Under the pieces are notes generated by a model that was not told where the DNA came from, searched no databases, and saw nothing but the letters and a program-made list of their open reading frames with translations. Position numbers and translations under genes: made by a program. A stretch of DNA of 39,972 nucleotides from an uncultured Prochlorococcus sp. (lineage in GTDB: Bacteria > Cyanobacteriota > Cyanobacteriia > PCC-6307 > Cyanobiaceae): positions 1 to 39,972 of the forward strand of contig CACGER010000010.1 of the NCBI GenBank assembly GCA_902572075.1. Reading direction: 5' to 3'. Below, piece after piece: positions 1-39,972 of this stretch (position 1 is its first letter; each line of letters starts with the position of its first letter).

Positions 1-150
1 TCCTTAGAAGAGACTTCTAACATTAATAACTCACTAAGAGAAAGTGAGATTAATCAAATTAATATGAATTCTAAAAAACATAATTTATCAAATAAATTAA
101 CAACCGAAGAGGAACTATATGATGAATTTAATTATCTTCTTGATGAATAA
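1..150 (+). CDS. 3' end of an unrecognised protein (partial)
   Basis: Reading in frame from base 1 gives 49 codons open to the left edge and closed by TAA at 148-150. The visible tail is hydrophilic and rich in Asn, Ser and Glu, ending in an acidic stretch (TEEELYDEFNYLLDE). No domain is recognisable. Its stop lies 19 bases before the rlmH start on the same strand, so the two could be cotranscribed. Function cannot be assigned from this fragment, and the call rests on the open frame and same-strand context. Confidence 0.6.
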   Translation, partial: SLEETSNINNSLRESEINQINMNSKKHNLSNKLTTEEELYDEFNYLLDE

Positions 151-169
151 TTAGTTTTAATATTAACTT

Positions 170-586
170 ATGCTTCAGAGTAATAGATTAGCAATTTATG
201 CTATCGGCAAAATAAAGAAACTTTGGATTAGAGATGGAATTAATCAATACAAAAAAAGAATGCCTGAACTTGTCATTAATGAGTTAAAGACTTTTAATTT
301 AAATAATCTTAAATCCAATAACAATATTATTATCTGTCTAAGTGAAGAAGGGAAACAGTTTAATTCAGTTGAACTATGTTCCTTACTCTTGAATTCTAAA
401 AATAAAAAAATTAATTTCTTAATTGGTGATACTGATGGAGTTAGTTCAGATATAAAAGAAAAATCAGATCTTGTACTAAGCCTATCTCCTTTAACTTTTC
501 CTCATGAATTAGCTAGATTGATCCTAATCGAGCAAATCTATAGAGCTATTTCCATATCTAACAACTCCCCTTATCATCGTTCTTAA
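170..586 (+). CDS. rlmH: 23S rRNA (pseudouridine-1915 N3)-methyltransferase RlmH
   Basis: This 138-residue SPOUT-class methyltransferase modifies pseudouridine 1915 in helix 69 of 23S rRNA on the assembled ribosome, using S-adenosylmethionine. The C-terminal family signature is clear: [20 protein letters not shown] followed by IYRA and a terminal PYHRS, matching the RlmH knot (S-x-T-xPHxLxRxxLxEQxYRA...PYH). A GDTDG segment near residue 88 corresponds to the family's glycine-rich IGGxxG cofactor loop but is less glycine-rich. Length is slightly below the usual ~155 residues. The start is ATG 170; the N-terminal [12 protein letters not shown] fits the family's first beta strand. A 98-base gap separates it from umuD. 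Confidence 0.92.
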
Positions 587-657
587 AAAGAAGAGATTCA
601 ATCTAAAATTAATCTATAAAAGTTTAATAACTAACTATTTTTTGATTTTTTGCTATA

Positions 658-673
658 TAGTACATATATACTA
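658..673. promoter_or_regulatory. Putative LexA (SOS) operator in front of umuDC
   Basis: The 16 bases TAGTACATATATACTA form an inverted repeat (TAGTA-N6-TACTA). They fit the cyanobacterial LexA-box consensus RGTAC-N3-DGTWC at all but one of the specified bases (A instead of the second-half G). A good -10 element, TATACT at 667-672, lies inside the palindrome, so a bound repressor would block polymerase. The umuD start is 11 bases downstream. Operator function is inferred from sequence and from the SOS role of the downstream genes. Confidence 0.65.
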
Positions 674-684
674 TTAATTCAATC

Positions 685-1101
685 TTGGATTCTTTTGATT
701 CAACTACTAAAAAATTTAAAATCCCCTTATTAAATGATTCGGTATCAGCAGGGTTTCCTTCTCCCGCAGATGATTATACGGAAGAAAATATTGATTTAAA
801 CGAACATTTAATATCTAATCCGTTTAGCACTTTTTTTCTTAGAGTTAAAGGTGACTCAATGATAAATGCAGGAATTAAAGATAAAGATTTAATAATAGTA
901 GACAAGAGCTTAACAGCCAGGCCAGGGAATATCATCATTGCGATGATAGACGGAGAATTTACAATAAAAAGATTATCTATAAAAAATAATGAATTATATT
1001 TAAAAGCAGAAAATCATAATTATCCTGATTTTAGATTTAAAAACCATATTGATGTACAGATATGGGGAGTTGTTATTTATTCAATACATAGCTATTTATG
1101 A
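685..1101 (+). CDS. umuD: UmuD-like translesion polymerase accessory protein (self-cleaving)
   Basis: A 138-residue S24-family protein. It is normally activated by RecA-stimulated self-cleavage and, as UmuD', combines with UmuC to form DNA polymerase V. The cleavage region AGFPSPADDY is present, with the scissile bond expected between Ala22 and Gly23. The Ser-Lys dyad is seen as GDSM (Ser58) and GEFTIKRL (Lys95), each offset by two from E. coli Ser60 and Lys97. The start is TTG 685; no ATG or GTG lies in frame before the cleavage site. The TATACT -10 at 667-672 would start transcription only a few bases before this TTG, so the message may be almost leaderless. The 3' end overlaps umuC by four bases. 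Confidence 0.93.
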   Translation: MDSFDSTTKKFKIPLLNDSVSAGFPSPADDYTEENIDLNEHLISNPFSTFFLRVKGDSMINAGIKDKDLIIVDKSLTARPGNIIIAMIDGEFTIKRLSIKNNELYLKAENHNYPDFRFKNHIDVQIWGVVIYSIHSYL

Positions 1102-2384
1102 GAATTTCAAATATTGATGCAATAGCTCTTATAGATGCTAATAATTTTTACGCGTCATGTGAACAAAATATTAATCCTCATTTGAGAAATAAACCAGTAG
1201 TAATTTTATCTAATAATGACGGATGTATCATTGCAAGAAGCCCTGAGGCACGAGCTTTAAAAATTAAAATGGGAACTCCGTATTTTAAGGTCAAAGAAAG
1301 ACTAAATAAATTAGATGTAGCAGTCTTAAGCTCAAACTACTCGCTTTATGGGGATATGAGCAGAAGACTAATGAATTTACTGAAAAATTACTGTGAACAG
1401 ATAGAAATTTATTCTATTGACGAAGCATTCGTCTCGATTTCTAGACCTAATGATGAAAATCTATATCCTTGGGCAAGAAGCATAAGATCATTAATATATC
1501 AGAATCTAGGGATTACCATAACAGTAGGAATAGGAGAAAATAAAGTAAGAGCAAAAATTGCTAATAAACTAGCTAAAAATATTGATTATTCAGCTGGAAT
1601 ATTTGATTTAGCTAGAACCGAAAATGAGAATAATTATTTGAAAAGAATTAGTATAGATAAGATATGGGGAGTCGGGAAACAAACCTCTAATTGGTTGCAA
1701 AGTAAAGGTATTAAAAATGCGAGAGAACTAAGAGATATGGAAGAAAATGAAATCATTAAGAAATTAGGCATCGTAGGGAAAAGACTGCAATTAGAACTGA
1801 AAGGCCATAGATGCCTGCCCATAGAAAAAAACAAGAAATCAAAAAAAGAAATTCAGGTGAGCAGGAGTTTCGGCACACCTATCACAAAATTAGAAGACTT
1901 AACTCAAGCACTGGCAACCCACGCAATAAAAGCCTCTGAAAAAATGAGAAGTCAGAATTTGCAATCATCTGATATTAGAGTATTTGCCAGAACCAGTAAA
2001 TATTCAAGTCAAAATTATCAAAGAAGTGCTCATAGAAAACTTATAAATGCAACAGATGACACAAATAAAATTTTAAAAATAGTAGTTGAATTATCTGAAG
2101 AAATTTATAATCCTGAATATAAATTCTCAAAAGCTGGTGTTTTAATGCAGGATTTAACTAATAGCGAATATTTACAGCAATCAGTTATCAATTACAAATC
2201 TCAGAAAGACTTAAAAAAATCAGCAAATCTTATGAGAACGATTGATTTATTAAATAAAAGATTTAATAACAATGCAATTACATGGGCCATTACAAAAAAT
2301 CCACAAAGTTGGAAGATGAATAAGAATTTCTTAAGTCGCTCATCTACAACTGATATAGAACAAATCCCAACTATAGTGAAGTAA
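1098..2384 (+). CDS. umuC: UmuC, catalytic subunit of DNA polymerase V (Y-family)
   Basis: A 428-residue Y-family translesion polymerase. The palm carries the metal-binding ALIDANNFYASCE segment (Asp13) and YSIDEAF (Asp108, Glu109). The family NNDGCIIARS motif follows early, a helix-hairpin-helix-type region (GVGKQTSNWL, KLGIVGKRLQ) spans roughly residues 190-235, the little-finger domain follows, and the C-terminal UmuC-specific DUF4113 segment ends in a WxMNxxFLSRSSTTD-like motif. The start overlaps the umuD stop (ATGA), giving translational coupling and matched expression. It shares the putative LexA-controlled promoter. Full length, with all catalytic residues present. Confidence 0.96.
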   Translation: MRISNIDAIALIDANNFYASCEQNINPHLRNKPVVILSNNDGCIIARSPEARALKIKMGTPYFKVKERLNKLDVAVLSSNYSLYGDMSRRLMNLLKNYCEQIEIYSIDEAFVSISRPNDENLYPWARSIRSLIYQNLGITITVGIGENKVRAKIANKLAKNIDYSAGIFDLARTENENNYLKRISIDKIWGVGKQTSNWLQSKGIKNARELRDMEENEIIKKLGIVGKRLQLELKGHRCLPIEKNKKSKKEIQVSRSFGTPITKLEDLTQALATHAIKASEKMRSQNLQSSDIRVFARTSKYSSQNYQRSAHRKLINATDDTNKILKIVVELSEEIYNPEYKFSKAGVLMQDLTNSEYLQQSVINYKSQKDLKKSANLMRTIDLLNKRFNNNAITWAITKNPQSWKMNKNFLSRSSTTDIEQIPTIVK

Positions 2385-2395
2385 AAAAAAATAGA

Positions 2396-2863
2396 ATGGA
2401 ATTTATATTATTTTTGAGCAAATTAGATAAAGAGATTCTTAACTTATTAAATAAAGCAAACTACATAGTTGAAGAAAATAAAATTGAATGTCTATTAAAC
2501 AAAGAAATAAAAGGGCTACATAATTTTAAAGAAAATAAAATAATAATATGTACTGAAAACGCAAAAAGGAAAACAAATTATAGAAATAAGAATCAACAAC
2601 CAAATAAAGATAACTTCAAAACAGAAAGGGCGATAAGAAAAGCATTAAGACACGAAGCAACTCATGCGATACAAAAATGTAATGACAATAAAACAATAGG
2701 GGATATAAAAAAATTAGAAAGCAAATTGCATCAAAATAAAAGAAAAGCATTAGAGTTCTCTAGTTCAAATTTTTCTGGGACTTATGCGAAAGAAGTAGAA
2801 GCTTATGTTCTTGAAGATAAACCCAAAAAAGTTAAAAACTTGATTAAAAAATACTGTCTATAA
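2396..2863 (+). CDS. Small HExxH putative zinc metallopeptidase downstream of umuC
   Basis: A basic protein of 155 residues without signal peptide or membrane segment. Residues 86-90 read HEATH, a zincin HExxH motif, inside ALRHEATHAIQKC. A downstream KEVEAY segment (Glu133/Glu135) could supply the third metal ligand. A conserved-looking IIICTENA strand near residue 50 precedes the active helix. The HEATHAIQKC context is reminiscent of the Atp23/M76 type (HExxH followed by a Cys), but I cannot assign a family firmly. It starts 11 bases after umuC on the same strand with no visible terminator, so it is probably in the SOS unit. Function unknown; a peptidase role is inference from the motif. 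Confidence 0.8.
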   Translation: MEFILFLSKLDKEILNLLNKANYIVEENKIECLLNKEIKGLHNFKENKIIICTENAKRKTNYRNKNQQPNKDNFKTERAIRKALRHEATHAIQKCNDNKTIGDIKKLESKLHQNKRKALEFSSSNFSGTYAKEVEAYVLEDKPKKVKNLIKKYCL

Positions 2864-2879
2864 ATTGAAAATTTTTATA

Positions 2880-4913
2880 TTAACTAGCGATGAAATTGCC
2901 ACAACGTTGTTTATCTAAAAAATTAATATGTTGCCTTTCTAAGTAATATAATTCCTGAAATTTGATCGCATCTGAGTTTAAATCCTTAAAAAGATCATCT
3001 ATCTCTTTATTTGTATTTGAAGAACCTAGAGAAGGATTATCAATTAAAATAGATATACAATTTTCTAAAGTTTTTAATCTTTGGGATCCCCAAGATTCGA
3101 TCAAGTGTCTACATCTTTTAAGAGAATTATATTTCTCAATAAGTGATAATGTTCCTAGTAAATTGTCTTTAGGATTACTCAGCAATGTTAAAAACAACTC
3201 ATTTGGATTAATAAAAATATTAATTTTATTTGATGATTCAGGATTGTTGAGAGCTAAGTAATCAGGCAGAAGTGAAATTAAGTTAATAGAAGAAAAATCT
3301 TTTTGAAGATTTTGACTATTTGATTGTTTTAAATCATTTAAGTAGTTTAAACCTAAATTATTTTGTTCAATTTTTGAAATAACTTCCCATAAAGTTTGTA
3401 TATAACTAGTATTAAAACCATTAATTTCTCTTTTGAGAAATTCATCACGAATAAATAGCCTAAGATCTGGACAATGTAAATAATAAAAAATTATTTCCGA
3501 TTCATTTTTCTCTCGTCGGGAAATTTCATTTGGTTGTTCAAATTTTTTTGATCTACCATGCCAACGAAATCCCTTTACTTGATTTCTTAAATCTTGTTCA
3601 AACTGTATTGCTAACCTAGCTTGTCCCTTACTTAATTTTTCGGAAACTTTTTGTAGATAATGAGTTCTGGTTGATGATTGAGGTAATTTACTCAACAATT
3701 TTACCAATGACGAAATAACACTCTGGAAAATTTCAGACTTAGTTAAATCTTTATCTTTAAAGATCTGATCAATCTCCCAATCAATCCAAAAGGATGAATT
3801 ATCAATTAAATTAAAATAATCTTCTGGAGTATGACTATTTAAATATTCGTCAGGATCTTTAAAATCACTTAGTTGAAGTATCTTAAGATTAATTTGATCA
3901 TAAATGGATAGACTCTCGACTTCTTTAATTACTCTTTTTGTAGCTAAGGTACCTGCATTATCAGAATCAAAATTCAAGATTATATTTTTATTATCTGTAC
4001 ATCTACATAATTGAGATATTTGATACTTATTTAATGCGGTACCGAGAGAGGCCACAGAATTAGTAATGCCCTTTGAATGAAGAGAAATAACATCAAAGTA
4101 GCCTTCAACAATAATAGCTTTATCTCTTTTCCTAATATTGCTAGAAGCTTTATCGAATGCAAACAACATTTTGCCCTTTTCAAATATCTCTGATTCAGGA
4201 GAATTGAGGTATTTAGGTTCCTGGCCATCAAGAGATCTTCCTCCAAACGCAACTACTCTTCCCTGCATATCATGTATTGGAACAATTAATCTATTTCTAA
4301 AACGATCATAAATCTTGTCAGAATTATCTTTAGAAATTGCAAGGCCAGAAGCTAGTATTAAATTGATAGGAAATTTTTCTACCTTGGATAGATAGTTAAA
4401 TAAATCATTCCATGAATTTGGGGCAAAACCTAATTCAAAGTTATCAATAATCTTGTTATTCAAGTTTCTCTTTGATGTTAGATATTTCATAGCTTCAACA
4501 CCAAGAGAATTATTTAATTGAGACTTAAACCAATTTTTAGTGACTCTTAATATTTTATAAAGCTCTTCCTTTCTAGATAATTGTTTTTTATAAGCTTCTA
4601 CTTGGGGACCCTCGAGATTTTGAACATTAATATTATTTTTTTTAGCGAGAGAAAGTACAACATCTGAAAAATTTGCTCGAGTAAATTCCATTAAAAATTT
4701 AATAGAGTTACCACCAGCACCACAAGAAAAACAATAATAGAATTGTTTACTAGGTGATACTGTCATAGATGGCTTGGTATCATCGTGAAAAGGGCAAATC
4801 CCAACAAATTCCTTGCCTTTCTTCTTAAGAACAATATGTTCAGATATAACGTCAACAATATCTGCTTTTTCCTTAACCTCTTGAATAGTTCTTGGGTGTA
4901 TAGAATGAACCAT
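2880..4913 (-). CDS. dnaG: DNA primase DnaG
   Basis: A 677-residue primase that lays RNA primers for chromosome replication. The N-terminal CHC2 zinc ribbon is intact (Cys40, His43, Cys61, Cys64, in CPFH and YYCFSCGAGG). The RNA-polymerase core follows, with YDRFRNRLIVPI and VVAFGGRSL, then the Toprim motif VEGYFDVISLHSKG near residue 270 and the acidic LNFDSDNAG segment. The C-terminal ~200 residues form the less conserved helicase-interaction region. The ATG at 4913 is preceded by a short spacer and opens divergently from the permease gene at 5008. The stop faces the stop of the HExxH gene 16 bases away. Confidence 0.97.
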   Translation of the reverse strand: MVHSIHPRTIQEVKEKADIVDVISEHIVLKKKGKEFVGICPFHDDTKPSMTVSPSKQFYYCFSCGAGGNSIKFLMEFTRANFSDVVLSLAKKNNINVQNLEGPQVEAYKKQLSRKEELYKILRVTKNWFKSQLNNSLGVEAMKYLTSKRNLNNKIIDNFELGFAPNSWNDLFNYLSKVEKFPINLILASGLAISKDNSDKIYDRFRNRLIVPIHDMQGRVVAFGGRSLDGQEPKYLNSPESEIFEKGKMLFAFDKASSNIRKRDKAIIVEGYFDVISLHSKGITNSVASLGTALNKYQISQLCRCTDNKNIILNFDSDNAGTLATKRVIKEVESLSIYDQINLKILQLSDFKDPDEYLNSHTPEDYFNLIDNSSFWIDWEIDQIFKDKDLTKSEIFQSVISSLVKLLSKLPQSSTRTHYLQKVSEKLSKGQARLAIQFEQDLRNQVKGFRWHGRSKKFEQPNEISRREKNESEIIFYYLHCPDLRLFIRDEFLKREINGFNTSYIQTLWEVISKIEQNNLGLNYLNDLKQSNSQNLQKDFSSINLISLLPDYLALNNPESSNKINIFINPNELFLTLLSNPKDNLLGTLSLIEKYNSLKRCRHLIESWGSQRLKTLENCISILIDNPSLGSSNTNKEIDDLFKDLNSDAIKFQELYYLERQHINFLDKQRCGNFIAS

Positions 4914-5007
4914 TGAGATTATTATCGAAAAATAAATAATGATTTATTTGTTATAGGTCAAAATCAAATAAGAATCTACTTAATTTCACAATAAAATTAT
5001 TTTTTAA

Positions 5008-5898
5008 ATGATAAATATCGAAGAATTAGAAAAAAGACTTAATTCATTAAAAAAATATAATTTGGTATTTGCCTCATTCTTCTTCAGTTTGATGACTTTG
5101 TGCGTAAAAAATATTGATAAAAGGATACCTATTTATGAATTAGTTTTATTCAGATCAATGTTAAGTTTAATAATTACATTTTTAATAATTAATATAAAAA
5201 ATATAAATCCTTGGGGCAAAAATAGACCATTACTTATCTTAAGAGGTTTTTTAGGAACATTAGCTTTAGTTTGTATTTTTTATGCGATAAGAAATATGCC
5301 TCTTAGTATATCTACAGTCATTCAATACACATATCCTATTTTTATATCTATATTTGCCGGCATATTTATAAAGGAAAAAATAACGCGTAATATAATTTTT
5401 GCTTTAATTATTGCCTGGATTGGAATATTAGTAATATTGAATCCAAGTCAATTATCAAATATAAACGTTGAAATTGAAATTATTTCGATTTTGATAGCAT
5501 TTCTTGGAGCAATCTGCACCGCATTAGCTTACGTTACAGTGAAGAAACTTTCATTTACTGAAGATATCTATGTAATTATTGAATATTTTCCACTTGTTTC
5601 TTTTGTAACTCTATTACCAATTGTATTAATCAATTGGGTCACCCCAAATTGGAGTGAATTATTTTGGATATTAGGAATTGGCTTATTTACTCAATTAGGT
5701 CAGACTTTCTTAACTATAGGATTAAAAAATTTGCCTGCTTCTGAAGCATCAATAATTAATTATTTACAAGTTTTATTTGGTTCAATTTGGGGGATTCTGT
5801 TTTTTAGTGAAATAATAAACATAAATTTTTTAGTAGGCGCATCATTAGTTTTATTAGGAACTATTATATCTACTTCCAAAATAATCAAAAGGACATAG
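5008..5898 (+). CDS. EamA/DMT-family permease
   Basis: A 296-residue protein with about ten hydrophobic segments, the standard architecture of the drug/metabolite transporter superfamily: two repeats of five helices. Family-like features include ELVLFRSMLSL in helix 2, an RGFLGTLALVCIFYAIRNMPLS segment in repeat one, and GQTFLTIGLKNLPASEASIINYLQVLFGSIWGILFF in repeat two (described here as features, not one motif). It would sit in the inner membrane; the substrate cannot be read from the sequence. It is divergent from dnaG, with both promoters in the 94-base gap, and is followed 13 bases later by a secreted glycine-zipper protein. Confidence 0.88.
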   Translation: MINIEELEKRLNSLKKYNLVFASFFFSLMTLCVKNIDKRIPIYELVLFRSMLSLIITFLIINIKNINPWGKNRPLLILRGFLGTLALVCIFYAIRNMPLSISTVIQYTYPIFISIFAGIFIKEKITRNIIFALIIAWIGILVILNPSQLSNINVEIEIISILIAFLGAICTALAYVTVKKLSFTEDIYVIIEYFPLVSFVTLLPIVLINWVTPNWSELFWILGIGLFTQLGQTFLTIGLKNLPASEASIINYLQVLFGSIWGILFFSEIININFLVGASLVLLGTIISTSKIIKRT

Positions 5899-5911
5899 AA
5901 TATGGATAATA

Positions 5912-6280
5912 ATGTATAAAAAAGTGAAATTTTTCTATTTAGCTTTATTATTTTCTTTTTCTCCTATTGTTCAAGTTAATGCAACGACCCCGAAGTCAGT
6001 AACCTGCACAAGAACTGAATATAGAGAGGAGTACATTCCCGGAACAAAATCGAACCCAGGCTACGTAAAAAGTTATGAAGTAGACGTTGTAATACCTTGT
6101 GGAGGTCAAAGCAAAGCTCAGAAAATAGATGACAATGATTGTAGCGAAGGATCTGTTATTGGAGGTATTCTTGGTGCTGGAATAGCACTATCCTCCTCTA
6201 GAGGTAAAGACCGATTCTGGGCTGTACCTGCAGGCGGAACTGCAGGTGCGCTAATTGGATGTCAGGTGGATGGTGGTTAA
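5912..6280 (+). CDS. Secreted glycine-zipper hypothetical protein
   Basis: A 122-residue protein with a signal peptide (KKVKFFYLALLFSFS core, cleavage probably after VNA near residue 25). The mature part has a Cys-containing beta-like region (Cys32, a second Cys before GGQSK) and a C-terminal glycine-zipper stretch, GSVIGGILGAGIAL and AVPAGGTAGALIGC, of the kind found in periplasmic or outer-membrane-associated proteins. The start at 5912 is chosen because an earlier ATG at 5902 runs into a stop after five codons. It abuts ruvA: its TAA is immediately followed by the ruvA TTG. The role is unknown. Confidence 0.75.
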   Translation: MYKKVKFFYLALLFSFSPIVQVNATTPKSVTCTRTEYREEYIPGTKSNPGYVKSYEVDVVIPCGGQSKAQKIDDNDCSEGSVIGGILGAGIALSSSRGKDRFWAVPAGGTAGALIGCQVDGG

Positions 6281-6958
6281 TTGATTAGTTGGATTAATGG
6301 AGATTTGGTTGAATTATGGCAAATTAATCAAAAATTTTTTATTTTAATAAACTGTCGAGGATTAGGCTACGAAATACAAATACTGGAATCCTTTTTTCTA
6401 AAATTAAAAACAAATCAGTTATCAAATAAAAATATAACTCTTTGGATAAAACATATTAAGAAAGAAGATTCAGATTTATTATTTGGCTTTATATCAAAGG
6501 AACAAAAGAATTTCTTTATTGAAATTTTAAGTATTCGAGGTGTTGGATCACAAATTAGTATGGGTATTTTAAATAAATTTTCTATTAATGAAATAATCAA
6601 TGCAATTAAAACACAAAACAAAAAATTAATTTGTTCTGTACCTGGTGTAGGACAAAAAATGAGTGATCGATTAATTTTAGAATTAAAAAATAAATTTAAA
6701 AGTGAAATTTCATTTGAAGAAGAAAAAAACAAAGAAGAACTAGAAATTAAGGATCCTGAAATTGATAAATTGATAGAGGACCTTCAGTTAACCCTTCAAT
6801 CATTAAATTACAAAAATAAAGAAATAAATACTATTTTGCCAATTATTATTAAAGAATCAGATCTTCTCGTTAAAAAAGATAATAATTTATCATTTGAAAA
6901 ACTATTGAAATTAGCTATGAATTATCTAGATAAGGATAGTAGTAATTTAACTAGATGA
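6281..6958 (+). CDS. ruvA: Holliday junction branch-migration protein RuvA
   Basis: A 225-residue RuvA. It forms tetramers that hold the four-way junction for the RuvB motor during recombination repair. The N-terminal OB fold begins MISWINGDLVEL. The two helix-hairpin-helix elements are LSIRGVGSQISMGIL (near residues 82-95) and SVPGVGQKMSDRLILELKNK (near 118-137). The C-terminal RuvB-binding domain follows a Glu/Lys-rich linker. The start codon is TTG 6281, directly after the preceding stop with no gap, so translation may depend on terminating ribosomes. rpsO follows after 32 bases. It is not next to ruvB here, and no LexA-like palindrome was noticed in front of it. Confidence 0.94.
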   Translation: MISWINGDLVELWQINQKFFILINCRGLGYEIQILESFFLKLKTNQLSNKNITLWIKHIKKEDSDLLFGFISKEQKNFFIEILSIRGVGSQISMGILNKFSINEIINAIKTQNKKLICSVPGVGQKMSDRLILELKNKFKSEISFEEEKNKEELEIKDPEIDKLIEDLQLTLQSLNYKNKEINTILPIIIKESDLLVKKDNNLSFEKLLKLAMNYLDKDSSNLTR

Positions 6959-6990
6959 CGTAGTATTATAGAATAAAAGAAAATAAATTT

Positions 6991-7260
6991 ATGTCATTAG
7001 ATACAGCTGAAAAACAGAAGCTGATTGAAACTCATCAAGTACATCCAACTGATACTGGTTCAGTTGAAGTTCAAGTTGCAATGCTTTCTAAAAGAATTTC
7101 TAAATTAAGTGACCACCTCCAAGGAAACATTCATGATTTTGCTTCAAGGCAAGGATTATTAAAAATGATTGGTAAAAGAAAAAGATTACTATCTTACATA
7201 AAAGATAAAAATGTTCAAAGATATCAAGAACTAGTAAAGAAAATTGGAATCAGAGGATGA
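6991..7260 (+). CDS. rpsO: 30S ribosomal protein S15
   Basis: The standard 89-residue S15, a primary binder of the central domain of 16S rRNA. The family signature is plain: [30 protein letters not shown] and [23 protein letters not shown]. The start is ATG 6991, preceded by an A-rich leader. It lies between ruvA and the PAM68-like gene, the latter starting only nine bases after its stop, so the two are probably cotranscribed. Autoregulation through its leader is known in other bacteria, but no such structure was resolved here. Confidence 0.98.
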
Positions 7261-7269
7261 TCTCAATTA

Positions 7270-7719
7270 ATGAAAAAAAAGCAATCCAAAAAAAAGACAC
7301 AAAATAAAAAGAAAAAAAATTATTCTGAGACAACTGCTTTCTCTGATCTAAAAAAAACATCTAATACTATAAACAACCCAAAAAGTTCCTCAAGTGGCAT
7401 CCCCAAATATGTTGCAGATAGAATGGCAAGAAGAATATTTTTTACAGCTGGCATACCAACAATATTAGGAATGTCTGTTTTTGTTGTTAGCTACATTATC
7501 GTTACAAGAAATATTGCTGAAATACCTCCTTCTTCAACAATTGCAATTTCAGCATTGTTTTTCTTATTAGGTCTTGCAGGGTTAAGTTTTGGAATATTAT
7601 CGGCTAGTTGGGATAAGGAGCCTGGATCTTTTTTCGGTATTGAGAATATTCCAATGAATATACAACGAGCAAAAGCAGCGTTCAAACCTGCAACTCAAAA
7701 TTTCGAGGATAAAAGTTAA
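7270..7719 (+). CDS. PAM68-like (DUF3464) photosystem II assembly factor
   Basis: A 149-residue protein with a strongly basic, disordered N-terminus (Lys-rich for the first ~25 residues). The PAM68/DUF3464 domain follows: IPKYVADRMARRIFFTAGIPT, then two membrane helices (about residues 58-80 and 92-115) and a conserved tail with SWDKEPGSFFG and NIPMNIQRAKAAF. Homologues in plants and cyanobacteria act in early photosystem II assembly and in insertion of chlorophyll into CP47, in the thylakoid membrane. It follows rpsO by nine bases. Its stop lies one base from the convergent dnaE stop. Confidence 0.88.
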   Translation: MKKKQSKKKTQNKKKKNYSETTAFSDLKKTSNTINNPKSSSSGIPKYVADRMARRIFFTAGIPTILGMSVFVVSYIIVTRNIAEIPPSSTIAISALFFLLGLAGLSFGILSASWDKEPGSFFGIENIPMNIQRAKAAFKPATQNFEDKS

Positions 7720-7737
7720 TCTATGAAACTATAGATT
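7718..7737. terminator. Weak hairpin spanning the PAM68-like/dnaE convergent stops
   Basis: AATCTAT and ATAGATT form a seven-base-pair stem around the loop GAAACT. It covers the stop codons of both convergent genes. The stem is all weak pairs except one and neither side has a good U-run, so termination is doubtful. It is recorded because the two genes have no other space for a terminator. Confidence 0.25.
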
Positions 7738-10700
7738 TCAAACTAACTTGGAATGATTTATCTTCTAATAATTTGCATGCTCCTTGAATATCTCCAATAC
7801 AGAATTGATCACCAAATTTAACGTAGGTAATACTATGATTGTTTCTTACTGCAGCTAAAACTGGAATCTTAATTCCACAACTACCTTTGTCTGGTTTGAA
7901 TTTAATTAAACAGTCTCTCAAAGTATTTTGTACTCTTACATCTGATGCTTGAGAACTTTCAAGATTAATAATAAGCAATTTTAGATTATCTATTTCTCTA
8001 CAATCATCAATTATTAATTGAGTCCTATCACTTTTTTTATCTATTGTTCCCCACACCAATAATCTTGTATCAGTCAAAAGAAATTCTGATAATTTGATAT
8101 AGGTTTTTGGGAAAACTATTGCTTCACAACTTCCAGAAAGATCTTCTAGCTGAACTATAGCCATCCTATCTCCTTTTCTCGTTGTGATTTGCTTCAAATC
8201 AGGGATCATTCCAACTAAAGAGACTTTGGTTCTATCTTTTGTCTCTTCTAACTGAGAAATGCTTATGGGAGATATAAGTTTTGCTGGCTTAGTTAAATGC
8301 TTTAGAGGATGATCAGATAAATAAAAGCCTAATAGCTGTTTTTCTAACTTTAACTTATCAATGAGTGAATAATCATCAACCTTAGCTAATTGTGAATCTG
8401 AAAAAGCGACATTAGAAAAATCTTCTTTAGAATCAAATAGATTTCCTTGCCCGGATAACCTATCACGATTTCTTGAAGAGGCCCACTCAATAACATGTTC
8501 TAGATCTGACAATAATTGTGCTCTATTATTATCATTTGAAAACTCATCTAGTGCACCACAATGAATTAGAGATTCAAGACTTCTTTTGTTAAGAACATTA
8601 GAAGGTAAACGGTCGCACAAATCTGAAAATGACTTAAAGGTTCCAAAACTATTTCGGTTTTCAATTATATTTCTTATTGCAGAATCTCCTAAATTCTTAA
8701 TTGCAGATAACCCGAATAAAATCTGATTATTTTTAATTGTGAAATCAACCCCAGAAAAATTAATGCTCGGTGAAATAACTTCTATTCCCATGGAATAACA
8801 ATTAGAAATATATCTTTGCATCTTGTCGCTAGAGCCCGAATTTACGCTTAAGAGAGCTGCCATATATGCAACAGGAAAATGGGCTTTTAAAAATGCAGTT
8901 TGATAAGTTACAGCACCATAAGCAGTTGAGTGACTTTTGTTAAAACAATATTCTGCGAATAAAACCATTTGATCAAAGAGATCATTTGCTAATTTTTCAT
9001 TTACCCCTTTCCTCATAGAACCGTCTACAAAAATATTCCTATGCTTTACCATTTCAGAAACTTTCTTTTTTCCCATTGCTCTTCGAAGTAAATCAGCATC
9101 ACCAAGAGAATAGCCAGCTAGGTCTTGAGCAATTTTCATAATTTGTTCTTGGTAAACCATAATTCCAAAGGTTTCAGTGAGAATAGATTTAATAAGAGGA
9201 TGAGGAAAATCAACCTTTTCATTACCATTTTTTCGATTTATGAATTTTGGTATAAGGCCTGCATCAAGAGGACCTGGTCTATAAAGAGCTAGTATGGATG
9301 AAATATCCTCCAGAGAGTTAGGTTTGAAATCCTTAACTACCTGTTTCATTCCGGAAGATTCAAGCTGAAAAATACCTTCAAGATCTCCTCTCCCAATAAG
9401 CTCAAATGTTTTACAATCATTTTGAGGTAACTCATCAATATTTATTTTCTTTCCAGTAGATTGATTAATAAGAGAGACTGTCTTTTCAATCATCGTAAGA
9501 TTCTTAAGACCCAAGAAATCCATTTTCAATAATCCAAGTGATTCGATATCATCCATAGAATATTGGGTTATTATTTGTCCTTCATTATTTCTTTGAAGAG
9601 GTACAAGTTCGTCAAGAGGATCTGATGCTATAACAACTCCAGCAGCATGAACTCCATATGTTTTATTAGTACCTTCAATTCTTAAAGCCAAATCAACCCA
9701 TTTTTTTACCCTATTATCATTAATATATTTGTCTCTAAACTCCTGGCTAGGAGAATTCTTATCAATCATTTCATTTAGTTTATGAGGTTTCCCTCTTACA
9801 ACCGGAATTAGCTTAGCCAATTTATCCGCCTCTCCATATGGTATATCTAAAACCCTTGCAACATCTTTTAAAACCGCCTTAGAGGTCATTTTATTAAAAG
9901 TAATTATTTGCGCAACTTTATCCTCTCCATAACGATCAGTAACATAATCAATAACTTCATTTCTCCTGTCAATACAAAAGTCAGTATCAATATCTGGCAT
10001 TGACTTTCTTGCTGGATTTAAAAATCTCTCAAACAACAATCCATGCTGAACGGGATCTATATTTGTAATTTGAAGAGCATAAGCTACTAGAGAACCTGCT
10101 GCAGAACCTCTACCTGGTCCTACAGGAATAGAGTTATCTCTAGCAAATTTGATGTAATCCCAAACAACCAGAAAATAATCTGGGAAGCCCATATCTTTAA
10201 TAATTTTTAATTCGGAAGAAAGTCTTTTTTTATAGTTATCATCAACTTCATTAAGGTCATTTTTTTTGAGTCTTTTTAAAAGGCCTTCATTAGATAATTG
10301 TGTAAGGAAGGAAAATGAATCTATATCTTCGTTAAGAGGGAATTTTGGCATTCTATAATTACCAAACAAATCAAATACTTCAACTTTTTGAGAAATTTCC
10401 ACAGTATTGTTGACTGCATCATTAATTGATTCTTCATCAATATGATCTTTAAAAAGTTCTAGCATTTCATTTTCACTTTTAATATATTCTGTACCGGTGT
10501 ATCTCAATCTTTTTTCATCACTTATTAGTTTTCCTGTTAATACACAAAGCAAAGCATCATGTGCTTCAACATCCATACTTGATACGTAGTGCGCGTCGTT
10601 GGTGGCGATGACTTTTATTTGGTGCTTCTTCCCAATTTTTATTAATTCAACGTTAACAATTCTATCCTCAATAGAGCCATGATCTTGTATTTCTAGATAA

Positions 10701-11218
10701 AAATCATCTGCAAATAATTTCTTGTACCAAAGAGCTATCTCCTCTGCCACGTCTAATCTACCTTTTAAGATAGCCTGGGGAATCTCTCCACCAAGACAAG
10801 CTGTAGAGACTATCAAACCATCACTATATTTGCTTAAAAGAGATTTATCAATACATGGTCTAGAAAAAATGCCCCTACCTCTCATCCCATTGATGTGACT
10901 AATTGTTGTTAACTTAACAAGATTCTTATAACCAGTATAATTTTTTGCTAAGACCACCAAATGATATCTTTTTTCTTTTTTAGGTTGAGGATCATCAATA
11001 GAACCATTAATCACGTACATTTCATTACCGATAATTGGTTTAATACCTTTCTCTTTACACTTCTTGACCAAATCAAGAACACCAAACATAACTCCATGAT
11101 CAGTAAGTGCTATTGATTCCATTCCAAGATCAAAAGCTCTTTCTACAATTTTTGAAATTTGACTGGCACCATCAAGTAAGCTGTAGTCACTATGATTATG
11201 AAGCGAAACGAAAGCCAT
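7721..11218 (-). CDS. dnaE: DNA polymerase III alpha subunit DnaE (undivided, intein-free)
   Basis: The 1165-residue replicative polymerase. It has an N-terminal PHP domain (LHNHSDYSLLDGA, LTDHGVMFG), a catalytic palm with PDIDTDFCIDRR (Asp409 and Asp411, corresponding to E. coli Asp401 and Asp403), fingers, a tandem helix-hairpin-helix region and a C-terminal OB fold (SLVGMIPDLKQ, VQLEDLSGSCEAIVFP). Many cyanobacteria encode DnaE in two pieces joined by a split intein inserted before CFNKSHS. Here AEYCFNKSHSTAYG (Cys758) reads through uninterrupted. The ATG at 11218 is 84 bases downstream of the gatA stop on the same strand. Confidence 0.98.
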   Translation of the reverse strand: MAFVSLHNHSDYSLLDGASQISKIVERAFDLGMESIALTDHGVMFGVLDLVKKCKEKGIKPIIGNEMYVINGSIDDPQPKKEKRYHLVVLAKNYTGYKNLVKLTTISHINGMRGRGIFSRPCIDKSLLSKYSDGLIVSTACLGGEIPQAILKGRLDVAEEIALWYKKLFADDFYLEIQDHGSIEDRIVNVELIKIGKKHQIKVIATNDAHYVSSMDVEAHDALLCVLTGKLISDEKRLRYTGTEYIKSENEMLELFKDHIDEESINDAVNNTVEISQKVEVFDLFGNYRMPKFPLNEDIDSFSFLTQLSNEGLLKRLKKNDLNEVDDNYKKRLSSELKIIKDMGFPDYFLVVWDYIKFARDNSIPVGPGRGSAAGSLVAYALQITNIDPVQHGLLFERFLNPARKSMPDIDTDFCIDRRNEVIDYVTDRYGEDKVAQIITFNKMTSKAVLKDVARVLDIPYGEADKLAKLIPVVRGKPHKLNEMIDKNSPSQEFRDKYINDNRVKKWVDLALRIEGTNKTYGVHAAGVVIASDPLDELVPLQRNNEGQIITQYSMDDIESLGLLKMDFLGLKNLTMIEKTVSLINQSTGKKINIDELPQNDCKTFELIGRGDLEGIFQLESSGMKQVVKDFKPNSLEDISSILALYRPGPLDAGLIPKFINRKNGNEKVDFPHPLIKSILTETFGIMVYQEQIMKIAQDLAGYSLGDADLLRRAMGKKKVSEMVKHRNIFVDGSMRKGVNEKLANDLFDQMVLFAEYCFNKSHSTAYGAVTYQTAFLKAHFPVAYMAALLSVNSGSSDKMQRYISNCYSMGIEVISPSINFSGVDFTIKNNQILFGLSAIKNLGDSAIRNIIENRNSFGTFKSFSDLCDRLPSNVLNKRSLESLIHCGALDEFSNDNNRAQLLSDLEHVIEWASSRNRDRLSGQGNLFDSKEDFSNVAFSDSQLAKVDDYSLIDKLKLEKQLLGFYLSDHPLKHLTKPAKLISPISISQLEETKDRTKVSLVGMIPDLKQITTRKGDRMAIVQLEDLSGSCEAIVFPKTYIKLSEFLLTDTRLLVWGTIDKKSDRTQLIIDDCREIDNLKLLIINLESSQASDVRVQNTLRDCLIKFKPDKGSCGIKIPVLAAVRNNHSITYVKFGDQFCIGDIQGACKLLEDKSFQVSLKSIVS

Positions 11219-11302
11219 ACTCGAATAATTTATATATATACGATAGAGAAAATTCCTAAAAGATCTACACTTTTTGATTAGAAATTAATTATTAATACAA
11301 AT

Positions 11303-12751
11303 TTAAAATAAAGGTCTGTTCTTAATTACCTGAGCATCAATTTCAAAGATATTTGCGGCATTTAATATTCTATCTTCTTCTAATACATTGCCTATTAATT
11401 GCATTCCTATAGGTAATCCTTTAGTATCAAATCCACAAGGAATGCTGATTGCTGGGAGGCCTGCTAAATTAGCAGGAACAGTTAATAGATCAGACAAATA
11501 CATTGAAAGTGGATCATTGACAAAATCACCCTTCAAAAAAGCAGTGGTTGGGCAAGTTGGAGTCAATAATAAATCTACTTTCTTAAAAGCATTATCAAAA
11601 TCTTTTCTTATAAGTGTCCTAACTTTTTGTGCTTTCTTGTAATATGCATCACTGTATCCAGCTGACAAAGCATAAGTACCAATCAAAATTCTTCTTTGTA
11701 CCTCATCTCCAAAACCTTCAGCTCTACTTTTTGAAGTCATATCTATAAGATTTGAACCTTCATTAGATCTGTAGCCATATTTGACTCCATCATATCTAGC
11801 TAAATTTGCGGAGGCTTCAGATGGTGCAATGACATAATATGTTGCAATCCCATCGTTAAATCTAGGACATCCAACTTCGAGAATTTCAGCCCCTAAGGTT
11901 TTGAATCTATCAACTCCAGAAAGTACAGATTCCTTAACTTCAGGATTAAGCCCTGGGTGTTCAAAACATTCTTTAATGATTCCAATTTTTAAACCCTTTA
12001 TAGATTTATTTAAATCAGTCAAATAATTTGGAACTGGCTTATCAAGACATGTTGAGTCATAAGGGTCTTTACCAGATATTGAATAAAGAATTTCAGCCGC
12101 ATCTGAGACAGTATTAGTAATTGGGCCAATTTGATCAAGAGAGCTAGCAAATGCTACTAGTCCCCATCTGCTAACTCTGCCATAGGTGGGTTTAAGACCT
12201 ACTACACCACAAAAAGAAGCTGGTTGCCTTATTGATCCTCCTGTGTCAGAACCTATAGCCGCCGCGCAAAATCCAGCAGCAACTGAAGCAGCACTACCGC
12301 CTGAACTACCTCCTGGAACTCTATTAATATCCCAAGGATTTGAAGTGACACCAAATACAGAAGTTTCCGTTGAACTACCCATTGCGAATTCGTCTAAATT
12401 TGTTTTTCCTAAACAAATTCCCCCTGAGGACCATAATTTACTAGAAGCTGTGGATTCATAAGGCGAAACAAAGCTTTTGAGCATTTTACTTGCACAAGTT
12501 GTTGAAACTCCTTTGATGCAAATATTATCCTTTATTGCTATTGGAATACCAGCCAGAGGTGGAAGTTTTTCTTTATTTTGAATTAATTGATCAATTTTCT
12601 CTGCTTGAGAAATAGCATTATCTTTTGTAGTACAAATATATGAGTTAATTTCAGAGTCTTTTTGATCGATTTTGGCAAAAAAATCATTAACTAATTCCTT
12701 AACAGATACATTATTGCTAATAATTTCTTTTCTTAAAGAATTAAAATTCAT
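11303..12751 (-). CDS. gatA: Glutamyl-tRNA(Gln) amidotransferase subunit A
   Basis: A 482-residue amidase subunit of GatCAB. It supplies ammonia from glutamine to convert Glu-tRNA(Gln) to Gln-tRNA(Gln), the usual route in cyanobacteria. The Ser-cisSer-Lys triad region is complete: Lys74 in [13 protein letters not shown], then [11 protein letters not shown] and [16 protein letters not shown] in the amidase signature. The C-terminal LPIGMQLIG and EEDRIL segments are also typical. Length is normal for the family. It lies in the long minus-strand block between the DUF1816 gene and dnaE. gatB and gatC are not in the window. Confidence 0.97.
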
Positions 12752-12781
12752 TTCTTGATTTTTTTCTTAAATAAAAAGTTA

Positions 12782-12997
12782 TCAAACAGTTAGAGGTTCT
12801 TCTTTTTTGCAGCGAACTAAACTATGTTTTATATTTTTAGAACCTTCATCAGAAAGATCATTAATAAAAGAAGATATATTTTCTTTTAAACTACGTTTAG
12901 TAATAAATGGACCGAACCAGTAAGTACAACTAGGTTGTTGTGTTTCAATTTTAGCCCACCAGGCTAACCCGAGTTTGTTTCCAAAATTTCTAATCAA
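12782..12997 (-). CDS. DUF1816 small cyanobacterial protein
   Basis: A 71-residue soluble protein with the DUF1816 pattern: a start like RNFGNKLGLAWWAKIET, the aromatic TYWFGPF core, then a Lys-rich helix with FINDLSDEG and a short tail. The family is essentially cyanobacterial, small and of undetermined function. Some members resemble the CpcD-like linker fold, but I would not infer phycobilisome involvement here. It lies between rlmB and gatA on the minus strand with a 30-base gap to gatA, so it may share that transcript. Confidence 0.75.
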   Translation of the reverse strand: MIRNFGNKLGLAWWAKIETQQPSCTYWFGPFITKRSLKENISSFINDLSDEGSKNIKHSLVRCKKEEPLTV

Positions 12998-13142
12998 AAT
13001 TTTTTGGCCAACTGACCTACATTCTTGTTAAATTCTATACAATTTTGTAGCGAAAATTCAATAAATTTTTATTAATCATAAAAATATTTTGAAACAACAA
13101 CATTTTCAGGTCTTTACTAAAAATGATAATTCATGAATAAAT

Positions 13143-14150
13143 TTATATTCTTGTCAAGTGAAATAGCGATATGGCAGCCGCCACAGAGGCATTTAAACTT
13201 GAAGTCTTGCCTTTAAGAGGAATACTTAATAAATAATCACATTTTTTTTGTGTAAGTAAAGAAATACCTTTTTCTTCAGAACCGACTACGACTACCAAGG
13301 GGGATTTTTCTTGAAAATTTGAGATAGATAATGGACCATCTCCAGATAGGCCAACAACTAGAAAACCATTTTTCTTAAGTTCCTCAAGTGCCCTATTTAA
13401 ATTAACAACTCTACTTATTTGAATGTGTTCTAAGGCTCCTGCAGCTACCTTGGCGACTGTTCCCGTCAACCCAGCAGATCTTCTCTGAGGAATGATGATG
13501 CCCTTGCAATCAAATGCTTCTGCTGATCTTATAATCGCACCAACATTATGTGGATCAGTTATACCGTCCAATGCGAGTATTGTAGGATTTGCGCAGTTGT
13601 GTTTAGAAAAATCGATTAATTGTTCTAGGGATATTGTTTTAGAAGATGCCAACTGTAATGAGATACCTTGGTGTGAAGCACCATAAGTCAATTGCGAAAG
13701 CCTGTTCCAAGAAACTTCTTCAATGAGGACTCCTTTTGATTTTAGGTCCTTAAGCAAAATATAGAATTTATCTGAAGAAAAGATTTCCGAAGTACACCAA
13801 ATCCTATTAATTGATCTTTCACTAATAAGAGCCTCATAAACCGAATGTTTACCCCATATCCAATCATCAAAATTTTTCTTATTAATAAAAACTTGATTAA
13901 TATCGGGATTTTTATTAGGAAACTCCTTATTAGATTTATATATTGACTTATTTGTTTTTAAAGATGAAAAAGTATTATTTTTATCATTTTTACTTAGCGT
14001 TTCAACATTCTTATTTTTAGTAAAATTGTTCAAAGATCTATCACTCTTTTCAGAACGATTTTTATTTTTTGGGTGATAACCATAATCTAGGTTTTTATTG
14101 TATTCTCGATTATTTTTTCCAGGAATTCTTTTTTTAGAGGAGTTTTTCAT
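13143..14150 (-). CDS. rlmB: TrmH/RlmB-type 23S rRNA 2'-O-methyltransferase
   Basis: A 335-residue SpoU-family methyltransferase, probably acting on a guanosine of 23S rRNA. The first ~90 residues are a low-complexity Asn/Lys/Ser-rich extension not seen in E. coli RlmB. The substrate-binding domain begins at DWIWGKHSVYEAL. The knot domain has DPHNVGAIIRSAEAF (motif 1), VVVGSEEKGIS (motif 2) and LKGKTSSLNASVAAAISLF (motif 3). The start lies four bases after the mrnC stop, so it belongs to the STAS-mrnC-rlmB unit. Ribose methylation is solid; the exact target (Gm2251 or another) is inferred. Confidence 0.92.
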   Translation of the reverse strand: MKNSSKKRIPGKNNREYNKNLDYGYHPKNKNRSEKSDRSLNNFTKNKNVETLSKNDKNNTFSSLKTNKSIYKSNKEFPNKNPDINQVFINKKNFDDWIWGKHSVYEALISERSINRIWCTSEIFSSDKFYILLKDLKSKGVLIEEVSWNRLSQLTYGASHQGISLQLASSKTISLEQLIDFSKHNCANPTILALDGITDPHNVGAIIRSAEAFDCKGIIIPQRRSAGLTGTVAKVAAGALEHIQISRVVNLNRALEELKKNGFLVVGLSGDGPLSISNFQEKSPLVVVVGSEEKGISLLTQKKCDYLLSIPLKGKTSSLNASVAAAISLFHLTRI

Positions 14151-14154
14151 AAGT

Positions 14155-14553
14155 TCAATCTATTTTTAATTCTAAATATTCAAAAAGTGTTGATAACCTC
14201 TGAGGATCTTTTAAAAATAGCCAGCCAACAAGGGTTTCAAAACCAGTTGCTCTTGAATATATGGTAGGGTCTGAAGACCTTGGATATCTCTTTGTTTTAT
14301 TTCTAGCACGCCGAATTAGATCCATTTCATTTGAATTTAATAAATGTTCAATTTGACTTAATGATTTTGACTGAGATTTTGCTTTAACTTCGTTTACTAC
14401 CGATAAATGGAGATCTTTAGATTTTAAAGGAAAATGAACATGCTTTAGCCGCTGGTGAAGCTCCCATACAGAATCCCCAAGCCAAGCAAGTTGAATAACA
14501 CCTATTTCCTCGGGTGATCCATAAGGAACCAAGTTTTGAATCCAATAATTCAA
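14155..14553 (-). CDS. mrnC: Mini-ribonuclease 3 (MrnC)
   Basis: A 132-residue RNase III catalytic-domain protein lacking a double-stranded-RNA-binding domain. In Bacillus, Mini-III matures 23S rRNA. Key elements are LAWLGDSVWELHQR (the RNase III signature with the catalytic Asp) and RATGFETLVGWLFL (with the second acidic residue). The start codon is TTG at 14553-14551. It overlaps the upstream STAS gene stop in the four bases TTGA, an unusual coupling junction. rlmB follows four bases after its stop, which fits a shared role in 23S rRNA maturation. Confidence 0.9.
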   Translation of the reverse strand: MNYWIQNLVPYGSPEEIGVIQLAWLGDSVWELHQRLKHVHFPLKSKDLHLSVVNEVKAKSQSKSLSQIEHLLNSNEMDLIRRARNKTKRYPRSSDPTIYSRATGFETLVGWLFLKDPQRLSTLFEYLELKID

Positions 14554-14915
14554 TTTTTCAAATAATTTAATGCATCTTCAAGGCTTGACTTCAAATTAAG
14601 AAAATCTCCTAAACGAACAAGCTTAATTGTTTGGGCTACTCTCGAATTGCCAACGACAGAGAAACCAAGCTTCGCCTTTTTGCATTCTTTAGCAGTCTGA
14701 ACAAGAGCTCCAAGACCCGAGGAATCTAAAAAATCTATTTTTGTAAGATCAATAACGAATGGAAGCTCATTTTTTATTAAATTATTAGTAACAAAAGTCT
14801 TAAATTGTTTTTCTGAAAAAGCATCAAGTTGGCCTTTAAAAGTAAAAACAATAATGTTTGTTTTTACCTCAAGGTTTCCTCTTAAAGAAACCGTTAACTT
14901 CTGGAAATCTTCTAT
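14550..14915 (-). CDS. STAS-domain anti-sigma-factor-antagonist-like protein with non-canonical start
   Basis: An open frame of about 121 codons with a clear STAS fold: VSLRGNLEV, VFTFKGQLDAF, LPFVIDLTKIDFLDSSGLGAL, then AKECKKAKLGFSVVGNS and a C-terminal LEDALNYL helix. The DSSG motif carries the Ser phosphorylated in SpoIIAA/RsbV proteins. No ATG, GTG or TTG precedes the domain. A stop (TAG, 14919-14921) is followed at once by ATC (14918-14916) and ATA (14915-14913), and a strong GGAGGG sits at 14929-14924 with suitable spacing. Initiation is therefore most likely at ATA or ATC. I use ATA 14915, and 14918 is equally possible. The stop overlaps the mrnC start (TTGA). Role: probable partner-switching regulator; partners are not in the window. 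Confidence 0.85.
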   Translation of the reverse strand: MEDFQKLTVSLRGNLEVKTNIIVFTFKGQLDAFSEKQFKTFVTNNLIKNELPFVIDLTKIDFLDSSGLGALVQTAKECKKAKLGFSVVGNSRVAQTIKLVRLGDFLNLKSSLEDALNYLKN

Positions 14916-14923
14916 GATCTAAA

Positions 14924-14929
14924 CCCTCC
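14924..14929 (-). promoter_or_regulatory. Strong Shine-Dalgarno deciding the STAS gene start
   Basis: GGAGGG on the minus strand, complementary to the 16S rRNA tail. It is five to six bases from ATC (14918) and eight to nine from ATA (14915). Such a strong site is uncommon in this window, where most genes have weak A-rich leaders. It argues that translation really begins here despite the absence of a standard start codon. Confidence 0.75.
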
Positions 14930-14979
14930 AAAAAATTAATATATCAAATGTAATTATCAAATCAAAAGATAACAATATG

Positions 14980-16119
14980 TCAACATCTTTCTAACATTAG
15001 AGAAACAAATTTTTTAAATAAATAATCTGAATCATGTGGGCCAGGTCCAGCTTCTGGATGATATTGCACACTAAATATTGGCTTATTATTAACTTCTAAA
15101 CCAGCCACAGTATGATCATTAAGGTTGTAGTGGGTAATTCTAACTTTGTCATTTGGTAGAGAATTAGGATCAATAGCAAAGCCGTGATTCTGACTAGTTA
15201 TCTCAATTCTATTATTTTCACCACAAGGATGATTTAAACCTCGATGCCCAAAAGATAATTTATACGTTGAGCCTCCTAATGCTAATCCAAATATTTGGTG
15301 GCCAAGACATATACCAAACATAGGTATTTCACCATTTTCAATAAGTGATTTTGCCAAATCTATCCCTCCAGAAACAGAAGCAGGATCTCCTGGGCCATTT
15401 GAGAAAAATATACCATCAGGCTTGCTAGAAAGAACATCTTTTAAAGAAGATCGTGCTGGTAAAACCAAAACTTCACAACCATGGGATACAAGTCTATTTA
15501 AAATTGAATTTTTTATTCCAAAATCAATTGCTACTATTCTTAATTTATTTGACGATTTAGGATATCTTTTTCTTAAATCAAAAATTGTTTGTGTATGACT
15601 TTTCCACAAATATTGTTGCTTTGTTGAAACTACTTTTGATAAATTTAATCCCTCCATCTTTGGCGTATCATGAATTATCTTTAAACAACTTTCATCAGTT
15701 TTATCAAGAGAGGTAATAACTCCATTCATCGCACCATTAGATCTTAAAATTTTAACAAGAGCCCTTGTATCAATTCCGTAAAGACCTATAATGTTTTTTT
15801 CAACTAACCATTGATCAAAATTCTTTTTAGATCTCCAATTGCTGTTATTAGAAGAAAAATTTCTAACAATTATTCCTTTAACATTAATATCAGATTCTGA
15901 ATCTTCAAAATTAATACCAGTATTTCCAATCTCTGGATAAGTAAAAGTTATTATCTGCCCATAATAACTTGGATCAGTAATAACTTCTTGATATCCGGTC
16001 ATTCCCGTATTAAAAACTATTTCACCAATTGCTGTACCAGAAGCACCAAAATAGAATCCCGGGAAAACAATTCCATTACTTAAAACTAATTTCGCGTTTT
16101 TCTTATATGGATTAATCAT
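14980..16119 (-). CDS. carA: Carbamoyl-phosphate synthase small subunit
   Basis: A 379-residue glutaminase subunit of carbamoyl-phosphate synthase. It provides ammonia for arginine and pyrimidine synthesis. The N-terminal domain includes the FNTGMTGYQEVITDPSYYGQ signature. The class-I amidotransferase domain has the nucleophile in MFGICLGHQIFGLALGG (Cys near residue 271) and HPEAGPGPHDSDYLF at the C-terminus (His/Glu of the triad). I choose ATG 16119; a TTG lies one codon upstream at 16122. It begins ten bases after the trpD stop, so the two are probably cotranscribed. The large subunit is not in the window. Confidence 0.97.
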   Translation of the reverse strand: MINPYKKNAKLVLSNGIVFPGFYFGASGTAIGEIVFNTGMTGYQEVITDPSYYGQIITFTYPEIGNTGINFEDSESDINVKGIIVRNFSSNNSNWRSKKNFDQWLVEKNIIGLYGIDTRALVKILRSNGAMNGVITSLDKTDESCLKIIHDTPKMEGLNLSKVVSTKQQYLWKSHTQTIFDLRKRYPKSSNKLRIVAIDFGIKNSILNRLVSHGCEVLVLPARSSLKDVLSSKPDGIFFSNGPGDPASVSGGIDLAKSLIENGEIPMFGICLGHQIFGLALGGSTYKLSFGHRGLNHPCGENNRIEITSQNHGFAIDPNSLPNDKVRITHYNLNDHTVAGLEVNNKPIFSVQYHPEAGPGPHDSDYLFKKFVSLMLERC

Positions 16120-16129
16120 CAATTTAAAA

Positions 16130-17164
16130 TTAATTTGTGGACAAATAATTTTTTAAGAGTATAAACTTTTTCCACGGATCTCCTTGATTCATTGAAAATA
16201 GTGCTTTATTGAATCCTTCACTTAAATCATCCTCAATTCCTGCGGCCCAAAGCACTAACGCAGAATTCAAAGCAACAACATCCATATGAGGTTTTTGTCC
16301 AGTACCATTTAAAACTGACTTTAATATTTCCTCATTAGACTCAAGTTCAGAAACCACCAGACTTTCGTTAGTAATATTTTCATGGTTAAAAGTTGAAATA
16401 TCTATTTTTGAAAATCGTAATTCACCATTTTCAACAAAAACTAATTTATTTTCTCCTTGAAGCGAAGCTTCATCAAGGCCACCAGAACCATAAACGACTA
16501 TTGCCCTATTCATCCCCATTTTTAAAAGCGCGCTACCCATAGGTTCTAAAAGATCCTCAGAAGCAACACCCAAAACTTGCGCATTAGGTCTTAAAGGATT
16601 TACCAATGGTCCAAGCTGATTAAATATTGTTCTGATTCCAAGTGTCTTTCTTAAAGGAGCAAGTTTTATTAAAGATTTATGCCAAACAGGTGCGAACAAA
16701 AAAGTTATACCAATTTCACTTACAGCTGTGATAACTTTCTCTAATGAACAATTTAAATTTAAACCAAGATTAGACAAAACATCTGCAGAGCCAACCTTCC
16801 CACTAGCACTTTTGTTTCCGTGTTTTGCAATTTTTACCCCACAAGATGCAGCTACAAATGCTACCGCTGTTGAAATATTAAATGTATTAGCTCCATCCCC
16901 TCCAGTTCCACAAGTATCTACCAAATACAAATTTGGTCTAGATACTGGCAGTTTGCAAACATTTAAGAGTTCCTCAGCCATAGAACTTAGTTCTACACCC
17001 GTAGAACTCTTGGCTCTCAAAGCACTCAAAAAAGCTCCTGTTTCAACATCTGAAATTTCATCATTAAGCCATCTTTGCATTAAGGATTTAGAAGTTAAAT
17101 CATCAAGGTTCCTCCCCTCTAACAAATTATTTAGGATTTCAGCGTTTGATAGATTAGAAAACAT
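16130..17164 (-). CDS. trpD: Anthranilate phosphoribosyltransferase
   Basis: A 344-residue enzyme that joins anthranilate to phosphoribosyl pyrophosphate in tryptophan synthesis. The PRPP-binding [17 protein letters not shown] motif and the following [17 protein letters not shown] (anthranilate site) are intact, as are [23 protein letters not shown] and VYGSGGLDE. Length is normal for the family. It is separated from other trp genes, which is usual in cyanobacteria, and is followed by carA after about ten bases. The upstream neighbour on the same strand is the DUF3288 gene. Confidence 0.97.
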
Positions 17165-17197
17165 TTATTTATTGAAGAAAAATTATGCAGTTAAAAT

Positions 17198-17494
17198 TCA
17201 ATTTGAGGTATCAAAACTAGAGCCAACTAAATCTTTATTTGTATTAGAAGGTCTGAAGCTTTTTGACCAAATATTTTTTGTTTTTGTATAAAGTTCATTT
17301 TTAGTGATTTTCCAAAATTTTAAAATTTTTTCAATATCATTTTTAATTTCAATTTCTCCAGGGAAATTAGTATAACGACTTATTAGTCTAGCTAAATTTA
17401 TATAGTCAAGATCCTCTGGTGTTTTTTTAGTGATAAGGGAATCTATAATGTTCTTGTCGGTTTCATGTAATGGATGTGTTTGCTCGTTACCCAT
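17198..17494 (-). CDS. DUF3288 cyanobacterial protein
   Basis: A 98-residue soluble protein with the DUF3288 pattern: HPLHETDKNIIDSLI, then YINLARLISRYTNFPGEIEIKNDIEKIL and KFWKITKNELYTKTKNIW. The family is small, cyanobacterial and of unknown function. The C-terminal ~20 residues are polar and variable. It is the first gene of the minus-strand block that continues with trpD 33 bases later, and it diverges from the ABC exporter at 17574, so the 79-base gap must hold both promoters. Confidence 0.8.
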   Translation of the reverse strand: MGNEQTHPLHETDKNIIDSLITKKTPEDLDYINLARLISRYTNFPGEIEIKNDIEKILKFWKITKNELYTKTKNIWSKSFRPSNTNKDLVGSSFDTSN

Positions 17495-17573
17495 AATTAA
17501 TACTGAATCAATTTTAAAATTAGCTCACATATTCAAAAATGAAACATTATCTTAATCATATTGGCAAAATAAA

Positions 17574-19319
17574 ATGAAAAATTTAAAGATAAAAGTTATA
17601 TCTAAATATTTAAGACCTTACAAAAAAGAATTCTTATATGGAGCTTTAGCTCTCTTAATAGTTAATATTTTAAGTGTTGTAATACCCTTAGAAGTAAAAA
17701 ATATAATTGACCAACTACAAAACGGATTTTCTTCAGATTTTATTATTTCAAAATCTTTGTGGTTAATATTTTTAGCAACTTGTATGGGTTTAATAAGATT
17801 ATTTTCAAGACAGATTGTTTTCGGCATAGGTAGAAAAGTAGAGGTAAATCTTCGGCAAAAACTTTTTGACCATTTACTTGTTCAAGATCCAGAATGGATT
17901 CAAAAAAAAGGTAGTGGAGACATTATTAGTAGAGCCACAAGCGATGTTGAAAACATAAGAAGACTTTTAGGTTTTACTGTTTTAAGCTTGTGCAACATTG
18001 TCTTAGCTTATTCATTTACTATTCCTTCAATGTTTTCTATCAACAAAACATTAACAATATCAGCTTTAATGATATTTCCTTTAATCCTAGGAATTGTTAG
18101 TCTGTTTGGCGGCAGAATGGTTAATCAAAGAAAAGCTCAACAAGAATCATTGTCAAAACTTAGTGATCTAATACAAGAAGATCTATCAGGTATAAGCGCC
18201 ATCAAAATTTATGCTCAAGAAAATGCAGAGAAAAGAGAATTTAACATATACAATAATGATTATCGAAATTCAGCGATAAAACTTGCCAGAACAGCAAGTA
18301 CACTTTTCCCATTGTTGCAAGGTATTTCCTCCATTTCATTATTGATTTTATTATCATTAGGAACTTTTCAATTAGAAAGCGGATTTATTTCTATAGGTGG
18401 ATTAGTAGCTTTAATTCTTTACGTAGAAAGACTTGTCTTTCCAACAGCTCTATTAGGTTTTACCTTAAATACTTTTCAACTCGGTCAAGTAAGTTTGGAT
18501 CGCGTAGAAGAAATCTTTCAGAACAAACCAAAAATTGTAGATGGATCAGACACCAAATTTTTTAAAAAAAAGGTTAAAGGATTATTAGAAGCAAAAAGTT
18601 TAACGATAAAGTATCCGGGATCCAAATTCAATTCATTAAATGGACTCAATTTTAAAATTTATCCTGGAGAACTTATTGCAATAGTTGGTCCGGTGGGTTG
18701 TGGAAAGACAACACTAGCAAAGTCTCTAGGAAGAACTATTGAAATTCCTGACAATCAACTATTTTTAGATGAAATTGATGTAAAAACTCTCAAATTAAGT
18801 GATCTTAGAAAAAATATTTCAATCGTTCCTCAAGAAGCATTCTTATTTACTTCTACAATCTCAGAAAACCTAAGTTTTGGAGAACCCAAAGCTTCTAAAT
18901 ATCTAGTTAAAGATAGCGCTACAAAGGCAGGATTAATTGATGATATCAATAGTTTTCCTCAAAAGTTCAAAACTATTGTTGGCGAACGAGGTATTACATT
19001 AAGTGGTGGACAAAGACAAAGAACTGCCCTAGGAAGAGCATTACTTGTTAACTCTCCTATTGTTGTTCTTGATGATGCTTTAGCAAGCGTTGACAATAAA
19101 ACAGCAGCAAGAATAATAGATGAAATGAGTGATAGAAGTAATAAAACAATCATAATGATTAGTCACCAACTTTCTGTTGCAGCTACTTGCGATAGGGTTT
19201 TAGTAATGAATAAAGGAGAAATAGTACAAGAAGGGAACCATAAAGATTTAGTAAAAGAGAATGGGCTATATAAACAACTTTGGGAAAGAGAACTAGCCAC
19301 TAGAATTGTTAAGGGCTAA
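17574..19319 (+). CDS. ABC exporter half-transporter (MsbA/multidrug type)
   Basis: A 581-residue fused membrane and ATPase half-transporter that would work as a homodimer in the inner membrane. The N-terminal ~310 residues contain about six membrane helices and the coupling region RKVEVNLRQKLFDHLL. The nucleotide-binding domain has Walker A GPVGCGKTT (near residues 372-380), a Q-loop IVPQEAFLF, the signature LSGGQRQRTALGRALL, Walker B VVLDDALASVD and the switch His in MISHQLS. The architecture is that of lipid/multidrug exporters; the Walker B region carries Asp instead of the common catalytic Glu (LDDA). Substrate unknown. The msrA gene follows after 38 bases. Confidence 0.9.
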   Translation: MKNLKIKVISKYLRPYKKEFLYGALALLIVNILSVVIPLEVKNIIDQLQNGFSSDFIISKSLWLIFLATCMGLIRLFSRQIVFGIGRKVEVNLRQKLFDHLLVQDPEWIQKKGSGDIISRATSDVENIRRLLGFTVLSLCNIVLAYSFTIPSMFSINKTLTISALMIFPLILGIVSLFGGRMVNQRKAQQESLSKLSDLIQEDLSGISAIKIYAQENAEKREFNIYNNDYRNSAIKLARTASTLFPLLQGISSISLLILLSLGTFQLESGFISIGGLVALILYVERLVFPTALLGFTLNTFQLGQVSLDRVEEIFQNKPKIVDGSDTKFFKKKVKGLLEAKSLTIKYPGSKFNSLNGLNFKIYPGELIAIVGPVGCGKTTLAKSLGRTIEIPDNQLFLDEIDVKTLKLSDLRKNISIVPQEAFLFTSTISENLSFGEPKASKYLVKDSATKAGLIDDINSFPQKFKTIVGERGITLSGGQRQRTALGRALLVNSPIVVLDDALASVDNKTAARIIDEMSDRSNKTIIMISHQLSVAATCDRVLVMNKGEIVQEGNHKDLVKENGLYKQLWERELATRIVKG

Positions 19320-19357
19320 AGGTGATTTTTTTTTCTTATTATGAGAAGATTTAGATT

Positions 19358-20086
19358 ATGTTTAAATTCTTGAAAAATATCATGAATAATGAGGGGATAA
19401 ATTTAACCAATGAAGATTATTCATTACATAGAATATTAAAAACAGATATTAAAAAAGAACCGAATACACAAGAAGATGAAATAATTTTTGGATGTGGTTG
19501 TTTCTGGGGAGCTGAAAAATGTTTTTGGAAACTTCCTGGAGTTGTTACAACTTCTGTAGGTTATGCAGGTGGCAAAAAAAACAATCCAACTTATTATGAT
19601 GTATGTTCCGGATTAACTGGTCATTCAGAAGTTGTAAGAGTTATATGGGATAAAAGGGAGATAGATGTAAGTGATTTATTAAAAATGTTTTGGGAATGTC
19701 ATGACCCTACTCAAAAAAACAGGCAAGGCAATGATATTGGGACTCAATATAGATCAGCAATATATTACAAAAATGAAAATAATATTAATAGCATATTAGC
19801 TAGTAAGGAACAATATCAAAAGGAACTAAGCAAAAAAAATCTTGGTTTAATTGAAACGGAAATAAAAATAATTGATTCATATTTTTATGCGGAAAAATAC
19901 CATCAACAGTATCTTGCATCAGCTGGAAGCAGGCAGTATTGTTCCGCTTCACCTACAAAAGTTAAGTTAGGAGTTTTCACTGGAAGCAACTATAAATTAG
20001 AAGACCATATATGGGAAAACTTTAATTGGGAAGTTGACAAGTGTGTATTGAGATCTGATAACAATCCTATAAAGAATAACATCTAA
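19358..20086 (+). CDS. msrA: Peptide methionine-S-sulfoxide reductase MsrA
   Basis: A 242-residue repair enzyme that reduces methionine-S-sulfoxide in oxidised proteins. The catalytic motif is GCFWG (Cys48 in FGCGCFWGAEK). VGYAGG, TGHSEVV, FWECHDPTQKNRQGNDIGTQYRS and the C-terminal resolving-Cys region RQYCSAS are all present. The N-terminus is about 40 residues longer than the E. coli catalytic core, giving a total length in the plant/cyanobacterial range. The start is ATG 19358; an in-frame ATG at 19382 is an alternative. It is followed by tRNA-Pro. Confidence 0.95.
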   Translation: MFKFLKNIMNNEGINLTNEDYSLHRILKTDIKKEPNTQEDEIIFGCGCFWGAEKCFWKLPGVVTTSVGYAGGKKNNPTYYDVCSGLTGHSEVVRVIWDKREIDVSDLLKMFWECHDPTQKNRQGNDIGTQYRSAIYYKNENNINSILASKEQYQKELSKKNLGLIETEIKIIDSYFYAEKYHQQYLASAGSRQYCSASPTKVKLGVFTGSNYKLEDHIWENFNWEVDKCVLRSDNNPIKNNI

Positions 20087-20113
20087 ATCAATCTAATCTT
20101 TATAGTAGAGACA

Positions 20114-20187
20114 CGGGGCGTAGCGCAGTTTGGTAGCGCACCACTTTGGGGTAGTGGGGGTCGTGGGTTCAAATCCCGCCGTTCCGA
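20114..20187 (+). tRNA. trnP-GGG: tRNA-Pro (anticodon GGG)
   Basis: A full cloverleaf in 74 bases. The acceptor stem CGGGGCG pairs with CGTTCCG (two G-U pairs). The D arm is GCGC...GCGC. The anticodon stem CCACT/AGTGG holds the loop TTGGGGT, reading GGG at positions 34-36. The T arm GTGGG-TTCAAAT-CCCGC ends in discriminator A at 20187. No CCA is encoded. The tight stem assignment gives GGG rather than UGG, as in E. coli ProL. A TATAGT element at 20101-20106 is a plausible -10. Confidence 0.95.
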
Positions 20188-20340
20188 TTAATTATCGTTT
20201 TCATTTATAAGTGATTTGTATAGTTTATATGAACTTATGCCTACTGCTATGAATGTAAAAGAAGAAAAAAAAGCTAATACCAATATAGTAAGATTTGAAA
20301 CTTCCACTTCACCTAATTGGAAAGATATAAAAATGTTCAT
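20188..20340 (-). CDS. Small single-membrane-segment protein (50 residues)
   Basis: A minus-strand frame of 50 residues: ATG 20340, stop TAA at 20190-20188. It has a polar N-terminus (MNIFISFQLGEVEVSN), one hydrophobic helix (LTILVLAFFSSFTFIAVGI) and a short charged tail (YKLYKSLINENDN). The layout resembles the many tiny thylakoid subunits of cyanobacteria, but it matches none that I recognise (not PsbM, PetG, PetN or PsbX). It lies 61 bases downstream of uppP on the same strand. Its stop codon abuts the 3' end of tRNA-Pro. A plus-strand frame over the same bases looks less protein-like. Confidence 0.55.
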   Translation of the reverse strand: MNIFISFQLGEVEVSNLTILVLAFFSSFTFIAVGISSYKLYKSLINENDN

Positions 20341-20401
20341 TAGAAATAATCTTTTTAAAACCTTAACACAATTGCATAAAAATTTTTTTTATCACATCCA
20401 A

Positions 20402-21202
20402 TTATAAATTCATAAGAATTACAACACCAAATATCACTCGATAGATGATAAATATTTTCAACCCATTTGAAGAAAAATATTTTAATAAGAAATCTATTGC
20501 TAATAAAGAGGACAAAAATGTCGTAATAAGACCAACAAAAAGAGGGAAAAAACCTAATGAAAAAAAATCATTAAAAGAAGAAATTAACTCAACAATCGCA
20601 GCAAGAGAAATAGCAGGCATTCCTAAAAGAAAAGAAAATTTCGCGGCATCGCCTCTTTCCCATCCTGATATTAAAGCACTAGAAATAGTCACCCCGGATC
20701 TTGAAACACCAGGAAAAATCGCAAATGCTTGAAAGAAACCTATCAAAAAACTATTTGAATAATTATGGTTTTTAATATTGATAGAACCTCTTTTCGAACT
20801 ATCTGCCAAGTACATAAAAAAAGCCATTAAAAATGAGACCAATGCTATTGATAAATTTGAACGAAGAACGTTTTCAAAAAATGAAGGGACAAATATTTTT
20901 ATACTCCCACCAAGCAAAACTATTGGAATAGTTCCAATCAAAATAGACCTTAATAATCTTTCATGTAAAAGATATTCAAGAAATTTTTTGGAAGATTTAC
21001 TTCTGAAATTCAAAATATCATTCCTAAAATACCAGGCTATGGCTAGAACACTGCCACTTTGAATAGTAGCGGACAAAGATGCTCCAGGATCATCAATACC
21101 TAAAAAAAGAGATATGATTTTTAGATGAGCTGTACTACTTACAGGGATAAATTCCGTCAAGCCTTGAATTAATCCATACAAAACAAATTTTAAATATTCC
21201 AA
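20402..21202 (-). CDS. uppP: Undecaprenyl-diphosphatase UppP/BacA
   Basis: A 266-residue integral membrane enzyme that recycles undecaprenyl diphosphate to the monophosphate carrier for peptidoglycan and surface polysaccharide synthesis. The two signatures are present: GLTEFIPVSSTAHL near the N-terminus and PGVSRSGVTISSALISGWERGDAAKFSFLLGMPA in the second half (described in segments). About eight hydrophobic segments are visible. The ATG at 21202 opens divergently from the 90-residue secreted protein at 21269. The 3' end lies 61 bases before the 50-residue membrane protein. Confidence 0.96.
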   Translation of the reverse strand: MEYLKFVLYGLIQGLTEFIPVSSTAHLKIISLFLGIDDPGASLSATIQSGSVLAIAWYFRNDILNFRSKSSKKFLEYLLHERLLRSILIGTIPIVLLGGSIKIFVPSFFENVLRSNLSIALVSFLMAFFMYLADSSKRGSINIKNHNYSNSFLIGFFQAFAIFPGVSRSGVTISSALISGWERGDAAKFSFLLGMPAISLAAIVELISSFNDFFSLGFFPLFVGLITTFLSSLLAIDFLLKYFSSNGLKIFIIYRVIFGVVILMNL

Positions 21203-21268
21203 AAATTATTAAATTACCTAATTAATTAATAGCAATTTACATTTAAAAATTAAAAGCTAGTATGGAAA

Positions 21269-21541
21269 ATGAAAAAAAATTCTATTTTAATATTATTTTT
21301 TCTTTTTTCCTTAATCTTTTCTGGTTCTGCAAAAGCTAACTATTGGTTAGTAATTGGAACTTATAGACAAGGACCTGGAGGAAGGCCAGAGGTTAGTGGA
21401 ATAACAAGTCCTTCCTTGCATTCTATTCCCATGAAAGATTTAGATACTTGTAATAAGGCAGGTGAAAAAATTACTAATGAAATATACAAACCTGTCTGGC
21501 AATTCGATAGTAGGTGGACCTGTGTATTTAGAGGTTATTAG
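21269..21541 (+). CDS. Small secreted hypothetical protein (90 residues)
   Basis: A 90-residue protein with a typical signal peptide (KKNSILILFFLFSLIFSGSAKA, cleavage expected after AKA near residue 23). The mature part is about 67 residues and begins NYWLVIGTYRQGPGG, with two cysteines (in LDTCNKAG and WTCVFRG) that could form a disulfide in the periplasm or lumen. No family is recognised. It stands alone on the plus strand and is divergent from uppP. Confidence 0.75.
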   Translation: MKKNSILILFFLFSLIFSGSAKANYWLVIGTYRQGPGGRPEVSGITSPSLHSIPMKDLDTCNKAGEKITNEIYKPVWQFDSRWTCVFRGY

Positions 21542-21549
21542 TAATCAAG

Positions 21550-21684
21550 TTACCTTTTGACATCGTGAGCACAACCATCACCTTTATAGTTTTCACTCTC
21601 GTAAAAATCATTTTTTGTCCCAAAATAAACTGTTAATAAAACAAAAGGTAAACTTAATATAAATAAAATAATTGTTAAATCCAT
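21550..21684 (-). CDS. Small membrane protein (44 residues)
   Basis: A minus-strand frame of 44 residues, ATG 21684 to TAA 21550. An N-terminal membrane helix (MDLTIILFILSLPFVLLTVYF) is followed by a soluble acidic tail with GDGCAHDVKR at the end. The codon use looks like its neighbours. The Cys-Ala-His near the C-terminus could bind metal or heme, but nothing proves it. It is convergent with the secreted protein, with stops eight bases apart. Not recognised. Confidence 0.6.
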   Translation of the reverse strand: MDLTIILFILSLPFVLLTVYFGTKNDFYESENYKGDGCAHDVKR

Positions 21685-21746
21685 AGTGATAACTTACTTA
21701 GCAAAGTTTTGAAAAATTACAATTACAGTTTGTACATTAATTATTT

Positions 21747-21872
21747 TTAGTAATCTGTGGGTCCTTTAATACCAAGATAAAAGAAGGCTCCTAACCCAAC
21801 TAAAAGTAAGACTCCGGCTACAGCTGCTGAAGGAACGAAACCACCTATAGCGAAGGAAGAAAAATAATACAT
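21747..21872 (-). CDS. Small membrane protein (41 residues)
   Basis: A minus-strand frame of 41 residues, ATG 21872 to TAA 21747. It has a short N-terminus (MYYFSSFAIGGF), a single glycine/alanine-rich membrane helix (VPSAAVAGVLLLVGLGAFFYLG) and the tail IKGPTDY. It has the size and pattern of a photosystem or cytochrome complex subunit but cannot be matched to a named one from memory. It is arranged in the same direction as the 44-residue protein 62 bases downstream. Confidence 0.6.
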   Translation of the reverse strand: MYYFSSFAIGGFVPSAAVAGVLLLVGLGAFFYLGIKGPTDY

Positions 21873-21962
21873 CTATAAAAACTAAAACTAGTTTGATAAT
21901 ATCAATAAAAACTAGGTATTTGTAAAAAATTGTGACTCGAAGACAATTAGATAATTACCGTT

Positions 21963-22208
21963 CTATGCCACTAAAGTTGAATCTTCGTTATCGGCAGAAA
22001 TTCTTATTCTCTCTTCCAACTTAGGACCATATAATTCATTTCCCCATATTTCGACTCTAGAATCATTAGGAGCCATAAAAGTAAGAATGTCAGTGGGAAA
22101 TAAAACTCTCTCTAAAAAAAAATTTGATGGACCAATACATCTCAAGACAACCATCCTACATCCTTCGTTTTTATAAGAAAACTCAACCATTCCTATACAG
22201 AAAAACAT
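21963..22208 (-). CDS. DUF1830 protein
   Basis: An 81-residue soluble protein with the DUF1830 pattern: an early CR/MVVLRCIGPSNFFLERVLFP core, then LTFMAPNDSRVEIWGNELYG and a short acidic tail. The family is cyanobacterial and uncharacterised. The ATG at 22208 is used; a second in-frame ATG at codon 7 (MVEFSYK) would also serve. It is followed on the same strand, 90 bases later, by the 41-residue membrane protein. Confidence 0.72.
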   Translation of the reverse strand: MFFCIGMVEFSYKNEGCRMVVLRCIGPSNFFLERVLFPTDILTFMAPNDSRVEIWGNELYGPKLEERIRISADNEDSTLVA

Positions 22209-22281
22209 TAACCATTAAACACTATTAAGATCTAAAAAAAATGTATAAAAAATTACTGAAAAAAAAGAAATTTAGAAAATG

Positions 22282-23226
22282 CTACAAATTCAATCCAGCC
22301 TCTATTAACTTTCTTTCTTGATCAATTAATAAAAGCGCGTAGGATTCTATAACATCAAAACTTATATGAGGAATTGAGACATTAAGCATTCTCAAGAAAT
22401 TAGATAATTTTTCATCTTTAAGAGCGTTACCCTTCTGTAAAAACATTTCTTTTTCCTGATTTTTTTTCCATATATTCATATATTCAATCTTCAAGGGCTT
22501 TAAGTGCCAAATATTGTCTATTAAGGTCCAAATATCTAGATATTCGTTTAGGTTATTTTGAATTTTTAATACATAAGATGATTCATGAAGACTCAAATTT
22601 GTTGTATTTATGGGTCGATCATTAATGTCAACAGAATAAGGTTTTATTCCTAAAAACCATCCTTCAAGAATTAATAAATCAGGGTTATCAAATCTCCAAT
22701 GAGATCTATCTCCTAAACCATTTCTTAAAGATTTATCGAAAACTGGTACATTTAATTCTCCATTTATCTTCCAATTTAATAATTTTTCATGCATTAATTC
22801 TACTGAGTGACTGCCAGGAAACCCTCTTGAAACATTCCAAGGGTTATTCTTAATTGCTAATTTCATTTCATTTGATGGGAGGTAAAAGTCGTCAATTGAA
22901 ATAACCGCAATTTTGAAGTTTAATTTTAACGATATAGCCTCGAGCCATTTACCTAGAGTTGTTTTGCCTGTACCAGGTAAAGCTGAGATTCCAATAATTT
23001 TTCTATCAGAAAAATTATTTTGAAATTTATAAGCCTGAGACAACAGAGGTAAAGCCAAACCCCAAATCCAATCATCATTTACTTTATTATTCCAATATTG
23101 ATCAATTGAAAGTATTTTTCTTTGATTATTCCAAAAATTAAACCAATCATCTAAGGACTCCCAACCAATATCAATAATTAATTTTTCAAATTTATCAAAA
23201 GGAAAATTAATATCCAAATCTTTCAT
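22282..23226 (-). CDS. D-glycerate 3-kinase (GLYK-like P-loop kinase)
   Basis: A 314-residue P-loop kinase. Walker A is GISALPGTGKTT (residues 79-90). A VISIDDFYLPS motif follows, as in plant-type GLYK and related uridine-kinase-like enzymes. FPGSHSVELMHEKLLNW and LLILEGWFLGIKP are also family-typical. GLYK phosphorylates glycerate to 3-phosphoglycerate, normally the last photorespiratory step. Here it is the last gene of a minus-strand unit behind a GH13 phosphorylase and the GpgP-like phosphatase, four bases after the latter, so it may also phosphorylate glycerate released from glucosylglycerate. The kinase family is secure; the dual role is inference. Confidence 0.85.
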   Translation of the reverse strand: MKDLDINFPFDKFEKLIIDIGWESLDDWFNFWNNQRKILSIDQYWNNKVNDDWIWGLALPLLSQAYKFQNNFSDRKIIGISALPGTGKTTLGKWLEAISLKLNFKIAVISIDDFYLPSNEMKLAIKNNPWNVSRGFPGSHSVELMHEKLLNWKINGELNVPVFDKSLRNGLGDRSHWRFDNPDLLILEGWFLGIKPYSVDINDRPINTTNLSLHESSYVLKIQNNLNEYLDIWTLIDNIWHLKPLKIEYMNIWKKNQEKEMFLQKGNALKDEKLSNFLRMLNVSIPHISFDVIESYALLLIDQERKLIEAGLNL

Positions 23227-23230
23227 CTTT

Positions 23231-24028
23231 CTAAGTAAGTTCTCGATTATTTATCAATTTATTGATTTCATTTTTCCAACCATATCCATTTGGTTCAGAA
23301 GCTAAAATAAATTCCAAATCTTTTAATTGATTAAGTAAATTTAAGTTAGGTCCATCTATTCCAGGAATAACGATCTTAATATCTGAGTTTAAAAGTAGAG
23401 GTAAATCATTTGGAGAATCGCCTAAACCGATAATTTCAATATTTTGAACATTTGAATATTCTTTAAGAGCATTTATTGCTTTACCTTTATTAGATTTTGT
23501 AGATAATAAATGACTCATTCTATTTCCTTTAAAAATATCAACATTGAACTTTTTACAACAGATATTTATCTTCTCTTCTAAATAACTTGGGGGATTTAAA
23601 AAAGGCATGCTCCAATGCCTATCACGCATTAAGTGCAATGAGTTATCTTCTAAACCTGTGAGCTGAGTGGCTTCTTGATCAGTGAGATTATTAAGAGGAG
23701 TAAGTTTATAATCAATTTCATTGGAAATAAAATTTAAGATTTCTTCAAGTGATTCGTATTTTATTCCAAGAATAATTTCTCCATTTACTCTTTTAAGAGA
23801 TTCACCATATATTGCTGCACCATTCTCGACAATATAAGGATCCGTTAAGTTAAGCTCCTCTCTAATAACTCTTACTTCAGAAGCGGTTTTGCTTGTACAA
23901 AGAATTACAGGGATAGATAATTTTTGTAGTTTTTTTATGGTTTCTCTAGCGGGTGATAAATCATAGGAGTGATCCATTAAAGTACCATCTACATCACTTA
24001 CAACCCAAATAGAAGAATTTTCTATCAT
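23231..24028 (-). CDS. gpgP: Glucosyl-3-phosphoglycerate phosphatase (MPGP-type HAD)
   Basis: A 265-residue HAD phosphatase of the Cof/mannosyl-3-phosphoglycerate phosphatase type. Motif I is SDVDGTLMD (Asp12, Asp14), motif II ILCTSKTASEV, then YIVENGAAIYG, and motif IV GLGDSPNDLPLL. It would remove phosphate from the GpgS product to give glucosylglycerate. It sits between the GH13 phosphorylase (two bases away) and the glycerate kinase, with gpgS just beyond on the opposite strand. The assignment relies on family plus context; HAD specificity cannot be read from motifs alone. Confidence 0.85.
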   Translation of the reverse strand: MIENSSIWVVSDVDGTLMDHSYDLSPARETIKKLQKLSIPVILCTSKTASEVRVIREELNLTDPYIVENGAAIYGESLKRVNGEIILGIKYESLEEILNFISNEIDYKLTPLNNLTDQEATQLTGLEDNSLHLMRDRHWSMPFLNPPSYLEEKINICCKKFNVDIFKGNRMSHLLSTKSNKGKAINALKEYSNVQNIEIIGLGDSPNDLPLLLNSDIKIVIPGIDGPNLNLLNQLKDLEFILASEPNGYGWKNEINKLINNRELT

Positions 24029-24030
24029 TT

Positions 24031-25791
24031 TTATAAAGCACTAAGCCAAATTACTTGAAAAGGATCGAGACTAATATTTTTGTAATTATATTTAGTGGAT
24101 GTTAAGAAATCTTGGGTATTAAAATCATTATCAATTATTTTTGGGAGGTCATTATCATTTAATTGATAATTAATTTTATTTTCAGTCATATTATGGATTG
24201 CAAAAACAGACTTAGGTCCTTTACTTCTTTTGATTACAACAATATCACTTCTACCTTTAGATAAACATTTCATATCCGAGCAAGGGTGAAATTGCTTTAA
24301 TTCAGTTCTGACATCCATAGCAATACGAAGATATTTTAAGTTTTTATTAGCATTAGATTCAGGATTATTTAAAACTGCTAAAAGATTTTCCGATTTAAAC
24401 TTTTCTCTATTGAGGTCCCTTCTTTGACCTGTCATAGAAAAACTTTTGATATCATTCTCTGAAGCTAGTAATGCTGGTAAATAAAAGGCAGGAACCCCTT
24501 TCAGAGCCATTACTAATAATTGACTCAAAATAAATCTCTCATATTGAAATCTCTTAGCATCCCTACTGGAGTCTTCCATTGCACTCCACCAACTAATATT
24601 CAATTCATAAGGTTTATCATCACCATTTGATAAACGTCTATGACTTACTAATCCGCCTCGTTTCTCACAATTAATTAATAAATCTTTTATTCTCTGCTCA
24701 TTCATTAAACCCTCAAGAGCTCTTAGCCCAACACCATCGTGAGATGCTGTGAAATTAAAAAGAGTAGTATCATCAGGTAATTCTGGCCAATTAAAAATCC
24801 ATGAATTTAGAATATCAGCTCTTGAAGTAATAATTGCTTCTAGGAGAAGAGGAGGCAATGGGAAATTGTATGCCATATGGGCTTCATCATTAGGAATCAG
24901 ATAAGATAGATTTTCCTTCTGAGGAACATTAGTTTCAGTTATTAAAACTCCCTCATCAAGAAGATTATTCAAAAGAACTCTTAAGAGTTTCACAATTGAG
25001 TGTGCTTTTGGCAAATGCAAGCAAGTTGTTCCTGATTCCTTCCAAATAAAACCTACTGCATCAAGTCTGAACCATTTAATTCCATTGGATAAATAAGTAA
25101 TAATTAAATTTAAGAACTCAAGAGTCATTTTTGGATTATGCCAATTCAAATCAATTTGATCTGGACCAAAAGTTGTCCAAACCTGTTTTGGGCCATCTTC
25201 AGTATTTATTTGAGAAAACAAAGAGGAACTTCTAGGTCTAACTACATTTGACCAGTCTAGATTTTGTTTCGGTGAAAAAACATTTGATATACCTGGTTCT
25301 TGGGATTTAATAAATTGTTGAACCCATGGGTGAGATGATGAGACATGGTTTAGTACCAAATCAGCCATCAAATCATGATTTTTAGAAATGCTTTTGAGAT
25401 CTTCCCAACCACCAAATTTTTCTTCTAAGGAATCATAACTTGAGACTGCAAAACCTCCATCACTTGTAGATTTCAGAAAAGGAAGAATATGCACAACTTT
25501 AGAAAGGCTGCCAAAATATTTACTTAACAACTCACCAAGAGTTTTTAATGTTGACTCGCCATTTTTATAAATACAATCTGCATAAGTTATCAAAACCGAA
25601 TGAGATTCATTCCACCTTTCGTTATCTCTTATTTCTTCATAAGCAGATTTCTCTGAGAAATCTTCTAAAATCTGTAATAATTGATTTGAAATAAAATTAA
25701 TTTCTTCTGTAGTATTATTTGAATAAATTGTTTTTAACAATTTTTCAATCTTTAATCTATCTAATTTTTTCTCTGAATCAATTTGCTTCAC
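24031..25791 (-). CDS. GH13 sucrose-phosphorylase-like enzyme, probable glucosylglycerate phosphorylase
   Basis: A 586-residue GH13_18-type alpha-glucoside phosphorylase. It has a TIM barrel with DLVLNHVSSSHPWVQQF, nucleophile Asp244 in WFRLDAVGF, acid/base Glu286 in LITETNVPQ, and FTASHDGVGLRALEG for the transition-state His/Asp. Relatives include sucrose phosphorylase, sucrose-6'-phosphate phosphorylase and glucosylglycerate phosphorylase. Position argues for the last: it is divergent from gpgS by 50 bases and in one unit with gpgP and glycerate kinase. Expected reaction: glucosylglycerate plus phosphate to glucose 1-phosphate and glycerate. It has often been annotated simply as sucrose phosphorylase. 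Confidence 0.8.
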   Translation of the reverse strand: MKQIDSEKKLDRLKIEKLLKTIYSNNTTEEINFISNQLLQILEDFSEKSAYEEIRDNERWNESHSVLITYADCIYKNGESTLKTLGELLSKYFGSLSKVVHILPFLKSTSDGGFAVSSYDSLEEKFGGWEDLKSISKNHDLMADLVLNHVSSSHPWVQQFIKSQEPGISNVFSPKQNLDWSNVVRPRSSSLFSQINTEDGPKQVWTTFGPDQIDLNWHNPKMTLEFLNLIITYLSNGIKWFRLDAVGFIWKESGTTCLHLPKAHSIVKLLRVLLNNLLDEGVLITETNVPQKENLSYLIPNDEAHMAYNFPLPPLLLEAIITSRADILNSWIFNWPELPDDTTLFNFTASHDGVGLRALEGLMNEQRIKDLLINCEKRGGLVSHRRLSNGDDKPYELNISWWSAMEDSSRDAKRFQYERFILSQLLVMALKGVPAFYLPALLASENDIKSFSMTGQRRDLNREKFKSENLLAVLNNPESNANKNLKYLRIAMDVRTELKQFHPCSDMKCLSKGRSDIVVIKRSKGPKSVFAIHNMTENKINYQLNDNDLPKIIDNDFNTQDFLTSTKYNYKNISLDPFQVIWLSAL

Positions 25792-25841
25792 TTTGAAAAA
25801 ATCAACGAAGTATTATTACTATTCTGCACATCAATTAGAAA

Positions 25842-27068
25842 ATGGACTTTCAACAAGGGTTAATCACAACAATACATGAATATGGAGTTACAAGAAATTT
25901 ACTTAAAGAATTAAACAAAAATCTTAAAAATAGATCAACTAGCATTTTAATACCTTGCTTATATGAAGAGTTTGAGCGTCCAGCATTAAAAGACATAAGA
26001 GAAGTTTTAAAAGATCTTACAGGCTTAAATGAATTAGTTATTGCTCTATCCGCAAAAACTGTTGAGCAAGTTAAAGCGGCAAAATCATTTTTTAACTCAA
26101 TGCCATTTCCAGTTCACGTTCAATGGACTAATTCTCCCTCTGTAATAGAACTATTAAAAAGCCAAGAAAAAAATGGGTTAGAACTTTTAGGAACTCCTGG
26201 GAAAGGATGGGCTGTCTGGCAAGGCATAGGAGTTGCGACGAGAAAATCAGAAGTTGTTGCTCTTTTTGACGCTGATATAAGAACTTTTAGTCCTTTGTAT
26301 CCTTCAAGAATGATACTTCCTCTTCTCGATGAATCATATGGAATATCATATGTAAAGGCCTTTTACAGCAGGTTATCCTTAGAGACCAATCAATTGCAGG
26401 GTAGAGCAACAAGATTATTTGTGGGTCCCTTATTGGCAAGTCTTGAACAGTTGGTAGGGAAGGGTCCCTTTTTACAATATCTTCAATCATTTAGATATCC
26501 ATTGGCTGGTGAGTTTGCTTTCACTAAAGACCTTGCAATGAATTTAAGAATTCCTTGTGACTGGGGTTTAGAGATAGGTTTATTATCAGAGGTTTATAGA
26601 AACGTAAGAACCTCCAAAATAGCCCAAGTTGACCTAGGTTTGTTTGATCATAAACACAAGAATATTGGTGATTCATCTAAAGAAGGATTGCAAAAAATGT
26701 GCACAGAAATACTTTCAAGTGTTTTAAGAGGTCTGATGGAGCATCAAGCAGAGACCTTAACAAGTACTCAACTATCGACCTTAGAAGTTCTTTATAAAAG
26801 AGTTGGAGAAGATAGAGTAAAACAATTTGGATTAGATTCAGCAGTTAATCAACTTCCATACGATAGGCATGAAGAAGAGCTATCAGTACAAAAATTTGCG
26901 AAACTATTGAGACCAGCAACAGTAGAGTATTTATCATGCCCTACTACACAGCAGTTACCAAGTTGGTCAAGGGTCCTATCTTGTGAGAACAAACTGCAAG
27001 AAGATTTGGCAATTGCAGGATCAAAAGATATAAAGACAACTGAAAAAGAATTAATTAAAAACTTCTAA
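25842..27068 (+). CDS. gpgS: Glucosyl-3-phosphoglycerate synthase
   Basis: A 408-residue GT-A glycosyltransferase of the GpgS type (family GT81). It joins a nucleotide-activated glucose to 3-phosphoglycerate, the first step to glucosylglycerate, a compatible solute known in marine picocyanobacteria. Visible features are [13 protein letters not shown], an ALSAKTVEQ strand, [16 protein letters not shown], the DxD metal site [10 protein letters not shown] (Asp143, Asp145), PLAGEFAF and [12 protein letters not shown]. The ATG at 25842 shares a 50-base divergent gap with the phosphorylase gene. Its stop overlaps the stop of ureC by four bases. Confidence 0.93.
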
Positions 27069-28774
27069 AGTAGAAAGTACCTTTGAGTCATTGGGACTTC
27101 ATCAAGGGGTTCACAAGTAAGAAGTTCCCCATCAGAAAAAACTTCATAAGTTTGAGGATCGACTGAAATATTTGGCAGTTTACTATTAAGTTTCAAGTGT
27201 GATTTAGAGATATTTCTGGTATTTTCTACGGCAATACATTTCTTTTGTAAGCCTAATTTATTAGGAATATTTTGATCAATTGCATTTTTACTTAAGAAGG
27301 TAAAAGAACTTTTAATTAGAGATTGGCCGAAACTTGCAAACATAGGTCTACCATGTACAGGACCGGGAGTAGGAATTGAAGCATTTGCATCACCCATTTG
27401 GGACCATACAATAGATCCTCCTTTAACAACTAATTCAGGCTTTACCGCAAAAAAAGAAGGTTTCCACAATACTAAATCTGCAATTTTACCTTTTTTTATA
27501 GACCCTACATGTTTATCAATACCGTGAGCAATTGCAGGATTAATAGTGACTTTAGAAATATATCTCTTTACTCTGTAATTATCGTTTCTATCAGAATCCT
27601 GCGATAGCGGCCCCCTTTGTACTTTCATTTTATGAGCTGTTTGAAAAGTTCTTGTAATTACTTCACCAACTCTTCCCATAGCTTGAGAATCACTAGCAAT
27701 AATTGAAAAGGCACCTATATCATGCAAAATATCCTCAGCCGCAATAGTCTCTCTTCTGATCCTTGATTCAGCAAATGCAATATCTTCTGGGATTTTAGAA
27801 TCTAAATGATGACAAACCATTAACATGTCAAGATGTTCTTCTAATGTGTTCTTCGTATAGGGTCTTGTTGGATTAGTACTACTTGGAAGAACATTTTTTT
27901 CTCCACAAATTTTAATAATATCTGGCGCATGTCCTCCACCTGCTCCTTCGGTATGAAAAGTATGAATAGTTCTTCCTGCAATAGCGTTGATGGTATCTTC
28001 AACAAAGCCTGCCTCATTTAAAGTATCAGTATGAATACATACTTGTACGTCAAACTTATCTGCAACATTAAGACAAGAATTTATTGTAGAAGGAGTTGTT
28101 CCCCAATCTTCATGAAGCTTCAATCCACATGCACCAGCTTCAACCTGATCAATAAGATTGCTCTCGTTTGTTGAATTTCCTTTTCCAAAAAAACCTAAAT
28201 TCATGGGGAATGCTTCTGCAGATTGAAGCATTCTTGAAATATGAAAAGAACCCGGAGTACAAGTAGTGGCATTTGTGCCAGTTGCAGGTCCAGTTCCTCC
28301 TCCTAACATAGTTGTGATTCCAGAAGCTAGTGCCGTTTCCATTTGTTGGGGACATATAAAATGTATATGGGTATCTATTGAACCCGCAGTAAGAATATGG
28401 CCTTCTCCAGCTATTACTTCTGTTGATGCACCAATAACAATATCTACATTATCCTGGATATCAGGATTACCAGCCTTACCAATTTCAAAAATCATTCCAT
28501 CTTTTATACCCACATCAGCCTTAATTATTCCCCACCAATCTATTATCAAAGCATTAGTTATTACGGTATCTACAGCCCCATCAGCTCTTCTTAATTGAGA
28601 CTGTCCCATTCCATCTCTAATAACTTTACCTCCACCGAATTTAACTTCATCTCCGTATGTAGTTAAATCCTTTTCTACTTCTATAAAAAGTTCGGTATCA
28701 GCAAGTCTTACTCTATCACCGGTAGTGGGTCCGTAAGTTTGCGCATAAGTATTTCTGTCAATTTTATAGGACAT
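27065..28774 (-). CDS. ureC: Urease alpha subunit
   Basis: The 569-residue catalytic subunit, which hydrolyses urea to ammonia and carbamate with a dinickel centre. The metal ligands are in place: HIHFICPQQ, the carbamylated Lys219 in [21 protein letters not shown], and the [16 protein letters not shown] metal-binding segment. The flap/catalytic His is in [13 protein letters not shown]. Full length. It is the last gene of ureDABC, starting four bases after ureB. It converges on gpgS with a four-base overlap of the two 3' ends. Cytoplasmic. Confidence 0.99.
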
Positions 28775-28778
28775 AATT

Positions 28779-29099
28779 TTAAGTATCTAAAGAACCATTA
28801 ACCAGTGAATTAAAACCATGTACAAATCTTAAACCTGAATATGGAACTAATTTAATATCAGTAGTATCTCCAGGTTCGAATCTAATTGCTGTTCCTGCAG
28901 GAATGTCAAGACGCATACCAAATGCTTCTTCTCGATCAAAAATTAAAGCCTTATTAGCTTCAAAAAAATGATAATGAGATCCAATTTGTACAGGCCTATC
29001 TCCAGAATTAGAAACTTTTACTGTTTTAACTTCCTTACCAAGGTTTAATTCGATTTCACCTTGTTCAGGTATTATTTCGCCGGGAATTAAATTGCTCAT
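28779..29099 (-). CDS. ureB: Urease beta subunit
   Basis: A 106-residue structural subunit with the family pattern [67 protein letters not shown] and a GFNSLVNG tail (listed in segments). It assembles with UreA and UreC as the trimer of heterotrimers. It begins two bases after the ureA stop and ends four bases before the ureC start, a tight coupling typical of the stoichiometric subunits. Confidence 0.98.
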
Positions 29100-29101
29100 A
29101 A

Positions 29102-29404
29102 CTAGTTAATTGGATTGTGAATAGTAACTAACTTTGTCCCATCTGGGAAAACTGCTTCTATTTGGACTTCATCAACCATTTCAGGAATGCCCTCCATAAC
29201 TTGTGATTTTGAAAGCCAGGTAGTTCCCTCTGACATTAATTGACTTACACTTTTTCCATCTCGAGCTCCTTCAAGAACTTGAAAACTCAAAAAAGCAATT
29301 GTTTCAGGGTAATTAAGCCTAAGACCTCGACTAAGCCTTCTTTCAGCTAAGAGCGCAGCAGAAAAAATTAATAATTTATCCTTTTCTTGAGGTGAAAGAT
29401 GCAT
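29102..29404 (-). CDS. ureA: Urease gamma subunit
   Basis: A 100-residue structural subunit, the standard length. Signature [52 protein letters not shown] and [26 protein letters not shown] (listed in segments). It is first of the ureABC structural genes, 50 bases downstream of ureD. That gap is large enough for an internal leader, but no promoter is obvious in it. Confidence 0.98.
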
Positions 29405-29454
29405 AATAAAAAATTAATCTATAAATTCTTAAAAAAGGTTCTTTCTGAACATAA

Positions 29455-30357
29455 TTAATAATTCATAGAATCTTGTAAAGGCCATACACCTTGATATTTT
29501 GGCTCACAAAATCCACTAACAGACCTAATTTGTTTCCAAATACAAAAAAAACATTTCCTAGCTTCTTGAGAAGAACTCCCTAGAAATCTTACAGAGATTC
29601 CATTTTCAAGGATTCCAATTGATAAATTATTATCAGTTGCATTGAAAATCTTTTTTATATTTCCCACAAGATTATTTATTTTTGACGTAGAAAAATCTTT
29701 TTCGCAAATCCAAATTAAAGATCCAAAAACAGGCATGTAATCCATACCTGACTTGGCTGCATAACTTGCCTTAGATAATTCAATTTGATCAACATATTCC
29801 CAATCATCAAATAAATCATTATTTCTCATAATTTCTAATTTAGACCTAAAAACTCCACTCTCAATAGATTCTCCAGAGGAAGATCTTCCAAGTCTTATTA
29901 AATCAGTAAATAAAAAACTTGAAGTTTCTGAAATAGATACTTTAAAAATTTGATCATATAAACCATTTGCAAAGATAATTGTTTCTTGAGGTAGATATTC
30001 CAAATGAGAATTATCAAGAATATTTATGAGATTTTTTTGCTTTGAAAAAATTCCTTTCGGATTAATTTTAGATATCCCAACTGATCCATATACTTTCTGA
30101 GCTGAAGAAGTAGTCAACAAAACCTTAGAATTTTTTTCAAGATTTACCTCAAACTCAAGTAAATCGCCGCCAACCAATCCCCCTGCAGTATGAAGAACGG
30201 GTAGAATGCACCTACCCTCCTGATCATGAGTAGACTTTAATAACTTGTAAGGAGAAGTTGATTTAGATTTAAAGATTGTTTTATCAACATTTCCTAAACT
30301 TGATTTATTATTGAAAAAATTTAAGAAACAATTACCTTCCCATGAAGTTTTAATCAT
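29455..30357 (-). CDS. ureD: Urease accessory protein UreD
   Basis: A 300-residue accessory protein that binds apo-urease and, with UreF and UreG, delivers nickel. Typical segments are [51 protein letters not shown], and [16 protein letters not shown] (listed in segments). The ATG at 30357 is divergent from ureE, with 48 bases between them, so one short region would drive both ureDABC and ureEFG. No GTA-N8-TAC NtcA site was found in that gap. Confidence 0.95.
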
Positions 30358-30405
30358 AAATTGTTTTCTTTAATTACTAAATTAAAGTAACCAAAAATTT
30401 TGATT

Positions 30406-30855
30406 ATGAAAATGAATAAACAAATTGTTGTAACTGATTGGATTAAGGAAAAACCGAAATTAGGTTCATTTTTAAAACTTACCCTAAGTTCAGATGAAAG
30501 AAGAATCTTACGAGGAAAAAGATTTACTGATTGTGATCAAGAAATAATTTTACAATTACCTAGAGAGGGTAAATTAAATGATGGAGATATTCTTTCAACT
30601 AATGAGTCTAATTTTTATGTAGAGATAATTGCCAAAACAGAAAATTTAATTGAAATAAGTTCAAATTCTAAAATTGAACTTATTAAAACTGCTTATCATC
30701 TTGGAAATAGGCACGTAGAAGTAGAAATCGAAGAAGGCATTCTTCTAACAAAAAGTGATTATGTTATTAAAAATATGCTTCTTAATTTTAAAGTTGATGT
30801 AAAAAATACGAAAAAAAAGTTTTTTCCTGAAAGAGGTGCCCATAGTCATGAGTAA
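30406..30855 (+). CDS. ureE: Urease accessory protein UreE (nickel metallochaperone)
   Basis: A protein of about 149 residues with the UreE N-terminal peptide-binding domain (GSFLKLTLSSDERRILRGKRFTD) and the metal-binding C-terminal domain with AYHLGNRHVEVEIEEG, where the conserved His binds nickel. The C-terminus is short and ends AHSHE instead of the long His tail seen in Klebsiella, so storage capacity for nickel should be low. I choose ATG 30406; a TTG lies two codons upstream and another ATG at 30412. It overlaps ureF. Confidence 0.94.
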   Translation: MKMNKQIVVTDWIKEKPKLGSFLKLTLSSDERRILRGKRFTDCDQEIILQLPREGKLNDGDILSTNESNFYVEIIAKTENLIEISSNSKIELIKTAYHLGNRHVEVEIEEGILLTKSDYVIKNMLLNFKVDVKNTKKKFFPERGAHSHE

Positions 30856-31534
30856 AAGTCACTTATTAAAATATTTATTAATAAGCCCTAATTTACCAGT
30901 TGGAGGATTTTGTTATTCGGAGGGATTGGAGAGTTACCTACACACCAAAGATTTAAAAGACTCAAATTCGGTAAAAGAATTAATCATAAGTGAACTAGAA
31001 ATTGGCCAGATTAGATTAGATGCAAGACTATTATTAGACTTTTTTGATATTTTTAAAGAGTTAAATGATGGCAAAAATTTAAAAAATAATTTGCAAAAGC
31101 TAATGAGTTTGGATAAATGGATCCTCTCATCAAAAGACTCTATCGAAATGAGAGAACAACAAACTCAAATGGCAAAATCTCTCTTTGATCTAAACAAAGA
31201 GTTTGGATTTGAATACATATATATAAAAAATAAAAAAAACTCCTGGTCTTTTGCGTGGAGTTGGGCTTGTTATTGTTTTGAAATTACGAAGTTAGAAATG
31301 GTTGAGAATTTTTTCTACGCATGGAGTGCAAACCAACTGAGTGCAGCATTGAGGATTATTCCTATTGGTTCAACAAAAGCACAATTAATTCAGAAAGATT
31401 TATTAGCAATAATTTCAAAAGTTTCTAAAGAAATTATGGACAAAGAAATTAATGATATCTATTTTGGCAATGTAGGTTTAGCTATGGCACAACAAAATCA
31501 TAATGACCTTTATACAAAACTTTTTAGAAATTAA
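30848..31534 (+). CDS. ureF: Urease accessory protein UreF
   Basis: An all-helical accessory protein, 228 residues from ATG 30848. Signature: SPNLPVGGFCYSEGLESYL near the N-terminus (family PSGAFAHS/YS-G-E pattern), EMREQQTQMAKSL, and FYAWSANQLSAALRIIPIGSTKAQ. A GTG four codons earlier (30836) is possible, but ATG 30848 gives an eight-base overlap with the ureE stop, a normal coupling geometry. It works with UreD and UreG in urease activation. Confidence 0.95.
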   Translation: MSKSHLLKYLLISPNLPVGGFCYSEGLESYLHTKDLKDSNSVKELIISELEIGQIRLDARLLLDFFDIFKELNDGKNLKNNLQKLMSLDKWILSSKDSIEMREQQTQMAKSLFDLNKEFGFEYIYIKNKKNSWSFAWSWACYCFEITKLEMVENFFYAWSANQLSAALRIIPIGSTKAQLIQKDLLAIISKVSKEIMDKEINDIYFGNVGLAMAQQNHNDLYTKLFRN

Positions 31535-31537
31535 ATT

Positions 31538-32149
31538 ATGAGCAGCAAATTGAGAGTAGGAGTTGCTGGGCCTGTAGGCTCAGGAAAAACTGCATTAGTA
31601 GAGACTCTATGCTTAAGCCTGAAAAAAAATTATGAGATAGCAGTTGTCACGAATGACATCTACACCAAAGAAGATGCTAACTTTCTAATAAATAAAAAAG
31701 TATTAGAGGAAGGAAGGATCATTGGTGTAGAAACAGGAGGTTGTCCTCATACAGCGATAAGAGAGGATTGTTCCTTAAATAAAAATGCAGTTTTAGATTT
31801 AGAAAATAAATATAATCCTTTAGATTTTGTTTTTGTAGAAAGCGGAGGTGATAATTTAGCATCTAGTTTTAGTCCAGAACTTGTAGATTTATCAATATAT
31901 GTGATTGATGTATCTGCCGGAGACAAAATTCCTAGAAAAGGGGGGCCAGGGATAACAAGGTCAGATTTATTATTAATAAACAAAATTGACTTAGCAGATA
32001 TGGTTGGTGCAGATTTAAATATTATGAAAAGTGATACTGAATTCATGAGAAAAGGGAAACCTTGGTTTTTTACCAATCTAAGTAACGGCAAAGGAGTTGA
32101 AGAAATAACTCAATTTTTAGAATCACATATTCCCAACAATCCAAACTAG
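31538..32149 (+). CDS. ureG: Urease accessory GTPase UreG
   Basis: A 203-residue SIMIBI GTPase that couples GTP hydrolysis to nickel insertion. Walker A is [14 protein letters not shown]. The conserved [26 protein letters not shown] (metal-binding CPH), FVESGGDNL and [16 protein letters not shown] segments are all present. The start lies three bases after the ureF stop. It is the last gene before the 128-base region that carries the urtA promoter. Confidence 0.98.
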
Positions 32150-32187
32150 AGAAATGTCCATTAGTAATATATTGGATTCAACAAAAA

Positions 32188-32229
32188 GTTACGACTGATA
32201 CAAAACTAATCCTCACTCGTTAATAACTT
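32188..32229 (+). promoter_or_regulatory. Putative NtcA-activated promoter of urtABCDE
   Basis: GTTACGACTGATAC at 32188-32201 matches the NtcA site GTA-N8-TAC except for one base (GTT). Exactly 22 bases downstream, at 32224-32229, TAACTT fits the -10 form TA-N3-T. This is the class-II spacing known for NtcA-activated cyanobacterial promoters, placing the site near -41. Urea uptake is a known NtcA target in picocyanobacteria. The half-site mismatch and the permissive -10 keep this short of certain. Confidence 0.6.
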
Positions 32230-32277
32230 TTACTTTATCCCCCTAATGAGGGTCAATTACCTAATTTATCCTAATTC

Positions 32278-33555
32278 ATGAGAATTTCAAGGCGTATTTT
32301 GGCAGGATTAGCTACTGCCTCACTTGCTGTCACAGCAACTTCATGTGGTGGAGGTGGAACCTCCGGAAGTTTCGATGACACAGTAACCGTCGGTATTTTA
32401 CATTCGTTATCTGGAACAATGGCGATCTCTGAATCAACACTTGTTGACACTGAAAAGATGGCTATTGAAGAGATAAATGCTGCTGGTGGTGTAAAAGTTG
32501 GCGGCAAAAGCTACAAAATAGAATACATTGTCGAAGATGGTGCATCTGACTGGCCTACTTTTGCTGAAAAATCTAAGAAGCTTATAGACCAAGACGGTGT
32601 TCCTGTCGTATTTGGTGGTTGGACATCTGCAAGTAGAAAGGCAATGTTACCAGTCTACGAATCAAAAGATGCGTTCCTCTACTACCCAATTCAGTATGAA
32701 GCTCAAGAATGTTCTAACAACATTTTCTATACAGGAGCCACACCAAACCAACAATCAGAACCCGCTACAGATTTCATGTATAAGCGTTCTCCTGCCGCTG
32801 GTGGGGATTTCTTCCTTGTAGGTTCTGATTATGTTTTCCCAAGAACTTCAAACACAATTACAAAAGCTCAGGTAAAACAGTTAGGAGGTAAAGTTGTTGG
32901 AGAAGATTACCTTCCATTAGGAAATACTGAAGTTGCTCCAATTATCTCAAAAATCAAAAAGGCGCTTCCTGAAGGTGGAATAATCATTAATACACTTAAT
33001 GGTGACCAAAACGTTGCATTCTTCAAACAGATTCAAGACGCAGGTATCACACCTTCAAGTGGGTACTACGTAATGAACTATTCAATTGCTGAAGAAGAGA
33101 TTAGTACAATTGGTCCTGAGTTCCTTGAAGGTCACTACGGCGCTTGGAACTACATGATGTCAATTGATACTCCTGCGTCTAAGAAATTTGCTGCAAGTTT
33201 CAAGAAAAGATGGGGAGCTGATCGTGTTGTAGCTGATCCTCAAGAATCTGCTTATAACATGGTTTATTTATGGAAACAGGCAGTAGAAGATGCTGGAACA
33301 TTTGACGACAACGCAGTAAGGGAAGCCCTTGTTGGACAAAAGTTTGATGCTCCACAAGGACCTGTTGAAGTTATGCCTAATCACCACTTATCTCAAACAG
33401 TAAGAATTGGAGAGATTAATGCAGAGGGTGGATTTACAATCCTTGAAGAGACAGGAGTTGTTCTTCCCCAAGCTTGGAACCAAAAGCATCCAAGTTCAAA
33501 AGGATTTGCATGCGATTGGACAGATCCTTCAAAAGGAGAAAAGTATAAGCTTTAA
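32278..33555 (+). CDS. urtA: Urea ABC transporter substrate-binding lipoprotein UrtA
   Basis: A 425-residue high-affinity urea-binding protein. The N-terminus is a lipoprotein-type signal, MRISRRILAGLATAS followed by a Cys at residue 23 (VTATSC), then a Gly/Ser-rich linker. The mature domain is the type-I periplasmic fold used for amides and branched-chain amino acids: VGILHSLSGTMAISE, INAAGGV, VFGGWTSASRKAMLPV, YPIQYEAQECSNNIFYTG and QESAYNMVYLWKQA. It has more G/C-ending codons than its neighbours, fitting very high expression. An NtcA-like promoter lies upstream and a hairpin downstream separates it from urtB. Confidence 0.97.
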   Translation: MRISRRILAGLATASLAVTATSCGGGGTSGSFDDTVTVGILHSLSGTMAISESTLVDTEKMAIEEINAAGGVKVGGKSYKIEYIVEDGASDWPTFAEKSKKLIDQDGVPVVFGGWTSASRKAMLPVYESKDAFLYYPIQYEAQECSNNIFYTGATPNQQSEPATDFMYKRSPAAGGDFFLVGSDYVFPRTSNTITKAQVKQLGGKVVGEDYLPLGNTEVAPIISKIKKALPEGGIIINTLNGDQNVAFFKQIQDAGITPSSGYYVMNYSIAEEEISTIGPEFLEGHYGAWNYMMSIDTPASKKFAASFKKRWGADRVVADPQESAYNMVYLWKQAVEDAGTFDDNAVREALVGQKFDAPQGPVEVMPNHHLSQTVRIGEINAEGGFTILEETGVVLPQAWNQKHPSSKGFACDWTDPSKGEKYKL

Positions 33556-33581
33556 TCTAATTTAAACCTATACTTCAAAAT

Positions 33582-33605
33582 AAAAGGAGGTTAACACCTC
33601 CTTTT
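33582..33605 (+). terminator. Strong hairpin between urtA and urtB
   Basis: AAAAGGAGGT and ACCTCCTTTT pair perfectly over ten bases around the loop TAAC, followed by the T-rich TTTTATTTT. It sits 27 bases after the urtA stop and 34 before the urtB start. It would act as a partial terminator or as a 3' stabiliser, giving much more urtA message than urtBCDE message. Confidence 0.85.
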
Positions 33606-33638
33606 ATTTTATATAATCAAATATTTTCTTTTTCTAAA

Positions 33639-34793
33639 TTGGAGTTACTTCTCGATAGTCTTTTTAATGGTGTTGCAATCGGATCTGTACTACTTGTTGC
33701 TGCATTAGGTCTAGCGATTGTTTTTGGTCTTATGGGTGTAATAAATCTTGCCCATGGAGAACTTATGATGCTTGGAGCCTACACAACATATGTAACACAA
33801 CTAATTTTCAAATTACCTATATTAAAACCTTTCTACAATTCGTACATAATAGTTTCTATTTTCCTTGCTTTTATTGTTAGTGGAGTGGTAGGGATTCTAC
33901 TGGAAAAAACTATAATAAGAAAGCTTTATGGAAGTCCACTAGAAACACTTCTAGCAACTTGGGGAGTAAGCTTAATTCTTCAACAATTTGTCAGAAGTGT
34001 ACCTTTAGCTTATGGGACGGGTCTAATTATAAGTCTTTTAATTGGTTTATTCTTGCCAACAACATTCCCTTCAAAAATAAAAGAATCAATAAATTTCAAA
34101 TATTTTAAATTTAGTTCTTGGATATTTGCTGCTTTAACAGGGGTCTTGACAGGTAATATAATCTCATCATCTGTCAGCAAACTAAGTAGAGCAAGCGCTC
34201 GTAATGTTGATGTAACAGCACCCTCATGGATGAGAGGTCAAGTAGAAATTATTGGCACTGCATTTCCTAAAACAAGATTAATGATAATTGTCATTACTCT
34301 AATCTCTGTAGTAGCAATAACATTATTTCTTAATCAAAGTGCTTGGGGGATGCGTATAAGAGCAGTTACTCAGAACAGACAAATGAGTGATTGCCTTGGT
34401 ATATCTACTGAAAAAGTGGATATAATTACTTTTGGGATTGGATCTGGCTTAGCAGGAGTTGCCGGGGTAGCAGTATCTCTCTTAGGTTCTGTAGGACCAA
34501 ATGTTGGCGGAAATTATATAGTTGGTTGTTTTATGGTTGTAGTCCTTGGAGGAGTAGGCAATTTATTAGGAACAGTACTTGCTTCATTTGGAATAGGGAT
34601 AATGACTGATTTAATTGGAGCTGGAAGGCTCTTATCAATATGGCCAGATATGCCCTTACCTTTATCAAACACAATTAACTTTTTTGCGACCACAAGTATG
34701 GCAAGAGTAATGATATTTGCACTAATTGTTATATTCTTGCAATTTAAACCTACAGGTTTATTTCCTCAAAAAGGCAGGATGGTTGAAAGCTAA
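33639..34793 (+). CDS. urtB: Urea ABC transporter permease UrtB
   Basis: A 384-residue inner-membrane permease of the LivH type. Typical segments are NGVAIGSVLLVAALGLAIVFGLMGVINLAHGELMMLGAY (in segments), ETLLATWGVSLILQQ, the cytoplasmic coupling region WGMRIRAVTQNRQMSDCLGI and FMVVVLGGVGNLLGTVLASFGIG. The start is TTG 33639 (reading MELLLDSLFNG), the family's usual N-terminus. The stop shares one base with the urtC start (TAATG). Confidence 0.96.
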   Translation: MELLLDSLFNGVAIGSVLLVAALGLAIVFGLMGVINLAHGELMMLGAYTTYVTQLIFKLPILKPFYNSYIIVSIFLAFIVSGVVGILLEKTIIRKLYGSPLETLLATWGVSLILQQFVRSVPLAYGTGLIISLLIGLFLPTTFPSKIKESINFKYFKFSSWIFAALTGVLTGNIISSSVSKLSRASARNVDVTAPSWMRGQVEIIGTAFPKTRLMIIVITLISVVAITLFLNQSAWGMRIRAVTQNRQMSDCLGISTEKVDIITFGIGSGLAGVAGVAVSLLGSVGPNVGGNYIVGCFMVVVLGGVGNLLGTVLASFGIGIMTDLIGAGRLLSIWPDMPLPLSNTINFFATTSMARVMIFALIVIFLQFKPTGLFPQKGRMVES

Positions 34794-35923
34794 TGTCCTT
34801 AAGTAAAATTAAATTTGATAAAAAAATAGTATTATCATTTTGGGTAATATTAATAGCCTTAATTATTGCAGCGCCAACCCTACTCCCTGTATTTAGACTA
34901 AATCTTCTTGGTAGATACTTATCCTTATCCATAGTTGCACTTGGTGTTGATCTTATCTGGGGATATACAGGTTTGCTAAGTCTTGGACAAGGCATATTTT
35001 TTGCACTAGGTGGATATTGTGCTGCAATGTATTTGCAAATAACCAGCTCCTCAGAATTTCCAAATAATATTCCTGAATTTTTTGCCTTATATGGTGTTGA
35101 AAAATTACCTTTTTTCTGGGAACCTTTTAGATCGCCTGTTTTTACCTTCTTCGCTATCTGGATAATTCCAGCATTGGTTGCTGGTTTAATTGGATTTCTT
35201 GTTTTCAGGAATAGAATCAAAGGAGTTTATTTTTCCATACTTACTCAAGCTTCTCTTCTTGTATTCTTTAACTTCTTTAATGGACAACAGAAACTTATAA
35301 ATGGAACAAATGGATTAAAAACAGATGTAACACAACTATTTGGGCAAATGGTGGGTTCTGAGTCCATGCAAAGATTATTCTTTTGGATAACCGCCATACT
35401 AGTAATAGCCGCATGGTTTTTTGCAAAGTGGGTAGTTAAAGGAAGATTTGGAAATATTCTTATAGGAATACGAGATGATGAACCAAGAGTTAGGTTTACA
35501 GGATACAATCCAGTTATATTTAAGACAATAATATTTTCTATTGCTGGAGGTCTCGCAGGAATTTCTGGAGCTTTATATACCGTTCAGTCAGGAATAGTAT
35601 CACCTCAATTTATGACCGTTCCCTTTTCTATAGAAATGGTTATATGGGTTGCTGTTGGAGGAAGAGGAACTTTATTAGGAGCGATACTAGGAGCAGTTTT
35701 CATCAACTATGCAAAAAGTCTTGTAAGTGAGGCTCTACCTGCTAGCTGGATGTTTATTCAAGGAGGGTTATTTATCCTAGTAGTAACAGCTTTGCCAGAA
35801 GGAGTTTTAGGATGGATACAAGGAGATGGCCCTAGGAATCTTCTTCAAAGATTTGGTTTGAAAAGGAAGATTGAAACCTATCCAAGCCTAGAAGTTAAGA
35901 ATAAGGAGGGGAATAATGAATAA
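34793..35923 (+). CDS. urtC: Urea ABC transporter permease UrtC
   Basis: A 376-residue LivM-type permease partner of UrtB. Recognisable are LSIVALGVDLIWGYTGLLSLGQGIFFALGGY, the GRFGNILIGIRDDEPRVRFTGYNP coupling loop and VAVGGRGTLLGAILGAV (listed in segments). About nine hydrophobic segments are present. It begins on the last base of the urtB stop and overlaps urtD by eight bases. Confidence 0.96.
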   Translation: MSLSKIKFDKKIVLSFWVILIALIIAAPTLLPVFRLNLLGRYLSLSIVALGVDLIWGYTGLLSLGQGIFFALGGYCAAMYLQITSSSEFPNNIPEFFALYGVEKLPFFWEPFRSPVFTFFAIWIIPALVAGLIGFLVFRNRIKGVYFSILTQASLLVFFNFFNGQQKLINGTNGLKTDVTQLFGQMVGSESMQRLFFWITAILVIAAWFFAKWVVKGRFGNILIGIRDDEPRVRFTGYNPVIFKTIIFSIAGGLAGISGALYTVQSGIVSPQFMTVPFSIEMVIWVAVGGRGTLLGAILGAVFINYAKSLVSEALPASWMFIQGGLFILVVTALPEGVLGWIQGDGPRNLLQRFGLKRKIETYPSLEVKNKEGNNE

Positions 35924-36665
35924 TAAAGATCTTCTAAATTTAATAGATATTACTGTTAGTTTCGAGGGTTTTTTAGCTCTCAACAAACTTAATTTAAATT
36001 TAAAGAAAGGAGAATTAAGAGCTGTAATAGGACCTAACGGAGCAGGCAAAACAACATTCCTTGATGTAATTACTGGAAAGGTTAAGCCAACAAAAGGTGA
36101 AGTGATTTTTAAAGGGAAATCTTTAGTGGGAAGAAAAGAGCATAAAATAGCCAGGCTTGGAGTTGGAAGAAAGTTCCAAAGTCCAAGAATCTTTGAAAAT
36201 CTGACAGTTAAAGAAAATCTTGAAATATCAGTGACAACACCTAAAAGTCCCTTAAACCTTATAAATAAAAGTATTAAGGATGAGCAGCTTAATGAGATTG
36301 AACGTCTTATGAAGATTGTTAATTTAGCTCAAAAAGTAGATTCTAAAGCTGGATCATTATCACATGGCCAAAAACAATGGCTAGAAATAGCAATGTTAGT
36401 AGGACAAAAGCCAGATTTAATGTTAGTGGATGAACCAGTTGCTGGTTTAACTGATGAAGAAACTGATCTTACAGCCGATTTATTAAAATCTTTATCAGGA
36501 GAAAATACAGTAGTTGTAATAGATCACGATATGGAGTTTATAAGAAGACTTGATAGTAATGTTTCAGTATTAAATCAGGGAACAGTATTATGTGAGGGAA
36601 CGATGGAAACCATACAAAATGACAAAAAAGTTATTGATGTTTATTTAGGAAGACCTGAGGACTAG
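35916..36665 (+). CDS. urtD: Urea ABC transporter ATP-binding protein UrtD
   Basis: A 249-residue LivG-type ATPase. Walker A GPNGAGKTTFLD, the LivG-like RKFQSPRIFENLTVKENL region, the signature LSHGQKQWLEIAMLV (His in place of the second-position Gly, usual for this family), Walker B LMLVDEPVAGL and the switch His in VVIDHDMEFIRRL. It overlaps the urtC end (ATGAATAA) and is followed two bases later by urtE. Confidence 0.97.
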   Translation: MNNKDLLNLIDITVSFEGFLALNKLNLNLKKGELRAVIGPNGAGKTTFLDVITGKVKPTKGEVIFKGKSLVGRKEHKIARLGVGRKFQSPRIFENLTVKENLEISVTTPKSPLNLINKSIKDEQLNEIERLMKIVNLAQKVDSKAGSLSHGQKQWLEIAMLVGQKPDLMLVDEPVAGLTDEETDLTADLLKSLSGENTVVVIDHDMEFIRRLDSNVSVLNQGTVLCEGTMETIQNDKKVIDVYLGRPED

Positions 36666-36667
36666 TT

Positions 36668-37378
36668 ATGGAAAATTTACTCGAAATAAAATCGTTAAAT
36701 ACTTATTATGGCGAGAGTCATATTCTTAGAGATGTAGATTTAAATGTTCAATCAGGAGAAATGGTTTGTTTGATTGGAAGAAATGGAGTTGGCAAAACAA
36801 CTTTATTGAAATCACTTATTGGTTTGTTAAGACAAAAAAAAGGCGATATTTATTTGATTGGCGAAAATATCAATAGAAAAGCACCTCATCAAAGGGCGAG
36901 GAAAGGAATGGCTTATGTTCCTCAAGGGAGAGAAATTATTCCATACCTATCAGTTGAAGAGAATCTTATGTTAGGAATGGAGTCGCTTCCAGGTGGATTA
37001 TCTAAGAACAAGAAAATAGATCCATTTATTTATGATCTCTTCCCAATCCTAAAAGATTTTCTACAAAGGAAAGGAGGAGATCTCAGTGGTGGACAACAAC
37101 AGCAACTAGCTATTGCAAGAGCATTGCTAGGAAAACCTAAACTACTATTACTTGACGAACCAACGGAAGGTATTCAGCCAAATATAGTTTTAGACATAGA
37201 AAATGCAATCAATCAGATAATTAAAGATACAGGAATTGGTGTTTTATTAGTAGAACAACACTTGCATTTTGTAAGACAAGCCAATAGATATTATGCGATG
37301 CAACGAGGAGGTATTGTTGCCAGCGGAAATACAAGTGAGTTAAGTCAAGCAGTCATAGATAAGTTCTTAAGTGTTTAA
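36668..37378 (+). CDS. urtE: Urea ABC transporter ATP-binding protein UrtE
   Basis: A 236-residue LivF-type ATPase, the heterodimer partner of UrtD. Walker A GRNGVGKTTLLKSL, the AYVPQGREIIPYLSVEENL Q-loop region typical of LivF/UrtE, the signature LSGGQQQQLAIARALL, Walker B LLLLDEPTEGIQPN and the switch His in VEQHLHFV. It is the last gene of the urea transport operon; downstream the sequence turns to small hypothetical genes on the other strand. Confidence 0.97.
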   Translation: MENLLEIKSLNTYYGESHILRDVDLNVQSGEMVCLIGRNGVGKTTLLKSLIGLLRQKKGDIYLIGENINRKAPHQRARKGMAYVPQGREIIPYLSVEENLMLGMESLPGGLSKNKKIDPFIYDLFPILKDFLQRKGGDLSGGQQQQLAIARALLGKPKLLLLDEPTEGIQPNIVLDIENAINQIIKDTGIGVLLVEQHLHFVRQANRYYAMQRGGIVASGNTSELSQAVIDKFLSV

Positions 37379-37410
37379 ATAAATTATTCTAGAATACTAA
37401 AAACTTTTAT

Positions 37411-37590
37411 TCATTTTTCGCATCTTATCAGGTCAATACTGTTTGGATGTTCATTGATATACTTATTAAATTCCATTGCTAGTGTTCTAGCCTCATAAGC
37501 GTCAGAAGCATAAAAACAATTTTCTAATCTTATATTTTGAAAATCACGGTAATGCACTGTATATGGCTTCAACATATTATTTTTGTTCAT
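37411..37590 (-). CDS. Small hypothetical protein (59 residues)
   Basis: A minus-strand frame from ATG 37590 to TGA 37411, 59 residues. It is soluble and balanced in charge, with TVHYRDFQNIRLENCFYASDA followed by YEARTLAMEFNKYINEHPNSI (in segments). The beta-then-helix pattern looks like a real small alpha/beta protein. A second ATG at codon 6 is possible. No family is recognised. It is convergent with urtE, with stops 33 bases apart. Confidence 0.62.
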   Translation of the reverse strand: MNKNNMLKPYTVHYRDFQNIRLENCFYASDAYEARTLAMEFNKYINEHPNSIDLIRCEK

Positions 37591-37599
37591 TTTTATTTG

Positions 37600-37686
37600 C
37601 TAAAAAGCAATTAAGTTATATCTCAACCATGCATATGTTCGTAAAAATAAAGCACAACATTTGTTGTTATCAAAATATATTCCCAT
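37600..37686 (-). CDS. Candidate micro-ORF (28 residues)
   Basis: A minus-strand frame, ATG 37686 to TAG 37600, giving 28 residues: MGIYFDNNKCCALF then LRTYAWLRYNLIAF. It ends nine bases before the ATG of the 59-residue gene and could be a leader peptide for it. There is no convincing ribosome-binding site. The frame may be open by chance, so this is only a candidate. Confidence 0.22.
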   Translation of the reverse strand: MGIYFDNNKCCALFLRTYAWLRYNLIAF

Positions 37687-37732
37687 AGATTATGTATTTA
37701 AAAATACTTAATAAAGAAAAAAAGTAATTAAT

Positions 37733-37843
37733 CTATTTTTTTTTATTTTTACAGTCTTGCTTTTTACCTTCTATTAAAAAAACAAATTTAGATAAAATAT
37801 AACCAAAAACTGGTACCCAAAACTTTTCATAAAAAAATTTCAT
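37733..37843 (-). CDS. Candidate small membrane-associated protein (36 residues)
   Basis: A minus-strand frame, ATG 37843 to TAG 37733. A short hydrophobic/aromatic stretch (FWVPVFGYILSKFVFLI) is followed by a very basic tail (GKKQDCKNKKK), a plausible membrane-anchored micro-protein. It begins five bases after the stop of the 73-codon frame upstream on the same strand, so the two could be one unit. Unrecognised. Confidence 0.45.
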   Translation of the reverse strand: MKFFYEKFWVPVFGYILSKFVFLIEGKKQDCKNKKK

Positions 37844-37848
37844 AAAAA

Positions 37849-38043
37849 TTAAGCAGCCAATGATTCTTCATCTATAGTTTCATTTTTATTTATAAGCTTC
37901 AAATCTATAGAATTAAATATATGTTGCATAAGAAGAAAATCAATTTCCCCTTTTAACAAATTAGCATCGGATGAAAGTAGATCATCAACAAAATCATCAA
38001 AAGTATCTGAGAGAAGATTCACAATAAAATTTATTTTTGCCAT
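37849..38043 (-). CDS. Small acidic hypothetical protein (64 residues)
   Basis: A minus-strand gene. I place the start at ATG 38043 (MAKINFIVNLLSDTF); in-frame ATGs at 38049 and 38070 would add two or nine residues. The protein is helical and acidic, with DDFVDDLLSSDANLLKGEIDFLLMQ, and ends NETIDEESLAA (in segments). No membrane helix and no known domain. It is followed by the 36-residue frame. Confidence 0.6.
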   Translation of the reverse strand: MAKINFIVNLLSDTFDDFVDDLLSSDANLLKGEIDFLLMQHIFNSIDLKLINKNETIDEESLAA

Positions 38044-38070
38044 TATCATCGCATTAACAATAAAAGTCAA

Positions 38071-38424
38071 CCAATTTTGAATATTAATTTTTGAATTTTT
38101 TGTAAATTAATTAATAAAGACTAAAAAATTAAATAATAAATATAAATAAGCAAAATAACAGGTTTAATATCAAGCTTAAGGTCTTTGAATTAAATTTCAT
38201 TTATCTCGCATTTCTTAATTTAATATCACTCCTGATTCGCATTATCAAAACGATAATACACATATTTGCTAAAAAGAAATTTAAAGAAAGCATCATCAAA
38301 CCTTATTAATATATTTATAGCAAGACTATTGATGTGCCAATTAGGAAAGAATCACTAAAAAGATTTTTAAGCACAATAAATTTTTATAGCTATCAAATTT
38401 GATATTAATGGCTAATTTTAACTA
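38071..38424. other. 354-base region without a firm gene
   Basis: Very A+T-rich sequence between two minus-strand hypothetical genes. The only coding candidate is the 31-residue minus-strand frame at 38201-38296, listed separately. A short inverted repeat, TTATC-AAAAC-GATAA, lies around 38243-38257. No tRNA, terminator with a U-run, or transposon end was seen. The length of the gap is unusual for this compact genome. Confidence 0.5.
38201..38296 (-). CDS. Candidate micro-protein (31 residues)
   Basis: A minus-strand frame, ATG 38296 to TAA 38201. A hydrophobic stretch (MLSLNFFLANMCIIVLIM) is followed by a basic tail (RIRSDIKLRNAR), the layout of a single-pass micro-protein. AAGG lies about five bases before the start codon, a reasonable ribosome-binding site. 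Chance is not excluded at this length. Confidence 0.3.
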   Translation of the reverse strand: MMLSLNFFLANMCIIVLIMRIRSDIKLRNAR

Positions 38425-38739
38425 TTATTTTTTAATTAGCTCGAAGTAACCATTTTTATTTAATAAGTACTTATCAAACCAAAGGCTTAATAGATTGTCT
38501 AATCCTATTCCATTCATTTTATTTATTTGTGAAGTCTTATAGTCTGAGAGTGCAAGCAATAAATACGGAAAAATCATATCAGAAACCCCTTTTGGCAGTT
38601 TTTCTAAAGGTACTCCATGCGCTCTATCCCACAAAATTTGCATATCCTGAGAGAACAAAGAACTCCAGTAACTAAAATTACAATATAACTTGTCTGGAGG
38701 GAGGAGATTTACAGATAAACTTGGGAGAGATGAATTCAT
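38425..38739 (-). CDS. Hypothetical protein (104 residues)
   Basis: A minus-strand gene of 104 residues, start ATG 38739. It is soluble and aromatic-rich, with LLPPDKLYCNFSYWSSLFSQDMQILWDRAHGVPLEKLPKG (in segments) followed by a mostly helical C-terminal half with LLLALSDYKTSQINKMNG and LDNLLSLWFDKYLL. No known family is recognised. It lies downstream of the RHH-like regulator on the same strand, 124 bases away. Confidence 0.68.
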   Translation of the reverse strand: MNSSLPSLSVNLLPPDKLYCNFSYWSSLFSQDMQILWDRAHGVPLEKLPKGVSDMIFPYLLLALSDYKTSQINKMNGIGLDNLLSLWFDKYLLNKNGYFELIKK

Positions 38740-38836
38740 AGGAATAAATATTTTATAGATTAATTGAATTTACGTTTTTGAATTGATGGGAAATAATCTT
38801 AATATGCGAGTCCCCTATATATACAAATAAAATTTA

Positions 38837-38849
38837 ACGCACAGTGCGT
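38837..38849. repeat. 13-base G/C-rich palindrome
   Basis: ACGCAC-A-GTGCGT is a perfect inverted repeat with a single central base. It stands out as G/C-rich in A+T-rich surroundings. It is too tight to fold as a simple hairpin, so it looks more like a protein-binding site. It lies between the RHH-like gene and the 104-residue gene, upstream of the latter. Confidence 0.5.
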
Positions 38850-38856
38850 CACTAAG

Positions 38857-38876
38857 CAACACTTTATTTAGTGTTG
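38857..38876 (-). terminator. Hairpin at the 3' end of the RHH-like gene
   Basis: CAACACT and AGTGTTG form a seven-pair stem around TTATTT, overlapping the last codons and stop of the gene. Downstream of the stem on the minus strand there is no clear U-run, so intrinsic termination is uncertain. The arm AGTGTTG recurs in the promoter region of the same gene (39303-39309), so both could be regulator sites. Confidence 0.4.
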
Positions 38877-39265
38877 TATTTATCCATCATTTCCTGAAAT
38901 TTTAGGAATGATAAAAACTTTTTATAAGTTTGAAATTCAAAAGCCTCCTGATTCTCTTCATTTAAATGGGTTGATTTACTAGAAATAAAATGATTTTCTA
39001 AGTTAGTATCAATTGAGAGTTTTTCATTATTTGTAAAGTCACCAGAATTATGAAATAAGTTTTTTGAATTATCGTCATTTGATTGATATGATTGAGTTAC
39101 TTTACCATTTTTTTTATTAAATATACCTCTTATAGAAAGTGCTTCTTCTACCAAAATACTTATTATTTTTGAATTACTTAAATTATTCTCTGTGCTCAAC
39201 ATTTCAATTATTCTCATAACATCTTCTCTAGGAATAAAACCAACTCTTTTTTTCTTGGTAGGCAT
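38864..39265 (-). CDS. Putative ribbon-helix-helix DNA-binding regulator (133 residues)
   Basis: A minus-strand gene of 133 residues, start ATG 39265. The first ~50 residues fit a CopG/Arc-type ribbon-helix-helix: a basic start MPTKKKR, a strand VGFIPREDVMRII, then helix-turn-helix-like LSTENNLSNSKIISILVEEALSIRG, with the typical S-x-S-K-IISxLVEEAL second helix. The remainder is a polar, Asn/Ser/Glu-rich linker and a C-terminal helix (FLSFLKFQEMMDKYN). Such proteins often repress their own promoter, and inverted repeats sit directly upstream (39288-39313). No toxin partner is identified. The RHH call is by pattern only. Confidence 0.7.
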   Translation of the reverse strand: MPTKKKRVGFIPREDVMRIIEMLSTENNLSNSKIISILVEEALSIRGIFNKKNGKVTQSYQSNDDNSKNLFHNSGDFTNNEKLSIDTNLENHFISSKSTHLNEENQEAFEFQTYKKFLSFLKFQEMMDKYNTK

Positions 39266-39287
39266 TTAAAAATTAATTAAAGTTCAG

Positions 39288-39313
39288 CACTTGACTGTAA
39301 TAAGTGTTGCACT
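39288..39313. promoter_or_regulatory. Overlapping inverted repeats in the divergent regulator promoter
   Basis: Two overlapping dyads lie here: CACTT-N9-AAGTG (39288-39306) and AGTG-TTG-CACT (39303-39313). They occupy the 70-base gap between the minus-strand RHH-like gene and the plus-strand 51-residue gene, where both promoters must be. Placement and symmetry fit an operator for the adjacent regulator; binding is inferred. Confidence 0.5.
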
Positions 39314-39335
39314 ATATTCATTATAAGTCAATTTA

Positions 39336-39491
39336 ATGCTAATGATTTTACCAACAACATTACTCTTAGGAGCTCTTGGATATCTTTTTTATACTTCAAA
39401 AAAAGAACTTTCACTAGATCACCATGAACTTATAGAAAACCAAAAAGAGAATGATGATTTGTATAAAAATTTGGAAGATCTATTCATTTAA
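39336..39491 (+). CDS. Small membrane-anchored protein (51 residues)
   Basis: A plus-strand frame from ATG 39336 to TAA 39491. An N-terminal membrane helix (MLMILPTTLLLGALGYLFY) is followed by a charged, probably coiled tail (ENQKENDDLYKNLEDLFI). A second ATG at codon 3 is possible. It is divergent from the RHH-like gene and shares its 70-base promoter region, suggesting coordinated control. Not recognised. Confidence 0.6.
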   Translation: MLMILPTTLLLGALGYLFYTSKKELSLDHHELIENQKENDDLYKNLEDLFI

Positions 39492-39587
39492 AATTACTGT
39501 ATATGCATTAAAGAACTTTGTTTCTTGACTAAAGATATACAAAACCTCAAACATAATTAGAATTAAGGTAATAAAGCTATTGATTCA

Positions 39588-39884
39588 ATGACTGTCCATC
39601 AAGATTACGAAATAAAAATCAATCTAAATGAATTGATCGAGAAGAGAATCCCATGTTGTGATTTACTTCATCCAGATCACTGTCTAACAGAAAAACAAGT
39701 CTCTGAAATCGCACATGATATTCGAATGGATTTAAATTTGCATGATCTTTACAAGCAAGTGGATCAACATATTATGAATTATGTAAATGCAGCAGGAATT
39801 GATAACAAAGATCATTGGGTTGAACCTCATCTTCCAGATTTGGAAAGAAATTTAAAAGAAGAAGTTGGAATAGAATTTGATTAA
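39588..39884 (+). CDS. Hypothetical protein (98 residues)
   Basis: A plus-strand gene of 98 residues, start ATG 39588. It is soluble and acidic, with several His and Cys: IPCCDLLHPDHCLTEKQ near residues 22-38 and DQHIMNYVNAAGIDNKDHWVEPHLPDLE in the second half (in segments). The CC...H..HC cluster could bind a metal. No known domain is recognised. The codon pattern is like that of real genes nearby. It has 96 bases of upstream spacer from the 51-residue gene. Confidence 0.72.
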   Translation: MTVHQDYEIKINLNELIEKRIPCCDLLHPDHCLTEKQVSEIAHDIRMDLNLHDLYKQVDQHIMNYVNAAGIDNKDHWVEPHLPDLERNLKEEVGIEFD

Positions 39885-39905
39885 TCTTTTTTCTTACAAA
39901 AGAAA

Positions 39906-39972
39906 TCAATATATGTATTTTTTTTCCAAATCATCTATTAATTTATAAATACTTTTAGCTGATCTCTTTCTT
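39906..39972 (-). CDS. 3' end of a gene entering from the right edge (partial)
   Basis: A minus-strand frame open to the window edge ends at TGA 39906. The visible 21 residues (KRSAKSIYKLIDDLEKKYIY and one more) are basic and helical. It converges on the 98-residue gene, with stops 21 bases apart. The fragment is too short to identify and could be a chance frame. Confidence 0.4.
   Translation of the reverse strand, partial: RKRSAKSIYKLIDDLEKKYIY

Follow-up and report, generated by a model that had tools for sequence, protein, structure and literature searches.

A conserved AUH codon as the probable translation start of a cyanobacterial anti-sigma factor antagonist gene

The STAS locus and its surroundings

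The window analyzed here, a stretch of 39,972 nucleotides from an uncultured Prochlorococcus sp., carries on its minus strand a gene for a STAS-domain protein, located between a carA-like gene and a gene for mini-RNase III. Read on that strand, the sequence runs from a GGAGGG hexamer (14929-14924) through an in-frame TAG (14921-14919), an ATC (14918-14916) and an ATA (14915-14913), after which the frame stays open to a TGA at 14552-14550. The STAS frame (14553-14918, minus strand) is without ATG, GTG or TTG, hereafter called standard starts, and a listing of ORFs opening on these three codons holds no STAS ORF of at least 60 amino acids at 14550-14929. A first-pass annotation of the window had described a complete STAS frame that lacks a standard start and is preceded by GGAGGG, and the sequence, the ORF listing and the match to PF01740 all confirm that description. 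The features of the locus are the following:

14550-14915, minus strand: STAS-domain anti-sigma factor antagonist gene, probable Ssr1600 ortholog, 121 codons plus stop (PF01740/TIGR00377, relatives, fit of residue numbers)
14924-14929, minus strand: Shine-Dalgarno (SD) element GGAGGG, from the sequence; 9 nt from GGAGG to ATA
14919-14921, minus strand: in-frame stop TAG; of the 106 Prochlorococcus-type loci, 89 have a stop at codon -2 and 17 differ
14916-14918, minus strand: ATC at codon -1, an unlikely start on codon comparison among loci
14913-14915, minus strand: ATA, putative start codon; ATA in 106 of 106 Prochlorococcus-type loci
14938-14965, minus strand: possible sigma-70-like promoter, TTGATT, 16 nt, TATATT; the region holds three such sites, shuffled sequences 1.6 on average

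Since the TAG lies just upstream, an N-terminal extension of the protein is excluded in the window. The sigma-70-like promoter, if used, might give a short leader, and the fold of the leader RNA was not clearly better than that of shuffled sequences (z = -1.43, with 12 of 200 shuffles as good). At the other end of the gene, at 14550-14553, the TGA runs into the TTG given as the start codon of the mini-RNase III ORF (14155-14553), an arrangement suggestive of translational coupling of the two. Both carA and mini-RNase III are matched within the STAS locus in 165/166 loci of the family, counted as presence in the neighbourhood irrespective of order or distance, and in 14/40 loci of other families, for which the flanks extend only about 1 kb.

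That carA lies upstream and in the same direction raises the question of whether ribosomes enter the STAS frame from an upstream ORF by frameshifting or read-through. We regard this as scarcely credible: the ATA lies 64 nt beyond the end of the carA ORF, a stop occupies codon -2 in 89/106 Prochlorococcus-type loci, and the frame has a dedicated SD element that is conserved.

As to chance occurrence, a scan for a 5-base SD, a spacing of 4-10 nt, an AUH codon (AUU, AUC or AUA) and an ORF of at least 80 codons with no standard start returned the STAS locus in the window, both as ATC and as ATA, together with one other match; over 80 related contigs, 135 of the 139 matches were at the STAS gene. 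The other match in the window (16668, plus strand) opens on ATT, runs for 207 codons antisense to a trpD-like ORF, and is probably a shadow ORF. A 5-base SD precedes only 1 of the 36 gene-like ORFs of the window, so that the strong SD is itself unusual there.

Identity of the STAS protein

The protein covers the full STAS domain (PF01740, 64.3 bits against a cut-off of 22.6, E = 9.8e-18) and exceeds the cut-off of the anti-sigma factor antagonist family TIGR00377 (65.1 against 53.45 bits), in agreement with the earlier assignment as a probable anti-sigma factor antagonist, which the residue comparison below also favours. It has the STAS family and the DSSG motif in common with anti-sigma F factor antagonists of the SpoIIAA type, but falls below the SpoIIAA equivalog cut-off (TIGR02886, 35.6 against 114.75 bits). 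In a 24-row alignment the motif residues D64, S65, S66 and G67 (numbered from the ATA) are invariant, and the phosphorylatable serine is thus kept. Among the relatives of known structure are 1th8 and 1sbo; a model predicted from 14 Prochlorococcus sequences was of poor quality (mean pLDDT 51.6). Of 13 genomes examined in the genus, 10 have one match to an RsbW-like kinase (PF13581), a possible counterpart of PmgA or of Slr1861, and the three without, which include that of the window itself, are at most 76% complete.

In Synechocystis, Ssr1600 is reported to be an anti-SigC antagonist that is phosphorylated by Slr1861 and whose key residues are L24, G43 and S59/S60 (PMC12329169). Residues L24, G43, S59 and S60 come into register with our alignment if numbering begins at codon 7 (an offset of 6) in 29 of 40 loci; an offset of 7 fits 1/40 and none fits 10/40. 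This register, which uses the published numbers and not the Synechocystis 6803 sequence itself, supports orthology, and taken together the data indicate that the STAS gene is the Prochlorococcus ortholog of ssr1600. The control of SigC through Slr1861 has been reported for Synechocystis only (PMC12329169), and the kinase and sigma partners in Prochlorococcus are putative.

The same register implies that the published Ssr1600 model is the same protein without its first six residues, with an N-terminus shorter than that of a protein begun at AUH. It thereby lends indirect support to the expectation that gene finders limited to standard starts would truncate the gene. The recombinant Ssr1600 that was reported to bind its kinase was apparently numbered from codon 7 (PMC12329169), and the first six residues may therefore be dispensable. 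Neither 'start codon' nor 'AUU' occurs in the main text of that paper.

Position and conservation of the probable start codon

Start codons were compared over 309 loci (80 + 110 + 40 + 60 + 19), which were reduced to 279 distinct ones by dropping one at a contig end (L430) and merging duplicates over 160 nt. These comprise 106 Prochlorococcus-type loci, a group set by a sequence rule and not by taxonomy, 60 loci from the family's remaining genera and 113 from other families (41 family codes, families being code groups); all counts are of sequences, not of independent events. The homologous codon was AUH in 278 of the 279 (ATA 134, ATT 112, ATC 32), and at no locus was it ATG, GTG or TTG. A further 38 ortholog loci outside the 309 were all AUH, and the six of them that were new and distinct, all ATA or ATC, bring the count to 284/285. 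The sole exception (L369, genome G579) has a CTG, which is preceded at 5 nt by GGAGG and at 30 nt by an in-frame ATG.

The codon at this position differs between groups. It is ATA in 106/106 Prochlorococcus-type loci, mixed in the other genera of the family (ATA 23, ATC 22, ATT 15), and mostly ATT in the other families (ATT 97, ATC 10, ATA 5, CTG 1); within the family it never departs from AUH. Before merging, the 110 loci from whole genomes of the family always had ATA, ATC or ATT; in one search, 70 of 178 matching genomes were used. Among the first 40 loci sampled in the class beyond the family, 35 had ATT, 4 ATC and 1 ATA, and 60 further loci had ATT in 49, ATC in 6, ATA in 4 and CTG in 1 (L369). 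Finally, 20 genomes picked for missing families or weak matches yielded 19 matches, of which 18 have ATT and one is truncated. In the best 80 of 170 related contigs, nearly all from Prochlorococcus, the start codon was ATA in 80/80 and the preceding codon ATC in 79 and ACC in 1, which makes a sequencing error at 14913-14918, a concern raised by the first-pass annotation, unlikely.

The SD element is equally persistent, and the claim of a strong SD at this gene is upheld: an element of 4-5 bases lies within 18 nt upstream of the AUH in 279/279 loci. It is GGAGG or GGGGG in 106/106 Prochlorococcus-type loci, and a G-rich element of 4-5 bases in 60/60 other loci of the family and in 113/113 of other families. 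The spacing from a 5-base SD is 9 nt in 98/106 Prochlorococcus-type loci and in 31/42 other loci of the family, and 5 nt in 31/36 loci of other families. The 5' comparison proposed with the original observation thus shows AUH and SD kept, with no standard start at the position.

The first-pass annotation left initiation open between ATA and ATC; the comparison supports a non-AUG start and narrows it to the ATA, the ATC being replaced in relatives. Initiation in Prochlorococcus at the ATC (14916-14918), or at both codons, would agree with the presence of ATC in 102/106 loci and with its distance of 6 nt from GGAGG, nearer to the 5-nt spacing of 31/36 loci of other families. Nonetheless, we consider it improbable. 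Codon -1 among the 106 Prochlorococcus-type loci is ATC in 102, ACC in 3 and GTC in 1, with no synonymous change; it is CCC in 36/60 loci of other genera and varied in other families, and the ATA remains constant in 106. Moreover, it is the ATA, not the ATC, that aligns with the AUH of other families. The replacement of codon -1 elsewhere makes the ATA the likely start, and the constancy of its third base points the same way: a conserved internal isoleucine codon (I60) is ATA in 82/105 Prochlorococcus-type loci as against 106/106 for the start (Fisher p = 2.7e-8, a value inflated by relatedness).

Standard starts are available at other positions in many loci, and TTG and GTG are frequent at codons 4-11 outside Prochlorococcus. 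A real start at such a downstream TTG or GTG, with the AUH lying in the leader, would be suggested by the standard start codons at codon 4 in 22/60 and codon 7 in 23/60 loci of other genera of the family, by those at codon 9 in 24/95 and codon 11 in 25/95 loci of other families, and by the fit of the Ssr1600 numbering to codon 7 in 29/40 loci. Several results speak against it, and we judge it very improbable. Codons 2-16 hold only 4 standard codons across the 106 Prochlorococcus-type loci, and codon 7 varies (TTA, CTA, CTG, CTT, CTC, TTG and others) like an ordinary leucine codon. Codons 2-6 are under coding constraint, with 35 synonymous and 6 non-synonymous differences among the 106 loci, and therefore look translated; and the SD is placed at start distance from the AUH.

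A standard start is present neither upstream in frame nor in codons 2-13 in 91/106 Prochlorococcus-type, 6/58 other family and 38/112 other-family loci, and in-frame standard starts upstream, at scattered positions, occur in 12/106, 30/58 and 28/112, respectively. A normal start elsewhere in relatives, named at the outset as grounds against a non-AUG start, is not a conserved feature, yet a TTG or ATG does lie within 12 nt upstream of the AUH in 4/261 loci (L088 TTG, L091 TTG, L124 ATG, L380 TTG; positions -6, -6, -9 and -12). With such codons to hand, many single genomes outside Prochlorococcus would be ambiguous, and it is the comparison, not any one genome, that settles the start. From this comparison we infer that translation starts at the AUA at 14913-14915.

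The AUH start might be merely historical, a weak start tolerated next to a strong SD and without any regulatory or dosage role. A strong SD can indeed compensate for a weak codon, but we find this explanation rather unlikely. A quick protein tree of 167 rows implies no fewer than 24 changes between the forms ATT, ATC and ATA, and none to a standard start; it represents the 106 Prochlorococcus-type loci by 12 rows, takes the other groups from a set of 261 loci, and was built on about 120 columns, so that its errors would inflate the number of changes. None of these third-base changes was to G, although ATA to ATG is a single transition and one that usually improves a start. In addition, ten stand-alone STAS paralogs, picked from 30 loci of these genomes, have an in-frame ATG upstream in 10/10.

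Relatives of the ortholog were found in 242/242 genomes of the class (at least 90% complete, plus that of the window). One class genome that is 99% complete (G539) gave no ortholog at E = 1e-15, only a paralog-like match at 1.1e-12. A search of 194 genomes of the phylum at E = 1e-10 matched 92, of which 89 lie within the class and 3 belong to other classes and matched weakly (best 1.6e-12); 102/194 were without a match, and the 20 of these that were listed all lie outside the class. From this distribution the ortholog seems to be confined to the class.

Dosage of the antagonist and known parallels

The best explanation, to which we give a probability of roughly 0.8, is that the gene is an ssr1600 ortholog with an AUA start, in which a weak AUH codon and a strong SD would together keep a dose-critical antagonist scarce. 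The initiator tRNA would read AUA, or in relatives AUU or AUC, despite a third-base mismatch, the strong SD would hold the 30S subunit in place long enough for initiation, and IF3 would reject many of the AUH initiation complexes. The outcome would be a low, capped rate of synthesis at which the antagonist stays below its anti-sigma kinase, and in such a partner-switching circuit the sigma factor would remain held unless the antagonist were dephosphorylated. Variants with AUG, GUG or UUG, which would make the same protein and more of it, would be removed by selection. Reduced synthesis, selection for low dosage and the involvement of IF3 are what we infer from the conservation pattern and from precedents, and active variation of the rate by IF3 or growth state, including the sensitivity to initiation-factor levels suggested in the first-pass annotation, would be a further, less certain step.

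Reports on Synechocystis are relevant to dosage: low or absent Ssr1600 rescues an rpoZ mutant in high CO2, overexpression of Ssr1600 slows growth in high CO2, and the ratio of anti-SigC to antagonist, that is, of kinase to antagonist, is described as critical (PMC12329169). A start that would cap synthesis, with a strong SD enabling initiation, fits such a ratio, and the data suggest that evolution keeps production of the antagonist deliberately low.

Feedback of the kind known from infC elsewhere gained no support. In cyanobacterial infC, at least one standard start codon lies within 75 nt upstream of the IF3_N domain in 50/50 loci, an ATG in 35; the sample is 50 of 59 genomes with a match, and a standard codon within 25 codons is often present by chance, so that each is a candidate and not a proof of use. 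In these 50 loci infC showed neither the AUH habit that it has elsewhere nor any need of such a start. Two IF3_N matches per genome, the second more divergent, occur in 16/60 genomes of the class; the second may be an IF3 paralog and might, if so, have a part in AUH initiation. A broader proposal, which we hold to be somewhat more probably wrong than right, is that the antagonist has been translated from AUH (once from CUG) since the last common ancestor of cyanobacteria, and that initiation fidelity, through IF3 or the state of the 30S subunit, would be a conserved input into global transcription by way of a sigma switch that responds to carbon and light, with infC apparently without such a codon.

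Literature searches found no report of a non-AUG start for the Ssr1600 gene; an earlier mention may exist in a table of PMC8557916 or in Sato and Tajima 2012. Eight revised genes of Nostoc 7120 are reported to use ATA or ATT (PMC8557916), and the STAS gene may thus already be listed among them. Should the AUH start be confirmed, a gene other than infC would carry a non-standard start codon of very wide conservation, and this gene would encode a growth regulator that nearly all cyanobacteria possess; the usual annotation of its published form would then lack the first residues, and ATG expression constructs would bypass its natural dosage limit. Laboratory strains that are easy to handle would also allow the use of initiation fidelity as a regulatory input to be tested directly on the gene, which would be a clear failure case for gene finders as well.

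With the initiation-limited non-AUG genes infC, sigR and ccpN the STAS gene shares a conserved start other than AUG, GUG or UUG and a strong SD, its start position being placed by comparison. Known infC starts are ATT in E. coli, ATC in Streptomyces and AUA in S. aureus (PMC5472188, PMC13009471); the AUH codon is thus held in common, but infC autoregulates. In Streptomyces, the GTC start of sigR is reported to keep SigR below RsrA through IF3, and among 34 Streptomyces the start is GTC in 32 and GTT in 2 (PMC5472188). Like the STAS gene, sigR encodes a component of a sigma circuit, has a conserved non-standard start with a strong SD, and is misannotated in genomes; it differs in being a sigma factor with GTC or GTT for which control by IF3 has been shown, whereas the STAS gene encodes an antagonist with AUH throughout the class. 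In S. aureus, conserved AUA and AUU starts with extended SDs are reported to give about 10% of AUG reporter expression, and the AUA start of ccpN up to 30% in rich medium; the non-canonical start of ccpN, a regulator of carbon metabolism, is kept between S. aureus and B. subtilis (PMC13009471). There, ccpN (AUA) and cvfC1 (AUU) likewise combine AUH with extended SDs under conservation; the proteins are unrelated to ours, and initiation has been mapped and measured. On this analysis, sigR and ccpN would be better parallels for the STAS gene than infC, the parallel drawn in the first-pass annotation.
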